In this document: positions 1-64,000 of the stretch, piece by piece | How the letters are laid out: each line of letters begins with the position of its first letter | How positions within the stretch are numbered: the stretch's first letter is position 1 | NCBI GenBank assembly: GCA_938010045.1 | Contig: CALLFZ010000010.1 | Span: 1 to 64,000, forward strand | Direction: 5' to 3' | DNA from: an uncultured bacterium | GTDB taxonomy: Bacteria > Verrucomicrobiota > Kiritimatiellia > PWTM01 | DNA: 64,000 nt | Translations under genes and position numbers: made by a program | The notes under the pieces: generated by a model | Databases searched by the model: none | Seen by the model: the letters and a program-made list of their open reading frames with translations, nothing else | What the model was told of the DNA's origin: nothing

Positions 1-105
1 CGGCTGAACACCCTGCGCCGGAAGGTGCTGGCGATCCCGGCCATCTACGGCAGCGGCGGCCGCCGGCCGGAGCGGCGCCTCTGGCTGTGCCGGCAGACAG
101 GTGGG
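1..105 (+). pseudogene. Possible C-terminal relic of an IS1380-like DDE transposase
   Basis: The first codons of the window, read in frame 1, give a basic stretch (LNTLRRKVLAIPAIYG followed by GGRRPERRLWLC). From memory it resembles the extreme C-terminus of IS1380-type transposases, where a run like LxxLRxKLLxIPA is followed by GRRLxLxL. The body of the gene would lie outside the window. The frame stays open without further recognisable similarity until the start of the regulator gene, so the true end is unknown. The match rests on about 30 residues, so this is tentative. Confidence 0.3.
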
Positions 106-308
106 CGTGCGCGATCGCAGCTGGCGGGCCAAACTCCGCTAAGGATGACAACACAATCGGTCTGCCGACATGCACCATGTGGGCTCAAGTCACCCAGCAA
201 CCGTGGAACACCCTGTTTCGATGCGACTCTGGCGCGCTGCGGGCCATCGGCCGGCCGCCCGCCGCGGGGCTCGACAGCACATGGCCGCGGGTGCATACTG
301 GCATTCCT

Positions 309-1052
309 GTGAAATTCCACAGCGCCAAGTCCCGCGGCGCGCCGCCGCTCACGGAACGCGCGCTCGAGGCAGTGCGGCAGTGGCTGCTCGACGGCCAGCT
401 GGTGCCGGGTCGGATTGTCTCAGAGGCCGATCTTGCCCGCCGCCTCCGCATGAGCCGGACGCCCGTGGGCGAGGCGCTCCGACAGCTGGTACGAGAAGGC
501 TTGATGGAGCAGGTCCCGCGCGTCGGAACCCGCGTGCGCGCGATCGAGCGGGGCGAGCTTCAGGACCTCTACGAGATGCGCGAGGCCCTTGAAGCCTGGG
601 CCGCAGAACGCGCGGCCGCGCGCATTGCTGAACGCGACCTGACCTGCCTCCGCGCCCGGCTAGCGGAAATGCAGCGGCTGGCGCGTCACGTACCCCGGGC
701 GAATGGCGCGGCGCTGCGTTCGACCGCGCTGCGGCGGTTCCTCGAGGCCGACCTGGCCTTTCACCGCCGAATCCTCGCGGCGGCGGGCAATCGCGCCGTG
801 CTGCGGGCGGTGGACGACAGCCGCGCGTTGCCGCGTCTTTTCCAGATCCGGCGTCAGCGGCACGATCGCTCCGTGCTGGACGAGACCATCCGCCAGCATC
901 GAGAGATCCTTGAGGCGCTGTCAGCGCGCAATGGCCCGCGCGCCGCCGCCGCGATGCGGGCGCACGTGTCCGCCAGCTTGGCCGCCGCGTTGGCCGCCTG
1001 GGACCGTGATGCCATCGAAACCGCGGCCACGATTTCGGAGTTCGCCCCATGA
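309..1052 (+). CDS. GntR-family transcriptional regulator (FCD type)
   Basis: About 247 residues from the GTG at 309. An N-terminal winged helix (VSEADLARRLRMSRTPVGEA, then LVREGLMEQVPRVGTRV) is followed by an all-helical FCD ligand domain. That domain shows the expected pattern: an LYEMREALEAWAAE helix, an FHRRILAAAGN motif and a C-terminal HREILEAL/MRAHV histidine segment that commonly binds a metal or organic acid. The frame is open further upstream (ATG at 177 is an alternative), but 247 residues fits the family and similarity begins just after the GTG. The stop overlaps the symporter ATG by four bases, so the regulator probably heads the operon that continues into the sialidase-like genes and the aldolase. 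FCD regulators usually repress sugar-acid catabolic genes and are released by the substrate; the effector here is unknown. Confidence 0.85.
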   Translation: MKFHSAKSRGAPPLTERALEAVRQWLLDGQLVPGRIVSEADLARRLRMSRTPVGEALRQLVREGLMEQVPRVGTRVRAIERGELQDLYEMREALEAWAAERAAARIAERDLTCLRARLAEMQRLARHVPRANGAALRSTALRRFLEADLAFHRRILAAAGNRAVLRAVDDSRALPRLFQIRRQRHDRSVLDETIRQHREILEALSARNGPRAAAAMRAHVSASLAAALAAWDRDAIETAATISEFAP

Positions 1053-2635
1053 ACGGCGGCTGGCGTGGGCTGGACACGATCATCGTCGCGCTGTACTTCG
1101 CCGCGACCCTCGCGCTTGGCCTTGCGCTCGGCCGCCGCAGCCGCACCGCCGAGGGCTTCACCGTGGGATCGCGCGCGCTGCCGGGCTGGGTGTGCGGTCT
1201 CTCCATCTTCGCGACCTTTCTGAGCAGCATCAGCTTTCTGGCCATTCCGGGCGGCGCGTTTGCCCGCGACTGGAGCTGGTTTGTCTTCTCGCTCACGCTC
1301 CCCCCGGTGACCTGGCTTGCGGTACGCGTGTTCCTGCCGCTGTACCGCCGCAGTGGCGAGGTTTCCGCCTATGCGCTCCTCGAACGCCGGTTCGGCCCGT
1401 GGGCGCGGGCGTACGGTGCCGTGTTTTACCTGCTCACGCAGATCGCCCGCACCGGCACCGTGCTGTACCTGATGGCGATGGCCGCCGCGATGCTCGCTGG
1501 CTGGAACATCCGCGCGGTCCTTCTCGCCGCGGGCGGCATCGTCACGGCCTACGCCTTCGTGGGCGGCCTCGTCGCGGTCGTCTGGACCGACGCGCTCCAG
1601 ACGCTCGTCCTCATTGTCGGGGCGTTGGTCGCGCTCGGCCTACTGCTCGCCGGCGTGCCGGGCGGTCCGCCGCAGGTCGTCCGCCACGCACTGGCCCATG
1701 GCAAGCTCTCGCTCGGAAGCTTCGACCTACACACGTGGGCGGCGCCGACCTTCTGGGTCGTCTGCCTTCACGGTCTCGCGATCAACCTTCAGAATTTCGG
1801 CATTGACCAAAACTATGTGCAGCGATATCTCGCGCCGCGCTCCGAGGCCGAGGCGCGCCGCGGCGTGTGGCTCGGGGGTTTCCTCTACGTGCCGGTGAGC
1901 GCCGTGCTGCTACTGATCGGCACCGCGCTGCACGCTTGGTACCACACCCACCCCGCCGACCTGGCCGCGCTTCGCGCGACGGTCGCGGCACAGCAGAGCG
2001 CCGCGCTCGCCGCACCCATCGCGCCGGACTCGCTCGGCGACGCGGACCTCGGCGATCGCGCCTTCCCTCACTTCATCGCCACGCACATGCCCGCCGGCTT
2101 CGCCGGCCTCATCGTCGCGGCCATCCTCGCTGCCGGCATGAGCACCGTCTCCACCTCGCTGAATTCGTCCGCCACGCTGATCATGACCGACGCCTACCGC
2201 CGGTTGTTCCGCCCACAGGCCGACGACCGCGCTTGCCTCCGCGTCCTGCACGCCGCCACCCTCGCCATCGGCGCAATCGGCACCGCCGCCGCGCTGCTCA
2301 TGGTCAACGTCCGCGGCGCGCTCGACGCCTGGTGGAAGCTCGCCAGCACCTTCAGCGGCGGGATCGGCGGTCTGTTCCTACTGGGCATCGTCTCACGGCG
2401 CGCCGGCCCTCGCGCCGCGGCCCTCGCCGCCGTGCTCGGTGGGCTCACAATCGCCTGGATGACCTGGTCGCCCGCATGGCCCGACACGTTGGCCGGCTGG
2501 CGCTCGCCCTTTCACCCCTATCTCACCGTCGCTGTGGCCACCGCCGTCATCATGTTCGCCGGCCTGCTGTTCGCACAGCTTGGGCGGTCACGCGCCCCGC
2601 CGCCCTCCATCCCCGAGGTGTCCCATGCCCCTTGA
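1049..2635 (+). CDS. Sodium:solute symporter (SSS family)
   Basis: A 528-residue inner-membrane protein with about 13 hydrophobic segments and the SSS hallmark near the N-terminus (GLALGRRSRTAEGFTVGSR, then SIFATFLSSISFLAIPG). It also has the central GxFGIDQNYVQRYLAPRSE-like region characteristic of the Na+-glucose/sialate/proline symporter superfamily. It would import a small solute with sodium. The ATG overlaps the regulator stop (ATGA) and the next gene starts inside its 3' end, so the genes are probably translated together. Because the following genes are sialidase-like proteins and a DapA/NanA aldolase, the likely cargo is a sialic-acid-like or other sugar acid; that is inference from context, since SSS specificity cannot be read from sequence alone. 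Confidence 0.88.
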   Translation: MNGGWRGLDTIIVALYFAATLALGLALGRRSRTAEGFTVGSRALPGWVCGLSIFATFLSSISFLAIPGGAFARDWSWFVFSLTLPPVTWLAVRVFLPLYRRSGEVSAYALLERRFGPWARAYGAVFYLLTQIARTGTVLYLMAMAAAMLAGWNIRAVLLAAGGIVTAYAFVGGLVAVVWTDALQTLVLIVGALVALGLLLAGVPGGPPQVVRHALAHGKLSLGSFDLHTWAAPTFWVVCLHGLAINLQNFGIDQNYVQRYLAPRSEAEARRGVWLGGFLYVPVSAVLLLIGTALHAWYHTHPADLAALRATVAAQQSAALAAPIAPDSLGDADLGDRAFPHFIATHMPAGFAGLIVAAILAAGMSTVSTSLNSSATLIMTDAYRRLFRPQADDRACLRVLHAATLAIGAIGTAAALLMVNVRGALDAWWKLASTFSGGIGGLFLLGIVSRRAGPRAAALAAVLGGLTIAWMTWSPAWPDTLAGWRSPFHPYLTVAVATAVIMFAGLLFAQLGRSRAPPPSIPEVSHAP

Positions 2636-5600
2636 ACACTGTGCGCCCGCCTCCGACCGCCCGCAACGGCGGCCCCCCATGCATGGCCTCCGCGCCGCGG
2701 CCGTTCTGCCCGCCGCTCTCACGGCCGCCTCTGCCGCCGCCCCGTTGCTCACCAATGAATTCATCTTCGAAACCGCGCCGTTCAAGTCCTGCCACGCCTC
2801 GACCATCGCTGAGCTGCCCGATGGCACACTCGTTGCCGCATGGTTCGGCGGAACCGCCGAAGGCCACCCTGATGTCGGTATCTGGTTCTCGCGTCGCGAA
2901 ACCACCGGTTGGACGCCCCCCCTCGAAATTGCCGACGGCCGTCATCCCGATGGCTCCCGCCATCCATGCTGGAACCCCGTCCTGCACGTGGCCCGCGATG
3001 GGTCCCTCGTTCTTCTCTACAAAGTCGGTCCCAACGTGCCTCGATGGACGGCCGTCCGCCGCGTCTCTCGGAACGGTGGCCGCACGTGGTCCGAACCCGT
3101 CCGCCTCCCCGACGGCGTCATCGGACCCGTGAAGAATACGCCCGTCCGCCTGCCCAACGGCGACCTCCTCGCCGGCTCGAGCACCGAACACGACGGCTGG
3201 CGCGTTCACTTCGAACTTAGCCACGATGACGGTCTCACCTGGCTCCCCTCGCCGCCGGTGAACGACGGCCGCGAGATCTCCGCCATCCAACCGGCCATTC
3301 TATTCGCGGGCGGCGACGGTCTCGTCGCCCTCGGCCGCACCCGGCAGCGACGCCTCGTTCGCATCGAGTCGTCGGATCTCGGCCGAACTTGGGGGCCGAT
3401 GCGACTCACCGACCTGCCCAACCCAAACTCCGGTATTGACGCGGTCACGCTCGCCGATGGCCGTCACCTCCTCGTCTACAACCCTGTCGAGCGCGGTCGC
3501 TCCCCGCTCATCGTCGCGATCTCTTCGAACACCACCGACTGGACTCCGCTCGCAACCCTCGACGACGAACCGCGCGCCGAGTTCAGCTATCCCGCCGTGA
3601 TTCAAACTCGCGACGGCCGCGTCCACATCACCTACACGTGGAAGCGGCTCCGCATTCGCCACGCGGTGCTCGACCTCGGCCCCTCTTCAACATCCGCCGC
3701 TTCCGCCGGCCTCATCATCGCCGGCCACGGCTGGATCCCCGCCGTCCTTTCCAACGGCGCGCGCGCGTTCTCGAACCGCGGCTACGTCTGGACCAACGTC
3801 CCCCCCGCCTTCGCCGGCTGGTCCTACACCCAAACCTCCGGCGGCGTGCCCGCCGAGATCCGCGTCACCTCCCGCACCTCCGGCTCGCTCTTCGCCGCCG
3901 CTCCGCCCGCGGCCCGCCTCGCGGGCTGGACCCCCCTGCAGAACGCCACCTTCGCCTACACCGACCGCAGCCTGACCCCGATGTCCATCTGGTCGCGCCC
4001 GCTCGCGGCTGACGAAACCGTCCCCCTCCCACAACGTGGGTGGACCGGCACCCTTTTGCTCTGGCCGCCCAGCATGGCCATCGAACTCCGCCAACTCCCG
4101 CCGGCTCCCTCCCGCCCCCTCGAACGGCTCCGCTACAACCATCCTGGCCTCGTCGTGGATCTCGGCGTCGGACTCTGGGCCTGGCCGCTGCCGGTGGACT
4201 TTGACGGCGATGGCGACCTCGATCTCGTCGTCAGTTGCCCGGATACGCCGTACAACGGCCTGTACGTTTTCGAGAACCCCGGACCCGCCGCGTCGCCGGC
4301 GCAGGCGGGCGCGTCGGCCGCGATGCCCGTCTTCAAACCCGGGCGGCGAATCAGCCGGGGTTTGCAGAACGTCCAAATCAGCTACGTCGCTGGCGCGCCC
4401 CGCGTGCTGTCGCCGGGCATCGAATATCCCGGTTTCCGTTCAACCGGACTCGACGACGGTGTGCAACTGCCGCTGCCGGCCAATGTCCATCCGAATCGAG
4501 TCCGCGCGAACATGTGGCGCTACGTGGACTACGACGGCGACGGAGCCCTGGATGTGATCGTCGGCGTCGGCGACTGGACCGACTACGGATGGGACAACGC
4601 CTACGACGCCTCCGGCCGTTGGACCAACGGTCCGCTGCGCGGGTTCGTCTATCTCATCCGGAACCGCGGCACGACCGGCGCGCCCGACTACGAGGCGCCG
4701 GTGAAGGTGATGGCCAACGGCCAACCCGTCGAAGTCTTCGGCTGGCCGTCGCCGAACTTCGGCGACTTCGACGGCGATGGCGACCTCGATCTGCTCTGCG
4801 GGGAGTTCCTCGACGGGTTTACGTACTTCGAGAATATCGGCTCGCGGACGCGGCCCGCGTACGCCGCCGGCCGGCGCGTGGAGACCCCGGACGGCACGCC
4901 GCTGACGATGGATCTCCAGATGATCACGCCGACCGCGATCGACTGGGATGGCGACGGCGATCTCGATCTGGTCGTTGGCGAGGAGGACGGGCGGGTCGCG
5001 TTCGTCGAAAACGTCACTGGCGAGGGAACCGGCCGGCCCTCGGCGAGCCTGTGCCGGGCGCCGTGCTTTTTGCCGCCACGGTATTTCCGCCAGGAAGCGG
5101 CCGACGTGAAGTTCGGAGCCTTGGCAACCCCGTACGGCTTCGACTGGGACGGCGACGGCGACATTGACCTGATCTGCGGTAACAGCGCCGGCTACATCGC
5201 AGTCATCGAAAATCTCAGCGGACCCGGCGTTGAATTCCCTCGCTGGGCCGCCCCGCGCCTCCTCGAAGCCGACGGCCGTACGATCCGCATCCAGGCCGGC
5301 CCCAACGGCAGTATTCAGGGCCCCGCCGAAGCGAAATGGGGATATACCACCCTCAGCATCGCCGACTGGGACCACGACGGCCTCCCCGACCTCGTTGTGA
5401 ACTCGATCTGGGGCCGCGTGCATTGGTACCGCAACACCGGCACCCGCACCGCACCCCAACTCGCCGCCCCCCGCCCCATCGAAGTCGAATGGGACGGCCC
5501 GCCCCCCGTTCTCGATTGGGGGTGGTTGCGTCCGGAAGGCCAAGAACTGCTCACACAGTGGCGCACCACGCCCGTCGCGGTGGACTGGAATCGCGACGGC

Positions 5601-6032
5601 CTCACCGATCTGGTCATGCTCGACACTGAAGGTTACCTCGCCTTCTTCGAGCGCGCCCGGCGCGATGGGCAGCTCGTGCTGCGGCATCCCCGCCGGGCCT
5701 TCTGCGACGAGGCGGGCGTGCCGTTACGGCTGAACGCCGGCCGCGCCGGACTCAGCGGCCGCCGCAAGTTGTGCGTGACGGACTGGGACGGCGACGGCCG
5801 GCTCGACCTCCTCCTCAACGACGCCAACGCCCGCTGGCTCCGGCAGATCGGCGACGCCGACGGCCGCTGGTACTTCCGCGACATGGGGCTGCTCAGCCAC
5901 CAAACCATCGAAGGCCATGACGTCAGCCCTACGGTCGTGGACTTCAACGCCGACGGTATCCCCGACTTCCTCGGCGGCGCCGAGGATGGCCACGTCTACT
6001 ACCTACGCAATCCCCGGAGCGATCCTCGATGA
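2625..6032 (+). CDS. Secreted sialidase-like beta-propeller fused to nine FG-GAP/VCBS repeats
   Basis: About 1135 residues from ATG 2625, which has GAGGTG just upstream and overlaps the symporter stop; an internal ATG at 2679 leads directly into a signal peptide (LRAAAVLPAALTAASAAAP). Residues ~45-360 match the 'predicted neuraminidase' BNR family: CHASTIAELPDGTLVAAWFG near the start, several Asp-box-like motifs (SRNGGRTW, SHDDGLTW, SDLGRTW) and the conserved EFSYPAVIQTRDG segment. A middle region (~370-510) looks like a beta-sandwich. From ~525 to the end there are nine Ca-binding FG-GAP/VCBS units of the form DxDGDGDLDL, at nt ~4198, 4530, 4768, 4942, 5146, 5368, 5583, 5783 and 5939. It is probably exported and acts on, or binds, a glycan. 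True sialidase activity is unproven; many BNR proteins cleave other sugars. The next gene begins within its stop codon. Confidence 0.8.
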   Translation: MPLEHCAPASDRPQRRPPMHGLRAAAVLPAALTAASAAAPLLTNEFIFETAPFKSCHASTIAELPDGTLVAAWFGGTAEGHPDVGIWFSRRETTGWTPPLEIADGRHPDGSRHPCWNPVLHVARDGSLVLLYKVGPNVPRWTAVRRVSRNGGRTWSEPVRLPDGVIGPVKNTPVRLPNGDLLAGSSTEHDGWRVHFELSHDDGLTWLPSPPVNDGREISAIQPAILFAGGDGLVALGRTRQRRLVRIESSDLGRTWGPMRLTDLPNPNSGIDAVTLADGRHLLVYNPVERGRSPLIVAISSNTTDWTPLATLDDEPRAEFSYPAVIQTRDGRVHITYTWKRLRIRHAVLDLGPSSTSAASAGLIIAGHGWIPAVLSNGARAFSNRGYVWTNVPPAFAGWSYTQTSGGVPAEIRVTSRTSGSLFAAAPPAARLAGWTPLQNATFAYTDRSLTPMSIWSRPLAADETVPLPQRGWTGTLLLWPPSMAIELRQLPPAPSRPLERLRYNHPGLVVDLGVGLWAWPLPVDFDGDGDLDLVVSCPDTPYNGLYVFENPGPAASPAQAGASAAMPVFKPGRRISRGLQNVQISYVAGAPRVLSPGIEYPGFRSTGLDDGVQLPLPANVHPNRVRANMWRYVDYDGDGALDVIVGVGDWTDYGWDNAYDASGRWTNGPLRGFVYLIRNRGTTGAPDYEAPVKVMANGQPVEVFGWPSPNFGDFDGDGDLDLLCGEFLDGFTYFENIGSRTRPAYAAGRRVETPDGTPLTMDLQMITPTAIDWDGDGDLDLVVGEEDGRVAFVENVTGEGTGRPSASLCRAPCFLPPRYFRQEAADVKFGALATPYGFDWDGDGDIDLICGNSAGYIAVIENLSGPGVEFPRWAAPRLLEADGRTIRIQAGPNGSIQGPAEAKWGYTTLSIADWDHDGLPDLVVNSIWGRVHWYRNTGTRTAPQLAAPRPIEVEWDGPPPVLDWGWLRPEGQELLTQWRTTPVAVDWNRDGLTDLVMLDTEGYLAFFERARRDGQLVLRHPRRAFCDEAGVPLRLNAGRAGLSGRRKLCVTDWDGDGRLDLLLNDANARWLRQIGDADGRWYFRDMGLLSHQTIEGHDVSPTVVDFNADGIPDFLGGAEDGHVYYLRNPRSDPR

Positions 6033-7441
6033 AGTCCCGTTTCACCCCACATGCCTCGCCGCCCAAGTTGAAGATAGGCCGCTTTGTCCAATGCTTGGAC
6101 GCGACCGCCCGTCCTGGCTCCAAACCTTGGACACACCAATCCGCGCGCGCCGCCGCCGCAGCGTTGCTCGCCGGCGCGCTGACCGTCTGTGCCGCCGGCG
6201 GCCCGGTCCGACCGCTCGCGCAGCCCCACGTCGTTGTTGTCGAATCCCCCGATCCCGAACGCATTTACTGTTACACCCCCGGCATCGCCCGCCTCCGCAC
6301 CGGTCGCCTCGTCGCCACGATGGATTTCGGTGGGCCCGGCATGACCAGCGATCAACCGCGCGGCCGCATCTTCACCTCCGACGACGGCGGCCTCACCTGG
6401 ACGTTGCGCGGCTCGTTTCCCTTCCTTCACGCCCGCCCGTTCGAGGCCGGCGGCGCCCTCTACATCCTCGGCCACTCCGGCGACCTCATGATCGTCCGCT
6501 CGGACGACGGCGGTCTCACATGGTCTGCCCCCGCCCGCCTCACCGACGGCCAATCCTGGCACGGCACCGCCGGCAACGTGCTCGAACACCGCGGCCACAT
6601 CTACCTCGTGATGGAGCGGCGCGTCTCGCAGACGATCCGCGTCTGGCCCGTGGGCGAGCTGGCGCCGGTCCTCCTGCGTGGCCGCGTCGACGGCGATCTG
6701 ACCGACCGCGCCCAGTGGCGGTTCGCCTCCGAACTCTCGTTCGCGGCCACCATCCCGAACCTCGCGCTCGATCCTGCGCTCGACCACTTCGGCGTGCCAT
6801 TCTTCGCGGCGCCCTACCCCGTCGGCAGCCGGCCCAGCGCCCGCCGTCCCTGCGCGCCGATCGGCTGGCTCGAGGGCAACGTCGTGCGCTTCGCCGATCC
6901 GGACCACCTGTTGCACGACCCCTCCGATCGCACCTTCTACATCTGGCTGCGCGCCCACACCGGTGGCGCCGGCTATGCCGCCGTCGCGAAAGTCGTCGAA
7001 CACGGGAACGGCTCCATGATCACACAGCTCGCCACGGTCCCCTCCGGCAAGCGGCTGCTCTTTGTCCCGTGCCCCGGCGGCCATCTCCGCTTCCACGTGC
7101 TCTATGACGAACCGTCGAAACTGTTCTGGCTGCTGAGCTCTCAAGCCACCGACTCGATGAGCCGTCCCGACCGCCTGCCACCGGAGCGATATGGCTTGCC
7201 CAACAACGAGCGCCACCGCCTGCAGCTCCATTTCTCCCGCAACATGTTCGACTGGTGCTTCGCGGGCCTCGTCGCGACCGGCGCGACGCCCCGCGAGGCG
7301 CGCAGCTACGCCGCCATGGCCGTGGACGGCGACGACCTCGTGATTCTCTCGCGCAGCGGCGACGCCCGCGCGAAGTCGGCCCACGACACGAACCTCATCA
7401 CATTCCACCGCGTCCGCCGCTTTCGGGAGCTGGTCTACTGA
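6029..7441 (+). CDS. Exported BNR/sialidase-like protein (start uncertain)
   Basis: A 470-residue reading frame whose ATG overlaps the previous stop (ATGA). Two canonical Asp-boxes, TSDDGGLTWTL and RSDDGGLTWSA, and alternating beta-strand patterns mark a sialidase-fold propeller. The hydrophobic export signal (AAAAALLAGALTVCAA) starts only at residue ~41. The preceding ~40 residues are encoded by DNA holding the paired TCCAA-N3-TTGGA palindrome (6086-6131), which also occurs outside genes elsewhere. The true start may therefore be a downstream codon such as TTG at 6164, making the first 130 bases an untranslated leader. The last base overlaps the aldolase ATG (TGATG). It probably belongs to the same glycan-degrading pathway as the upstream gene; the substrate cannot be read from sequence. 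Confidence 0.75.
   Translation: MKSRFTPHASPPKLKIGRFVQCLDATARPGSKPWTHQSARAAAAALLAGALTVCAAGGPVRPLAQPHVVVVESPDPERIYCYTPGIARLRTGRLVATMDFGGPGMTSDQPRGRIFTSDDGGLTWTLRGSFPFLHARPFEAGGALYILGHSGDLMIVRSDDGGLTWSAPARLTDGQSWHGTAGNVLEHRGHIYLVMERRVSQTIRVWPVGELAPVLLRGRVDGDLTDRAQWRFASELSFAATIPNLALDPALDHFGVPFFAAPYPVGSRPSARRPCAPIGWLEGNVVRFADPDHLLHDPSDRTFYIWLRAHTGGAGYAAVAKVVEHGNGSMITQLATVPSGKRLLFVPCPGGHLRFHVLYDEPSKLFWLLSSQATDSMSRPDRLPPERYGLPNNERHRLQLHFSRNMFDWCFAGLVATGATPREARSYAAMAVDGDDLVILSRSGDARAKSAHDTNLITFHRVRRFRELVY
6086..6132. repeat. Paired palindromic repeat, copy A (32-bp centre spacing)
   Basis: GTCCAATGCTTGGAC (6086-6100) is a perfect 6-bp-arm dyad. It is followed by TCCAAACCTTGGA (6119-6131), a 5-bp-arm dyad, with dyad centres 32 bp apart. 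The same two-palindrome arrangement with the same spacing recurs at 60218-60263. Both pairs read GACGC after the first dyad and end with CTTGGACAC. Confidence 0.75.
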
Positions 7442-8373
7442 TGCGCACCGGTTCGCCCACCCGTCCACTCCCCACCGGCATCCTCGTGCCGCTGGCCACG
7501 CCGCTGCGCGATCGCGACCGCCTCGATGAGGAGGGACTCGAACGACTGGTGGACCATGTCGTGAAGGGAGGTGTGCACGGTCTGTTTCTGCTCGGCACCA
7601 CCGGCGAGGGACCCAGTCTCGGGCGTCGGCTCCGGCGGCAGCTGGTGCGCCGCGTCACCGCCCAGGTCGCCGGCCGCGTGCCGGTGCTCGTCGCGGTCAC
7701 GGATACGGCCTTCGTTGAGTCCGTCGCCCTCGCGCGCGATGCCGCCGAGTGCGGCGCCGAAGCGGTCGTGGCCGCCCCGCCCTACTATTTCCCCGAGGGC
7801 CAGCCCGAGCTCATGGAATACCTCGAGCATCTCGTCGCCGAACTGCCCCTGCCGCTGGTGCTCTACAACATGCCGATCCTCACGAAAGTCCACTTCGAGC
7901 TCGACACCGTCCGCCGCGCACTCGATGACCCCCGCATCGTCGGCTTGAAGGACAGTTCCGGCGATCTCGAGTATTTCGCCAGCATCTGCAACATGGTCCG
8001 TGCAACGCGGCCCGACGTTCGCGTGTGGATCGGCCCAGAGCAATTGCTCGCGCACAGCCTCGCGCGCGGCGGGCATGGCGGCGTGTGCGGCGGCGCGAAC
8101 GTCGCGCCGGCGCTGTTTGTGGACTGGTATGCGGCGCTGGTGGAGGGCGACGCGGCCCGCGCGGCGCGGCTCGAGACGCGAGTCCGGGCGCTCGGCGAAA
8201 TCTACCGCATCGGCCGCCACCCGTCGTCGGTCATCAAGGGCATCAAATGCGCGCTGTCGCTGCTCGGCATCTGCGACGACTTCATGGCCGAGCCCTTCCG
8301 CCGCTTTCGTCCCCCCGAGCGCGACCGCGTCCGCTCCGCCCTGCTCGCCGCCTCCCTCCTCCTTCCGAGCTGA
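7441..8373 (+). CDS. DapA/NanA-family class I aldolase/lyase
   Basis: 310 residues from ATG 7441, which shares one base with the preceding stop. It is a (beta/alpha)8 class I aldolase of the dihydrodipicolinate synthase/N-acetylneuraminate lyase superfamily. Visible features are the pyruvate-carboxylate loop GTTGEGPSL, the catalytic tyrosine in LVLYNMP and the Schiff-base lysine in VGLKDSSGD. Length is typical. These enzymes add or remove pyruvate from aldehydes (DapA, NanA, KDG or hydroxyproline-type lyases). The loop is closer to the DapA-like 'GTTGEG' than to the classical NanA 'GSTGEA', so the exact reaction is uncertain. Its place at the end of a GntR/SSS/sialidase operon argues for a catabolic sugar-acid lyase rather than lysine biosynthesis. 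Confidence 0.85.
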   Translation: MRTGSPTRPLPTGILVPLATPLRDRDRLDEEGLERLVDHVVKGGVHGLFLLGTTGEGPSLGRRLRRQLVRRVTAQVAGRVPVLVAVTDTAFVESVALARDAAECGAEAVVAAPPYYFPEGQPELMEYLEHLVAELPLPLVLYNMPILTKVHFELDTVRRALDDPRIVGLKDSSGDLEYFASICNMVRATRPDVRVWIGPEQLLAHSLARGGHGGVCGGANVAPALFVDWYAALVEGDAARAARLETRVRALGEIYRIGRHPSSVIKGIKCALSLLGICDDFMAEPFRRFRPPERDRVRSALLAASLLLPS

Positions 8374-8391
8374 CCGCGTCCCCGAGGCATC

Positions 8392-10509
8392 TCATGGTGC
8401 GGGCGAGAGGATGATCTCCTTGAGGCTGACGCCTCGAACGCGGGGGTGATTGCGCGTGAAGCTCAGCACATTCGTGCCGGAGCGCAGCGCAACCTCGACG
8501 GGATCGGTCCACCCCCATCGGCCGACCGTCTCGGGCAACGGAATCTCGACCGCCTCTGAAGCGCCGTTCACCGACAGCTGGAACGACTGCCCCCAGCTCG
8601 CGACGGCCACCTGCGCCGTCAGACGGTATCGCCCGCCGCGGGGCGCGATGACCTCGTACTCGAACGGCTCTTCGGGTCCGCTCCGGCTGTAATGAATCTG
8701 GGCGCCATTGGGGATGCTCTTGAGCCGGAGAATCTTCTTGGACTGCGGCCCGGGGCGGCGAAGCGCGATCGCCGGAATGTGGATCGCCCCTGTGCTATCC
8801 ACGGACACGGCCGCCGTGTGACCCACCGCCCCGCCGTCGGCCGCCACATCGCTGGTGGCATCGGCCTCGCCCAGTTCTGTGCCGACGGCCTCGAGGCGGC
8901 GCGCGCCGGCCTCTTCGATCATCATGCGTTGAAGGTCGAGCGAGACCCCGTACCAGAACCCTGGCGCTGTCGTCGCATTGGAACTGCCGTAGACCGGCGC
9001 CTCCCCGAACGCGTCACCGAGCCATTGCGCTCGCTTGACCCGCAGGAACTCCGCGCCCAACGCCCGCGCCTGGGTGGTCGCCAGAAAGTCCAGGTCGCGG
9101 CCATACCACGTGTGCGTCCATCCATGTCCCCAGTTGGCGCCGAGGCACACCACCCAGCCATCTGGCGTCCAGTGCACGAGCGCGGCGTGGCCCTTTTGCG
9201 GACGGGCCGTGGTGGGCACGCCAAAGGCGCGCAGGATGAACCGCCCAATGAACGCCCGCCGGCCGCACACGCCCCCGTTGAGCAGAATGTTTTGGTACTT
9301 TTGTAAATGCGGCCGGTCGTACTTCACGTCCTGCGAGCCATAGGGGATGTCCGTGCGCACGATCCCGACGTAACGCCAGCGAGCATCGGGATTGCGCACG
9401 TGGTCCGGCCGATACTCGCGCAGCATGGCCCGGCCCCACTCGAGGATCTCGTCCGGCTCGTCCCCGTCCACCACCCAGCGCAGGTCCCACACCTCGAGCC
9501 GCTCGAAAGCCGGGTCCAGCTCGCGGTTCAGAAACGCGCGCTCGAACTGAAGGTACCGCTTCACCGGATCCACAAACGGAGGCGCATTGGTCGCGGCGGC
9601 CGGATTGTCCTGTTTCACCGGCTCCGCGTGCACGAGCGCAACCGCGAGCGCCAAGCGCTGAAGCACCCCTTCGCGCGCGCGTGGGCTCGACGCCAAAATC
9701 GCGTCGTAGATCTCGATCGCCCGCTCATACCGCCCGCCACTGGCGCCATCCGCGACCAGCATCACGCGCAGCAGCGGAACGTCCTGCAGATACTCCTCGA
9801 GCCGGCGCGCACGGGCGGCATCCTGTTGTGCCCAGGCCGCCAGCCGCCGCGGCGTCGCCGCGCGAAGCACGGCGTGCTCCACCAACATCGGGTCGAGCCG
9901 GCTATCGCCCAACGCCGCGCTGAGCCCCGTCTCGCGCAGCGCAGCGCCCACGGCGCGGGTCGCCTCGGACAACTCCCGCTCCAGCACGGACACTCGCTCG
10001 CGCAGCGCCGCCGCTTGAGACTGGATCGCCTCGAATGCGCGCTGTCGTTCTTGAAGCTCGCGCTCCCCCGCCGCGCGATCCGCCTGCCACTTCTCGAGCG
10101 CGGTTTCTGCGGCACGTCGGCTCTCGGCGTCCGTCGCCGTCTCCAGGCGGCGACGCGCGGCCGCGATCTCCTGCTCCGCGCGCCGGCACCGGTTTCGAGC
10201 CTCGTCCAGCCGAGCACGGACCTCACCGAGCTGGTCGAGCTCCGATCGCGCGCGATCGAGTTGCGCGCGGGCGTGCGTTTCGCGCTCGCGCGCCGCCCGA
10301 TACGCGCCCCGCCGCGCTGCGTCGGTCGCGGGTGCCGACGCCCGGATCCGCGCCGCCAATTCCTCCCGTCTCGCCGTGAGGCGGTGCTCGATCGCGCGCC
10401 CCTCGTCGGTCAGCGCCGGCTCGCTGGAACTGCCCGGCGCCGCCCATCCCGGCACGACGGCCGACCATGCCGCTACACTCACGGATATGGCCTTCATCCG
10501 ACTTCGCAT
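8392..10509 (-). CDS. Exported coiled-coil protein with a transglutaminase-like domain
   Basis: 705 residues with an N-terminal signal segment (MKAISVSVAAWSAVVPGWAA; an internal ATG at 10497 is an alternative start). Residues ~35-190 are Ala/Arg/Glu-rich heptads predicted to form a long coiled coil. Residues ~380-480 look like a papain-fold/transglutaminase core: a cysteine in NGGVCGRRAF (C415), a histidine in QKGHAALVHW (H441) and an aromatic GANWGHGW stretch after them. The last ~110 residues resemble a beta-sandwich carbohydrate-binding or galactose-binding module (GRYRLTAQVAV, then GTNVLSFTRN). Such proteins are common and uncharacterised in PVC bacteria. A peptide- or glycan-crosslinking/cleaving role is a guess. 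It lies downstream of alaS on the same strand with a ~50-bp gap. Confidence 0.65.
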   Translation of the reverse strand: MRSRMKAISVSVAAWSAVVPGWAAPGSSSEPALTDEGRAIEHRLTARREELAARIRASAPATDAARRGAYRAARERETHARAQLDRARSELDQLGEVRARLDEARNRCRRAEQEIAAARRRLETATDAESRRAAETALEKWQADRAAGERELQERQRAFEAIQSQAAALRERVSVLERELSEATRAVGAALRETGLSAALGDSRLDPMLVEHAVLRAATPRRLAAWAQQDAARARRLEEYLQDVPLLRVMLVADGASGGRYERAIEIYDAILASSPRAREGVLQRLALAVALVHAEPVKQDNPAAATNAPPFVDPVKRYLQFERAFLNRELDPAFERLEVWDLRWVVDGDEPDEILEWGRAMLREYRPDHVRNPDARWRYVGIVRTDIPYGSQDVKYDRPHLQKYQNILLNGGVCGRRAFIGRFILRAFGVPTTARPQKGHAALVHWTPDGWVVCLGANWGHGWTHTWYGRDLDFLATTQARALGAEFLRVKRAQWLGDAFGEAPVYGSSNATTAPGFWYGVSLDLQRMMIEEAGARRLEAVGTELGEADATSDVAADGGAVGHTAAVSVDSTGAIHIPAIALRRPGPQSKKILRLKSIPNGAQIHYSRSGPEEPFEYEVIAPRGGRYRLTAQVAVASWGQSFQLSVNGASEAVEIPLPETVGRWGWTDPVEVALRSGTNVLSFTRNHPRVRGVSLKEIILSPAP

Positions 10510-10560
10510 GGGGTCAACCTCCGAATTTCGCCCGTCGCGCGCGGGGCGCGGACGGGCCGC

Positions 10561-13197
10561 TCAACCACCCACCAGCGCTTGCCGAACAATGTCCAACGCC
10601 GCGCCGACCGCGCTCTCCGCCTTCGCTCCGTCGCGGCCGCCCGCCTGCGCGCGCTCCGGCCGTCCGCCGCCCCCCCCGCCCGCGAGCTTCGCGATCGCGC
10701 CGGCAAGACGCCCCGCGTGCAGGCCTCGCTTCACGAGCGCGGGCGGCACGGCCACCGCAAAGGCCGCCTTGCCCTCGTTCGATGCCGCCAGCACGATCAC
10801 CGCCTCCGGCCGCCGGGCCGCGAGCATCTCCGCCGCCTGCTTCAGCGCCTCCGGCGACGCCTCGCCGACATATCCGTGCACCAGTGCCGCGCCACGGACC
10901 TCAACGGCCCGGTCCAACAGCTCCGCCGCGCGCGCCTGCACCGCCGCGGCCTCCGCCCCGCGCAGCGCCTTCTGCAGCTCGCGATGGTCCATCAGCAGCG
11001 CCGAGACCCGCTCCGGCACCTCGGCCGGACTCGCGCTGAGCAGACGACTCAGGGACTCCACCCTCTCCCGATCCGCGCGCGCCGCGGCCCACGCGACGTG
11101 CCCGCACAGCGCCTCGATTCGGCGGATGCCCGACGCGACCGACCCCTCCGACTCGATCCGAAACAGCCCGAGTTCGCCCGTGCGCCGCGCGTGCGTGCCA
11201 CCGCACAGTTCTTTCGAAACCCCTTCGACATCGACCACCCGCACGATCTCGCCATATTTCTCGTCGAACACCGCGACAATATCCGTTCCGGCCACGTCGC
11301 TCAGAGCCATCTCGTACGTGCGGACCGGCCGGTCATCCAGGATCCAAAGGTTCACCTGCTCCTCGATCCGCCGCAGCGTCTCCGCCGGCACCGCCTCGAA
11401 CCACGTGAAGTCGAACCGGAGCCGCTCCGGTCCCACCCACGAGCCCGCCTGCTTGACCTCGGCACCGACGAACCGCCGGAGCGCCGCGTTGAGCAGGTGC
11501 GTGCCGGTGTGGTGCCGCATCGTGGCGCGGCGCCGCTCCTCGTCCACCTCCGCACGCACCCGCGCGCCCTCCACGATGCGCCCGCGCACCACCCGCCCAC
11601 GGTGCAGCACGATGCCCGCGGCGGGTTTCTGAGTGTCATACACCTCGAACCCACCGTCCGCGCTCTCGATGCGCCCACGGTCGCCGATCTGTCCGCCCGC
11701 CTCGCCGTAGAACGGCGTCTCATCCAGCAGAATCTCGCCCTCCTGCCCCTCCTCCAACGCGGCCGCACGGCCCGCCGGCCCAAGAATCGCGCGCACCGTG
11801 GCCTCGCACGCCAGCCGGTCGTAGCCGATGAACCGGCACGCCAGTCCCTCCGCCGCAAGCGCCGCAACTTGGTCCGCTGCCGTCCCATCCGCGGCGCGGC
11901 GCGCCGCCCGCGCGCGCTCGCGCTGCGCGTTCATCTCGCGCTCAAACTCCGCCTCGTCCACCGCCAGACCCCGCTCGGCCGCCATCAGACGCGTGAGATC
12001 GATCGGAAATCCGTACGTGTCGTAGAGCCGGAACGCCTCGGCGCCCGGAAACACCGTCCGGCCGGTGCTCCGCGCTGCCGTCGCCGCCGCCTCGAACAGC
12101 TCAAGCCCACGATCGAGCGTCGCCTCGAACGATTCCTCCTCCGCGCGCAGCACCCGCAGAATCGTCTCCCGCCGCCGGCCCAGCTCCGGAAATGCATCGC
12201 CCATCACCTCCTCGAGCACCGGCACCAGCCCGCCGAGAAACGGTTCCCGAAACCCCAACCGTCGCCCGAATCGCGCCGCGCGCCGCAGCAGACGCCGCAC
12301 CACGTAGCCGCGGCCCTCGTTCGACGGCATCACGCCATCCGCAATCGCGAACGCGAGCGCCCGGACGTGGTCCGCGATGACGCGCATCGCGACCGCATCT
12401 TCGCCCTCGTACGGCCGGCCACTCCGCTCGCGCAGCGCTCCGATCAGCGACGAGAAAATGTCCGTGTCGTAGTTCGATGTCGTCCGCTGCAGCACCGCCG
12501 TGATGCGCTCGAAGCCCATCCCCGTGTCCACGTGTTTGCTCGGCAACTCCTCGAGCCGGCCGTCGGCTCGCCGGTTGTACTGGATGAAGACGAGGTTCCA
12601 GACCTCGATGACCTCCGGCGTGCCGGCATTGACGAGCTCTGGCCCCGCGCCACCCGCGGTTCGGTCGAAGTGGATCTCTGAGCACGGACCACACGGCCCG
12701 GTGTCGCCCATCTCCCAAAAGTTGTCCTTCTCGCCGAACCGCAAGACGTGCGAGGGGTCCACGTCGGTCACCTCGCGCCAGAGCGCCGCCGCCTCGTCAT
12801 CGTCGCGGAAGACCGTCGCCCATAGCCGCTCCCGCGGCAGCTCCCAGACCTTCGTGAGCAGCTCCCAAGCCCAAGCAATCGCCTCGCGCTTGTAGTAGTC
12901 GCCGAATGACCAATTGCCGAGCATCTCGAAGAACGTGTGGTGATAGGTGTCGCGCCCGACCTCCTCGAGGTCGTTATGCTTGCCGCTCACGCGGATGCAC
13001 TTCTGCGTGTTCGCGACCCGCCGCGCCGCGGGCTCGCGAGCGCCGAGAAAGATGTCCTTGAACTGGTTCATGCCCGCGTTCGTGAAGAGCAGTGTCGGAT
13101 CGTGCGGCAGCACCACGGGCGAGCTCGGCACGATCTCGTGCCCCTTGGACCGGAAGAATTCGAGAAACGAGCGGCGGATCTCCCGCGATGTCATCAT
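10561..13197 (-). CDS. alaS: Alanyl-tRNA synthetase
   Basis: 878 residues from ATG 13197, which has GGAG eight bases upstream; the frame is open for 13 more codons. It charges tRNA-Ala with alanine. The class II catalytic core opens with SREIRRSFLEFFRSKGHE and FTNAGMNQFKDIFLG. The editing domain carries the zinc-binding HTGTHLL and CGGTHARRTGELG motifs that hydrolyse mischarged Ser/Gly-tRNA. The C-terminus is a glycine-rich DHHA1-type C-Ala domain. Length is normal for bacteria and all key residues are present, so it should be functional. A plausible promoter lies just upstream. Confidence 0.97.
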   Translation of the reverse strand: MMTSREIRRSFLEFFRSKGHEIVPSSPVVLPHDPTLLFTNAGMNQFKDIFLGAREPAARRVANTQKCIRVSGKHNDLEEVGRDTYHHTFFEMLGNWSFGDYYKREAIAWAWELLTKVWELPRERLWATVFRDDDEAAALWREVTDVDPSHVLRFGEKDNFWEMGDTGPCGPCSEIHFDRTAGGAGPELVNAGTPEVIEVWNLVFIQYNRRADGRLEELPSKHVDTGMGFERITAVLQRTTSNYDTDIFSSLIGALRERSGRPYEGEDAVAMRVIADHVRALAFAIADGVMPSNEGRGYVVRRLLRRAARFGRRLGFREPFLGGLVPVLEEVMGDAFPELGRRRETILRVLRAEEESFEATLDRGLELFEAAATAARSTGRTVFPGAEAFRLYDTYGFPIDLTRLMAAERGLAVDEAEFEREMNAQRERARAARRAADGTAADQVAALAAEGLACRFIGYDRLACEATVRAILGPAGRAAALEEGQEGEILLDETPFYGEAGGQIGDRGRIESADGGFEVYDTQKPAAGIVLHRGRVVRGRIVEGARVRAEVDEERRRATMRHHTGTHLLNAALRRFVGAEVKQAGSWVGPERLRFDFTWFEAVPAETLRRIEEQVNLWILDDRPVRTYEMALSDVAGTDIVAVFDEKYGEIVRVVDVEGVSKELCGGTHARRTGELGLFRIESEGSVASGIRRIEALCGHVAWAAARADRERVESLSRLLSASPAEVPERVSALLMDHRELQKALRGAEAAAVQARAAELLDRAVEVRGAALVHGYVGEASPEALKQAAEMLAARRPEAVIVLAASNEGKAAFAVAVPPALVKRGLHAGRLAGAIAKLAGGGGGGRPERAQAGGRDGAKAESAVGAALDIVRQALVGG

Positions 13198-13231
13198 ACT
13201 GAAGTCTCCACGCACAACATTTGAACCCATC

Positions 13232-13260
13232 ATCATACATGGTCACCCCTTCGCCCCCAA
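13232..13260 (-). promoter_or_regulatory. Candidate promoter of alaS
   Basis: On the minus strand, TTGGGG (13260-13255) and TATGAT (13237-13232) are separated by 17 bp, a sigma70-like arrangement. They lie about 35 bp upstream of the alaS start. Motif match only; no transcription data. Confidence 0.35.
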
Positions 13261-13534
13261 ATCGCGCCCGCGTGGCCGTGACGGCGTGCGCCACGTCTGG
13301 TTCGCCGGCGTGCCTGCCCGTCTTCGCCCAGTCGGGGCGCTCGGCCGCGTCGCGAGAGGGCGGGTCGCTTGCAGCCCATCTCGGATGGCGAGGCGGCGAT
13401 TCCTCCCGCTCGGCGTGGCCGCCCCATTCGACCGCCGCGCGGCGTTGCGCGCGACGATGCCGCGCGATTGAGATACAATTGCTTGTGCGGCACCGGCGCG
13501 CGCTCGGGACACCGCTGAACCGCGGGAGTCCACC

Positions 13535-14288
13535 ATGAGAAGTACGCCGTGGCGTGCCACCCTCCCGATGACGTCGCTGGCGGCCGCAGGGGCGCCGGCC
13601 GCGGACGTGCCGGCCCGGTACGCCATACCGAGGCCAGACCATCGGATTGCGTTCCGACGGGACGAGGTGGCGATCGCGCGGTACCACTACGCCCCCGACC
13701 TGCGCCGGCCGTTCATCGTTCCGGGGATCGGTGCCATCGGTGCCTCGGGCCGGCCACTCACGCGCAGGGGCCATCCGCACGACTCGGTGGAGCACGCCCA
13801 CCACACTTCGATGGGAATCTCCCCCCATCGGCCGCGGGCGCAAAACTGTGGGAGGAGCGGCCCGGCCTCGCGCACATCGTGCACCGTCGCATCGAACGGC
13901 GGACCGACGGCCCCGACGAAGCGGCGCTCGTCGCCCACAACGAGTGGCTCGGCACGAGCGGCGCGCCGGCGCGCCGGGAGCGTCGTCGCGCCACCGCTCG
14001 GCATCCTCGGCGTACGAGTCGCCAAGACGATGAGCGTGCGCAACGGCGGCGCACGATCCGCAGCTCCGAGGGCGACGTGAACGAGGCCGGCATCTTCCAT
14101 CAACCCGCGCGCTGGGTGGACGACTCCGAGCCGGTGGCGCCGGGCGTGAGCGAGGGGCTCACGCGCATGAACCACCACCATCCTCCGAATCACCCGGCGT
14201 GTTCCACGTCCGCACCGACGGGGCAATGGAACCGTGTCTGACGATCCGCGGCCCGATCGCGGTTCCCCGCGAAGTGGCGCCGATCTGA
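13535..14288 (+). pseudogene. Frameshifted PmoA-like (DUF6807) protein
   Basis: A GGGAG site precedes ATG 13535. Frame 1 reads to ~13825 and contains RRPFIVPGIGAIGASGRPLT and HPHDSVEHAHHTSMGIS, the strand-and-histidine pattern typical of the PmoA-like family (RPYxxP...TR...DHPHHRS). Similarity then moves to a second frame: LWEERPGLAHIVHRR, AHNEWL, and IRSSEGDVNEAGIFHQPARW with WVDDSEPV. It moves to a third frame near 14195: VFHVRTDGAMEPCLTIRG to the stop at 14286-14288. At least two frameshifts, and an apparent deletion before IRSSEGD, break the gene. The intact family is a secreted or lipid-anchored protein often found with sugar-degradation and DUF1080 genes in PVC bacteria; here a DUF1080 gene lies 2 kb away. 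Confidence 0.65.
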
Positions 14289-14305
14289 GGAACGGCCCGT
14301 CCCGC

Positions 14306-15727
14306 TCAGCGCGGCGCAAGGTGGGCGCGCAGCGCGTACGCAAGCGAGTTCAGCGGGCGCATCCGGTCCAACAGCTCCCACCAAGGCTCATAGGTGTTGC
14401 TCACGATGCCCTTGTTCGAGTCGCGGTTGGAAGGATCGGCGCGCGCGTCGGACGGATCGTTGTCCATGTACTTGAACCAGTGCCAGCCGACGCCGTCGGG
14501 CGAGGCGAGCAACGCGAGCGCGAAGTTCTGATCGAACAGGCCGCGATCACGTTGCGTCCGCACGGTCCAGCCCGCGCCGGTGATGTTGTCGAGGCCCGAG
14601 TCCATACCCTTCGCGTACCACTCGGTGATGATGACGGGACGGCCCGCCGCGGCAGCCCACGCCGACAGGCGCGCCGCGTCGGGCGTCCACACGCCATACC
14701 AGTTCACCGAGATCACGTCGGCGTACCGGCCGGCGGCGCGGAACAGCTCCATGCGGTGGAGATCCGCGCCATCGACTCTCGACCCGAGATCGAGATGACC
14801 GGGCGCGGCCACTCGGATGGCCTCCGCACAGATCGCGAAATACCGATCGGCCAGATGCTCGCGAAACGCGGTCCGCGCCTCGGCGCTCCACGAGCCGTCC
14901 AGCTCAGCCCGGAGCCCGCGCTCGCGCACCCAGCGCTGGGCCTCCTCGCGGCCCGGACTGCCCGCCGGCAACGCAAGGTGGCGATCGAGCGCGTCGGTGG
15001 GAAACGGCAGCTCGTTGTCGGAGAAGTGGCCGATGCAGTACGGATCGTCGCGGATCGGCGCGAGCAATTCGACGGCGCGCCGCCGCGCGCATTCGGCGAA
15101 CCGCGGATCGAACACCGGGATGCAGTTGTTGCTGAAGGCGAGGTGGCCGGCCACTTGCCAGGCGCCGTTGAACGTCTGACCGAACGAGCCGATGAGGCGG
15201 AGCTGGGTCATGTAGGGCAGCGGCTCGGACACGACGCGCAGGCGGGTGTGATCGGACCAGCCCGCCAGCGTAGTGAAGCCGTTCGTGCGGAGCAGTTGGG
15301 TCGTCGCTGCGGCCCACGCGCGCTCGTCCCCAAACCGACGACGCATCGCCTCATCCGCGCGGGGCGTGCGGTTCATCGCGACGCTGCACACGCCCACGCT
15401 ATACCACTCGCTGCCGTCGGGATCGACCATCGTCCAGCGCGAGCCGAGCCGCTGCACGCGGAAGCGGCCCGGCGGTGCCATCACGCGGTCGGCCCGCCCA
15501 CCCCACCGATTCCGCGGCGGCTCGCGCAGACTCGCCACGCCGTCGCCCCCGGCCCGCGTGCGCGTCTTCTGAATCTGCCACTCCGCGTCCGTCGTGCGCC
15601 GTTTGACCTCCACCCGCTCCACCGGCGCATCCGCGCTGAGCCGGGAGGGATCGTCCGACGCGCCGGCGGTCGCGGCGATGAGACGGAGCGCGGCCGCGGC
15701 ACTGCGCGCCGCCCGCCGGCATTTCAT
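14306..15727 (-). CDS. Exported glycoside hydrolase, GH50/agarase-like (clan GH-A)
   Basis: 473 residues from ATG 15727, which overlaps the DUF1080 stop (ATGA). The N-terminus is basic then hydrophobic (AARSAAAALRLIAATAGA), consistent with export. A (beta/alpha)8 domain shows the features of GH50-like enzymes: DPDGSEWYSVGVCSV at the first strand, an N-E acid/base motif in HFSDNELPF (E239), and a nucleophile-type glutamate in IITEWYAKGMDSG (E369). The end contains VGWHWFKYMDND, which resembles the substrate-binding end of agarase-like barrels. It probably hydrolyses a galactan-like or other beta-linked polysaccharide. GH-A membership is fairly secure; the specific family and substrate are not. 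Confidence 0.65.
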   Translation of the reverse strand: MKCRRAARSAAAALRLIAATAGASDDPSRLSADAPVERVEVKRRTTDAEWQIQKTRTRAGGDGVASLREPPRNRWGGRADRVMAPPGRFRVQRLGSRWTMVDPDGSEWYSVGVCSVAMNRTPRADEAMRRRFGDERAWAAATTQLLRTNGFTTLAGWSDHTRLRVVSEPLPYMTQLRLIGSFGQTFNGAWQVAGHLAFSNNCIPVFDPRFAECARRRAVELLAPIRDDPYCIGHFSDNELPFPTDALDRHLALPAGSPGREEAQRWVRERGLRAELDGSWSAEARTAFREHLADRYFAICAEAIRVAAPGHLDLGSRVDGADLHRMELFRAAGRYADVISVNWYGVWTPDAARLSAWAAAAGRPVIITEWYAKGMDSGLDNITGAGWTVRTQRDRGLFDQNFALALLASPDGVGWHWFKYMDNDPSDARADPSNRDSNKGIVSNTYEPWWELLDRMRPLNSLAYALRAHLAPR

Positions 15728-16407
15728 CGCGACTCGGCAATCCGGATGTTCCGCCAGCGCACCTCGAGGCCCCCCTCCTTGTGGCTGTGCACCTGGAAGC
15801 CGATGAACCCGCGGGCGACGCGGCCATCGCGGACGTCCACCCGCAGCTCGCCGTTCAGCCACGTGCGAATGTGATCGCCGCGGCACTCGACGCGCACCTG
15901 GTTCCAGTCCTCCACCTTCGTCAGCCGTCGCCCCTGCGCGGTGAATGCCGCGCCCTCACCGCCGCCGAAGCCCGGAAAGATCCATCCGCGGCATCCCTCC
16001 TCATAGAGACCCGCGCTCCAGAACCGCGCGCGCGCCGGATCGTTGTCAATCTCGACCTGGTAACCGTGGACCCGGCCGGCCGGCACCTTGATCGTCTTGC
16101 CCGCGTGCGGCACTTCGACTGGAGTCTCGAAGCACTGGCTGCGAATCTGCACGCCGGAGTTCAACTTCGGGTCCACCTTGTACTCGTACTCGAGCACGAA
16201 GTCACTGTACTCGCCGGGCGGACACAGAAACGAGTTTGCCTGGCCTGGGACAGTGACGCCGACCAGGCAGCCGTCCTCGATGCGAAACTTCGCGTGGCCG
16301 CCCCGCAGCACCCAACCGTTGGTCGAGACACCGTCGAAGAGCGGTCGAAACTCCGCAGCGCCCGCCAGCCCCGCGCCCGCCAACATGATGACCGCGATCC
16401 CGTTCAT
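15724..16407 (-). CDS. DUF1080 (3-keto-disaccharide hydrolase/LamG-like) exported protein
   Basis: 227 residues from ATG 16407, with AGGAG eight bases upstream and a signal peptide (IAVIMLAGAGLAGAAEF). The family signature is clear: FRPLFDGVSTNGWVLRGG at the N-terminus, then SDFVLEYEYKVDPKLNSGV, GYQVEIDNDPARA, DWNQVRVECRGD, TWLNGE and GFIGFQVH near the end. This is a single concanavalin-like beta-sandwich. Family members have been linked to hydrolysis of 3-keto-glucosides; many remain unassigned and may bind polysaccharide. It is translationally coupled to the downstream GH50-like hydrolase, so both probably act on the same extracellular sugar polymer. The 150 bp between it and the divergent tolC-like gene must hold both promoters. 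Confidence 0.88.
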   Translation of the reverse strand: MNGIAVIMLAGAGLAGAAEFRPLFDGVSTNGWVLRGGHAKFRIEDGCLVGVTVPGQANSFLCPPGEYSDFVLEYEYKVDPKLNSGVQIRSQCFETPVEVPHAGKTIKVPAGRVHGYQVEIDNDPARARFWSAGLYEEGCRGWIFPGFGGGEGAAFTAQGRRLTKVEDWNQVRVECRGDHIRTWLNGELRVDVRDGRVARGFIGFQVHSHKEGGLEVRWRNIRIAESR

Positions 16408-16557
16408 GGTAGACACTCCTTTCCGTGTGGATCTGATCCAGGCCAATCCTATCGCAGGCCCACGAGGTCGGCGAGGCGCCTCCGCGTGCAGCGGCGGCGC
16501 GGGCGGCCCGTTGCGCGGCCGATCCGCGGCGCGCATACTGGGCGCGGGTTAGATTCG

Positions 16558-18018
16558 ATGGCGACCCACGTCCAGTCCGCGGCGGCCATCGCGCGCGCCC
16601 CCTCGCTCGGCCGGCGCTGGCGCCCTCTCTGCGTCGCGGGCGGCGCGGTCATCCTCGCTGTGGAGGCCTGCGCCGCCGAGGGCGCCGGCCCGCCGCTCAC
16701 GCTCGATGAGGCCATCGCACTCGCGCTCGCGCACAACCGGGCCCTCGCCAACGCGCAACTGCAGCTCGTGCGCCGCGCGCTGGACGTCGAGGCCGCGCGA
16801 CGGCAGTTCGACCCCACCGTCTCGCCGGTCGCGCAGGGTCTGGGTCTGGGCGCCGACCGCCAGTGGACGCTGGGCGTGCAGATCGTGCAGCCCACCCGCA
16901 TCGGCACACGATGGAACGCCTCGGCCGCGATGGTGAACCGCGAAGGCGCGGGGGCGGACGAGCGCACGATCTCGATCGGCATCGAACAGCCACTGTTTCG
17001 GCGGTTTGGACGCGAGGTCCACGAAGCGGCCCTGGCCGAGGGGCGCGAACAGTACGAGGCCGAGCGGCGGCACTGGGAGCAGCAGCGCGCGGATCTGGTG
17101 CTGCGCGTGGTGGAGTGCATCGAATCGCTCGTCCGCCTCGACGCGCAGCTCGACCTGGAGCGCGGGCGAGCGGCGCGGCTCGATAGTCTCGTGCGGCTCG
17201 TGCGGCTTCGCGAACGGCAGGGCCGCTCCACGCTCGCGGATGTGCTCCGCATGGAGCAGTCGGTCGAGGAAGCCCGCGCGCGCATCGTGGAGCTCGAAGA
17301 ACGGCGCGAGACGCGCCGGCGAGAGTTCGCGGACCTGCTCGGCGTGGCGCGGCCGCCGGATCAGGCGCTCGAACCGCCGCCCCGACTCGACGCGCCGCTC
17401 CCCTCGCCGGAGGCCGCGGTCGCGATCGCACTTTCGAACCGGCTCGACCTCGCGCAGGCCGAGGCAGACGCCGAAGCCGCGCGCCGGCGCGGACGGCTCG
17501 CGCAGCGCCGGCGGTGGCCGGACGTCGCGCTGAGCATCGCGTTGCGCCGCACGCTGTACGATTTGCCAGCAGCGTCGTTCGGCGATGACGACCGGACGGA
17601 CTGGTTCGCGGGGCTGTCGTTCGACGGCTTCCCCTGGCGCGCGACCGACCGCATCGCGCGCCAGCAAGCCCAGGTGGATGAAGTGGCCGCGGATGAGGTG
17701 GTCGCAATGCGCCGCGACACCATCGCGCGTCAGGTGCTCGATGCGCTCTCGTTCTGCCGCCGTGCCGCCTCCGAGGCGGCGATCGCGGCGCGCAACCGCG
17801 AGCTCGCCGAGGCGCACCTGAAACTGGCCCGACGGCTGTACGAGACGGGGCGCGGCGACGCGTTTTCGCTGGCGGACGGCGAGACGCGCCACGCGGCGGC
17901 ATTGCAGCGTGCGGTCGAAACGGCCTCGACCGAGCGGCTGGCGGTCTACGCGCTGCGCCACACGCTCGGAACGCTCGTCGAGCACCCAGCCGAACTGAGA
18001 CCCGCCGGCGGGCGATGA
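16558..18018 (+). CDS. TolC-like outer-membrane efflux protein
   Basis: 486 residues from ATG 16558. After a signal segment (CVAGGAVILAVEACAAE) comes the typical start of the outer-membrane factor family: PPLTLDEAIALALAHNRALA, followed by long Ala/Arg/Glu helices. The duplicated helical hairpin layout is visible because the LxxAIxxALxxR pattern recurs at PEAAVAIALSNRLDLAQAEA. It would form the trimeric outer-membrane exit duct. It is the first gene of a four-gene operon in which every junction overlaps by four bases: TolC-like, HlyD-like adaptor, MacB-like ATPase and MacB-like permease. No cargo gene is adjacent. Confidence 0.85.
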   Translation: MATHVQSAAAIARAPSLGRRWRPLCVAGGAVILAVEACAAEGAGPPLTLDEAIALALAHNRALANAQLQLVRRALDVEAARRQFDPTVSPVAQGLGLGADRQWTLGVQIVQPTRIGTRWNASAAMVNREGAGADERTISIGIEQPLFRRFGREVHEAALAEGREQYEAERRHWEQQRADLVLRVVECIESLVRLDAQLDLERGRAARLDSLVRLVRLRERQGRSTLADVLRMEQSVEEARARIVELEERRETRRREFADLLGVARPPDQALEPPPRLDAPLPSPEAAVAIALSNRLDLAQAEADAEAARRRGRLAQRRRWPDVALSIALRRTLYDLPAASFGDDDRTDWFAGLSFDGFPWRATDRIARQQAQVDEVAADEVVAMRRDTIARQVLDALSFCRRAASEAAIAARNRELAEAHLKLARRLYETGRGDAFSLADGETRHAAALQRAVETASTERLAVYALRHTLGTLVEHPAELRPAGGR

Positions 18019-19238
18019 ATCGCTGGGTCACCATCGGAGCGCTCGGCGCGGCGGCCGCGGCCGCCGCGCTGCGGCTGTGGCCCGCGCGACTCGATGGCCT
18101 CGGCCGCCCCGCCGAGGGCGACATCGCCACCGTCGCAGAGGAGCGGTTCGAGCTCTGGGTACGACTCGACGGCCGGGTCGCCGCGCGGCGCGTCGTGACC
18201 ATCGCCTCGCGGCTGCCGGGTGCAGCCACGATCGTCGAGCTGGCGCCGGACGGTTCGCGGGTGCGCGCGGGCGACCTCGTCGTGCGGTTCGACAGCTTCG
18301 CGGTCGAAGCCGATCTCGCGCGCGCAGAGCGCGAGCGCGCGGCCGCCGCCCACGAGCTGCAACTGCTGGATCGTGTGACCCTGCCGACCGAGCTGCGCGA
18401 GGCGGAACTGGAGGTGGAACGACTGCGCAAAGAGCTCGCCGACGCCATCCGCAGTCGCGATGACACCGCCGAGCTCGCGCGCGAGCAGCTCGCCTCGGCC
18501 GGGGAGATCGAGCGGGAAGAACGTCGCGTCGAGTCGTTGCGCGCGCAACTGGCACACGCGGAATGGAAATTGGCGCTCACGCGCGAGTACGCGCATCCGC
18601 TACGGCTGGAGGAGGCGCGGGAGCGGCTGCGCGCGCGCGAAGCCGAACGCGACCGCCTGCGCGACCAGCTCGTGCACTGCGTCGTCACCGCGCCGTGCGA
18701 CGGCGAGGTCGTTCATCTGCCGGTCTCCGTCGGCGCGGAGCTTCGGACCGTGCGCGTGGGCGACACGGTCTATCGAAACCAGGAATTTCTGTGCATTCCG
18801 GACCCGGCCGAGTGGGTCGTACGGTGCGAGGTCGCCGAACCGGACCTGCCCCGCGTGCAACCGGGCCGTCCCGTGCGCGTGACGCTGGCGGCCTGGCCCG
18901 ACCTCGTGCTCGCGGGCGAGGTGGAGTCGGTCTCCGCGATGGCGCAGATCTCCGCCGGCGGGGTCGAACAGCGCCGCTTCCCGGTGACCATCCGACTCGC
19001 GGAACGCCGACCAGAATTGCGCCACGGTTTGACCGCCCGAGTCGCAGTGCTCGCGGATCTGCGTGAGCGCGCGTTGGTGATCCCGAGGGCCGCCGTGCGA
19101 TGGGATCGCGACCGCCCCTACTGCCGGCTAGCCTCGGCTGAGGGAGTACGACGGCAACCGATTGTGCTCGGCCCGGTGGACGAGCGCCGGGCGGTGGTGC
19201 TCGAGGGCCTGGCGGCCGGGGATCGCGTTCTGTGGTGA
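18015..19238 (+). CDS. HlyD/MacA-type periplasmic adaptor
   Basis: 407 residues with an N-terminal membrane anchor (VTIGALGAAAAAAALRLW). The membrane-fusion pattern follows: a first lipoyl half (RLPGAATIVELAPDGSRVRA), a long alpha-hairpin rich in Glu/Arg (~residues 105-215), a second lipoyl half (VTAPCDGEVVHLPVSVGAEL), then beta-barrel and membrane-proximal domains (LPRVQPGRPVRVTL; RAAVRWD). It links the inner-membrane ABC unit to the TolC-like duct. It overlaps the upstream gene (ATGA) and the downstream ATPase (GTGA). Confidence 0.85.
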   Translation: MNRWVTIGALGAAAAAAALRLWPARLDGLGRPAEGDIATVAEERFELWVRLDGRVAARRVVTIASRLPGAATIVELAPDGSRVRAGDLVVRFDSFAVEADLARAERERAAAAHELQLLDRVTLPTELREAELEVERLRKELADAIRSRDDTAELAREQLASAGEIEREERRVESLRAQLAHAEWKLALTREYAHPLRLEEARERLRAREAERDRLRDQLVHCVVTAPCDGEVVHLPVSVGAELRTVRVGDTVYRNQEFLCIPDPAEWVVRCEVAEPDLPRVQPGRPVRVTLAAWPDLVLAGEVESVSAMAQISAGGVEQRRFPVTIRLAERRPELRHGLTARVAVLADLRERALVIPRAAVRWDRDRPYCRLASAEGVRRQPIVLGPVDERRAVVLEGLAAGDRVLW

Positions 19239-19917
19239 CTGGCAGCGTGCTGACCTTCGCGGGCGTCGCGAAGTCCTTCGAAACGGGTGGACGGCGGGTG
19301 GCCGTCGTGCGCGATCTCTCGTTCGAAGCGGGACCCGGCGAAATGATCGCGATCGCAGGCCCCTCCGGCTCGGGCAAGACAACGTTGTTGCACCTCGCGG
19401 CGCTGCTCGACACGCCCGACCGCGGTCGTATCGTGATTGAAGGTCGCGCCGCGGAACGTCTGACCGACCGAGAGCGCGCGCGTCTGCGGGCCGCTCGCAT
19501 CGGGATGATCTTTCAGCGGTTTTACCTGCTGCCGAACCGTTCGGCGCTCGAGAACGTCGCGTTTCGATTCCGCTACGCGGCGGTGCCGGCGTCCACTGCA
19601 CGCCAACGCGCGGCGGCCATGCTGGAGCGGCTCGGCCTCGAACATGTCGCCCGCACGCCCGCGCGGCTGCTGTCCGGCGGCGAAATGCAGCGCGTCGCGA
19701 TCGCGCGCGCACTGGTGATGCCGCCCGCCCTGTTGCTTGCAGACGAGCCGACCGGCAACCTCGATCCCGAAGCCGCGGCGCAGGTGATGTCACTGCTCGA
19801 AAACGCGCGCCGCGACGGCGTGACCATATTGCTGGCGACCCACAACCCGGCGTGGCTGCCGCGCTGCGACCGGATCGTGCGCCTGCCCGAACCGACCACG
19901 GCCGGCGAGGACCGCCC

Positions 19918-19921
<4 letters not shown>
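19235..19921 (+). CDS. MacB/LolD-type ABC transporter ATPase
   Basis: About 228 residues from GTG 19235 (GTGA overlap with the adaptor; another GTG lies one codon earlier). All nucleotide-binding motifs are intact: Walker A GPSGSGKTTLLH, Q-loop region GMIFQRFYLLPN, signature LLSGGEMQRVAIARAL, Walker B LLLADEPTGNLD and the H-loop LLATHN. The TGNLDPE run is typical of the MacB/LolD/FtsE group. It powers the FtsX-like permease encoded next. Confidence 0.92.
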
Positions 19922-22226
<2,305 letters not shown>

Positions 22227-22306
22227 GTCTGCCCCATCGTCTCCGCTTCCAGCCACGCGACGCCGCCACCGCCAGCGGGTGACGCGGTTCCGCGGTGCGA
22301 GGCGAC

Positions 22307-23146
22307 ATGGTACGACGAGGCGGTTTTCTGATCTGGATGGTGCTGCTGGCGACGCTGCTGGCGATCGCCAACCTCCCGCTGCCCGCCGCCCGCGCCGTGA
22401 AGGCCGGGGTGCGGGAGTTCCTCGCTCCGCTGCACGCCCTCATCGCCCGCACCTCGATGCACGTGCGCGAGGCCGCCAGCGCGATCCGCGGGATCGGCGG
22501 GTTGGCCGCGGAAAACCGCGCGCTGCAAGAGGAAATGCTCCGGCTGCGCCTCGACATGCAATCGCTGCAGGCCGCCGCGGCCGAGAACGCCGAATTGCGC
22601 GAGCTCGCCGGATTCCGCCAGCGCGCCGGCCAGCGAACCGTCGCGGCCGAGGTGATCGCCCGCGAAAGCAGCGGCTGGTGGCAGTCGTTGCGCCTCGATC
22701 GCGGCCGGCTCGATGGACTCCGCGCCGACCTGCCCGTCGTCACGCCCGACGGTATCGTCGGCCGAATCACAGACGTCACTGATCACACGGCGGACGTGCT
22801 GCTGATCAGCGACCCGAGCTGCCGCGTCTCGGTGCGCATCCCGCGCACAGGATCGCACGGCGTCCTGCGCGGTGTGGGCATGCGGTGGGACGGCCAGATC
22901 GTCTGCCGCGTCGATTTCCTGCATCCCCGACATGCCGTGCGACCGGGCGACGAGGTCGTGACGTCGGGACTCGGCGGTGTCTTCCCGCCGAACCTGCCCG
23001 TCGGCACCGTTCTCTCCGCCCAGATGGACGCCGCGGGGCTGTACCGGCGGGCGGATGTGCTGCCCCGCGCCGATCTCGGCCGGTTGCGGCGCGCGTTCGT
23101 GCTCACCGATGAACCGCTGCCACCGCGCAGGAGCTCGAGGCGATGA
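22307..23146 (+). CDS. mreC: Rod-shape-determining protein MreC
   Basis: 279 residues from ATG 22307 (an in-frame GTG at 22295 is an alternative). It has an N-terminal membrane helix (FLIWMVLLATLLAIANLPLP), then a coiled coil (AENRALQEEMLRLRLDM) and the double beta-barrel periplasmic domain. That domain has typical MreC phrases: VIARESSGWWQSLRLDRG, TPDGIVGRITDVTDHTADVL, LISDPSCRVSVRI and GDEVVTSGLGGVFPPNLPVG. It bridges MreB to the periplasmic synthases. It overlaps mreD by four bases. Confidence 0.93.
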   Translation: MVRRGGFLIWMVLLATLLAIANLPLPAARAVKAGVREFLAPLHALIARTSMHVREAASAIRGIGGLAAENRALQEEMLRLRLDMQSLQAAAAENAELRELAGFRQRAGQRTVAAEVIARESSGWWQSLRLDRGRLDGLRADLPVVTPDGIVGRITDVTDHTADVLLISDPSCRVSVRIPRTGSHGVLRGVGMRWDGQIVCRVDFLHPRHAVRPGDEVVTSGLGGVFPPNLPVGTVLSAQMDAAGLYRRADVLPRADLGRLRRAFVLTDEPLPPRRSSRR

Positions 23147-23646
23147 ACGCGATCTGCGCCCTGCTGCTGATGTTCGCCGGCGGCATGCTCCAGGCGGTGC
23201 TGCCCGCGCCGGCGGTCGCGGGTCAGACGCCGATCCCCATCCTCGCGGCGCTGGTCGTCCACCACGCGCTGACGCGTTCCCGGGCCTTCGCGCTGTGGGT
23301 CGCGGTCGCGGCGGGGGTGGTGTGCGACTCGCTCGGCCGCGTCCCGCTGGGCGTCTCCTCCGCGGCCTTCGCGGTCGTCGCGCTGCTGGTGGGCCGCTAC
23401 CGCGAAGAGGTCTTCGAATCGCGCGTCGCCACCCACGCGGCCCTCGGCGCCATCGCGATCCCCGCCGCCACGCTGCTAACTGCGCTCCTGTTGGCCGCGA
23501 TGCGAGAACTGTCGGTCGGCCTGCCCCGGGTGCTGCTGAAGGTCGCGGGCGCCGCAGTGCTCGGCGCGCTGGTCACTCCAATGGTCGCGGACGCGGCCGC
23601 GCGGTTCGAACGGCTGATCGGCGCAACGCCGGAGGTTCGCCGATGA
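23143..23646 (+). CDS. mreD: Rod-shape-determining protein MreD-like
   Basis: A 167-residue, highly hydrophobic protein with about five membrane segments, located between mreC and mrdA with ATGA overlaps at both ends. Sequence similarity to MreD is weak, as usual for this family, but the motif VAAGVVCDSLGRVPLGVSSAAF corresponds to the conserved GLLxDxxxGxPLG region. It would be the membrane partner of MreC in the elongasome. The assignment depends mostly on position, length and topology. Confidence 0.85.
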   Translation: MNAICALLLMFAGGMLQAVLPAPAVAGQTPIPILAALVVHHALTRSRAFALWVAVAAGVVCDSLGRVPLGVSSAAFAVVALLVGRYREEVFESRVATHAALGAIAIPAATLLTALLLAAMRELSVGLPRVLLKVAGAAVLGALVTPMVADAAARFERLIGATPEVRR

Positions 23647-25475
23647 ACCGTCCGCGCCGCCCTCTGGATTGGGAACGGGCGCGATTGCGCGCGTTGCTCG
23701 CGATCGCGCTGCTCGCGTTCAGCGTGCTGGAGATCGCGTTGTGGCGCCTTCAGGTGAGCCGCGGCTCCGACTACCGGCGCGACCTCGCCCGCCAAAGCGT
23801 GCGGCGCGTGCGCGTGCCCGGCCCCCGGGGCTGCATCTACGACCGCCACGGCCGCATCCTCGCCGACAACCGGCCCGCCTATGTTCTGGCGCTCTATCTC
23901 GAGGAGATCCGCCCGCGGCGCCGGGGCGAACCCCTGATTCCGCGAATCGTTGCGACGCTCGAGGACATTGCGGCGGTGATCGGTCTGCCGCCGCAGGTGA
24001 CCACCAACGACCTGCGCGCGCACATCCAGCGCCGCCTGCCGCTCCCCCTCGTCGCCTGGCGCGATCTTCCCGAGGCCGCCGTCGCACGGTGGGCCGAAAT
24101 GGGCAGTCGCATCGCCGGCGCCGACCTCGGCGCCGAACCGGTCCGCATCTATCCCGCAGGCCGCACTGCCTGCCACGTCCTCGGGTACGTTGGCCGCGCC
24201 GACCTGACCGCGATCGAGGAGGAACCCTATCACTACCACCTCTCCGAAATGGCCGGCGCCGCCGGGATTGAAAAGGTGTACGACAACGTACTGCGCGGCC
24301 GCGCGGGCGTGCGGCTCGTGCGGGTCGACGCCGCGGGCTACCGCTATCAAGACCTCGGCGGCACCGAGCCAGCCGGCGGCGCAGATGTACGGCTGACGCT
24401 GGACCTCGAGCTTCAGAAGGCCGCCGAAGCCGCGCTCGGAGATCGCGCCGGCGCCATCGTGGCGATCGATCCCGACGACGGCTCGATCCTCGCCCTTGCC
24501 AGCCGGCCCGACTACGACCCCGGCCGCTTTGTGCCGTCCATCTCGGCCACCGACTGGGCGCAGCTGCTGCACGACCCCACGCGCCCCCTATTCAACCGCG
24601 CCGTCGCCGGCGCCTATGCGCCCGGCAGCACCTTCAAACCGATCGTCGCGATCGCAGCGCTTCAGCAGGGGCGAGCATCCCCCTCCACCGTCCACTCCTG
24701 CCCCGGGTACCTCGCCATCGGTCAGGCGCGCTTCCGCTGCTGGGACACGCTCGGCCACGGCCCATTGGATCTCTCGCGCGCGATCCGCTACTCGTGCAAC
24801 GTGTACTTCTTCCACACCGGACTGGCGGCCGGCCCCGACGCGATCGCCGCCGTCGCGCGGGCTGCGGGCCTCGGACGACCCACCGGCGTGGACCTCGATC
24901 AGGAGGCCGCCGGATTGGTCCCCGACCCCGCCTGGAAGCGGCGAGCCTGGCGGGACGCGTGGCGCGACGGCGACACCTGCAATCTCTCGATCGGGCAGGG
25001 CCCCATCACCGCCACGCCCCTCCAGATGGCCGTCGTCGCCGCCGCGATCGCCAACGGCGGTCGCCGAGTCACCCCTCACCTGCTGCTCGCGACGCGGCCT
25101 GCCGGCGCGGACGACTTTCAGCCCGCCCGCTGGCCAGCCCCCGAACCGCTCGGCTGGCCCCGCGCCGCCCTCGATGTCGTCGCGCGCGGCATGCGCGACG
25201 TTGTGATGGCCGAGGACGGCACCGGACGCCGCATGCGCGTGGCCGGCTTTGAACTGGCCGGCAAGACCGGCACCGCCGAGTACGGCCCCAAACGCGAAGG
25301 CCGAAAGCGAGGCTGGATGATCGCGTTCGGCCCGCTGCCGCGGCCGCGCCTCGCGGTCGCGATGATCGCGGAAGATGCGGTCAGCGGCGGTACCACCGTC
25401 GCGCCGCGCCTTCAGCAGTTCTTTGCGGCCGCGCTCGGGGGCGGCGGACCGTCCACGGAGGAGGCGCGCCGATGA
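23643..25475 (+). CDS. mrdA: Penicillin-binding protein 2 (elongasome transpeptidase)
   Basis: 610 residues from ATG 23643, overlapping mreD (ATGA). A single N-terminal anchor (LLAIALLAFSVLEIALWRLQV) is followed by the class B PBP dimerisation domain (GPRGCIYDRHGRILADNRPA) and the transpeptidase domain. The active-site triad is intact: SxxK in GAYAPGSTFKP (S329/K332), SxN in RYSCNVYF and KTG in LAGKTGTAEYG. It crosslinks new peptidoglycan during elongation, working with RodA, which is encoded immediately downstream with another four-base overlap. It is the expected target of mecillinam-type beta-lactams. Confidence 0.96.
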   Translation: MNRPRRPLDWERARLRALLAIALLAFSVLEIALWRLQVSRGSDYRRDLARQSVRRVRVPGPRGCIYDRHGRILADNRPAYVLALYLEEIRPRRRGEPLIPRIVATLEDIAAVIGLPPQVTTNDLRAHIQRRLPLPLVAWRDLPEAAVARWAEMGSRIAGADLGAEPVRIYPAGRTACHVLGYVGRADLTAIEEEPYHYHLSEMAGAAGIEKVYDNVLRGRAGVRLVRVDAAGYRYQDLGGTEPAGGADVRLTLDLELQKAAEAALGDRAGAIVAIDPDDGSILALASRPDYDPGRFVPSISATDWAQLLHDPTRPLFNRAVAGAYAPGSTFKPIVAIAALQQGRASPSTVHSCPGYLAIGQARFRCWDTLGHGPLDLSRAIRYSCNVYFFHTGLAAGPDAIAAVARAAGLGRPTGVDLDQEAAGLVPDPAWKRRAWRDAWRDGDTCNLSIGQGPITATPLQMAVVAAAIANGGRRVTPHLLLATRPAGADDFQPARWPAPEPLGWPRAALDVVARGMRDVVMAEDGTGRRMRVAGFELAGKTGTAEYGPKREGRKRGWMIAFGPLPRPRLAVAMIAEDAVSGGTTVAPRLQQFFAAALGGGGPSTEEARR

Positions 25476-26590
25476 GAAGACCCGCCGTGCCGTCGGCTCT
25501 CCGGGCGTTACGCCGCTGCGACCGGCTGTTTGTCGTTGCAGCGCTCGGGCTGCTCGCGATGGGCGTGCTGTTCATTTACAGCGCCGGGCGGCAAAGTCCG
25601 ACGCTCGCGCTGCTCTGGCGCCGCCAGCTCGGGTGGGCGCTCGCCGCGATCGCAGCGTTCGTCGCCGTCGTCGCCACTGGTTACCGGCGGATCCTCGCCT
25701 CCGCGGCGGCCCTCTATGCGATCGCGGCCGCCGTGCTCGGCCTCACGCTCATCTTCGGCGTGAAGATCAACGGCGCGCGCTGCTGGCTCAACCTGTTCGG
25801 CGTGCAACTGCAACCGTCCGAGTTTGCGAAAGTCGCGACGATCCTGCTGGCCGCGCGCATGCTCGCGCGCCCCGACCTGCCGGCCGACCGCTGGTCCACA
25901 CTGCTGAAGGCCGCCGCGGTCGTCGGGCTGCCGTTCGGCTTGATTGTGCTTCAGCCGGATCTCGGCACCGCAATGGTGCTGTTGCCCGTCACCCTTGCGA
26001 TGCTCCTGGTCGCCGGCATGCGCGCCCGCCACCTGGCCGCCCTGACGGCCCTCGGGCTGTTGCTGTTGCCCCCCGCCTGGTTCGTCCTTGACGAATACCA
26101 GCGAGAACGCATCCGCGTCTTTCTCGACCCCTGGCGCGACCCCCTCGGCTCCGGCTGGAACAAAATTCAATCCGAACTGGCGATCGGCTCGGGCGGACTT
26201 TGGGGCAAAGGATGGCTCGCCGGTACCCAGAACACCCTCGGCTATCTCCCCCGCCCCGTGGCGCCGACGGATTTCATCTTCTCGGTCGTCGCGGAAGAAA
26301 CCGGCTTCGTCGGATCGTCGCTCTTGATCCTGCTGTTCGCGGTGCTCGTGGTCCGCGGTGTCGCGGCCGCCGTCGAAGCCCCCGACCGGGAGGGCATGCT
26401 GCTGGCGACCGGCCTCACGGCGCTGGTCTTCAGCCACGCGTTCGTGAACCTTGCGATGACAATCGGACTGCTGCCGATCACCGGCCTGCCGCTGCCCCTG
26501 GTCAGCTATGGCGGCTCGTTCCTGCTGGCGATCGGCATCTCGTTGGGATTGATCCAAAGCGTGCGGGCCCACCGCGCCGACCAGGAATGA
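25472..26590 (+). CDS. rodA: RodA (SEDS peptidoglycan glycosyltransferase)
   Basis: A 372-residue SEDS-family membrane protein with about ten helices. Family motifs are present: KINGARCWLNLFGVQLQPSE, then VLQPDLGTAMVLLPVT and GWNKIQSELAIGSGGLWGKG. The PTDFIFSVVAEETGFVGS and PLPLVSYGGSFLLAIG segments, which include the catalytic-loop aspartate and the C-terminal conserved serine/tyrosine region, are also intact. It polymerises glycan strands from lipid II. Its ATG overlaps the mrdA stop. Confidence 0.96.
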   Translation: MRRPAVPSALRALRRCDRLFVVAALGLLAMGVLFIYSAGRQSPTLALLWRRQLGWALAAIAAFVAVVATGYRRILASAAALYAIAAAVLGLTLIFGVKINGARCWLNLFGVQLQPSEFAKVATILLAARMLARPDLPADRWSTLLKAAAVVGLPFGLIVLQPDLGTAMVLLPVTLAMLLVAGMRARHLAALTALGLLLLPPAWFVLDEYQRERIRVFLDPWRDPLGSGWNKIQSELAIGSGGLWGKGWLAGTQNTLGYLPRPVAPTDFIFSVVAEETGFVGSSLLILLFAVLVVRGVAAAVEAPDREGMLLATGLTALVFSHAFVNLAMTIGLLPITGLPLPLVSYGGSFLLAIGISLGLIQSVRAHRADQE

Positions 26591-26603
26591 CACCGGAGGA
26601 ACT

Positions 26604-28202
26604 ATGATCCGAAAACTGATCCAAGCCATCTTCGGACGAAAGCCCGTGAAAAATCAGATCGTCATCAACGCCGAACGCCTCGAAACCCGCGTCGCGGTGC
26701 TGCAGGACGGCGAGCTCACCGACTTCTTCGTCGAGCGCCCCTCCGAGGACCGCATCGTCGGCAGCGTCTACAAAGGCCGCATCCAAAACCTCGAGGACAG
26801 CCTCCAGGCGGCGTTCATCGACATCGGGCTCAAGAAGAACGCCTTCATCCATTACTGGGACATGATCCCCGAGGACTCGATCCGGCTCGAGGCCGCCGAG
26901 GGTGGCGACAGCGACACCGCCCGCCAGCAGCGGCGCAACCGCCAGCTCGCCACCGAGATTCAACAGCGCTTCCCGATTGGCTCGGAGATCGTCGTGCAGG
27001 TCACAAAGGGACCGATCGGCACGAAGGGGCCGCGCGTCTCCGCGAACCTCAGCATCGCCGGACGCTACCTCGTGCTGCTGCCGGGCTCCTCGCTGAAGGG
27101 CGTTTCGCGACGGATCGAACAGCGCGAGGAACGCGACCGGCTCAAGAAGATCCTCGCGCGCCTGCCCGTCCCCGAGGGCGTGGGCGTTATTGTCCGCACC
27201 GCGGGGCTCGGCACCCGCCCGACCGCCTTCGCGCGCGATCTTCGCTCGCTGCTCGAAATCTGGCGGCAGATCGAGACCGGCATCCGCACGCAGCCGGCCC
27301 CCTGCCGGCTCTATCAAGAGCCCGACCTCATCGAACGGACGATCCGCGACGCGCTGACCGAAGACATTGACCGTATCGTGGTCGATTCCCGCGAGGAGTA
27401 TGAGCGCATCAAGTCCCTGATCGCGCGGATCTCGCGGCGCGCGCGCGGCACCCTCAAGCTGTACGAGGGCGAGGCCCCGATCTTCGACTACTACGACATC
27501 GAGCGCAAAATCGAGAATTCGCTGCGCCGCAAGGTCTGGCTGCCCAGCGGTGGTTACATCGTGATTGATGAGACCGAGGCGATGGTCGCGATCGACGTGA
27601 ACACCGGCCGGTTCAAGGGCGGCAAAAGCCAGGACGAATCCATCCTTCAGGTCAACCTCGAGGCGGCCGAGGAGATCGCGCGCCAGCTCCGCATGCGCAA
27701 CGTCGGCGGACTCGTCGTCATCGACTTCATCGACATGAAATCCCGCAAGGACCAGCAGCAGGTCTACCGCCGCATGCGCGAGTGCCTGCGCAACGACCGC
27801 GCCCGTACGAATGTGTTACCGATCTCACCGCTGGGCCTCATGGAAATGACGCGACAGCGCAGCGACGAAAGCATCCGCGACACGGCCTCGGTCAACTGCC
27901 CCTACTGCGGCGGGCGCGGCCGCGTGAAGTCCACGCTCACGATGAGCGTCGAGATTCAACGGCGGGCGGCCGGCGTCCTGCGGCGCCTTCGCCAGCAGGG
28001 TCGCACGGCCGAGCTGCGCATCCGGGTGAACCCCGCCGTGCTCGAACGGCTGCGCCGCGAAGACGAAGCCGCCTTGGTCGACCTCGAGGAGAAGTTGGGC
28101 GGGCGTCTCGGGTTCGTGGCCGACCCGTCGTTGCACGTCGAGGACTTCGTCATCCAGGATGCGGCCACCGGCGAGGAGATGTATACCACGCGCGAAAGCT
28201 GA
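26604..28202 (+). CDS. rng: Ribonuclease G/E family endoribonuclease
   Basis: 532 residues, with GGAGGAACT directly before the ATG and 13 bp after rodA. An N-terminal S1-like RNA-binding domain (GSVYKGRIQNLEDSLQAAFI, FIDIGLKKNAFIH) is followed by the 5'-sensor and DNase-I-like region. The catalytic metal-binding aspartates are in VAIDVNTGRF and VVIDFIDM. The zinc-link cysteines follow in NCPYCGGRGRVKS. There is no long RNase E scaffold tail, so it is RNase G-sized, though it may do the job of both. Co-location with rod-shape genes matches the classical mreBCD-rng arrangement of proteobacteria. Confidence 0.93.
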   Translation: MIRKLIQAIFGRKPVKNQIVINAERLETRVAVLQDGELTDFFVERPSEDRIVGSVYKGRIQNLEDSLQAAFIDIGLKKNAFIHYWDMIPEDSIRLEAAEGGDSDTARQQRRNRQLATEIQQRFPIGSEIVVQVTKGPIGTKGPRVSANLSIAGRYLVLLPGSSLKGVSRRIEQREERDRLKKILARLPVPEGVGVIVRTAGLGTRPTAFARDLRSLLEIWRQIETGIRTQPAPCRLYQEPDLIERTIRDALTEDIDRIVVDSREEYERIKSLIARISRRARGTLKLYEGEAPIFDYYDIERKIENSLRRKVWLPSGGYIVIDETEAMVAIDVNTGRFKGGKSQDESILQVNLEAAEEIARQLRMRNVGGLVVIDFIDMKSRKDQQQVYRRMRECLRNDRARTNVLPISPLGLMEMTRQRSDESIRDTASVNCPYCGGRGRVKSTLTMSVEIQRRAAGVLRRLRQQGRTAELRIRVNPAVLERLRREDEAALVDLEEKLGGRLGFVADPSLHVEDFVIQDAATGEEMYTTRES

Positions 28203-28243
28203 ACTGGTCAGGCGCGCGCGGCGCCTCTATGCTGGAGATGCAC

Positions 28244-31200
28244 ATGGACAGTCTTTCCTTGGATCAGTGGCTCGACCTCTACCGCCACATGGTCGCGGCC
28301 CGCCGAATGGAAGTGCGGGCCGCCGATCTGGCGCGACGGGGCGAGATCTCGTTTCACCTGGGCGGGGATGGCCACGAGGGCACCGCGGTGCTCGCACCGC
28401 GGCTGGGCCCACAGGACTGGTTGCACCCGCATTACCGCGACATCGCGCTGCTGCTCGCACGCGGCCTGCCGATCGCCGAGTTCATGCACGCGCTCTTCGG
28501 CACTTCACTCGCCTCGAACGGCGGCCGGGATATGCCGCCCTTTCACTGCGACCCTGCGCTCCACGTGCTGCCCATGCCGACCTTCGTCGGCAATAATGCG
28601 CTGCCAGCCGTCGGCGTCGCGGCGCAGGTCGCGGATCAGCCCGACCGGCCCATCGTGTACTGCGGCATCGGCGACGGCGGCTCGCAGCAGGGTGAGGTGC
28701 TCGAGGCCATCGCCGAGGCCGTACGCCGCTGCCTGCCCGTGCTGTTCATGGTCGAAGACAACACCTACGCGCTCTCGACACCCACGCGCGGTGCCACCTG
28801 GTACGACCGACCCGACGGCGCCGCCGCCGAATTCTACGGCCTCCCCATCGTCCGCGCCGACGCGCGCGACCCGGTCGCCTTCGAGGCCGCGCTACGCCCA
28901 ATCGTCGCGGCGATGCGGGACGATCGCCGTCCGAGGCTGGTCGTCGCCCGTTGCGAGCGACTCGTCAGCCACTCGAACTCCGACGATCAAACCATCTACC
29001 GCTCGGCCCAGGAATTGGACGCGGTCCGTGCTGCAGGCGACCCGATTGCTCGTCTTCGCCAGTGGCTGCTCACCGCCGGCGTCGCGACGGAGCGCCTGAC
29101 CGCCATCGAGGAATCCGTGGACCGCGAGATCGAGACGGCCACGGCGGAGGCCCGCTCGGCGCCGCCGCCCGTCCATGCTCCGGCCCGCTGGCCGCGCCCC
29201 GAGAGCCCGCCGCTGGAGACCCGCCCCGAGGGTCCGCCGGAGCGCTCGATGCTCGAAGCGCTCCGCGACACGCTGGCCGAGCTGCTCGCCTCCCACCCTG
29301 ACGTCACCCTGTACGGACAGGACATCGAAGACCCGAAGGGCGACGTCTTCGGCATCACGCGCGGCCTCTCCACCCGTTTTCCCGGCCGCGTGCGAAACTC
29401 GCCGCTGGCCGAAAGCACAATCGTCGGCACCGCGGTGGGCCGCGCGCTGGCCGGCGGTCGGCCGATCGTGTTCCTCCAGTTCGCGGACTTCTTCCCGGCC
29501 GCCTACAACCAGCTCGTCGCGGAGCTCGCCGCGATCGAGTGGCGCACCGCCGGCCGCTACCGGGTGCCGGTGATCGTGCTGGCCGTCGCCGGTGGCTACC
29601 GCGCCGGCCTCGGGCCATATCACGCGCAGAGTCCCGAAGCGGCCCTGGCCGCCATGCCCGGCTTGGACGTCCTGATGCCATCCACGGCCGCCGATGCCGC
29701 CGGCCTGCTGCGCGCGGCGTTCGATGCGGCGCGGCCCACTGTGCTGCTGTATCCGAAGGCCCTGCTGAATGACCGCCAACGCGGCATGCCCGCCAGCCAC
29801 CAACCCTACGTGCCGATCGGCCGCGCCCGCCGCATCCGCCGCGGCGACGATCTCACCCTCGTCGGATGGGGCAACACCGTGCCCCTGTGCGAAGAGGCGG
29901 CCGCCGTTCTCGCCGGCTCGGGCGTCCACTGTGATGTGCTCGACCTGCGCTCCCTTGTGCCGTGGGACCGAGACGCCGTCCTGGACAGCGTCCGCCGGAC
30001 CGGTCGGCTCGTCGTCGTACACGAAGCTCCGCCCGTCTGCGGCCTCGGCGCCGACATCCTCGCGATCGTCGCCGAACAAATCGGCGCGCCGGTCACCATG
30101 GCTCGCATCACCGGTCCCGACTCTCTGCCCCCCTTCCACGAGGGACTCCATCGCGCGGTCCTCCCATCGGTGCGGCGGATCCTCGAAACGGCCGCTCCCA
30201 TGCTCGGCCTCGATCTGACCTGGGAGCGCATCGAAACCGATGCGCCCGGCCGGTTCACCGTCCGCGCCGCCGGCTCAAGCCCGTCCGACGAAAACATCCG
30301 CATCGTCCGGCTACATGTTCGCCCTGGCGACCGCGTCGAGCCCGGCCGCCGGCTGGCCTCAGTCGAGGCCGACAAAGCTCCTCACGAAATCGCCGCGCCG
30401 GTCGCGGGTGTGGTCGACGAGGTGCTCGCCGCCGAGGGCGACATTGTTCGTGCCGGGCGCCCCCTGATCCGGCTCCGCGAGGTCCCCGCCGCCGGCGGTT
30501 CCGCCAGCGCCACGGCCGCGGAGATCCCCCGACTCCATCTGCGCTCCGCAGCCGCTCCGGTTCGTCAGGCCGGCCGCTTGGCGTACGGCGAATCGCCAGT
30601 CATCCTCGCCGCGGTCTGCCACGCAAACGGGTCGCGCGAGATCACCAATGAGGACCTCGTCGCCCGCCTGCCCGGCTGGAGCTCGGCCGACATCGTCCAG
30701 CGCACCGGCATCGCCCGCCGCTACTGGATCGGCCCCGGCGAGAACGTGCTCACACTGGCTGTCGCCGCCTGCCGCAAACTCTTCGCGCAGCTTCGCATCA
30801 GCCTTGCTGATGTCGATGCGATCATCTGCAGCACCGGTACCCCACTCTCCACGACCCCGTCGCTCGCCTGCCGCATCCTCCGGGAATTGAGCGCGCCAGG
30901 TACCACCGCCGAAATCCAGGCCCACGATATCAATGCCGCCTGCACTGGCTACTTGTACGCACTCCAACAGGTCTGGGACCTTTTGCAGATCCGGCCCGAG
31001 GCCAAGGTGCTGCTCGTGACCTCAGAAACCTTATCGCCCATGCTCGATCCGTCCGACCCGAACACCCTGTTTCTCTTCGGCGATGCGGCCACAGCCTCGC
31101 TCGTATCGCGGTCGCCCTTCCCCGGCCAGATGAACCTGCGCATCCACCGGCCCGTTCTCTCCGCGATGGGCGAAGACGAGCACGTGCTGTACGTCCCCGC

Positions 31201-31591
31201 CATGAACAGCGGGGAACACATCCGCATGGACGGCAAGCGCGTCTTCCGCGTCGCGGTCCGCAAAATGATCGAAATGCTGCAACGCGCCTGCGCCGAACAG
31301 GGCATCCGCATCCACGATCTCTCGATGATCGTGCCTCACCAGGCCAACGAACGAATCATCGAAGCCATTCAAAAGGCCATCGGATTCCCCACCGAAAAAG
31401 TCTTCTTCTACATTCGTGACCACGGCAACACCTCCTCGAACACCATTCCTTTGGCGCTGGAAGCGCTCATCCCAGGACGGTCAACCGGCGAACGGATCGG
31501 TCTAACCGCCTTCGGCGGCGGGTTCACCTACGGCGCCGCGATCCTGGAACTGCTCGGCCCGTCACCACCTACGACGCTGCAACCAGGCTGA
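28244..31591 (+). CDS. Four-part fusion: E1-alpha, E1-beta, lipoyl domain and FabH-type ketoacyl synthase III
   Basis: 1115 residues from ATG 28244 (GGAG six bases upstream; in-frame ATGs at 28229 and 28238). Residues ~1-300 are a 2-oxoacid dehydrogenase E1-alpha: HYRDIALLLARG and the thiamine-diphosphate motif GIGDGGSQQGEVLEA. Residues ~335-655 are E1-beta, with the activating glutamate in NSPLAESTIVG (E390) and GLGPYHAQSPEA (H460). Residues ~680-748 are a lipoyl domain with the acceptor lysine in SVEADKAPHEIAAP (K711). Residues ~785-1108 are a ketoacyl-ACP synthase III with an intact Cys-His-Asn triad: NAACTGYLY (C900), VPHQANERII (H1032), DHGNTSSN (N1062). No E2 acyltransferase domain is visible. 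The architecture suggests a branched-chain or similar 2-oxoacid is decarboxylated, the acyl group loaded on the lipoyl arm and delivered to the fused condensing enzyme to prime a fatty-acid or polyketide chain. Family assignments are strong; the channeling is inference. It lies 41 bp after rng. Confidence 0.9.
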   Translation: MDSLSLDQWLDLYRHMVAARRMEVRAADLARRGEISFHLGGDGHEGTAVLAPRLGPQDWLHPHYRDIALLLARGLPIAEFMHALFGTSLASNGGRDMPPFHCDPALHVLPMPTFVGNNALPAVGVAAQVADQPDRPIVYCGIGDGGSQQGEVLEAIAEAVRRCLPVLFMVEDNTYALSTPTRGATWYDRPDGAAAEFYGLPIVRADARDPVAFEAALRPIVAAMRDDRRPRLVVARCERLVSHSNSDDQTIYRSAQELDAVRAAGDPIARLRQWLLTAGVATERLTAIEESVDREIETATAEARSAPPPVHAPARWPRPESPPLETRPEGPPERSMLEALRDTLAELLASHPDVTLYGQDIEDPKGDVFGITRGLSTRFPGRVRNSPLAESTIVGTAVGRALAGGRPIVFLQFADFFPAAYNQLVAELAAIEWRTAGRYRVPVIVLAVAGGYRAGLGPYHAQSPEAALAAMPGLDVLMPSTAADAAGLLRAAFDAARPTVLLYPKALLNDRQRGMPASHQPYVPIGRARRIRRGDDLTLVGWGNTVPLCEEAAAVLAGSGVHCDVLDLRSLVPWDRDAVLDSVRRTGRLVVVHEAPPVCGLGADILAIVAEQIGAPVTMARITGPDSLPPFHEGLHRAVLPSVRRILETAAPMLGLDLTWERIETDAPGRFTVRAAGSSPSDENIRIVRLHVRPGDRVEPGRRLASVEADKAPHEIAAPVAGVVDEVLAAEGDIVRAGRPLIRLREVPAAGGSASATAAEIPRLHLRSAAAPVRQAGRLAYGESPVILAAVCHANGSREITNEDLVARLPGWSSADIVQRTGIARRYWIGPGENVLTLAVAACRKLFAQLRISLADVDAIICSTGTPLSTTPSLACRILRELSAPGTTAEIQAHDINAACTGYLYALQQVWDLLQIRPEAKVLLVTSETLSPMLDPSDPNTLFLFGDAATASLVSRSPFPGQMNLRIHRPVLSAMGEDEHVLYVPAMNSGEHIRMDGKRVFRVAVRKMIEMLQRACAEQGIRIHDLSMIVPHQANERIIEAIQKAIGFPTEKVFFYIRDHGNTSSNTIPLALEALIPGRSTGERIGLTAFGGGFTYGAAILELLGPSPPTTLQPG

Positions 31592-31749
31592 CACTTTATT
31601 TATTGCATGCCAATCGCTTGTAAGATCCGTGGCGTGTCTTGACTTCCTCGCCCGATTGGCTATTCTTCGTCTGTGCTTGGATCGCCGCCCCATGCATGAC
31701 TCGTTCGGCGGCCTCAAGCAAACCAGCGCATCATGGAAAGGGTGCTCTT

Positions 31750-32061
31750 ATGACCACGAAAAAGACCACGACGCCGAAGGTTCAGAGAAAGAAGACGGCC
31801 GTCGCCCCGGCGACACCGCCATCGCCGGCGCCCGCCGCGACGCGCCCAGCCCAACCCCCACCCGCCGCGGCACCCAGCGCTCCCCTGACGCCCTCCGCTC
31901 CGGTCACGACCAAGGTCTCGAAAGAGGAACGCCACCGCATGATTGCGGAGGCGGCGTACTACATCTCGCTTCGCCGCGGTCCATCGAGCGACCCCATGAA
32001 GAACTGGCTCGAGGCTGAGGCGCAGATTGACGCTCAACTGAAGCGCGACGGCCGCCTTTGA
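31750..32061 (+). CDS. Small DUF2934-type protein with Lys/Pro/Ala-rich tail
   Basis: 103 residues from ATG 31750 (GGAAAGGG upstream). The N-terminal half is low-complexity and basic or proline-rich (TTKKTTTPKVQRKKT, then APAATRPAQPPPAAAPSAP). The C-terminal ~40 residues match DUF2934: RHRMIAEAAYYISLRRG and the helix DPMKNWLEAEAQI. The family is widespread, often with AlgH/histone-like tails, and its function is unknown; the tail would suit nucleic-acid or surface binding. An AT-rich stretch just upstream (31595-31626, including TAAGAT) may hold its promoter. Confidence 0.7.
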   Translation: MTTKKTTTPKVQRKKTAVAPATPPSPAPAATRPAQPPPAAAPSAPLTPSAPVTTKVSKEERHRMIAEAAYYISLRRGPSSDPMKNWLEAEAQIDAQLKRDGRL

Positions 32062-32520
32062 TCGGTGCCGCCGCACCTCTAACAGTAGGGCCGAAGATCA
32101 GCGCTGTACCTCCGACACGCCGGGCCGCCGGCCGCGCGCGCACATTCGTCCGTGAGATGGCGTGGGGGCGGATCCCCAAGCCTCCAGATGCTGGCCGCCG
32201 ACGCATCGAACTTCCACCATCCCCACCCCATCGAGCGTGGTCGGCCGGTTCGGCCGGCGCGGCGGCGCCAGAACTATACTGGCCAGCCCTCTCGACGCGC
32301 GCGTTGAACGCCGCTGCTCCTGCCAGGGGCAACGAAGTTGGTGGGTCCGCCGCCCATCAGCTCCACGTCCGATCTGCCAATTGAACGCTTGCCCCGGCTG
32401 CGGCCGGCACAACCCTGCGGCCCCCACCTTGGAGGGTAGTCGAAGGGAATGCACCGGCCGTCCAACCACCGGTCCGCACGGGAGGGTTGATCCTGGGCAC
32501 CCGCACGCTAGGCTAGCGCC
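32062..32520. other. 459-bp gap without a recognisable gene
   Basis: The short open frames here have no family resemblance and no ribosome-binding sites. It presumably contains a terminator for the DUF2934 gene and the promoter of the sialidase-like gene; no clear hairpin or -35/-10 pair was found by eye. Confidence 0.4.
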
Positions 32521-34482
32521 ATGAAAACTCCGGCCCGGTTCGTTGCCCCCCCTCCTTCGAACGCTCCGCGGATTCCCCTGCCCGCCATTGGGCGCCGGAC
32601 CGCCGTCGTGCTGATGGCCGGCGCCGTCGTTCGTGCGGCCTGGGCCGCCGTCACGATCGCAGAGCCGTCCGCGATCCCCGATCCGCGCCACATCTCCAAC
32701 GGCCGCCCGATCCCCAGTCTCGGCTACGCCGACCAGGCCTACATCGTGCGCACCGATGACGGCGCATGGCTCTGTGTTGTCACCACCGGTTCCGGCCACG
32801 AGGGCGATGCCGGTCAAACCATCATCTCGATGCGCAGCACAGACCGCGGCCTCACATGGTCTCCCCCGGTGTTTCTTGAACCCACGAACGGGCCCGAATC
32901 GAGTTACGGCGTCCTGCTCAAAGTGCCCTCAGGCCGTATCTACTGCTTCTACAACCACAACACTGACAACGTCAGGGAGGTGCGGCGCGAAGACGGCGGC
33001 GTGTTCACGCGCGTGGATTCCCTCGGCCATTACGTGTTTCGCTTCTCGGATGACCACGGCCGCACGTGGTCCCCCCGCCGGTACACCGTGCCCGTGCGCG
33101 AATTCGAGTGCGATCGCCACAACGTGTACGGCGGCCGAATCCGATTCTTCTGGAACGTCGGACGCCCCCTCATCCTCGGCGACGAAGCGATCCTTGTGCT
33201 CCATAAGGTCGGCGCGATGGGCGTCGGTTTCTTTGCCCAGTCCGAAGGCGCCGTTCTCGCCAGCCGCACCCTGCTCACTGAAACCGACCCGGCCAACATC
33301 GTGTTCGAGACGCGACCTCTCGGCGACGTGGGGCTCCGAACCCCACCCGGCGGCGGACGCGTCGCGGAGGAACAGTCCATCGCGCGCTTGAGCGATGGTT
33401 CCCTCGTCTGTATCTACCGCACGATAGACGGCTGGCCAGCCTGCGCCTATAGCCGCGACGCGGGCCGTACGTGGACCACGCCGGAATATCTCACATGGCA
33501 TCCCGGTGGCCCGAGAGTCAAACATCCCCGGGCCGCCAACTTCATCTGGCGCTGCTCCAACGGCATGTTTCTCTACTGGTTCCACAACCATGGCGGCCGC
33601 TTCATCGCGGAGCTCGGCGCCGGCGGCCGCGGCGGCCGCAGTCCCTACGACGACCGCAACCCCGCTTGGCTCATGGCCGGCCGCGAACTCTCAACACCCG
33701 AAGGCCTCCGCATCGAGTGGTCGCAACCCGAAATCCTGCTCTACGACGACGATCCCTTCATCCGCATGAGCTACCCCGATCTGATCGAAGAACCCGACGG
33801 TTCCATGTTCATCACTCAGTCGCAAAAGACCCTCGCCCGCGTACACGAGATCCCTCGGCCGCTACTCGCCGGCCTCTTCGCTCAATTCACGAATTCCCTC
33901 GTGAGCACCAACGGACTGCTGCTCGAACTGCCGCGCGGCGATAAACCGATGCCCGCCGAGTGCCCCATGCCGCGACTGCCGGAGTTCGTCCGCCGCGATC
34001 CCCGCCCACCCAACCCGGGCCGTCGCGAACGCACCGGGTTCAGCCTCGAACTAGTGACGCACCCGGCCGCGGATGTCGTCGAGGCCACGTTATTGGACAC
34101 TCGGATGGAGGACGGCCGCGGCCTCTGGATCCGAATGACCGGGGACGGCGCCCTCGAACTCTCCATGTGCGACGGCCGCCAAACATGCTCATGGCGCACG
34201 CGCCGCGGATTGATCGCGCCCCATCGTCCCACCCATGTCGTCGTCACCGTGGACGGTGGTCCCAACCTCATTACGTTCGTCGTGAATGGAGTCCTCGATG
34301 ACGGCGGCGACGAGCGCCAGTTCGGTTGGGGCCGGTTCAGCCCGACCTTGCGCGAGGCCAACGGCGCCGACCGCGCCCGTTTGGGCACATCGCTTCGCGC
34401 GTTGCGCGTCTACCGCCGCGCGCTGACCACGAGCGAGGCCGTCGCGCACCACAGGGCCTGGTCCGCCATTCCACGTCCGTGA
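32521..34482 (+). CDS. Exported sialidase-like protein with C-terminal LamG-like domain
   Basis: 653 residues with a signal-type segment (TAVVLMAGAVVRAAWAAV). Three Asp-boxes mark a six-bladed sialidase-fold propeller: SMRSTDRGLTWSP, FSDDHGRTWSP and YSRDAGRTWTT, with conserved IEEPDGSMFITQSQ and YPDLIEEPDG near the end of the blades. Residues ~510-650 form a concanavalin/LamG-like beta-sandwich (GFSLELVTHP, RGLWIRMTGDGALELSM, PTHVVVTVDGG, LRALRVYRRALTTSEA). It is a probable surface or periplasmic glycan hydrolase; true sialidase chemistry is not demonstrated. It stands alone, unlike the operon pair near the left end. Confidence 0.78.
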   Translation: MKTPARFVAPPPSNAPRIPLPAIGRRTAVVLMAGAVVRAAWAAVTIAEPSAIPDPRHISNGRPIPSLGYADQAYIVRTDDGAWLCVVTTGSGHEGDAGQTIISMRSTDRGLTWSPPVFLEPTNGPESSYGVLLKVPSGRIYCFYNHNTDNVREVRREDGGVFTRVDSLGHYVFRFSDDHGRTWSPRRYTVPVREFECDRHNVYGGRIRFFWNVGRPLILGDEAILVLHKVGAMGVGFFAQSEGAVLASRTLLTETDPANIVFETRPLGDVGLRTPPGGGRVAEEQSIARLSDGSLVCIYRTIDGWPACAYSRDAGRTWTTPEYLTWHPGGPRVKHPRAANFIWRCSNGMFLYWFHNHGGRFIAELGAGGRGGRSPYDDRNPAWLMAGRELSTPEGLRIEWSQPEILLYDDDPFIRMSYPDLIEEPDGSMFITQSQKTLARVHEIPRPLLAGLFAQFTNSLVSTNGLLLELPRGDKPMPAECPMPRLPEFVRRDPRPPNPGRRERTGFSLELVTHPAADVVEATLLDTRMEDGRGLWIRMTGDGALELSMCDGRQTCSWRTRRGLIAPHRPTHVVVTVDGGPNLITFVVNGVLDDGGDERQFGWGRFSPTLREANGADRARLGTSLRALRVYRRALTTSEAVAHHRAWSAIPRP

Positions 34483-34961
34483 GGTCCGTCGCCGGCGGGG
34501 ACCAACATTGGATCTGCCGAACCCATGCCGGGGCGGCTCGCCCCCGACGGCTCCATCCTTCTCTCGCGCTTGAACCATCTCGCGCGGCGGCTGGTCCCCC
34601 CGGTGACCGTCCCAGACGCCCTCGAAGGTTTCGTCTCGGCCGCGGACAACGACACGGCCGGTGACAGCCCGCGCGAGCGCCCCTTCGCCAGCGCTCGGCC
34701 GGCGGGTCCTGCCCACGGGCGATCCGCGCGCGGCGGCTGGGCGTGATGCCCGCCGCCGATCTCGTGCTCGGCCCCCATTTCGGCGTGCGGCGATCCGAGG
34801 ATGTGACGCGCCGCTGCGTCCAAGGAACAACGGCGCCAATGCGCGGCGTTTCGAAGCGGCGGCCCCATCGCGGCGTCGCTGGCTGCCCGTCCCACGTTTT
34901 CGCGCGTCGCGCACCCTCGTGATATGCTCCCGCTGGAATCGTCCTGCGTTCGAGAACGGGC
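34483..34961. other. 479-bp gap without a recognisable gene
   Basis: No frame shows family similarity. It contains an isolated ACCAACATTGGAT near 34500 that faintly resembles the TCCAA-N3-TTGGA repeat, and a TATGCT hexamer near 34923 upstream of hpt. Nothing stronger is visible. Confidence 0.35.
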
Positions 34962-35561
34962 ATGCGACCGCACCACATTGAACGGGTGTTGTTCCCCGAG
35001 GACGTCATCGCCCGCCGCGTCGAGGAGCTCGCGGCCGAGATCGCGCGCGCCACCCCCGACCCCGATCTCTGCGTGATCGGTATCTTGCGCGGCAGCTTCG
35101 TGTTTCTCGCCGACTTGATCCGCTGCTCTCACCGGCACGGCCTGCGGCCCCGTCTTGATTTCATGCTGCTGCACAGCTATGGCGGCGGCACCGTCTCGTC
35201 GGGCGAGATCCGCGTCCTGCGCGACATTGATCTTGATGTGCGTGGCCGCGATACGCTGATCGTTGACGATATCCTTGACACCGGCCGCACGCTCGCGTTC
35301 GCGGCCGCGCGCGCGCGGGAGCGCGGCGCCGCGCGTGTGCGCACCTGCGTGCTGCTCGATAAGCCCGCCCGTCGCGCCGTGCCGATCACGGCCGACTTCG
35401 TCGCGTTCCCCTGCCCCGACGAGTTTGTCGTGGGCTACGGTCTCGACTACGACTCGCTCTACCGTGACTTGCCTTGGATCGCCGCCGTAACGTTCACCGA
35501 CGACACCCGCGATTCGACCGCGATCGCCGCCGCGCGTTCGCCCTCGGAGGTGCCCCCATGA
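34962..35561 (+). CDS. hpt: Hypoxanthine phosphoribosyltransferase
   Basis: 199 residues. A purine phosphoribosyltransferase fold is clear from CVIGILRGSFVFLADLIR near the N-terminus, the PRPP-binding motif DTLIVDDILDTGRTL and the purine-binding end PDEFVVGYGLDYDSLYRDLP. It salvages hypoxanthine/guanine to IMP/GMP using PRPP in the cytoplasm. It carries a ~20-residue C-terminal extension beyond the usual end. Its stop overlaps the start of the next, unrelated secreted-protein gene (ATGA), so the two are probably cotranscribed. Confidence 0.94.
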   Translation: MRPHHIERVLFPEDVIARRVEELAAEIARATPDPDLCVIGILRGSFVFLADLIRCSHRHGLRPRLDFMLLHSYGGGTVSSGEIRVLRDIDLDVRGRDTLIVDDILDTGRTLAFAAARARERGAARVRTCVLLDKPARRAVPITADFVAFPCPDEFVVGYGLDYDSLYRDLPWIAAVTFTDDTRDSTAIAAARSPSEVPP

Positions 35562-37963
35562 AGCTGTCGACCACCGTCGTGGTCGCCACCATCCTCGCGG
35601 CCGCCGCCAGCCCCGCCGATGAGCACCGCGTCATCTCCGGCATTCGCCCCCACCTGGCCGTCTTCAATCCCTATGGCGAATGCGGCATCGGCGCCGTCGC
35701 GCCCTGGGCTGGCCGCCTGTGGTGGATCACCTATCCGCCCCACGAGCGCACCGGCAGCGAGGACGGCCTTTACTCCACCGATGAGTCGTTCCGGCTCGTC
35801 CGCCACCCTGACAGCGTCGGCGGCACACACGCCGCGCGGCTCATCCACCGCGAGTCGCGCCAGCTCTTCATCGGCCCGTATGCGATCGACGAAACCGGCC
35901 GCGTGCGTGCGATCAACGTCAAGGCCATCCCCGGCCGCTACACCGCCTGGGCCCGCCATCTCACCGACCCCGCGAACCGGCTGCTCCTCTTCGACATGGA
36001 AGGCCCCGTCTGGGAGGTGGACGTCCACACCCTCGAAGGCCGACGGCTGTTCGAAAAGCCGGTCCCCGGCTGGCACGGCAAAGGCGCCTGGACCGGACAG
36101 GGGCGGTTCGTCATTGCCAACAACGGCGAACGCGCGGCCGGCCGCACCCCACGCGCCGACGAGTTCCTCTGCGCCCTCCCGCCGCCAAGCCCCGAAGACG
36201 CCGGCGCGCTCGCCGAATGGGACGGCGCCACCTGGCGACTCATCGCGCGCCGGCCATTTTGCGAGGTCGCGGGTCCAGGTGGCCTCTCCGGCGCGAACGA
36301 TGACCGCGAGCCCGTCTGGGCCACCGGCTGGGACCGACGCTCCGTGTTGCTCTACGTGCTTGACGACGGCCGCTGGCACCGCTACCGCCTACCCAAGGCG
36401 TCGTTCACCTACGATCCCCGCCACGGCTGGTTCACCGAGTGGCCGCGAATCCGCCCGATCGGTCGCGACCGCTGGATGATGACGATGCACGGTCAGATGT
36501 TTGACTTCCCGCCGACGATGAGCGCCGCCCGCGCGCGCGGCCTGCGGCCGATCGCCACGCACCTGCGCTACATCCCTGATTTCTGTGAATGGAACGGGCG
36601 CCTCGTGCTCGCTTCTGATGACTGCTCCATCATGCAGAATCCGATGGCCGGCAAATCGCAGTCCAATCTTTGGATCGGCTCCCCCGAGGAGCTTCCAACC
36701 TTTGGACCGCCGCTCGGCTGGGGCGGCGTGTGGCTGGGGGATCGCGTTCAGGCCCACGTCCCCTCCGACCCCTACCTCTTTGCCGGCTACCGCCGCCGCT
36801 GCGCGCACATTGCCCACAATGCAGGCGCACCGGTCGAGGTTCGGTTGGAGGTGGACCCCTCGGGCGACGGCCGCTGGCAACCCCTCACGAACGTCGTCGT
36901 GGACGCCGACGGCTACTCGTCGGTGATCTTCCCGCCGGATGCTCCCGGTGAATGGATCCGCGCCATCGCCTCCCGCGACCTTCCGGCGGGCTCCGTCCAC
37001 TTCCACTACTTGCCCGACCGCGCCCACTCGCCCGACCCAGCCGTCTTCGCCGCGCTCGCGCCCGCGGCCCGCGCCGGCCGCGGCCTTTCGTGGTCGCGCG
37101 CGATCCTCCGACCCGGCGACGGCGTGCTCCATGTGTTGCTCGAAACGATCGATTCCGACGGCCGCACGGCCCAGACGGCCGTGGTGGACGTAGCTGCCGA
37201 TCTCACCGTACGCGCGAACGCCGATCCGGCTCTCCGCCGCGTACTCGCAACCACCAACGCCATCCGCGCCGACTTTGCGGTCGACCGCGCCTCGATCATC
37301 GTCACCGACGCCGCCGGCCGCCGCTGGCGTCTGCCCCGCGCCTCGGACGACTTCGACCGGTTTGCGCCCGACGCGCTGCGCGGTGTGCGCGAGTGCGTCT
37401 CCGAGCGCTATCTCGCGAACTTCGCCGGCCTTCTCTACGAGATCCCGCGCACTGAGACGAAAGCCACGCCCAACTACCGCGAAATGAAGCCCGTCGCGGC
37501 CCACGGATACGCGATCACCGACTTCTGCACCTGGCGCGGCCTCATGGTGCTGGCCGGCGGCCGTGGCGACGCGGCCGCGGGCGAGCACGTACTGCGCGAC
37601 GACAGCAGCGGTCTCGTACTGTGGTTCGGCCAGATTGACGACCTATGGAAGCTCGGCAAACCGGTCGGCCGCGGTGGCCCATGGCACGACACGCCGGTGA
37701 AGGCCGGCCAACCCTCGGATCCGTTCCTGATGACCGGCTTCGACCGCAAGACCTTGACGCTGCGTCACGACGCACGCTCCTCCCTGCGGGTGCGCGTCGA
37801 GGTGGACTACTCGAACCGCGACGACTGGAGGCTCTATCGCGAATTCGAGGTCGCGGCCGGCGCCGTGCTGACCCACGAGTTCCCCGCGGACTTCAGCGCC
37901 CACTGGGTGCGGCTGGTCGCCGACACCGACGGCACCGCCACGGCGACGTTCGAATACCGCTGA
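35558..37963 (+). CDS. Unrecognised 801-residue exported protein with an internal duplication
   Basis: 801 residues from ATG 35558, overlapping the hpt stop. A signal peptide (TTVVVATILAAAASPADE) starts a protein with repeated beta-strand patterns suggesting a propeller. Two similar halves are visible. One around residues 370-510 reads DFCEWNGRLVLASDD, then GPPLGWGGVWLGD, VPSDPYLFAGY, VRLEVDPSGDG and GEWIRAIASRD. One around 655-800 reads DFCTWRGLMVLAGG, then GKPVGRGGPWHD, QPSDPFLMTGF, VRVEVDYSNRD and AHWVRLVADTD. I do not recognise the family; it looks like a secreted carbohydrate-related or surface protein. No catalytic motif is evident. Confidence 0.75.
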   Translation: MKLSTTVVVATILAAAASPADEHRVISGIRPHLAVFNPYGECGIGAVAPWAGRLWWITYPPHERTGSEDGLYSTDESFRLVRHPDSVGGTHAARLIHRESRQLFIGPYAIDETGRVRAINVKAIPGRYTAWARHLTDPANRLLLFDMEGPVWEVDVHTLEGRRLFEKPVPGWHGKGAWTGQGRFVIANNGERAAGRTPRADEFLCALPPPSPEDAGALAEWDGATWRLIARRPFCEVAGPGGLSGANDDREPVWATGWDRRSVLLYVLDDGRWHRYRLPKASFTYDPRHGWFTEWPRIRPIGRDRWMMTMHGQMFDFPPTMSAARARGLRPIATHLRYIPDFCEWNGRLVLASDDCSIMQNPMAGKSQSNLWIGSPEELPTFGPPLGWGGVWLGDRVQAHVPSDPYLFAGYRRRCAHIAHNAGAPVEVRLEVDPSGDGRWQPLTNVVVDADGYSSVIFPPDAPGEWIRAIASRDLPAGSVHFHYLPDRAHSPDPAVFAALAPAARAGRGLSWSRAILRPGDGVLHVLLETIDSDGRTAQTAVVDVAADLTVRANADPALRRVLATTNAIRADFAVDRASIIVTDAAGRRWRLPRASDDFDRFAPDALRGVRECVSERYLANFAGLLYEIPRTETKATPNYREMKPVAAHGYAITDFCTWRGLMVLAGGRGDAAAGEHVLRDDSSGLVLWFGQIDDLWKLGKPVGRGGPWHDTPVKAGQPSDPFLMTGFDRKTLTLRHDARSSLRVRVEVDYSNRDDWRLYREFEVAAGAVLTHEFPADFSAHWVRLVADTDGTATATFEYR

Positions 37964-38105
37964 GCCGCGGCCCGGCCGTGCGGGTGCGCTCACGCTCCGC
38001 CGGCGCCCACCGCCTCGCGGGCGAAGCGAACGGCGCTCTGCATCGCGCCACGCCATGACCCCCGCAGATCTCCGTGGGATTTTCAGCGGCGCTCACGACG
38101 GGCGG

Positions 38106-39341
38106 CTACAGTGTGGATGGCGCCGAGCCCGGCGCGGTCGTCACATCTACCGGCGCGGCCGTGCCCGCCCTCTCCGAGGGTACGGCAACCGGCGGAGTTG
38201 CTTGCCATGCCGCCCACCCGCGCCGAAGAGCGGCCTTCCAACGTTCCGGCACGTAGCGCTCGAACGCCTCGCTCCACCAGGGGCGCCCGACGTAGATGTT
38301 CACGGCCTCGCCCGGCACCGCCGCGATCGGCCCCTCGAGCTCCACCACGATCCGGCGCCCGCGAATCGTTTGGTTGCGGATCGGACTGACGCGCGTGGGC
38401 AACCAGGCGATGTCCGGACTGACCGTCACAATGCGGGCGGGCGTCAATCGCGTGAACAGGTCGCGATGCGCGGGCTCGACGAACGCCCTCATCCCTTCGC
38501 GAACCTCGCGCGTTACGTACTCGCTGAGGAAGCCGGTCACGCGCTGGCGATTCTCGATCAACAAGGTGATGGTCGGCGTGCCCGCCGGCACGACGTCGCC
38601 CGGCTGGAACAGCACCCGGGTGACGACGCCAGTGTGCCGCGCTCGCAGGATGAAGTTTTCCCGACGCGCGCGAAACACCGAGAGGGCCGCCGCATACGCC
38701 TCCAATCCCTCCGGCGGAGCGTTCGTGAACACGTCGGGACCGGCCTCGAACCACTGCCGAGCGCGCTCCCAGCGCAGGCGTGCCTCGGCCTCCTCGCGCT
38801 CGAGCTCGGCCATCTCCGCCGGGTACAGTGCCAGCGACTGCGCGATCGCCTCCCGCTCCGCGCGCAGGTAGGCCAGCCGCGCCGCATCCTCGACGCTCGC
38901 CCCGATCAACAACTGAACCCGTTGCAGCTCCGCATCGAGCACATCGAGTCGGCGCCGCTCACCCGCCTCGCGTATGCGCAAGTCGCGACGCCGTTGGGCG
39001 ATGCCCTGGATCGCGGCGGCGAACTGGCGCTCGGCCTGCAGCCGCTCCACGGCCAGCTCCGCTTCGGCCAGCGAACTGTCAAACACCGCCAGCACCTGCC
39101 CCGGCATGACCCGATCCCCCGGCGCGACGTGGACGGCGACCAGCCGCGCGCTCTCGACCGGCGCGGCCTCCTCGCGCAGCGCCTCAACCACGCCCGGAAT
39201 CCGCACCGTCTGCACGCCAAACCGGTACAGCACCCCGCCTCCCCAGATCGCGGCCAGCCATACCAGCAGCGGCCACTTGTACTTGATCCGGCTCCAGATC
39301 ACGCGGGGATGACGGGGGATGGAACGGTGCGCCGCGGCCAT
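38106..39341 (-). CDS. HlyD-like membrane-fusion protein linked to the VTC/DUF4956 pair
   Basis: 411 residues, one N-terminal membrane helix (WPLLVWLAAIWGGGVLYRF) followed by a split lipoyl/barrel-sandwich motif (ARLVAVHVAPGDRVMPGQVL ... RARHTGVVTRVLFQPGDVV) separated by an alpha-hairpin rich in Arg/Glu (~residues 100-215). It resembles HlyD/EmrA-type adaptors, but no ABC or MFS pump is next to it. It lies 2 bp downstream of the DUF4956 gene. In many bacteria VTC and DUF4956 genes sit with CotH; here the third slot is an adaptor-like protein, perhaps forming an envelope-spanning accessory. Confidence 0.75.
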   Translation of the reverse strand: MAAAHRSIPRHPRVIWSRIKYKWPLLVWLAAIWGGGVLYRFGVQTVRIPGVVEALREEAAPVESARLVAVHVAPGDRVMPGQVLAVFDSSLAEAELAVERLQAERQFAAAIQGIAQRRRDLRIREAGERRRLDVLDAELQRVQLLIGASVEDAARLAYLRAEREAIAQSLALYPAEMAELEREEAEARLRWERARQWFEAGPDVFTNAPPEGLEAYAAALSVFRARRENFILRARHTGVVTRVLFQPGDVVPAGTPTITLLIENRQRVTGFLSEYVTREVREGMRAFVEPAHRDLFTRLTPARIVTVSPDIAWLPTRVSPIRNQTIRGRRIVVELEGPIAAVPGEAVNIYVGRPWWSEAFERYVPERWKAALRRGWAAWQATPPVAVPSERAGTAAPVDVTTAPGSAPSTL

Positions 39342-39343
39342 CG

Positions 39344-40027
39344 TCAGATCTCCACCGTCGAACGCTGCATGAGCAGGCTGACATCGGAGATGTCGGGCAG
39401 CTTCTGCAGTTCCTCGAGTAGATCCGCATGAAACGTGGGATCCGCCAGCCGGATCTGGTACGAGTATTCCACCGCATCGCCCTGCGCAGCCTCGCGCACC
39501 GCGACGAGCACGCTGCTTTCGCAGAACCGCCCCAGCACGCCTCCCACCGCGCGCTCGACGTCCGAATGCGGCGGCAGCAGAAACCGCAGCAGCCCCTCGT
39601 ACTCACGGCGGGAGGCGAAGGGCGACCAGTGCAGATACAACGCAATCGCGCAGAAAAACAGGGTGCCCACCACCGCCACCGAAAAGACCGCCGCGCCGCA
39701 GGCAATCCCAATCGCGAGCGAGGCGAACAAAAAAATGATGTCCCGCGGATCGCGGATCGGCGTCCGAAATCGCACAATTGCCAGCGTGCCGAGGATGCCG
39801 AGGCCACGCGCGAGGTTGTTGCCGATCGCCATGATCATCATGCACGACACGGCCGCGCCGAGCACGAGCGTGTGCACGAACGCGCGCGAATAGGCCAGCG
39901 ACTGATACGTGCGCCGGTACACCCAGGCGACCATCATCGACAGCACGAAACTCACGAGCAGCGCGAGGGTCATCGCCTCAACCCCGAGCATACGGGCCGG
40001 GCCGAACACCTCCATCAGTTCATCCAT
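39344..40027 (-). CDS. DUF4956 membrane protein
   Basis: 227 residues, AGGAGG nine bases before the ATG. Four or so N-terminal transmembrane segments precede a soluble C-terminal domain (~130-227). The family signature is evident: MAIGNNLARGLGILGTLAIV and RFRTPIRDPRDIIFLFASLA, a MgtC-like stretch. DUF4956 proteins occur almost always beside VTC-domain proteins, as here, and are thought to serve polyphosphate metabolism or transport; the biochemical role is unproven. Confidence 0.9.
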   Translation of the reverse strand: MDELMEVFGPARMLGVEAMTLALLVSFVLSMMVAWVYRRTYQSLAYSRAFVHTLVLGAAVSCMMIMAIGNNLARGLGILGTLAIVRFRTPIRDPRDIIFLFASLAIGIACGAAVFSVAVVGTLFFCAIALYLHWSPFASRREYEGLLRFLLPPHSDVERAVGGVLGRFCESSVLVAVREAAQGDAVEYSYQIRLADPTFHADLLEELQKLPDISDVSLLMQRSTVEI

Positions 40028-40054
40028 CGCGTCCGACCTCCTTGTCGCGCTGCC

Positions 40055-40864
40055 TCACCAGACGGTGCAGTTTTCCCCCGCCGCCGAATACATCGCCCCG
40101 CGGTACAGCGACTCGGTCCGCATCGCGGCAAAGTACTTGGAGAATCCGATCCGCTGCAGATCGAACCGTTCGGTCAGATCCACCATCCACAGCGGCGCGT
40201 CGCTGAACGTCTTCAGTTCGAGAATCACCATCGAGCGCGGCCGGCCCAGCAGCGTCGCGGTGTCGAGCACGTACCAGCGCGCCCGCTCCGGCCAGAGCGT
40301 CCACTCGCGCGTCGGATGGTAGCACAGACGTCGGTCGAACGTGAGGCGCGCGTAGCGGTCGTTCCGCCCGAGATACGCCTCGCGATGGTAGCGCAGCAGC
40401 ATCACCGGCCGGGCACCGATCTCACGCGCAACGCGCACGAAATTGAGATAGTTCATCTCCTCCTGCGCGGTCCGAAACGGCACCCAGCGGCCGGGCGCGG
40501 TGACCAAGTCCCCGCCCCACAGCTCGGCCGGAATCGTCGCGCGGCTCTTCACGATCACCCCCTTGATCTTGCGTTTGATCTCGAGGAACACAGGGCACCG
40601 CCCGTCGAGCCCATATGTGCGGATACGCAGCTTGAAGCGCGCGAACGCCTCGTGCTCCTTTGCGGAGTAGAGCGCCAGGTCCGGCGTGTCGAGCTGCAGC
40701 GTCGTGACCACATACTCCGGCAGAGCGCCCATCGCGTGGTCGTCGGGCTCGCAAAACGGCGCGATGAACTCCCGAATCTCGGGTACGCAAGCGGGATCCA
40801 CGAGGTATTTCGCTTCGTACCGCTCGAGCTCGATCGTTGAATGGTGGCCGGGCCGCCGCGTCAT
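40055..40864 (-). CDS. VTC-domain protein (polyphosphate polymerase-like)
   Basis: 269 residues. The tunnel-fold VTC domain is visible: ERYEAKYLVDP at the start, VTTLQLDTPDLALYSAKEHE, RFKLRIRTYG, PVFLEIKRKIKGVIVKSR with basic residues, RYHREAYLGRN and LTFDRRLCY, then VILELKTFSDAPLWM with an acidic metal ligand. These match the basic-tunnel strands of yeast Vtc4, which makes polyphosphate from ATP. It is followed after 27 bp by DUF4956 and then the HlyD-like gene. Polyphosphate synthesis is plausible; bacterial activity for this subgroup is not established here. Confidence 0.88.
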   Translation of the reverse strand: MTRRPGHHSTIELERYEAKYLVDPACVPEIREFIAPFCEPDDHAMGALPEYVVTTLQLDTPDLALYSAKEHEAFARFKLRIRTYGLDGRCPVFLEIKRKIKGVIVKSRATIPAELWGGDLVTAPGRWVPFRTAQEEMNYLNFVRVAREIGARPVMLLRYHREAYLGRNDRYARLTFDRRLCYHPTREWTLWPERARWYVLDTATLLGRPRSMVILELKTFSDAPLWMVDLTERFDLQRIGFSKYFAAMRTESLYRGAMYSAAGENCTVW

Positions 40865-40887
40865 CGTTGGGCGATCACAAAAACAGA

Positions 40888-40893
40888 ATTATA
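40888..40893 (-). promoter_or_regulatory. Perfect -10 box (TATAAT) upstream of the VTC operon
   Basis: The minus strand carries TATAAT at 40893-40888, 24 bp before the VTC ATG, inside an unusually AT-rich 77-bp gap. A clean -35 is not seen at 17 bp (GTGAAA); TTGGAC lies further upstream. It suggests the VTC/DUF4956/HlyD genes are transcribed separately from the upstream recD2 operon. Confidence 0.45.
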
Positions 40894-40941
40894 GGTTCAC
40901 GCAAAACCAATTTCACGTCCAACGCGCGCTCGCGCCCAGGG

Positions 40942-43197
40942 TCACTCGAGCGCCGACGCGGACCGACGGGCGCGGGGATCGTCCTCCGGCGGACCGTGAA
41001 CGAGCCACTCGCGCAAGAGCGTCACGCGCTGGTGCGTGTCGGCTCGCCGCACGGCGATGGCCAGCGCGCGCGGGCTACCGATCAGTACGACGAGCCGCCG
41101 CCCCCGCGTGATCGCTGTGTAGAGCAGGTTGCGCTGCAGCATCACGTAGTGCTGCGTGTGGATCGGCACCACAACCGCCGGATACTCACTGCCCTGGCTC
41201 TTGTGGATCGTCAGCGCGTACGCGGGCGCAAGGCTGTCGAGCTCAAGCTCGTGGTAGGTCACCACGCGGTCGTCGTCAAACTGCACCCTCACCTCGCGCG
41301 TGTCGGGGCGCAGCTCGATCAGACGCCCGATGTCGCCGTTGAACACGCGCTTTTCGTAGTCGTTGTCGAGCTGGATCACTTTGTCACCGACGCGGAATGT
41401 CTGCCCGAACCGCTCGATCGCGGGCCCCGATGGATTGAGCGCCGTTTGTAGCAAAGCGTTCAGGCGGCGCGCGCCAAGGTCGCCGCGCTGCATCGGCGTG
41501 AGCACCTGCACCTCGCGCATCGGATCGAGACCGAACCGGCGGGGAATGCGGTCGCGCACCAGCCGCACCAGCAGCCCGCGGATCTCCTCGGGGTCCTCAG
41601 CGGGTATGAAATAGAAGTCCGTCGTCGCGCGCGGCGAGACCTCCGGAATCTCGGGCATCCGACCCTCGCGAATGCGGTGGGCGTTCGCGACGATGTGGCT
41701 GCGGGCCGCCTGTCGAAACACGACCGTGAGTCGTCGCACCGGCACCACGCCCGATTCGATCAGGTCGCGCAGCACCATGCCGGGACCGACCGACGGCAAC
41801 TGGTCCACATCGCCCACCAGCAGCAGCGCCGCATGGGGTGGCACCGCGCGCAGCACATGCGCGGCCAGCGTCACATCGAGCATGCTGCACTCGTCGACGA
41901 CCAGCCAGTCGCAGCGCAACGGGTGGGAAGGACCGTGGCGAAAGCCGCCCGTCGAGGGATCAAAGTCGAGCAGCCGGTGGATCGTCATCGCGGTCGCGCC
42001 GGTGCTCTCCTGCAGCCGCTGCGCCGCACGGCCGGTCGGCGCGCAGAGCGCCAATCGCAGACGCCGGGCGCGCGCGATCATCGCCACCGCGCGCACGAGC
42101 GTCGTCTTGCCGACGCCCGGCCCGCCGGTGAGCACGAGCACTTTCGAGGCCGCCGCCGCGGCAATCGCCTCGCGCTGCGCCGGCGCCAGCCGCAGACGCA
42201 TGCGGGGCTCCACGAGCGACGCGAGGTCCTCGTCGCGAATCGCCGGCAGCGGATGCGAGCCGCGCAGCAGCTCGCGAATCCGAGCCGCGACCGTTCGCTC
42301 GTCCGCATCCAGGCCGGGTAGCAGCACGATCGGCACGCCCCCGGGCGCCGCGCGTGTCACCAAACGCCCCTCCGCGAGGCACTGCTCGAGCGCCTCCGCC
42401 ACGCGCGCGCGGGGGATCTCCAACACCTCGGCGGCCCGCTCGAGCAGCGGCTCGCGCGGCCAGCCGCAGTGGCCGTCGGCGGTGAGCTCCAGCAGCACAT
42501 GTGCGAGCCCCGCCTTCGCCCGCAGCAGCGAATCGCGGCCCACGCCGAGCTGCTGCGCGATCCGGTCCGCACTGAGAAACCCAATGCCACGGATGTCGCG
42601 CGCCAGGCAGTACGGATCCATCCGGATCGTCTCGATCGCGCGCTCGCCGTACCGCTTGTAGATGCGGAACGCGCGCGCAGGGCTCACGCCGTGGCTGAAC
42701 AGGAACGTCATGATCGAGCGAACCGACTTCTGCTCCGCCCAGGCCGCGCGGATGCGATCGCGCCGCATCGGTCCGATCCCCTCCACCTCGAGCAGCCGCG
42801 CCGACTGCCGCTCGATCACATCGAACACCTCGCGCCCGAATTTCTGGACCAGCCGCCGCGCGTACACCGGCCCGATCCCGTGAATCAGGCCGGATCCCAA
42901 AAACCGTTCGATGCCGTCCGGTGTATCCGGCGGCACAAGCCGGAGGTCCTCGGCGACAAACTGACGGCCGTGTTTCGGATGGAGTTCCCACCGGCCCCGC
43001 GCCTCAATCCATTCACCCGGGTTGACATCCGGCACGGTCCCGACCACCGCAACCTCGCCACGATGACCGCGCGCGCGCACCTGCATGACGGAGTAGCCGG
43101 TGTTCTCGCTATGGTAGGTGACGCGCTCCACCAGGCCGGCGAGCGAATCCATCGTCCTCGCGGCGTCGCCGGAGTCCGGAGGCGCAGCGCCATTCAT
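40942..43197 (-). CDS. recD2: RecD2-type SF1 DNA helicase
   Basis: 751 residues from ATG 43197. An N-terminal OB-like/RecD2-specific region (ERVTYHSENTGYSVMQVRA) and helix-hairpin-helix repeats (GLIHGIGPVYARRLVQKFG, LLEVEGIGPMRRDRI, DIRGIGFLSADRIAQQLG) precede two RecA-like domains. Walker A is LTGGPGVGKTTLVRA, motif II VVDECSMLD, motif III LVGDVDQLPSVGPG, and motif VI LYTAITRGRRLVVL with a UvrD-like YALTIHKSQGSEYP. It is a 5'-3' helicase for repair. The start overlaps the preceding gene's stop (ATGA), linking it to nrdR through an unknown gene. Confidence 0.92.
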   Translation of the reverse strand: MNGAAPPDSGDAARTMDSLAGLVERVTYHSENTGYSVMQVRARGHRGEVAVVGTVPDVNPGEWIEARGRWELHPKHGRQFVAEDLRLVPPDTPDGIERFLGSGLIHGIGPVYARRLVQKFGREVFDVIERQSARLLEVEGIGPMRRDRIRAAWAEQKSVRSIMTFLFSHGVSPARAFRIYKRYGERAIETIRMDPYCLARDIRGIGFLSADRIAQQLGVGRDSLLRAKAGLAHVLLELTADGHCGWPREPLLERAAEVLEIPRARVAEALEQCLAEGRLVTRAAPGGVPIVLLPGLDADERTVAARIRELLRGSHPLPAIRDEDLASLVEPRMRLRLAPAQREAIAAAAASKVLVLTGGPGVGKTTLVRAVAMIARARRLRLALCAPTGRAAQRLQESTGATAMTIHRLLDFDPSTGGFRHGPSHPLRCDWLVVDECSMLDVTLAAHVLRAVPPHAALLLVGDVDQLPSVGPGMVLRDLIESGVVPVRRLTVVFRQAARSHIVANAHRIREGRMPEIPEVSPRATTDFYFIPAEDPEEIRGLLVRLVRDRIPRRFGLDPMREVQVLTPMQRGDLGARRLNALLQTALNPSGPAIERFGQTFRVGDKVIQLDNDYEKRVFNGDIGRLIELRPDTREVRVQFDDDRVVTYHELELDSLAPAYALTIHKSQGSEYPAVVVPIHTQHYVMLQRNLLYTAITRGRRLVVLIGSPRALAIAVRRADTHQRVTLLREWLVHGPPEDDPRARRSASALE

Positions 43198-43772
43198 TCT
43201 GCGACCACCAACACCTCGATCGGACCGCGCCATCCGCGTCGCGCGGCTTGCCGTTCCAACGCGCGCGCCAGCCGCCGCTGGACGCGGCCGGCACGAAGCG
43301 CTCCATCGCTCGCGCGCGCCCACCGCGGCAGATCTCGAAGCACGAGCACCGGCGCCTCCCCGGCCGCCCAGAGGTCCGCGAGCGCGGCCGCCATGCGATC
43401 CAAACGCTGCACCAGCCATAGCTCGTACGGCTCCGGCAGCAGGGGGTCGAGCGCCAGCGACCATGCTCGATGTTCCGGCCGGACCGTCGCCGGCGCGCGC
43501 CGCAGCCAGCCCCGCCACGCCCACCGACGCAGTTCCGGCCCCCCGCCACACCGCGCCACCTCCAGCGCCGTTTCGATTCGGCGATCCTCTCCGCGCGCCG
43601 CCGCGCCCCGTCCTCCACCCTCGCGTTCATCCAAACCCGCGAGCGCCGCGAGACGTCGCAGCTCGGATGCGGTCAGCCGCTCGCCCGGCCACATCTCCGA
43701 CGCAAACCACCGCACGCCACTGGCAAGATCCGGTGGTTCAACGACGGCGTACCAGCCGCCCCACGCGACCAT
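43194..43772 (-). CDS. Unknown 192-residue protein between nrdR and recD2
   Basis: Bounded by a good GGGAGG site within the nrdR 3' end and by an ATGA overlap with recD2, so it is very likely translated. It is Trp/Arg/Ala-rich, soluble and without a signal peptide. Its C-terminal half has a Rossmann-like beta strand (EAPVLVLRDLPRWAR) and an arginine-rich helix (RVQRRLARALERQAARRG) before IEVLVVAE. I do not recognise a family. Gene order implies a link to nucleotide supply or DNA repair. Confidence 0.7.
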   Translation of the reverse strand: MVAWGGWYAVVEPPDLASGVRWFASEMWPGERLTASELRRLAALAGLDEREGGGRGAAARGEDRRIETALEVARCGGGPELRRWAWRGWLRRAPATVRPEHRAWSLALDPLLPEPYELWLVQRLDRMAAALADLWAAGEAPVLVLRDLPRWARASDGALRAGRVQRRLARALERQAARRGWRGPIEVLVVAE

Positions 43773-43776
43773 CCCG

Positions 43777-44229
43777 TTACCTCCCCATCAACCCTTCGAC
43801 CTCGCTCACGAACTGCGTGACGTCGCGAAATCGGCGGTACACGGAAGCAAAACGAACGTAGGCCACCTCATCGAGCTTCTCCAGCCGCGACATGATCCGT
43901 CGCCCAATCTCCACGCTCGGCACTTCTCGATCGTACTCGGTTTCGATTTCCGAGATCACCGCGTCCACCAGCGCCTCCGCATCGGCAACGGCAATCGGCC
44001 GCTTCTCACAGGCCTTCAGGACACCCGCGAGCATTTTCTGCCGGTCCAGCGGCTCATGACGGCCGTCCCGCTTGACCACTCGCAGCGCGGTCTTCGCAAT
44101 CTCCTCGTAGGTCGTGAAGCGATGACCGCAGAAGTTGCACACACGACGCCGGCGGATCGCGACGCCGCCGCGCGCCGAACGGCTGTCCACCACCTTATCG
44201 TCGTCCTCGCCGCATTTCGGGCAGCGCAT
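43777..44229 (-). CDS. nrdR: Transcriptional repressor NrdR
   Basis: 150 residues, the standard length. GGAG lies six bases before ATG 44229; a METE extension from 44241 is possible. The zinc ribbon MRCPKCGEDDDKVVDSR ... RRVCNFCGHRFTTYE has all four cysteines. The ATP-cone follows (VVKRDGRHEPLDRQKMLAGV, then ACEKRP). NrdR senses dATP/ATP and represses ribonucleotide reductase genes by binding NrdR boxes. No nrd gene is in the window. Confidence 0.95.
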   Translation of the reverse strand: MRCPKCGEDDDKVVDSRSARGGVAIRRRRVCNFCGHRFTTYEEIAKTALRVVKRDGRHEPLDRQKMLAGVLKACEKRPIAVADAEALVDAVISEIETEYDREVPSVEIGRRIMSRLEKLDEVAYVRFASVYRRFRDVTQFVSEVEGLMGR

Positions 44230-44405
44230 CTCGGTCTCCATCGCCCCCGCCGCACGGGCGGGCATCGAAGTTCTGCTAAACGCCGCGCCTCGCAAAGTCA
44301 AGCACCGGCCTGGCTGCGCACGGCACGGTCGGCCGGTCACGGCCCAGCGCGCCGACGCTCCGTCCTGCGGCCCACCCAAGCAAGCGACGCCGCGGACGAC
44401 CGATC

Positions 44406-44420
44406 GTCCAGTCCTTGGAC
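44406..44420. repeat. Single copy of the GTCCA-N5-TGGAC palindrome
   Basis: GTCCAGTCCTTGGAC in the divergent nrdR-glycosyltransferase gap. It matches the GTCCAA-N3-TTGGAC family with one arm base changed and is followed by GACGCC like the first member of each pair elsewhere; no partner is seen 32 bp away on either side. Confidence 0.5.
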
Positions 44421-44551
44421 GCCGCCCCAGCGCCGTGAAATCGTCCCGGCCCGCCGCAGGCCGGCCGGTGCGGCGACAGACCGAGCGGCCGCCCCCCACG
44501 GGGCAGCGGCTTGGCTCAGCCGCTCCGCTCGCATACGATGGCACCACCGCG

Positions 44552-45265
44552 ATGGATCCGACCATCTCGATTATCATTCCCGTCTTCAACGAGGCGGAGA
44601 ACGTGCTGCCGCTCGCCGACGAGCTGGCCGCGGTGGCGGGCCGGTTGCCGCCCTTGGAGGTGCTGTTCGTGGACGATGGATCCACCGACGCGACCCCGCA
44701 GCGCATCCGCGAAGCCGCGGCGCGTCATCCGTTCGTCCGCGGGCTCCGCTTCCCGGCCAACCAGGGGCAGTCCGTCGCGATGCTCGCGGGGCTGCGCGCC
44801 GCGCGCGGCGAGGTGCTCATCACGATGGACGGCGACCGCCAGAACAACCCGGCCGACATCCCGCGGCTGCTCGAGGCGCTGCGCGGCGTAGATGTCGTCT
44901 GCGGACGGCGCGCGCGCCGGCGCGACTCCTGGTCGCGGCGCGCGGCCTCGCGCATGGGCAACACGGTCCGCAATTGGTTCACGCACGACGGCATCCGCGA
45001 CACCGGCTGCAGCCTGAAAGCGTTCCGGCGCGAGTGCGCGGAAGATCTTCCGTCCGTGCGCGGCGTTCACCGCTTCATGCCGGCCTACTTCCGGATGCAC
45101 GGCCGCCGCATCGTCGAGCTCGATGTGGATCACCGCCCGCGCGCCGGCGGTGTGTCCAAGTACTCGAACCTCCGACGGCTGCCGCAGACGGTGTTCGATC
45201 TCTTCGGCTTTCTGTGGTACCGGCGACGCGCGCTCCGTCCGCCCACGCCGGAGCCGCTGGCGTGA
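44552..45265 (+). CDS. Glycosyltransferase family 2, DPM1/ArnC-like
   Basis: 237 residues from ATG 44552. The GT-A start is typical: PTISIIIPVFNEAENVLPL, DDGSTDATPQRI, a DxD-type motif in LITMDGDRQNNPADIPRL, and GCSLKAFRRECAEDL. It lacks the two C-terminal membrane helices of many polyprenyl-phosphate mannosyl/glucosyl transferases, ending at FDLFGFLWYRRR. It likely transfers a sugar from a nucleotide donor to polyprenyl phosphate. The GTGA overlap with a GT-C membrane protein suggests the lipid-linked sugar is used by that partner. Confidence 0.88.
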   Translation: MDPTISIIIPVFNEAENVLPLADELAAVAGRLPPLEVLFVDDGSTDATPQRIREAAARHPFVRGLRFPANQGQSVAMLAGLRAARGEVLITMDGDRQNNPADIPRLLEALRGVDVVCGRRARRRDSWSRRAASRMGNTVRNWFTHDGIRDTGCSLKAFRRECAEDLPSVRGVHRFMPAYFRMHGRRIVELDVDHRPRAGGVSKYSNLRRLPQTVFDLFGFLWYRRRALRPPTPEPLA

Positions 45266-47136
45266 CCACCGGCGGCGGAGGCGGTGCGGGTCCCGCGCGA
45301 CTGGCCGCGGCGGTCGCGCTGGTCGCCATCCTGACCTTCGTCGTGCACCTGCCCGCCGTGTTCAATGACTGGACGAACTGGGACGACGCGGAGCTGCTGC
45401 TGAAGGACTCGCGTTGGCATGGGTTCACGCCCGAGAACCTAGCCTGGATGTGGACCAGCACACGCCTCGGTCACTATCAGCCGCTGACGTGGATGTCCTA
45501 CGCGCTCGATTACACGCTGTGGGGCGTCAACGCGGCGGGGCTGCATCTGACCAACGTCGCGCTACATGCGTTCACGGCGGCCTTTCTGGCCGCGCTTCTG
45601 ATTCGCTGGTTGCAGCACGCCGCGCGACTCGATGCGGCGACCGCCACGCCGGCCGAAGCGGGCGCCATCGCGCTCGCCGGTCTCGTCTGGTCGCTTCATC
45701 CCCTGCGCGTGGAAGCGGTCGCCTGGATCACGGCGCGCCGCGATCTGCTTTCCGCGGCCTTCTCGGCGTGGTCTCTGTGGCTATGGCTCGGCCCGCACAA
45801 GGGCGGCCCGCCGTCGCGCGCCCGCCGCATGGGCGCGACCCTGGCGGGAGCCGCCGCGATGCTCTCGAAGGCGCAGGCGATGGTGTTGCCGGCCCTGTTG
45901 GCGATCGCGGTCGCGGCCGAACTTGCTGCGCGCCGGCCGGCAGATGGAGACCGACGAGCATGGTGGCGCCGAGTGCGGCCGACCTGGCCGCTCTGGTTGG
46001 TGGCGTTGGCGAGCGCGACGGTCTCGGCGCGCGCCGCGGCGGCGTCCGGCGCGATGTGGTCGTGGGCCGCGCACGGATGTGCCGCGCGCGCGATCCAGTC
46101 CACGTGGAGCATCGCGCGGCATTGGCTGACGACGTTGTGGCCAGTCGCCCTCACGCCGCTGGTACCGTTGCCGCGCCCATGGACCCCCTGGACGCTGGAA
46201 TGGTTGGTGCCGGCGGCGGTCATCGGTGGAGTATTGATCTCGATGCCCTGGTGGGGTCGGCGTGCGCCCGGCCTCGCGCTGGCGCTCCTGTGGATGGCCG
46301 CCGCCGTCGCGCCGGTGTCCGGCTGGTTTCAAAGCGGCCCACAGCTCACCGCCGACCGCTACACCTATGTGGCGACGTGGTCACTCTCGGCGCTGTTGGC
46401 GGCGGTTCTGCTCCGCGAGCTGCCGCACTTCGCGGGTACCGATCGGCGGCCGCTCACCGTCGCGGCCGGCGCCACCGTGGTGGGCCTGCTCGCGGCACTC
46501 GCGATGGGAACCCGCTCCCAAATCCGCGTATGGCGGGACCCCGTATCGCTCTGGAGCCACGCCGTCCGGGTGCACCCGGACAGCGCCATCGCTCACGGCA
46601 ACCTCGCGCAGGCGCTCGATGACGCCGGCGAAGTGGAGCGCGCGCTGGAACACTACGCCACAGCGGCGCAACTCGATCCGTCACTCCTCGCGCCGCGCGC
46701 GGGCTGGGCCACGCTGATCGCGCGACTCGGCGACCCGACGACCGCGCGCGCGCAGTTCGAGATGGTCCTCGAGTCCGATCCGCGCCACGAGGCCGCGCTG
46801 ATCGGCCTGGCGAATCTCGATCTCATCGCGGGCCACACGAACGAGGCGCTGGCGCGCTACGAAGCGGCGCTCATCGCTCACCCGGAAAGCCTCGAGGCCG
46901 CCTACAATCTCGCGACGCTCCGGCTGCGGCTGGGCGAGGTGCGCGCAGCGCGCGAACTGCTCGAATCCGTCGTGGCGCGACAGCCCCACCATCCCCTCGC
47001 GTGGCACAACCTCGGAATCGCGCGGCAGCGCGAGGGCGATTCGGCGGGCGCCGCCGACGCCTACCGGCGCGCGCTCGAGCTGGCGCCCGAACTCGGCCGA
47101 CTCCACGCGCCGGCGCTGGAGTCGCGGGCGCCCTGA
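45262..47136 (+). CDS. GT-C membrane glycosyltransferase with C-terminal TPRs (TMTC-like)
   Basis: 624 residues from GTG 45262. About ten transmembrane helices (residues ~10-420) carry the pattern of TMTC/PMT-like O-glycosyltransferases: NDWTNWDDAELL with the loop-1 acidic pair, HYQPLTWMSYALDY, LHPLRVEAVAWITARRDLL, MLSKAQAMVLP and ADRYTYVAT. The C-terminal ~190 residues are tetratricopeptide repeats (SAIAHGNLAQALDDAGEVE, HEAALIGLANLDLIAG, PLAWHNLGIARQREGD). It probably takes sugar from a polyprenyl carrier made by the coupled GT2 enzyme and glycosylates exported proteins. Bacterial TMTC-like proteins are poorly studied, so the acceptor is unknown. Confidence 0.85.
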   Translation: MTTGGGGGAGPARLAAAVALVAILTFVVHLPAVFNDWTNWDDAELLLKDSRWHGFTPENLAWMWTSTRLGHYQPLTWMSYALDYTLWGVNAAGLHLTNVALHAFTAAFLAALLIRWLQHAARLDAATATPAEAGAIALAGLVWSLHPLRVEAVAWITARRDLLSAAFSAWSLWLWLGPHKGGPPSRARRMGATLAGAAAMLSKAQAMVLPALLAIAVAAELAARRPADGDRRAWWRRVRPTWPLWLVALASATVSARAAAASGAMWSWAAHGCAARAIQSTWSIARHWLTTLWPVALTPLVPLPRPWTPWTLEWLVPAAVIGGVLISMPWWGRRAPGLALALLWMAAAVAPVSGWFQSGPQLTADRYTYVATWSLSALLAAVLLRELPHFAGTDRRPLTVAAGATVVGLLAALAMGTRSQIRVWRDPVSLWSHAVRVHPDSAIAHGNLAQALDDAGEVERALEHYATAAQLDPSLLAPRAGWATLIARLGDPTTARAQFEMVLESDPRHEAALIGLANLDLIAGHTNEALARYEAALIAHPESLEAAYNLATLRLRLGEVRAARELLESVVARQPHHPLAWHNLGIARQREGDSAGAADAYRRALELAPELGRLHAPALESRAP

Positions 47137-47149
47137 GCGACGCACACCC

Positions 47150-48544
47150 TCACGCGCCCAGCGCCTGCCGCAGCGCCGACGCCAACTCCCCCGCACTCGA
47201 GAATCGCTCGGCGGGGACCGCCGCAAACGCCCGCTCGAGCGTCTCACGCACCGGCGCCGGCAGATCCTCCGCGGCCGTGGGCCGGTACTCGGCCGGCCCC
47301 CTCGGCCGCGCCTCGCCCGCATGGTCGGGCACGTGGCCGCAGAGCAATTCGTGCGCGAGAACGCCGAGCGCAAAAATGTCCGTCCGCGCATCGCCCGGCG
47401 CGCCAGCGGCCACCTCCGGCGCGATGTGGAACCAGTGCGCGGGCAACCCCAGGCGAACCGCCGCGCGCGCCAGTTCGCGCTGGCCGAACCCGAGGATCTT
47501 GAGGCGGCGCTCCGAGTCCAACATTAAACACTCCGGCCGCAGTTGAGCGTGCACCAAACCGAGCGCGGCAGCCTCCTCGAGTGCAGTGGCACACGCGTCA
47601 ACGATTTCCACCACCGCCGACGGCGGCAGGTGGCGGCAGCGGGCCAGCACTGACCGCAACGAGGTGCCGCGGACAAACTCCATCGCCAAGATGACCAGCG
47701 GGGTTGGCCGTTCGAGCCGGTGCGGACGCACGACGCTCCGGTGGCCGAGGCGCGCGGCGGTGCAAACGTCGGCCTCGATCCGCGCGACGGCGGCCTCGTC
47801 CGAAGCAAGCCGCGCGGCGAGCACCTTCAGGGCGACGTCACGACCATCTGCGGTGTCGCGCGCACGATACACCGCACCAAGCCCGCCAGCGTCGAGCAGT
47901 TGCAAGTCCGCATAGCGCGAGCCAACCTTCGGCGGCGGAATCGGCGGTGCAAACGTCGGACGGGCCCGGCCGGGCGCGGGCGCAGCCGCCGGCGCTGCGG
48001 GGCGCGGGTTCATCCGTAGCCGGACCATCGGCGTCGGGCGGCGCAGAGGGAGAACGGGCGACGGGCGATGCACCTTCAGCGCCGGATCGGCAGCGGCGTG
48101 CACCTTCGGCGGAGCCTCGGCCCGAGCGGCACGCGGCGCCCGGGAGCGATAGAGATCCACCGCTTCCCGCACCCAACCGATCAGCGCCTCTTCGCGCCAC
48201 GGCTTCTCGATTACTTTCCACACCCCCGCATAGTTGATTGCCTCGATCACCGTCTCCTTCGTCGCGTGGCCAGTGACCAGGATCCCCACCGTCTCGGGAT
48301 TGCGCCGATGGGCCTCGGCGAGGATCTCGATCCCGTTGTGCACCGGCATCGCCAGATCGCACAGCACCACCGAGAAGTCCGTGGCCGCGACCAGTTCCAT
48401 CGCGACCTCCGGATCGCTGCAGGCCAGCACCTTCAAACCTGGAAATTTCGCGATCAGATGGCGCCGCGTGACCTCAGCGACCGCCGATTCGTCGTCGATC
48501 ACGAGCAGCGGCGGCACCTCCGCAGTGGATGGTTGGGATGTCAT
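47150..48544 (-). CDS. Response-regulator receiver fused to a degenerate protein kinase (pseudokinase)
   Basis: 464 residues. Residues ~12-130 form an intact receiver: DDES acidic pair (D17/D18), phospho-acceptor D63 in LCDLAMP, T91 and K114. A Pro/Ala linker (~135-207) leads to a Hanks-type kinase fold (~208-462). Its glycine loop (DAGGLGAVYRA) and VALK lysine (K240) are present, as is IAPEV. The HRD catalytic loop reads HAQLRPEC (residues 332-339), losing the catalytic aspartate and asparagine, and the DFG motif reads LGFG, losing the metal-binding aspartate. It should bind partners or nucleotide but not phosphorylate by the normal route. It is probably a phosphorylation-controlled scaffold. 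No cognate histidine kinase is nearby. Confidence 0.85.
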   Translation of the reverse strand: MTSQPSTAEVPPLLVIDDESAVAEVTRRHLIAKFPGLKVLACSDPEVAMELVAATDFSVVLCDLAMPVHNGIEILAEAHRRNPETVGILVTGHATKETVIEAINYAGVWKVIEKPWREEALIGWVREAVDLYRSRAPRAARAEAPPKVHAAADPALKVHRPSPVLPLRRPTPMVRLRMNPRPAAPAAAPAPGRARPTFAPPIPPPKVGSRYADLQLLDAGGLGAVYRARDTADGRDVALKVLAARLASDEAAVARIEADVCTAARLGHRSVVRPHRLERPTPLVILAMEFVRGTSLRSVLARCRHLPPSAVVEIVDACATALEEAAALGLVHAQLRPECLMLDSERRLKILGFGQRELARAAVRLGLPAHWFHIAPEVAAGAPGDARTDIFALGVLAHELLCGHVPDHAGEARPRGPAEYRPTAAEDLPAPVRETLERAFAAVPAERFSSAGELASALRQALGA

Positions 48545-48614
48545 TGCGTATCCATCCTAGGGAGAGCACACCGCAGCACAAGCCCGCCGAATCGGGGAGC
48601 GTGCACCGACGGCC

Positions 48615-50138
48615 CTAGGGCGCACGCGATGCCCCGCTGAGGTCGGCACGCAGTCGTTCCTCGGCGCGGGCGCGAATCTGTTCGAGCGGCGGCAACCCCG
48701 TGCGTTCGCGCAGCTCAGGATCCTGCCGGTCGGCCATGTACACACGCCAACAGAGCGCCGCGATCTGCTCGTGGCCCTCGGCGGCCGTCGGATCGCCCAA
48801 CACCCGCCACAGCGCCGCCTGATAGAGAGCCGCCTCGACGGCGGCCAGAGCCTCGTCGGTGTCGAGATCCCGGAGACGGCCGGCCCACGTGTCGGCCACG
48901 AATCGCTCGAACGCAACGCCGACCGCCTCGTTGTGCCGCTGCTGCAGCTCCGCGAAGAGCTCGCGCGCCAAACCTGTGCGCTGGTAGGCGGTGCAAATCA
49001 TGATGCCATCCACGAGAAAATTGCGATGGGCCTGGCGGACGGTGACATCATCAGGATGCCGCGCGAGCGCCTCCTCGAAGCTGTTCCGGACGGCGGGCAG
49101 CAGATCGGGCTCGGGCGCCAGCATCACGGTGCGGCCCTCGGGCGAGACGGCGAGCCGCCCGCGCAGAAACATGGAAGTCATCGCCTGGAAGATCTGGCGA
49201 CGAAGCGCAATGTCGTCGAACCGCGTGCGCGCATAGGATATGCCCGTCACGGCCCAGTAGAGCGCGTGAGCATACGGGCCTCGCCAATCGAGTGCGACGC
49301 CCAGACGCTGTTCGAGATCGAGCATTCGCCGTGGGTCGAGCCGGTACAGCCGCATCATGCGGCGAACGCGCGCGATCGCTCGCAGCGTTCGACCTTCGGG
49401 CGTGTCCGTCCAGCGTCGGCGCAAGAGCTCGGGCATCTCGTCCACCGCCGGCGCACGATCGCCGAACACCTCGATCCCATGCCGCGCCAGTTCGGCCGCC
49501 AGCGACGCCACGGTCGGGTCCCGCAGCGGCTCGCTCTCGGGCTGATTCGCGATGCGCGCAAGTGTTTCGAGATCGGGTTCGGGTCGCGCGCCGCCGAGCA
49601 GGGCGGTCATTTCGAGCGCCCACTCCCGCTTGTACACGCTGTGAGCCTGGTCCAGGTCCATGCCGATCTTATGGTAAAAGATCCAGGCCAGCTCGCGGTG
49701 GAGCAGCGCGCTGCCGGGGTTATAGGTCATGCCCTGATCCCGCAGCAACGAAATGCCGTGGCGAACCCATCGCCAACGGTCGTTCGGGTCGGGGATCATG
49801 ACGCTGACGTTGTAGGCGAGGTTCCAGGCGTGAAACGCCCAGATCGAGGCGAAGCGCGGCTGAAGTTTCGTGATCCAGTCGGCGAGCTGCACGAGTTCGA
49901 AGTATTGGCCGCGATCCTGCAACTCGCTCGCGCGCATCCAGAGCATGTCGGCGACGATGCCGCGGAACGCGCCGAGCGCGACCGTCGTGAACGCGACCAG
50001 CGGCGGTGCGTTTTCGAGCGGCTCGCCCTGGTTGAGTCCTTCGCGGCGCCGCTGGTCCAGCAGCGGCTCGTGCCGCCGGCCCGCGCCCCATAGCGAGAGC
50101 GCCGCAATCGCCACCGGCAGCAGCACCCCGCCTCTCAT
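48615..50138 (-). CDS. Membrane-anchored helical-repeat protein of the ABC-2 operon
   Basis: 507 residues from ATG 50138, overlapping the permease stop. One N-terminal hydrophobic segment (GGVLLPVAIAALSLWGAG) anchors or exports a mostly alpha-helical protein with TPR-like character (RGQYFELVQLADWITKLQPR, WAFHAWNLAYNVSV, NPGSALLHRELAWIFYHKIG). I do not recognise the family; related proteins next to ABC-2 systems are common in PVC bacteria and called hypothetical. Cotranscription with the transporter suggests an accessory or substrate-binding role. Confidence 0.75.
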   Translation of the reverse strand: MRGGVLLPVAIAALSLWGAGRRHEPLLDQRRREGLNQGEPLENAPPLVAFTTVALGAFRGIVADMLWMRASELQDRGQYFELVQLADWITKLQPRFASIWAFHAWNLAYNVSVMIPDPNDRWRWVRHGISLLRDQGMTYNPGSALLHRELAWIFYHKIGMDLDQAHSVYKREWALEMTALLGGARPEPDLETLARIANQPESEPLRDPTVASLAAELARHGIEVFGDRAPAVDEMPELLRRRWTDTPEGRTLRAIARVRRMMRLYRLDPRRMLDLEQRLGVALDWRGPYAHALYWAVTGISYARTRFDDIALRRQIFQAMTSMFLRGRLAVSPEGRTVMLAPEPDLLPAVRNSFEEALARHPDDVTVRQAHRNFLVDGIMICTAYQRTGLARELFAELQQRHNEAVGVAFERFVADTWAGRLRDLDTDEALAAVEAALYQAALWRVLGDPTAAEGHEQIAALCWRVYMADRQDPELRERTGLPPLEQIRARAEERLRADLSGASRAP

Positions 50139-51511
50139 TCCTGCACCGCCCCCAGCTCGCGGATCCGCAACAGCAGCGCACCGAGCAGCGCGAGCAGACC
50201 ACATCCCACCGGTAGGCCCCAGACCAGCATGCGCCACGTCTCCCCCCAGCCGATCCATTCGCCGGCCGCCAGTCGGTCGAAGACTCCCGTGGCGCGCACG
50301 GGCCGCAGCAGCCAGTTCATCGCCGCGAAATACGCCTGCCAGATGCGCTCCGCGGCCACCGCCCAGCCCGACGCCAGCGACGGGTCCTCCACAAACACCG
50401 GTTGGCCCGCCATGCTCGAGACATACCCGGCCATCCGCGCAACGAGCACCGCGGCCACCGCCACAAACGAGGCCACCGGCATGGCGAGCAGCGATCCCGC
50501 CGCCAGCCCGACCGCCCCAAGCACCGCGATCTGACACCACGTGACCAGCCAACCGCGAACGAAATTGCCCGTCGCCCCACCCTGCCACACCAATATCCGA
50601 ATACCGTCGGCCGGATCGAATAGGATCGTTCCGCCGAGCCGGTCCCGGTTCTCAAATACGAGCCGTACCCGCTGTTGGCCCGCCAGCGCCGAGGCGGGCA
50701 GCCCGAGCGAATGCTGCGCGCCGGGAATCCATTCGCCTTCGGCCGACCACCGCTCACCGCCCGATTCGCCGTACAAACCCCACCGACCCGCAACGGCGGA
50801 CGCATCGAGCGTCGAAGTCGCGAAACGGAACCGGAGGTGGGCCGGATGATCCCCAGTGAGCCGCGCGGGCAGCTCCATCTCCCACGCGGTGCGAGAGCCC
50901 GGATGCACCGTGAACTCCGCGGCCCGGAGCGTGTCGCGCAGACGGCGCCGCGCCTCGGCCTCGGACTCCCCCTCGGGTGGCCAGCGCCCGGCGGCGGTCG
51001 CTTCGCGGATCCGCTCCGCGAGCCGCCGCTCGACGTCCGCCACCCGCGGGGCCAGCGGCCGGCGCGCGGTGAGAATCTCCTCCCTCAACACCCGCATGTC
51101 CTCGGATGTCCACCTGCCCCGCCGCACCGCCGCATGCAGCGACAGCGCCGACCCCGCCGCCGAAACCGCACAGAGCGCGGCCGATAGACCCGCCAGCGCA
51201 AGCCACTTCCCCACCCACACCTCCAGGGTCCGCACCGGCTTGGTCAGCACAAGGTGCATCTGACGGTCACGCACATCCAATGCCATCGCACCGCAGCCCA
51301 CCCAGACCGAAGCCAACGAGATCAACAGCGAAGATAGCCACATCGTGTAGGTGATGCCGATCCGGCACAGCCCCGTGATCGTGCCGTCGCCCTTCACGGT
51401 CACCGGCAGGCCGAAGGCCACCGCCAGCACCATCACCGTCAGGGCCAGCCACAGCCGCGATCGAATCGCCGACTGGACCGCGACAGCGGCAATCGCCAGA
51501 ACTGGCTTCAT
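50135..51511 (-). CDS. ABC-2-type permease with large extracytoplasmic domain
   Basis: 458 residues from ATG 51511, overlapping the ATPase stop. An N-terminal helix (LWLALTVMVLAVAFGLPV) and a second cluster (MWLSSLLISLASVWVGCGAM, then DRQMHLVLTKPV) are typical of ABC-2/NosY-like permeases. A soluble insert of ~210 residues (~130-340) with jelly-roll-like strands follows, then three or four helices near the C-terminus. Together with the downstream membrane-anchored protein and upstream ATPase it forms a three-gene exporter operon. Confidence 0.8.
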   Translation of the reverse strand: MKPVLAIAAVAVQSAIRSRLWLALTVMVLAVAFGLPVTVKGDGTITGLCRIGITYTMWLSSLLISLASVWVGCGAMALDVRDRQMHLVLTKPVRTLEVWVGKWLALAGLSAALCAVSAAGSALSLHAAVRRGRWTSEDMRVLREEILTARRPLAPRVADVERRLAERIREATAAGRWPPEGESEAEARRRLRDTLRAAEFTVHPGSRTAWEMELPARLTGDHPAHLRFRFATSTLDASAVAGRWGLYGESGGERWSAEGEWIPGAQHSLGLPASALAGQQRVRLVFENRDRLGGTILFDPADGIRILVWQGGATGNFVRGWLVTWCQIAVLGAVGLAAGSLLAMPVASFVAVAAVLVARMAGYVSSMAGQPVFVEDPSLASGWAVAAERIWQAYFAAMNWLLRPVRATGVFDRLAAGEWIGWGETWRMLVWGLPVGCGLLALLGALLLRIRELGAVQE

Positions 51512-52500
51512 GAGCGGGGCGGTTCCACGAGATGCCGCAGACGGTCGTCGGGCGTCGCGTTGTCGTTCTTCGCGGAACATTCCTGCCCACCGGCCAGGTA
51601 CGACGCCACCGCCGGCGCCTCGCGCGACGCTGTCCCTTCGCCGCCCGTCTCGCGCGCTCGACGGACGACCGCAAGGAAGTACGTCTCAAGGTCCATGCGC
51701 GGATGATCCACCTCCGGATCCGCCCCCGTCAGCTCCCGCGCGACCTCGCACAGCCGCTCCAGAGCACCCGGCGGCGGATGGCTCAACGTCAGCCGGCATC
51801 GCTCGCGTTCCTCGAGGAGTTCGGCCACCGCGCCCATCGCCTGAAGTCGGCCCGCATACAGAATGGCGATCCGATCGGCGACGTCCTCGACATCCGCCAG
51901 CAAATGGGACGACAGCACCACTGTCTTGCCGCGCCGCGCGAGGATCCGAATCAGCTCTTTCATCTGACGGCAGCCGATCGGGTCAAGCCCGGAGGTCGGT
52001 TCGTCCAGGATCACCAGATCGGGATCGTTGATCAGCGCCTGCGCCAGTCCAACGCGACGCGCCATACCCTTCGAAAACTCTCCGACGCGCCGGCGACGTG
52101 CCGCCGTAAGACCCGTCATGTCGAGCAGTTGGTCAATGCGCCGTCGCCGCTCCGCCGACGGAAGGCCGAACAGCCGCCCGAAGAAATCCAGCGTCTCCTC
52201 GGCGGTGAGAAAGGGATAGAGGTACGACTCCTCGGGTAGGTACCCGATGCGCGCCTTGATGCGCACGTCGGTTGGCGGACGGCCGAGCACGATCAGCCGA
52301 CCAGACGTCGGCCGCAGCAGGCCCAGCAGCAGTTTGATCGTCGTGCTCTTTCCCGAGCCGTTGGGGCCGAGGAGACCGAACACCTCGCCGCGGCGCACGT
52401 CGAACGTGAAACCGTCGAGCGCGCGCACGCGCGGCCGTCGCCAAAAATCGAGGAAGATCTTCGTCAGCCCGACCGCTTCGATCACGGCATCCGCGTTCAT
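51508..52500 (-). CDS. ABC-2-type transporter ATPase
   Basis: 330 residues from ATG 52500. Motifs: Walker A LLGPNGSGKSTTIKL, Q-loop region GYLPEESYLYPFLT, signature EFSKGMARRVGLAQAL, Walker B LVILDEPTSGLDP and H-loop LSSHLLADVED. It resembles CcmA/NatA-type ATPases with a C-terminal extension of ~100 residues rich in polar residues. The stop overlaps the permease start by four bases. Confidence 0.92.
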   Translation of the reverse strand: MNADAVIEAVGLTKIFLDFWRRPRVRALDGFTFDVRRGEVFGLLGPNGSGKSTTIKLLLGLLRPTSGRLIVLGRPPTDVRIKARIGYLPEESYLYPFLTAEETLDFFGRLFGLPSAERRRRIDQLLDMTGLTAARRRRVGEFSKGMARRVGLAQALINDPDLVILDEPTSGLDPIGCRQMKELIRILARRGKTVVLSSHLLADVEDVADRIAILYAGRLQAMGAVAELLEERERCRLTLSHPPPGALERLCEVARELTGADPEVDHPRMDLETYFLAVVRRARETGGEGTASREAPAVASYLAGGQECSAKNDNATPDDRLRHLVEPPRS

Positions 52501-53191
52501 GTTCGCGCAGTATACCGCGGCGCGCGGCACGGGACACGCAGCGCGGCGCCGCGCACCGCCCGCCGGCTCCCCCCGCGCGGCCCATCATCGCGAACCCGCG
52601 CGCGCCACGGCTCCCATTCGAACACGTCGGCCTCGCGCGAGACGATTGCGTGGTGGCTTGGATCGATTTGAAGGGTACGATGCGGGGTCAGGATACGGGT
52701 CGGCATGCGCTCGTACCAGTCCCAATCGAAGACCGGGGACAAATCGCGGTCCAAAGACAGACCCCGACCGCCGGGCCAGACTCGACGTGTACATTGGCCG
52801 CCGTCGTTGGCGCAGTGCAACAGGCGGCGTGAATAGAACGCGGCAGGGGAAATTGGACTTGACAGGTTTTCTGGCCCGGCGGCCCGAACAGCCCGCCCTA
52901 CACCGGCGCGCGAGGGCTGCGCATGGGTCGGCCCTCGCCGCATCAGGACCCATCCATGCGCCTCCAGCCAAATGACCCAAATGAGATTTCGCTGAGAAAC
53001 GATACTGTCGCATCACGATAACGCCGTGATGCTCGCTAAGATGCGCGGTATGGCCCGCTCCCAAATTGGTCCTTGTGGGTGGATCACCGGAACATCAATA
53101 CAACCCGCATTGCGCATGGGGTGTTCAGCGGAGTCAAATTCTTGGATGCGTCCCGTGCGCCCCCGGGCGTGCGGCCGGACCTCCGGATTGG
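52501..53191. other. 690-bp gap without an intact gene
   Basis: No convincing gene. The minus-strand frame around 52600-52760 reads VFDWDWYERMPTRILTPH and DVFEWEPWRARV, which looks coding-like but has no recognisable family and no start. A GGGGACAAATCG/AGACAGACCCC pair near 52735-52770 recalls the GGGGACAGACAC-type sequences in environmental genomes (one also at ~63636), so a decayed mobile or REP-type element is possible. Confidence 0.35.
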
Positions 53192-55331
53192 TCAAACGGG
53201 CTCGAAGGCGACGATCTCGTGGATGTCGACCCGAGGGATCACAAGCTCCCACGCGCCGTTCACGTGCCGGGCTTCGATCGGACGAGCGGCCACCACCAAT
53301 CTCACCCGAGGCCGCTCCAGCGGCACCGCCACTCGAACGCGCACGTCGCGCAACGGCGCCGGTGAATCGTGAAACTCCGGATGCGGCGGCGCCTTGCGGT
53401 CCGGCGACCAGTTCACCACATGCACCAGCCACCGTTCGCCGTTCCCTCCGCCGAGCGGTTGACGGGTCACGGTGAACTCCGCCGCGAGAGGCGCGTCGGT
53501 CTCCAGCAGTCGCTCCGGCCGCACACGATCCAGCAGGTGGTGGAACAGCGCGCGATAGACCCAGTAGCCCGTGCGGTAGTACGACACCCCCAGCGGAAAC
53601 CCAATGAGCCCCACGCGACCCGAGACCGCCGCGACGCTGAATTCCGTCACACGCTCGAATGGCGTGTGGCGGTGGCTCGTGTACTTCGCGGGCGACCTCT
53701 GGAACAGCGGCACGCCGAGGTCGGCCAACGGTTCCGCGGGCGCCTTCACCCGCCAGCGGCCCGCGCCCTCATACACCGCATATTCGTACGGCGGTACGTC
53801 GCCGGTGAACGCGGCCCGCGGCACCAGGTAGGCGGGTTGGAACTCGCTCGCGCCCTCAACGGTGATGCCGTACGGCGCCAGCCAGCTTTCGTCCGAGCCG
53901 GCCGGCCGCCCCGCGTCGCCGCACACCACCACCGCGCCCCCCTGCTCAACGTACCGGCGAACACGCTCCACCACCGCCGCGTCGGGCCGGAACGCGTCGG
54001 GCATCACAATCAGACCGTATCGTTCCCATTCTTGTGAGGGCTCGACCACGTCGAACTGGCGACGCGACTCGAGCATGAGTTTCGTGAGTCCGTCGAGGTA
54101 GTCGTCGCGCAGCCGGTCGAACGGAATTGCGGGAATCATCATCGCCGCTTCGGTAACCGGCGCCGCGCCCTCCAGCCACGATTCGAGCCGCCGAATCCGC
54201 CCGAACGAGCGGCCGATCACATGGTAGACCGCCGGATCGAGCCGACCGTTCGGCGGCATTTGATCACCCACGTCGCAGCGCGCCGCGTTCGCGACGATCG
54301 AGGCCAGTTCGACGTCGAGCTGCGGCACGGTTTTCAGTCCACCGAAGTCCGCCCAGGCCGTCACGAAGCGTCCCGTCATGCCGTACACGGGCACGCCAAA
54401 ATTTCGCTGGTACCGGATCTGCATCGGGGCATAGAAGTAGCCCCAACCGCCGGTCGGGAGTGCCTCGATGTCGATGTTGTCGAGCAGCGGCGCCCGCGCG
54501 CGGACACACGAGAGCCCGATGTCATTACAATCCACTTGGCCGCCGGGGCGGATCGAATGGACGAGGTCGCGCACGTGGCGGTGCCAGTCGAGAAACAGTC
54601 GGTGTTTGTGTTCCCGCTGTGCCGCCGGATTCTGCGGATCACCGCCCGCCTCGCGGATCTGCCGCTGGCACTCGGCGCAGAAGCATTCCGGCGCGGCCGG
54701 CTCGGCCATGTCGAACCAGGCGCCGTCCAATTCATAGCGGCCGACGAACTCTCGGGGCGATCCATCCACTCGATGTAGTCCGCATGCGCCAAGCCGAGCG
54801 CCGTCCAGCCGGGGGTCTGACCGGGCTTGGGCATGTAGTCGGAGCCATCGCGCCGGATCATCCGCCACTGCGGACGCGTCCGCGCGAGGTGGTGATCCCA
54901 GGTCGTGCAGTAGTCGCGTACACCGCAAGGCCGCGCTGGCGGCAGGCCCGGACCTGCGCGCCCAGCAGGTCGAACTTGAGCCCCGGGTGGACCGGCCCGA
55001 CCTCGCTCGGCCAGTAGCAATATCCGTGCATGTCCTTGGCGAAGACGACGATCGAGTCCACGTTCGCGGCGACAAGCTGGTCACCCCAGGCGTCCTCGTT
55101 GACCTCTGCGCCGATCACGGGCATGTGCTCGGTGTTGTGGAAATCGAGGTGGACCTTGCGCCAGGGCCGCCGCGGCATGGCGTGGACGCGCGGGTCGCTC
55201 CACCACCGCAATCGTTTCGAAGCCTCCGGTGGCATACCCGGCACGGCGTCCGCCGGATCCCGGCTCCGGGCCGCGACCGCGCCGACGCCCGCAACACGAA
55301 GCCGTTCTCGGCGAGTCATCCCAGCTGTCAT
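53192..55331 (-). pseudogene. Frameshifted glycosyl-hydrolase-like gene (GHL6/GH29-like)
   Basis: Starts at ATG 55331 behind a strong AGGAGG and a Tat-like signal (TRRERLRVAGVGAVAA). Frame 1 carries KVHLDFHNTEHMPVIG and FAKDMHGYCYWPSEVG to GLAVYA. Near 54915 a missing base moves the sequence to frame 2 (YCTTWDHHLARTRPQW, DYIEWMDRP). Near 54755 a second shift moves it to frame 3 (EFVGRYELDGAWFDM, CFCAECQRQIREAGG) and on to the stop. Pattern and order match hypothetical glycosyl hydrolase 6/alpha-fucosidase-like barrels followed by a beta-galactosidase-trimerisation-like flavodoxin domain (YVEQGGAVVVCGDAGRP). The long intact rest and strong start site suggest recent decay or assembly errors. 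It lies 75 bp after the S41-like gene. Confidence 0.75.
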
Positions 55332-55406
55332 GGTTGGACCTCCTTCGGCTCAATCGCCGCGGGTGACCGGCGAAATCGCGCAACCAGCGGACGATCAGCC
55401 AGCGGC

Positions 55407-56693
55407 TTAGCGTTGAGGTCGCCGGGGAAGCCCGAGAGCGTGCACCGCCAAGAGCAGGTTCACCGCCCGCTCCAGCTCGGCATCCCCCGCGATCCGTTCA
55501 CGAAGTCGCCGGTCTTCCTCCTCCTCGGCCGAGGCACGCCGCTTCGGATTGAGGCCGGCGGCCGCCCCGGTCGCCGTCTCTCGTGACGCCGCGGGGCGAG
55601 CGGCGACCTCGATCTGAGGATGAACCGTCTCTCCGAGCACTGTTCCCTCGATCTTGAGCCGGCGGACTGGCAGCCAGGCGAGAAGGTCGCCGCCGAGAGG
55701 AACCCACTCATACCGGCACAATGACCCCATCGTTGGCTGGCCGATGCACATGACCGGCACGCTTCCTCCCGTAAGCGCGACGGCCAGCGCTTCCGCGGCA
55801 TCGGCCGTGTGCGGTCCGATGAGCACCACCATCGGCGCCGTCGCCGCGATCGGCGAAGCCCGCGAAGCCACGACCATGTCCTCCACCCCGGCGACCCGCG
55901 ACTCCAGCTCGAACAGATTCGGCCGGCCCGGTCGCGCCACCGCCGCGATGCGGGCGGCCTCGGTCAGATCCATTCCGCCGGTCGCACGCAGGTCGAGCAC
56001 CACCCCCGCGGTCCGTCCGGTACTCGCGGCCTCCCATGCGCCCAACACTAAATCCGCCGCCCCCTCGCGCACTTCCGCCAGACGCACCATACGGAGGCCA
56101 CGCGGCAGAAGCTCAACCTCGCCCACCTCCGGCGCCACCCAGGCCGGCAGAACAGCGACCTGGATCGGCTCTCGCTGCGGCGGCCGGACGACGACAATCT
56201 CCACGGCCCCCGTCGCGGCCGTGACCCAGCTTTTCCATTTGTCTTCCGCGATGCCGGTCACAAATCGCCCCGCGACCTGATCGAGAATGTCGCCCACCTG
56301 GAGCCGCGCCGCGGCCGGCCCGTTCGACACCACCGCCACGACGACGTGCTGTCCATTGGACAGCGCCGTGCGAATGCCCAGCCCCCACGAATGCCGACAC
56401 CACGCTCGCACGACCGCGTCACGGTCCCGCTCACGCACCACCTCCGCCCGCGGATCCAGCGCGCGAGCCGCCTCCCGCAGCGCCCGCACATACATCGCCT
56501 TCGTGACGTCCACACCGCACAGCGTCCGCCCGATCTCCATAAGGCGCTCGAGTGGCCCGACCGTGAGGTGCAATTCCGACGACGACACTTCCGCGGTCGC
56601 CGGCGACGCCGCCGGCGATTCAACCTGCGCCCCTGCGCCAATCGCCGCGATCGCATAGAGAAGTGCCCGTCGCAACCCACCCTGCGGTTTCAC
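55407..56693 (-). CDS. Catalytically degenerate S41/C-terminal-processing-peptidase-like protein with PDZ domain
   Basis: 428 residues from GTG 56693 (AGGGGG seven bases upstream), with a short signal segment (LLYAIAAIGAGAQV). A PDZ-like domain is visible around GIRTALSNGQHVVVAVVSNG and AARLQVGDILDQVAG. The S41 core follows: TAGVVLDLRATGGMDLTEAA and VVLIGPHTADAAEALAVAL, then GQPTMGSLCRYEWVPL. At the positions of the catalytic Ser and Lys of active enzymes (SASASE and GxxTxGKG) it has Ala300 and Ser324, 24 residues apart as expected. It is therefore probably an inactive binding or scaffolding relative. It lies directly upstream of the frameshifted hydrolase gene. Confidence 0.7.
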   Translation of the reverse strand: MKPQGGLRRALLYAIAAIGAGAQVESPAASPATAEVSSSELHLTVGPLERLMEIGRTLCGVDVTKAMYVRALREAARALDPRAEVVRERDRDAVVRAWCRHSWGLGIRTALSNGQHVVVAVVSNGPAAARLQVGDILDQVAGRFVTGIAEDKWKSWVTAATGAVEIVVVRPPQREPIQVAVLPAWVAPEVGEVELLPRGLRMVRLAEVREGAADLVLGAWEAASTGRTAGVVLDLRATGGMDLTEAARIAAVARPGRPNLFELESRVAGVEDMVVASRASPIAATAPMVVLIGPHTADAAEALAVALTGGSVPVMCIGQPTMGSLCRYEWVPLGGDLLAWLPVRRLKIEGTVLGETVHPQIEVAARPAASRETATGAAAGLNPKRRASAEEEEDRRLRERIAGDAELERAVNLLLAVHALGLPRRPQR

Positions 56694-56892
56694 GAAGGAT
56701 CCCCCTGCCCCGGCGCGGAGCTGGGTCGCACGCCGCAACCACCGAACGGCCGGAGGGCAAGCGGCGCAGTCATAACGGAATCCCCGCGCGGGCACAAGCG
56801 GCAGGGCGGAGCCGACAGGGCTCGGGTGGAACTTGCCCGCCAACCCGACCGGCGCGATAGTGCTCGACGGAGCATCGAACCGGAGGTGCATC

Positions 56893-57918
56893 ATGAACCT
56901 GTGGACGCGGCGAGAACTACTGGCGGCCGCCACCGCTGGCTTCGCGATGGCGCGAGAACTGATCGCGGCGCAGACGCACTCGTCGAACGGCATACCCCAA
57001 CGGAAGTTCGGACGCTACGACGAACGGCTGCCCATTCTCGGCCTCGGCGGGTGGGACATCGGACGCGCCGACGACCCCACCGCGATCTCGATCATGCACG
57101 CCGCCATTGATGAAGGACTCACGTTCTTCGACAATTGCTGGGAATACCACGGAGGTCGCTCCGAGGAACTGATGGGCCGCGCGCTGGAGGGCGGCCGCCG
57201 GGATCGAGTTTTCCTCATGACCAAGGTCTGCGGCCGCACCTACGAGGACGCACGTTCAAACCTCGAGGATAGTCTGCGGCGCCTGCGCACCGACCGTCTC
57301 GACCTCTGGATGTTTCACGGCATCCGCTGGGACGAGGATCCCGACCTGATCTTCGATCCGGAGCACGGCGCGCTCCGAGCCGCATTGGAAGCGCGCGCGG
57401 CCGGCAAGGTCCGATACATCGGCTTCACCGGCCACAAGGACCCAAAGTTCCACCTCGCGATGCTCGACCGCACCGCGCGTCCCGGCGCGCCGCTCGAGTG
57501 GGACGCGGTCCTGATGCCGCTCAACATCGTCGATCCGCAACACCTGAGCTTTCAGACCGAGGTGCTGCCGGTGCTCGTGCAGCGCAACATCGCCGCGCTC
57601 GGAATGAAGGCGCTCGGCGCCCAGAACGGCAGATTCGTTCGCGAGCTCGGTGTGACGGCGGCGGAATGTCGGCGCTACTCGCTGTCACTGCCGATCACGT
57701 CGCTGGTCTGCGGTATCCAAACCCTGGATCAGCTCCGGCAGGATATTTCGATCGCCCGGGAGTTCCGTCCCATGACGGCCGAGGAGACCCAGGCGCTCCT
57801 CGCGCGAGTCGAAGGACGGAACACGGAGGCGCGGCTCGAGGCCTACAAGACCGGCGACTACGGGTGCAGCGTTCACCGTCGCCGGGCGGCGCCGGCCAAT
57901 CGCGGCGCCACGCGATGA
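56893..57918 (+). CDS. Exported aldo/keto reductase
   Basis: 341 residues from ATG 56893, with GGAGGTG upstream. A Tat-type leader (TRRELLAAATAGFAMA) precedes an AKR barrel: LPILGLGGWDIG, the tyrosine in FDNCWEYHGGRSEELMG, the lysine in FLMTKVCGR and the histidine in LDLWMFHGIRW. The NAD(P)H-binding end reads SLVCGIQTLDQLRQDI. The family in PVC bacteria is often called predicted oxidoreductase; Tat export suggests cofactor loading before translocation. Its stop overlaps the GH57 ATG. Confidence 0.88.
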   Translation: MNLWTRRELLAAATAGFAMARELIAAQTHSSNGIPQRKFGRYDERLPILGLGGWDIGRADDPTAISIMHAAIDEGLTFFDNCWEYHGGRSEELMGRALEGGRRDRVFLMTKVCGRTYEDARSNLEDSLRRLRTDRLDLWMFHGIRWDEDPDLIFDPEHGALRAALEARAAGKVRYIGFTGHKDPKFHLAMLDRTARPGAPLEWDAVLMPLNIVDPQHLSFQTEVLPVLVQRNIAALGMKALGAQNGRFVRELGVTAAECRRYSLSLPITSLVCGIQTLDQLRQDISIAREFRPMTAEETQALLARVEGRNTEARLEAYKTGDYGCSVHRRRAAPANRGATR

Positions 57919-59090
57919 GCACGGCGCGTACCATCCACCACGCGCTGGTGCTGAACCTCCACCAGCCAGCCGGCAATCTCGCCGAACTGCTCGCCACCGA
58001 CCCCTGGGAGGCACGCCAGATCCTCTGCGCCTATGACCGCATCCCGCGATCGCTTTGGCGCTACGAAGACATCGCGAAGGTCCATCTCTCACTCTCCGGC
58101 ACGCTGCTCGAAACGCTCTCCGACCCTGCGTTCCAGGCCGAGGTGTACGGCATCGTGCGGCTCGGCGACCTCTTGTGGTACCTCCAAAACACGCGGATCA
58201 TCGAAATCCTCGGCACCGGCTATTACCATCCCGTGCTGCCGCTCATCCCGCCCGCCGACCGCGAAGAACAAATCCGGCGCTGGCAGGGCATCGGCCGGCA
58301 TCTGTTCTGGCGCGAGACCTGTCCCGGCTTCTGGCCACCCGAGCTCGGCTTCTCCATGGAGCTGATCCCGCTGCTCGCGGCGGCGGGCTACCGGTACTGC
58401 ATCGTGGACTCCGAGTACGTCGTCGCCAAAACCCCGATGAGCTGGGCCGCCCTTCGCTACCGCCCCCACATCGCGCGCTACGGCGGCCGGCAGATCATCG
58501 TCGTTGTCCGCGACCGCGACCTCTCCATCGCCCAGGAGTCCGGCATGGAGCCCACGTGGTTCCTGCGCGAGGTGCGCGAGCGGACCCGCCATTGTGATTT
58601 CGAACCGCTCGTCGTCACCGCGACCGACGGCGAAAACGGCGGCTGGTTCCGCAACCTCACGCCCGGCGAAACCTTCTGGGATCGCTGCCACGCGCCGCTC
58701 ATGGAGGGCATCCGCTCCGGCGCGATCGAAGACCTCCGCGCGGTCTTCATCAACGACTACATCGACCGCTTCGGCGTCTACGGCGAGGTCATCGTGCGCG
58801 CGGGCGCCTGGAACACCGGCGAACACAGCGGAATCGGATTTGTCCAGTGGACCGGCTCCGAGGCGCAGCGCGAAGCCTGGCGCCGCGTCCACGAGGTCTC
58901 CGCCCGCATCCGCCGAGTCGAGGAGCGCGGGTCCCCGGGCGACCCCGACGCACGCCGTCAGCTCGAAGAGGCGCGCTGGCGACTGCTTCGCGCCGAGACA
59001 AGCTGCAACTTCTTCTGGGGCGACGCCCGGCTTGGCCGCTGCCACGCCGATCTCGATGCTGCCCTCGAACGCCTCGCGGCATTCGAATAA
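57915..59090 (+). CDS. Glycoside hydrolase family 57 protein
   Basis: 391 residues from ATG 57915 (ATGA overlap with the reductase). The GH57 blocks are visible: HHALVLNLHQPAGN (conserved region 1, with the HQP), EILGTGYYHPVLPLIPPADR (region 2), RETCPGFWPPELGFSMELIP (region 3, with the candidate nucleophile Glu in WPPE) and VTATDGENGGWF (region 4, with the acid/base aspartate). No signal peptide, so it is cytoplasmic. GH57 enzymes act on alpha-glucans such as glycogen. It is shorter than classical amylases of this family, so the substrate is uncertain. Confidence 0.88.
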   Translation: MSTARTIHHALVLNLHQPAGNLAELLATDPWEARQILCAYDRIPRSLWRYEDIAKVHLSLSGTLLETLSDPAFQAEVYGIVRLGDLLWYLQNTRIIEILGTGYYHPVLPLIPPADREEQIRRWQGIGRHLFWRETCPGFWPPELGFSMELIPLLAAAGYRYCIVDSEYVVAKTPMSWAALRYRPHIARYGGRQIIVVVRDRDLSIAQESGMEPTWFLREVRERTRHCDFEPLVVTATDGENGGWFRNLTPGETFWDRCHAPLMEGIRSGAIEDLRAVFINDYIDRFGVYGEVIVRAGAWNTGEHSGIGFVQWTGSEAQREAWRRVHEVSARIRRVEERGSPGDPDARRQLEEARWRLLRAETSCNFFWGDARLGRCHADLDAALERLAAFE

Positions 59091-59135
59091 GCACGCCGCC
59101 CCGATGCGGGGCGGTCGAAAACGTCGTCGATTTCC

Positions 59136-59423
59136 TCAGCGGCCAAGGGCCGGCGGCCGGCCGACGTGCGTCGCGCGCACCTCGCACGACTCCCGAAGCC
59201 GGCATGCCTCGCCGCAGAACCACGCGCGGAACTGGAGGGCCACACGCTCGAAGTGGCGCTCGAGGAAATCACGCTTGGCCGCCGCCACTCCGACATCCCG
59301 ACCGGCGCGCTCACTGAGATACCACTTGTTTTCCGCCAGCGCCTCATCGAAACGCCGGCGTTGCGCGAGCATGAACTCGCGATAATTGCGACAATCGGAC
59401 GAATCCATCGCCGTACGATCCAA
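59136..59423 (-). CDS. Small hypothetical protein
   Basis: 95 residues or fewer, from ATG 59423 or 59408. Composition and motif order (FMLAQRRRFDEALAENKWYL, LSERAGRDVGVAAAKRDFLE, ending with a CGEACRLRESCE cysteine cluster) look like a genuine small helical protein with a putative metal-binding C-terminus. I do not recognise a named family; it resembles DUF-type proteins I associate with PVC genomes. There is no strong ribosome-binding site, so the call is moderate. Confidence 0.5.
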   Translation of the reverse strand: MDRTAMDSSDCRNYREFMLAQRRRFDEALAENKWYLSERAGRDVGVAAAKRDFLERHFERVALQFRAWFCGEACRLRESCEVRATHVGRPPALGR

Positions 59424-60217
59424 TGAAATCTACACCCGGCACCCACACTCTTCAAACCCTCGTGGCTCCAAACCGAGCGTGCTGGGCAGGACACGAACGG
59501 CCCATACCGGCGTCGGTGAAGTGAGGCGAACATCGGTGCCCCCACCGCCCCCGCGCCCTTCGCCCATGGTTCTCCCCGCCGCCCCAACACCAAGAATGTC
59601 TTGACCAGTCAGGCCAGAACGCGGGGAGGTGGTGCGGTGAGTAAAGCCCGCTGGATTTTCGACGTCACCCCCCTCCCTCCTCAGTCGCGATCGCCTCGAC
59701 GACTCGGCCCACCTCCGAACCCCTCGACGCTTCTCCCAGAGCTGGCCAACCAAGAAGCTCTGTAGCACGTTGCGGAGCGGCTGAACGTGGTCTGGCGGGT
59801 GGATGACGGGAACGTGGGTGGCAACGCTAGCCGCGACGAAGAACCGACGGAGCAGATTACGGATTCGGCTCCGTATCCGTTCGGCGAGTGCGAGGGCGCG
59901 CCGCACCGCCCGCGTGTCGGGCAACAGCAGGACACCCACTCAGAGGCCATCCGGCGACGATCGCTCAAGCTGCACGCCTCCGCGAACAAAGGTCAGGCGG
60001 AGCTCGACGACCTGGCGACCGACCTCGACGAACGCCGCAACCTCACAGCGGAACGCCGGGAGAACGCCGCCGATCTTCGCGCACAGCCGTAGCGGCGGAA
60101 CGCAAACCGGATGGCGCCGAAATGGGCGAATCCGCGGGCGGGTCCGCCGCGCGAACCACGCGGCGCACCTCGCCGCGCAGCGCGTTGACCGCCATCCACC
60201 ACCCGGATGGTGCGATC

Positions 60218-60263
60218 TCCAACGGTTGGACGCTTATGAAACGAGGGCGTCCAACCCTTGGAC
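60218..60263. repeat. Paired palindromic repeat, copy B (32-bp centre spacing)
   Basis: TCCAACGGTTGGA (60218-60230, followed by CGC) and GTCCAACCCTTGGAC (60249-60263), dyad centres 32 bp apart exactly as in copy A. Located about 100 bp upstream of the FG-GAP protein gene, in DNA without a gene. Confidence 0.75.
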
Positions 60264-60313
60264 ACGCGCTTGGATGGCCGGCCGCCGCCCCCACGCTCGC
60301 CGGGGGGACTGCG

Positions 60314-60346
60314 GATCATCTATGATCGTGGCGAGGGCACGCCCTC
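60314..60346. promoter_or_regulatory. Two adjacent 14-bp perfect dyads upstream of the FG-GAP gene
   Basis: GATCATctATGATC (60314-60327) and GAGGGCacGCCCTC (60333-60346) lie side by side, the second ending 18 bp before the ATG at 60365. They could be operators or RNA hairpins in the leader; chance occurrence cannot be excluded. Confidence 0.3.
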
Positions 60347-60364
60347 AATGCCATCGGCAAAGCG

Positions 60365-61606
60365 ATGAAGAGCATCCGATCCGTTCACATCATCGCAGCG
60401 ATCACCGGTGTGGGCATCGCCGCGGCGGCCGCGCCGCCCGTCGTGAAGTGGCGTCACCTGAGCAGCCGTACCGGCGACCTGCCCGAACCGAACGGCGGCG
60501 TAGAGCAGACCGCCTGCGTCGTCGCCGATTTCAACGGCGACGGCGCGGCGGACATTGTGATCGCGGAGCGCAGCCGCGCGCCCGCCGTGATCGGCCTCCG
60601 CCACGTACGTGGCGTGTGGCAGCGTTTCGTGATTGACGACCACGCCTGGCCCGTTGAGGCTGGCGGCGCGGCGGCGGATCTGGACCGCGACGGAGATCTC
60701 GATCTCGTACTGGGGGGCGATTATCGCAGCGACGTGCTCGTGTGGTATGAGAATCTCGGCCTCGACGCCAACCCCGCGAAACCGTGGCCCCGCCGGTTCA
60801 TCAAACGCAGCGGCGCCAAGGGCCATCACGATCAGGTCGCGGCCGACCTGCTCGGCCTCGGCCGGCCTCAGGTGATCTTCTGGAACCAGGGCGCGCGGCG
60901 CCTGTTCCTCGCGCTGCCGCCCGAGGATCCCCGCGGCGCCGACTCGTGGCCTCTGCGCGAACTGTTCGATGCGTCCGCCGCGGGGCTCGCGAACAAGCCG
61001 GAGGGCCTCTTCGTGTTCGATGTCGACGGCGACGGCCGGCGAGATCTATTGGGCGGCGCGTGGTGGTTTCGCAACAACGGCGACGGCACCGTTCGCGCCG
61101 TGCGGGTGGGCGAACAGCCCGGCCGCATCCTCGCCGGCCACTTTCGCGGAGGACGGGTCGCGCAAATTGTGCTCGCGCCAGGCGACGCGGACGGCCCCCT
61201 GCTCTTGTTCGAATGCGACGATGATCCCCTCGAGCCCGCGAACTGGCGCCGCCGTCCCCTGCTCGATGGCCGCCGCGTGGTCCACGGCCACACCCTCGAG
61301 GCCGCGGACATAAACGGCGACGGACATCTCGACATCTTCTGTGCCGAAATGGCGAAATGGAGCGTGCGCCGAGCCGAGCCGGACCACCCGGCGGCGACCG
61401 CCTGGTTGCTCTACGGCGACGGCCGCGGCGGGTTCTCAACCGTCGTGCTCACGAACGGCATCGGATTCCACGAGGCTCGCCTCGCCGACGTGAACGGCGA
61501 CGGCCGGCCGGACATCGTGAACAAGCCGTTCAACTTTGACACGCCGCGTCTCGACATCTGGCTCAACCTCGGCGCCGACTCGGACACCGCTCGTGCATCG
61601 CCGTGA
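60365..61606 (+). CDS. Exported FG-GAP/VCBS repeat protein
   Basis: 413 residues with a signal peptide (HIIAAITGVGIAAAAAPP). Five Ca-binding FG-GAP/VCBS units give a beta-propeller: DFNGDGAADIV, DLDRDGDLDLV, DVDGDGRRDLL, DINGDGHLDIF and DVNGDGRPDIV. No enzyme domain is attached, so it probably binds carbohydrate or cell surfaces; related proteins accompany polysaccharide and sulfatase loci in PVC bacteria. It is monocistronic, with the paired repeat and two small dyads in its upstream region. Confidence 0.88.
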   Translation: MKSIRSVHIIAAITGVGIAAAAAPPVVKWRHLSSRTGDLPEPNGGVEQTACVVADFNGDGAADIVIAERSRAPAVIGLRHVRGVWQRFVIDDHAWPVEAGGAAADLDRDGDLDLVLGGDYRSDVLVWYENLGLDANPAKPWPRRFIKRSGAKGHHDQVAADLLGLGRPQVIFWNQGARRLFLALPPEDPRGADSWPLRELFDASAAGLANKPEGLFVFDVDGDGRRDLLGGAWWFRNNGDGTVRAVRVGEQPGRILAGHFRGGRVAQIVLAPGDADGPLLLFECDDDPLEPANWRRRPLLDGRRVVHGHTLEAADINGDGHLDIFCAEMAKWSVRRAEPDHPAATAWLLYGDGRGGFSTVVLTNGIGFHEARLADVNGDGRPDIVNKPFNFDTPRLDIWLNLGADSDTARASP

Positions 61607-61629
61607 AGGGATCCGGCGGAGTCCGCGCC

Positions 61630-62393
61630 TCAGCCCACCACCGGCACGCGGCGCGAGCGCAGCCGCTCGATCCAACCCTTCAGCGTTTCGCGATCCCGCG
61701 CGCGAATGTCGGCGGGAAAGGTGGCGGTGCGTCCAAAGCGCGGCAGTTTGTGCGCTAGAGATCGAAGTACGGCAACAGTTCAGCGCCGGGCAGCCGCGGC
61801 AGCCGGGCAGCCAGCCGCGCGATGCCGTCGAGGTGCTCGTCCCGCGCGTTATGCCCAGGAATGATCGGACACCGCATCACAATGGCCGCACCGGCACGGT
61901 GCAACCGCTGACGATGCTCGAGGATGATCTCGTTCGATTCGCCCGCGAATTCGCGATGGCAAGCAGCATCGGTCTCCTTCCGTCGTATAACCCGACGTCC
62001 GTGTGCGGTATGCGCCGCGCGAGGGCACCTCACGGCGCGTGACCAGCGGTCGCCCAGCACGATCGCGATGAGATCGGCAACGGTGTTGTCTCGACCGACC
62101 ACCTCGAGCCCGGCCGGCGCGCCACCTGGCGCGTATGCTCTACACACCGTGCAGCATCCGCGCTCGCGCACTGCCGCCCCGCCGCCCTCCGGCATGCGCA
62201 GCGCCAACGTCCGACACGCCCGCACGCACTCGCCGCACCCTTGACAACGCGCGGCGTCAGCGGAGAGCAGCGGCTCGAGCGTGACGCTTTCGGGATTGCT
62301 GCACCGCCGAGAGCGCAGCGGAGAGTGCGTCAGAACCACTGTCGTTCGAATCCCCGACCCGACGTGAATCGCAAAGCGCTGGATCTCGAACAC
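61630..62393 (-). pseudogene. Decayed glycyl-radical-enzyme activating enzyme (PflA-like)
   Basis: Starts with a GTG 17 bp after the decayed glycyl-radical enzyme. The N-terminus FEIQRFAIHVGSGIRTTVVL is typical, but the radical-SAM CxxxCxxC cysteines are mostly lost (PLRSRRCSNPES where PLRCxWCxNPES is expected). The ferredoxin insert keeps CQGCGECVRACRTLAL. The central SAM/GGE region is missing: LIAIVLGDR is followed almost at once by the C-terminal FAGESNEIILEHRQRL and RCPIIPGHNARDEHL. After LLPYFDL a frameshift leads to KLPRFGRTATFPADIRARD. It is non-functional. Confidence 0.75.
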
Positions 62394-62410
62394 TTAGTCG
62401 GGCCGATGCC

Positions 62411-63290
62411 CTACGCTGAGCGAGCGATGATCCCGTCCTGCATGTCCGGCGTGAACCGCACAAAGAACTCGTGACAGGCCGCGATGCGCACCACGAGGCC
62501 GCGGTACTGATCTGGGTTCGCCTTCGCGGCGCGGAGTAGCTCGGAGCTGACGGCATGGATCGGCAGCTCCTACTCGCCGCTCCTAAAGAACACCGCGAGC
62601 GTGCCCCCGAGGTTCTCTCGCGCGGCCGCCGTATCCACCATGCCCGCATGGGGCCGGAGGTTGACCTGCGTGCGGCAGTTCCAGCTCCCTACACCATGGG
62701 GTTGGAGGAGGGAGTTCAGCAGCGCGGGGGCCTCGATTGCTCCGCGCCAACCGCCTCGCCGATCTCGTCGAGCGCCGCCGGTCGCCGCTCGACGACGACC
62801 TCACGGATCGTGGTAAACGAATCCACGGCGTTCGCGAACGCGATGCCACGGCACGAGAGGTGGTAGTCGGTGGTGCCGGCCGCGATGTCGCGGGCACGCG
62901 CGATGTACCCGTCGAAGAAGCATGTGGTCAGCGGGGTGACGCCCCACCGGTTCTGCGCCTCGTGCACCTTAAGCAGGTTCGCGTGGGTGCGATGCATCTG
63001 CGCCCGCACGTCGGCCGCCACGGCATGCGTGAACTTCTCGAACATCATGATGCGATCGTGAGGCCGGATCGCGAGCGGCAAGGTCTCGAAATCGCGCCTC
63101 AGCGTGGTCGCCGTGCGGACGATCCACGGGTCGGCCTCGCGCTGCGGACCGACCTCGCTGAACACACGCGCGCGAGGCAGCACGAGGCGCACCGGCGCAT
63201 CAACGATCGCCCGTCGCAGCGCGGCGATGCGACCATCGGACGGCGTCGGCCGGCTGGAGCCGATTGCGCTGTGGATGGTTTTGATGGGTA
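62411..63290 (-). pseudogene. Decayed glycyl-radical enzyme
   Basis: N-terminal family pieces (RIAALRRAIVDAPVRLVLPR, then DPWIVRTATTLRRDFETLPL) are joined directly to a late segment (WGVTPLTTCFFDGYIARARD, DYHLSCRGIAFANAVDSFTT), so most of the barrel is deleted. The C-terminus has an in-frame TAG between SGE and ELPIHAVSSELLRAAK. The radical-bearing RVxGY motif near 62477 reads VRIAACHEFF, so the essential glycine is lost. It cannot form a glycyl radical. The adjacent activase relic supports the assignment. The substrate of the ancestor is unknown. Confidence 0.7.
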
Positions 63291-63526
63291 AGACGAGAAG
63301 GCGGACTGCGCGAAGGGCGAACATCTTCGTGATCGAACCGAACCACCTCGGCTTCCGTGTCCTCAACCGTCGCTTTCCCCTTCGGAGATCCACTTCGAGA
63401 TCGCCCTCTTTCCTCCTCAGATCGTTGTTCGTCGAGTTCCGGCCTGCGCTATACCGGGTGAGAGCTCGCGTGCCCTGCGATCGCCGCGCCATAGGCTCGG
63501 GGTGGAACCCGGCCCTCCAACGGCCG

Positions 63527-63598
63527 CTGTAGTTCCGCCGGTCCCCCGGCGGAAGATTTGGGCGAGAAAGCTCCGGCGGCAGAGCGCCGGAGCTACAG
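63527..63598. repeat. Double-hairpin intergenic element bounded by CTGTAG/CTACAG
   Basis: Hairpin 1: TTCCGCCGG (63533-63541), loop TCCC, CCGGCGGAA (63546-63554). Hairpin 2: AGCTCCGGCG (63569-63578), loop GCAGAG, CGCCGGAGCT (63585-63594). The outer ends CTGTAG (63527-63532) and CTACAG (63593-63598) are also inverted. It resembles dispersed GTAGC...GCTAC-type elements I associate with verrucomicrobial genomes. Confidence 0.65.
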
Positions 63599-63802
63599 CA
63601 GAGCGCCGCGCCAGCTGCAACGCTGGGGACTGGTGGGGACAGACACGAACTGTCGGCCGGGCTCTCGGCGATAGTCGCTTCGCGTCACCGCTATAGAGCC
63701 GTCACAGGGGCCGGCACCACTCTGGGAGCAGTGGGCGAAGTGGGCGCAGGAAACCGAAGGGAGTCGCTAGGTGCCTATCCCCAGTCCGACAGTCCGAAGC
63801 GT

Positions 63803-63821
63803 GCTCAGCATAGTGCTGAGC
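63803..63821. repeat. Perfect 8-bp-stem hairpin
   Basis: GCTCAGCA-TAG-TGCTGAGC. No T-tract follows, so it is not a standard rho-independent terminator. The surrounding ~400 bp (63600-64000) shows no gene. Confidence 0.5.
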
Positions 63822-64000
63822 TGAGAGCCAATCCGTCGGCGCGGCTCGGCTGTCTAATTAGCCCAGTCCGACTGCGCTCGTGCGAGGATCGCGCTCGGCC
63901 GCTCGGAACAACGACCGGAGCGGTGGACTCCTCAACACGCCGTGGTGAGGCCGCGATCCTCCCGCTCGCGTGTTGTCCGATGCTTGGAGGGCACTCGTCC

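Follow-up and report, generated by a model that had tools for sequence, protein, structure and literature searches.

What could a protein do that joins both E1 subunits of a 2-oxoacid dehydrogenase to a lipoyl domain and a FabH-type condensing enzyme (ketoacyl synthase III, KAS III), without an E2 acyltransferase core? Such a gene lies in the window analyzed here, a 64,000-nucleotide stretch of contig CALLFZ010000010.1 from an uncultured bacterium of the Kiritimatiellia. It occupies positions 28244-31591 of the forward strand as one open frame of 1115 amino acids plus stop, with no internal stops; alternative ATGs at 28238 and 28229, 6 and 15 nucleotides upstream, leave its start uncertain by at most five residues. 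In textbook fatty-acid initiation, FabH uses acetyl-CoA or a branched acyl-CoA. We favor, with reservations, the explanation that in this fusion a condensing enzyme has taken the place of the E2 acyltransferase of a 2-oxoacid dehydrogenase.

Six Pfam domains were detected in the protein, all exceeding their gathering cut-offs. The E1-alpha domain (E1_dh, PF00676; amino acids 14-309, E 3e-45; 28283-29170), also supported by PDB alignment, is followed by E1-beta (29246-30181), made up of Transket_pyr (amino acids 335-509, E 3e-28) and Transketolase_C (526-646, E 3e-30). A lipoyl domain comes next (Biotin_lipoyl, 685-744, E 2e-13; 30296-30475), which aligns with the E. coli PDH E2 lipoyl domains, and then a KAS III domain (788-1103; 30605-31552) supported by NCBIfam and FabH structures as well as by Pfam (ACP_syn_III, 895-958, E 1e-16; ACP_syn_III_C, 1016-1102, E 3e-25). 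All lie on the forward strand. The place of an E2 core is occupied by a flexible linker (30476-30604) modeled with low confidence (AlphaFold pLDDT 30-68 over most of its length). Across all fusions this linker measures 49-75 amino acids (median 54), which leaves no room for an E2 core of ~230 amino acids. Both the E2 core (PF00198) and a peripheral subunit-binding domain (PSBD) are absent from the protein, and no 2-oxoacid_dh (PF00198), E3_binding or PP-binding domain was detected at E≤1e-5 in the 16 fusions of alignment A1. The predicted structure (mean pLDDT 78, pTM 0.63) confirmed the folds, and FabH folds were matched in the PDB.

The architecture is not confined to this contig. Full-length homologues with 43-82% identity were found in Kiritimatiellota, Planctomycetes, Spirochaetes, Sumerlaeota, Verrucomicrobia, Rhizobiales and one cyanobacterial MAG, closed genomes included. 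Public genomes hold ~80 fusion loci, almost all full length, and within the phylum the fusion is present in 38 of 384 genomes, including the single-contig G316 and G116. These loci and carriers rule out an assembly chimera, a frameshift fusion or a chance occurrence. No plasmid-borne full-length homologue was found, and the KAS-only matches in the plasmid search were ordinary KAS III. Residues E390, H460, H243, N173, K711, C900, H1032 and N1062 do not vary among 85 distinct fusions. The KAS domains of the fusions form one supported group separate from housekeeping FabHs, and the distances of the E1, lipoyl and KAS parts correlate (r 0.72-0.75); E1 and KAS have diverged in step, and the architecture is kept across phyla.

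Several claims of the original prediction can be judged here. It had read E1-alpha, E1-beta, lipoyl and KAS III domains in this order in a single polypeptide and proposed a search for relatives of the same architecture; the order held by Pfam, the six domains recur in 16/16 A1 fusions, and full-length homologues are spread over many phyla. K711, C900, H1032 and N1062, which it had named as the lipoyl lysine and the condensing triad, all belong to the invariant set, and the chimera of neighboring ORFs that would have refuted it is contradicted by full-length homologues across phyla. It knew of no characterized enzyme of this design. Consistent with this, we found no published account of the fusion in the open-access literature searched, subscription papers not being covered; as far as that literature shows, the architecture has probably not been described so far.

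The E1 part retains its catalytic residues. The ThDP motif of E1-alpha (GDG 143-145...N173) was recovered in PDB and fusion alignments, and the loop histidine H243 (28970-28972) is equivalent to H271-alpha of Bacillus stearothermophilus E1. In E1-beta, alignment to 1um9_B and 3duf_B equates E390 (29411-29413) with E59-beta and H460 (29621-29623) with H128-beta. H128-beta and H271-alpha have been implicated in the reductive acylation of lipoate, and a role for E59 has also been described (PMC2663715); the equivalents of both histidines are unchanged in all 85 fusions. With its catalytic Glu and His in place, this alpha/beta-type ThDP enzyme qualifies as the E1 of a 2-oxoacid dehydrogenase, and both E1-alpha and E1-beta score highest against branched-chain E1 structures, with the substrate pocket unresolved.

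The lipoyl part meets its criterion too, with a putative lipoyl lysine, K711 (30374-30376), in a DKA-type motif (SVEADKA) in 85/85 fusions; lipoylation itself is inferred. Biotin in place of lipoate was considered and rejected: among curated sequences, E2 lipoyl domains match best, and the lysine sits in DKA rather than in MKM. The own genome of the fusion encodes LipA and LipB/LplA-type enzymes as well as two E3 genes. Neither E3 gene is linked to the fusion, which has no PSBD to recruit E3.

In the KAS part, C900 (30941-30943), H1032 (31337-31339) and N1062 (31427-31429) correspond to C112, H244 and N274 of E. coli FabH, and R249 is invariant. A Cys-His-Asn triad on a thiolase fold satisfies the definition of a KAS III. 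The domain passes the FabH-type NCBIfam model PRK09352 (258 bits vs cut-off 249) and scores 225 bits against a cut-off of 292 for TIGR00747 fabH. It is conceivable that it performs another reaction with a lipoyl-bound acyl group or acyl-ACP, such as acyl transfer or non-decarboxylative condensation, and activities of this kind are known among relatives of KAS III (listed in PMC4578411). We consider this very unlikely, as every copy has an intact triad of the kind seen in decarboxylative FabH and the PRK09352 cut-off is passed.

What the fusion KAS has lost is the CoA clamp. In FabH, W32 and R151 sandwich the CoA adenine (PMC4606726); the fusion of the window has D816 (30689-30691) and P939 (31058-31060) at these positions. 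Trp at position 32 occurs in 0/76 fusion KAS domains vs 29/29 housekeeping FabHs, and Arg at position 151 in 0/76 vs 31/31 non-fused KAS III, all 29 housekeeping FabHs having both residues. The position of E. coli T28 is occupied by W812, and it is possible that Trp or Arg there replaces the lost adenine contact. Residue 87 of FabH, which governs the size of the acyl pocket (PMC3734052), is Phe in 29/29 housekeeping FabHs, where it limits the enzyme to acetyl, vs Thr, Ser or Ala in 76/76 fusions (here T871, 30854-30856). This replacement likely opens the acyl pocket, an inference from sequence alone. Branched primers are also taken by some FabHs with Phe87, which makes residue 87 no more than an indication.

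In the cycle that we propose, the E1 domains would decarboxylate a 2-oxoacid on ThDP, and the acyl group would be moved reductively to the lipoyl group on K711. The lipoyl domain would then swing to the KAS III domain and acylate C900, using neither CoA nor E2. KAS III would condense the acyl group with malonyl-ACP to a 3-oxoacyl-ACP that feeds fatty-acid synthesis, and the dihydrolipoyl group would be re-oxidized by a lipoamide dehydrogenase encoded elsewhere. The domains, the invariant catalytic residues, the loss of the CoA clamp, the lack of an E2 core in the protein and the genomic E3 and lipoylation genes are established. Direct lipoyl-to-KAS transfer, CoA independence, the malonyl-ACP partner, decarboxylative condensation and an isobutyryl primer are inferred; there are no biochemical data.

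A referee may object that the fusion merely co-locates the enzymes of a conventional route, a separate E2 releasing acyl-CoA that KAS III then uses like FabH. Branched fatty-acid synthesis of the Listeria type proceeds via acyl-CoA and FabH (PMC5013041), and the own genome holds separate E1-E2-E3 and AceEF operons, that is, E2 cores in two operons. An E2 acting in trans therefore remains possible there. Against this route stand the loss of the W32/R151 clamp in all 76 fusion KAS domains, the lack of a PSBD or E2 core in the fusion, and the gene content of other carriers. In six of these (G080, G316, G121, G336, G383 and G056) the fusion is the only E1_dh protein; the single E2 of G316 and of G056 sits in the aceEF operon, and in G336 no E2 was detected. 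Some complete genomes have only an AceEF-type PDH and one ordinary FabH, the fusion being their sole alpha/beta-type E1, and in all ten f28/f16 carriers examined the KAS III complement consists of one normal FabH plus the fusion. Among the genomes searched, several carriers lack a dedicated bkd E2. Several Pontiella-type genomes encode extra 2-oxoacid:ferredoxin oxidoreductase-like proteins (POR_N, 613-635 amino acids), which could possibly supply acyl-CoA. On balance, we regard the conventional route as unlikely.

The original prediction had stated that no E2 core was visible, which holds for the protein, and had asked for E2, E3 and lipoylation genes elsewhere, all of which are present in the own genome. 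A separate bkd/pdh E2 core required for activity, another of its refutations, is only partly addressed: a dedicated bkd E2 is missing in several carriers, and the own genome has a separate E1-E2-E3 operon. Its central idea, that the lipoyl arm hands the acyl group directly to KAS without free acyl-CoA, is supported by the cross-phylum architecture, co-divergence, the invariant E1 histidines, clamp loss and carriers with only AceF or no E2; transfer and CoA independence themselves are only inferred.

The fusion resembles several known systems in part. It shares the E1-alpha/beta catalytic residues and the lipoyl domain with PDH and BCKDH complexes (E1-E2-E3), but lacks the E2 core and PSBD, and KAS III stands in the E2 position. 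Its KAS resembles FabH in fold, triad and R249, and differs in the lost adenine clamp, the replaced F87 and its junction to E1 and lipoyl domains. Photorhabdus BkdABC, a branched-chain 2-oxoacid dehydrogenase operon that serves the synthesis of photopyrones, isopropylstilbene and iso fatty acids (PMC4578411, PMC4901931), likewise links such a dehydrogenase to iso fatty acids and to the making of a 3-oxoacyl thioester (5-methyl-3-oxohexanoyl). Its proteins are separate, however, and BkdB has an ACP domain needing a phosphopantetheinyl transferase (PMC4578411), whereas the fusion has neither ACP domain nor E2 core, with no PP-binding in 16 fusions; this comparison rests on the literature, not on aligned sequences. 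In Streptomyces NRPSs (e.g., NZ_CP109590), an N-terminal lipoyl domain, E2-like core and carrier domain lie beside an E1-alpha/beta gene, and here too a lipoyl arm may supply a biosynthetic enzyme with an acyl group from a 2-oxoacid; unlike in the fusion, the E2-like core is kept, the acceptor is a carrier domain rather than a ketosynthase, and the genes are separate.

Which 2-oxoacid enters the cycle? The gene neighborhood does not name a product, as no neighbor is conserved across phyla. Directly upstream lies an RNase E/G gene (26604-28202, forward strand; Pfam and synteny), which is context only: it closes a MreB-MreC-MreD-PBP2-RodA-RNase G run kept within the own family. Scans for repeats, promoters and terminators around the fusion gene revealed nothing notable. 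Cultured Pontiella and a Tichowtungia have i-C12/14/16/18 as major fatty acids (PMC7356697, PMC10880615), and even iso chains come from isobutyryl primers (PMC5013041). We took the carriers G328, G326, G080 and G116 to match these cultured strains, an identity that is inferred only. In Kiritimatiellota, the likeliest 2-oxoacid would be 2-oxoisovalerate, yielding an isobutyryl primer, although other lineages may differ.

It is possible that the same cycle instead uses another 2-oxoacid (e.g., pyruvate, 2-oxobutyrate or an aromatic one) and yields the starter of a special lipid or polyketide, not bulk membrane fatty acids. The neighbors of the fusion vary by lineage, with a fatty-acid hydroxylase in Rhizobiales and ACP and AMP-ligase genes close to one planctomycete copy. 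Cerasicoccaceae, of which Cerasicoccus arenae carries the fusion, have predominant C14:0 and C18:1w9c (PMC10288369) and no dominant iso fatty acids, and iso fatty acids are not known, to our knowledge, in Pirellulaceae and Rhizobium; isobutyryl is therefore not a universal primer. On the other hand, AceEF covers pyruvate in Pontiella- and Tichowtungia-type genomes, where few if any alpha/beta E1s exist besides the fusion, both groups make even iso chains, and the E1 parts best match branched-chain structures.

Under our preferred reading, priming with isobutyryl from 2-oxoisovalerate would account for the even-numbered iso fatty acids of Kiritimatiellota. A bolder version, which we find as easy to doubt as to believe, is that the fusion represents a widespread, undescribed route in which a 2-oxoacid directly starts fatty acids, from ThDP to lipoyl to KAS cysteine on one polypeptide without acyl-CoA or E2, and supplies this phylum with its even iso fatty acids from isobutyryl primers. 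If true, fatty-acid synthesis would have a CoA-free entry, from 2-oxoacid to 3-oxoacyl-ACP by a single enzyme, and a lipoyl arm could serve a condensing enzyme instead of E2. The fusion would then offer a compact tool for branched lipid production, and would explain the iso fatty acids of poorly studied anaerobes that lack a bkd complex.

The stop-free frame at 28244-31591 on the forward strand encodes 1115 amino acids, in which Pfam reports, in order and each above its cut-off, E1_dh, Transket_pyr, Transketolase_C, Biotin_lipoyl, ACP_syn_III and ACP_syn_III_C. This upholds the domain order of the original prediction (E1-alpha, E1-beta, a lipoyl domain and a FabH-type ketosynthase, KAS III), and the residues it named, lipoyl K711 and ketosynthase C900, H1032 and N1062, held as well. 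The six-domain set is common to 16/16 aligned relatives, and the domain search reported no E2 acyltransferase core, E3-binding or carrier-protein domain in these 16 fusions. The linker between the lipoyl domain and the ketosynthase spans 49-75 amino acids in 85 distinct fusions.

Among members at least 90% complete, the fusion is present in the source organism's family (5/5) and in two others of the class, f28 (14/14) and f16 (8/8), while several other families of the class are without it. It occurs in 38 of 384 genomes sampled from the phylum. A scan of named genomes yielded 80 fusion loci, nearly all full length, from Kiritimatiellota, Pirellulaceae and other Planctomycetes, Spirochaetes, Sumerlaeota, Verrucomicrobia (including Cerasicoccus arenae), Rhizobiales (including Rhizobium rhizogenes) and one Xenococcus MAG. 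Since two single-contig genomes (G316 and G116) also carry it, this wide occurrence rules out an assembly error as its origin. The fusion is thus a real and widespread protein family.

The active sites all look functional, although this is read from sequence and activity has not been shown biochemically. E1 residues E390, H460, H243 and N173, lipoyl K711 and the ketosynthase triad are invariant across the 85 fusions. By alignment, E390 and H460 correspond to E59-beta and H128-beta of Bacillus stearothermophilus E1; a conserved loop motif leads us to equate H243, by inference, with H271-alpha. Both of these histidines, H128-beta and H271-alpha, have been linked to the step that reductively acylates the lipoyl group (PMC2663715). 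The lipoyl domain can be aligned to those of E. coli PDH E2. Distances of the E1, lipoyl and ketosynthase parts are correlated (r 0.72-0.75; 0/300 permutations as high), as expected for evolution as one unit.

We aligned the fusion ketosynthases with ordinary FabHs from the same or closely related genomes. In E. coli-type FabH, Trp32 and Arg151 stack the CoA adenine, to which Thr28 hydrogen-bonds (PMC4606726). Trp32 and Arg151 are each found in 0/76 fusions versus 29/29 housekeeping FabHs, and Thr28 is replaced, mostly by Trp, while the catalytic triad and Arg249 are retained in 76/76. W32 is also missing from two additional KAS III proteins that are not fused (genomes G160 and G246), both of which retain R151, so the fusions are not alone in having lost W32. 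At residue 87, Phe makes FabH favour acetyl and Thr admits larger chains (PMC3734052); every fusion has Thr, Ser or Ala here, and every housekeeping FabH has Phe. The fusion ketosynthases form a separate group with full support. From sequence alone, they appear to have kept their chemistry, altered their acyl pocket and lost the CoA handle, changes that would fit the adjoining lipoyl arm as acyl donor.

Six carrier genomes encode no E1_dh protein other than the fusion. The only E2 core of G316 (one contig) and G056 sits in an aceE-aceF operon, for pyruvate; none was found in G336, whose genome is fragmented. In the source genome, which has more of these genes, aceEF lies on contig 3 and contig 20 carries an E1-E2-E3 operon; LipA is also encoded, as are two proteins of the LipB/LplA type. 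Some carriers encode ferredoxin-type 2-oxoacid oxidoreductases, an alternative acyl source; the only one in G056 is probably a pyruvate enzyme, given its length of ~1180 aa. Frames matching E1-alpha, E1-beta and a lipoyl domain precede an ordinary E2 core gene in two genomes (G006:C11:29495-32701 and G020:C84:3688-6891), and are possible intermediates in the fusion's origin.

Gene neighbourhoods differ between lineages. In the source family, an MreB-MreC-MreD-PBP2-RodA-RNase G run (20376-28202; also L035, L037, L038 and L044) ends in the fusion, 10-75 nt past RNase G, a spacing that makes co-transcription with cell-shape genes possible. The Pirellulaceae fusion gene is followed, after 0-22 nt, by the start of a gene whose 208-aa product contains two BMC (microcompartment shell) domains (L063 13316-13942; L071 10069-10695; L072, L079, L080, L087 and L098). 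Genes for an AMP-binding ligase and a carrier protein lie upstream of a planctomycete fusion (L109 5286-7224), and a divergent gene for a ~900-aa protein, aconitase-like by eye, adjoins it in Spirochaetes (L069, L082, L093, L095, L097, L099 and L100). In Rhizobiales the fusion is immediately preceded, on its own strand, by a gene of the membrane fatty-acid hydroxylase family (L112 8605-9738; L113 8734-9729; L114 8745-9740); the L113 copy matches PF04116 and the others are near-identical by eye. This neighbour suggests that the product is a modified lipid.

Functionally, Photorhabdus BkdABC comes closest: it yields iso fatty acids and a 3-oxoacyl thioester, but its components are separate proteins and BkdB contains an ACP domain (PMC4578411, PMC4901931). 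In some Streptomyces, an NRPS begins with a lipoyl domain, an E2-like core and carrier domains beside an E1 gene. On two plasmids (L123 11884-26143, NZ_CP109590.1; L175, NZ_CP061282.1) such an NRPS adjoins a fused E1-alpha/beta gene and a SARP regulator, and may represent another route from lipoyl arm to biosynthetic line. Unlike in the fusion, E2 is replaced by a ketosynthase in neither system. Our search of open-licence literature, which did not extend to subscription papers, revealed no published account of the fusion. The original observation is confirmed. Its mechanism, in which the lipoyl arm delivers acyl groups to the condensing enzyme without free acyl-CoA, is supported by independent sequence evidence and not shown biochemically. 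We infer that the fusion is a 2-oxoacid dehydrogenase in which a condensing enzyme occupies the E2 position.

The major fatty acids of cultured Pontiella species and of Tichowtungia aerotolerans are C18:0, i-C12:0, i-C14:0, i-C16:0 and i-C18:0 (PMC7356697, PMC10880615); we take the fifth column of the fatty-acid table to be T. aerotolerans on the basis of the paper's comparison text. Even iso chains are primed by isobutyryl (PMC5013041), itself derived from 2-oxoisovalerate. Each of ten f28 and f16 carriers tested has exactly two KAS III proteins, one FabH and the fusion. The FabH has F87, W32 and R151, which would fit acetyl-CoA and C18:0. Cerasicoccaceae, described with C14:0 and C18:1w9c (PMC10288369), speak against isobutyryl as a universal role of the fusion. 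For isobutyryl priming, the fusion is the best candidate, an inference that extends to the link between these cultured species and the carriers.
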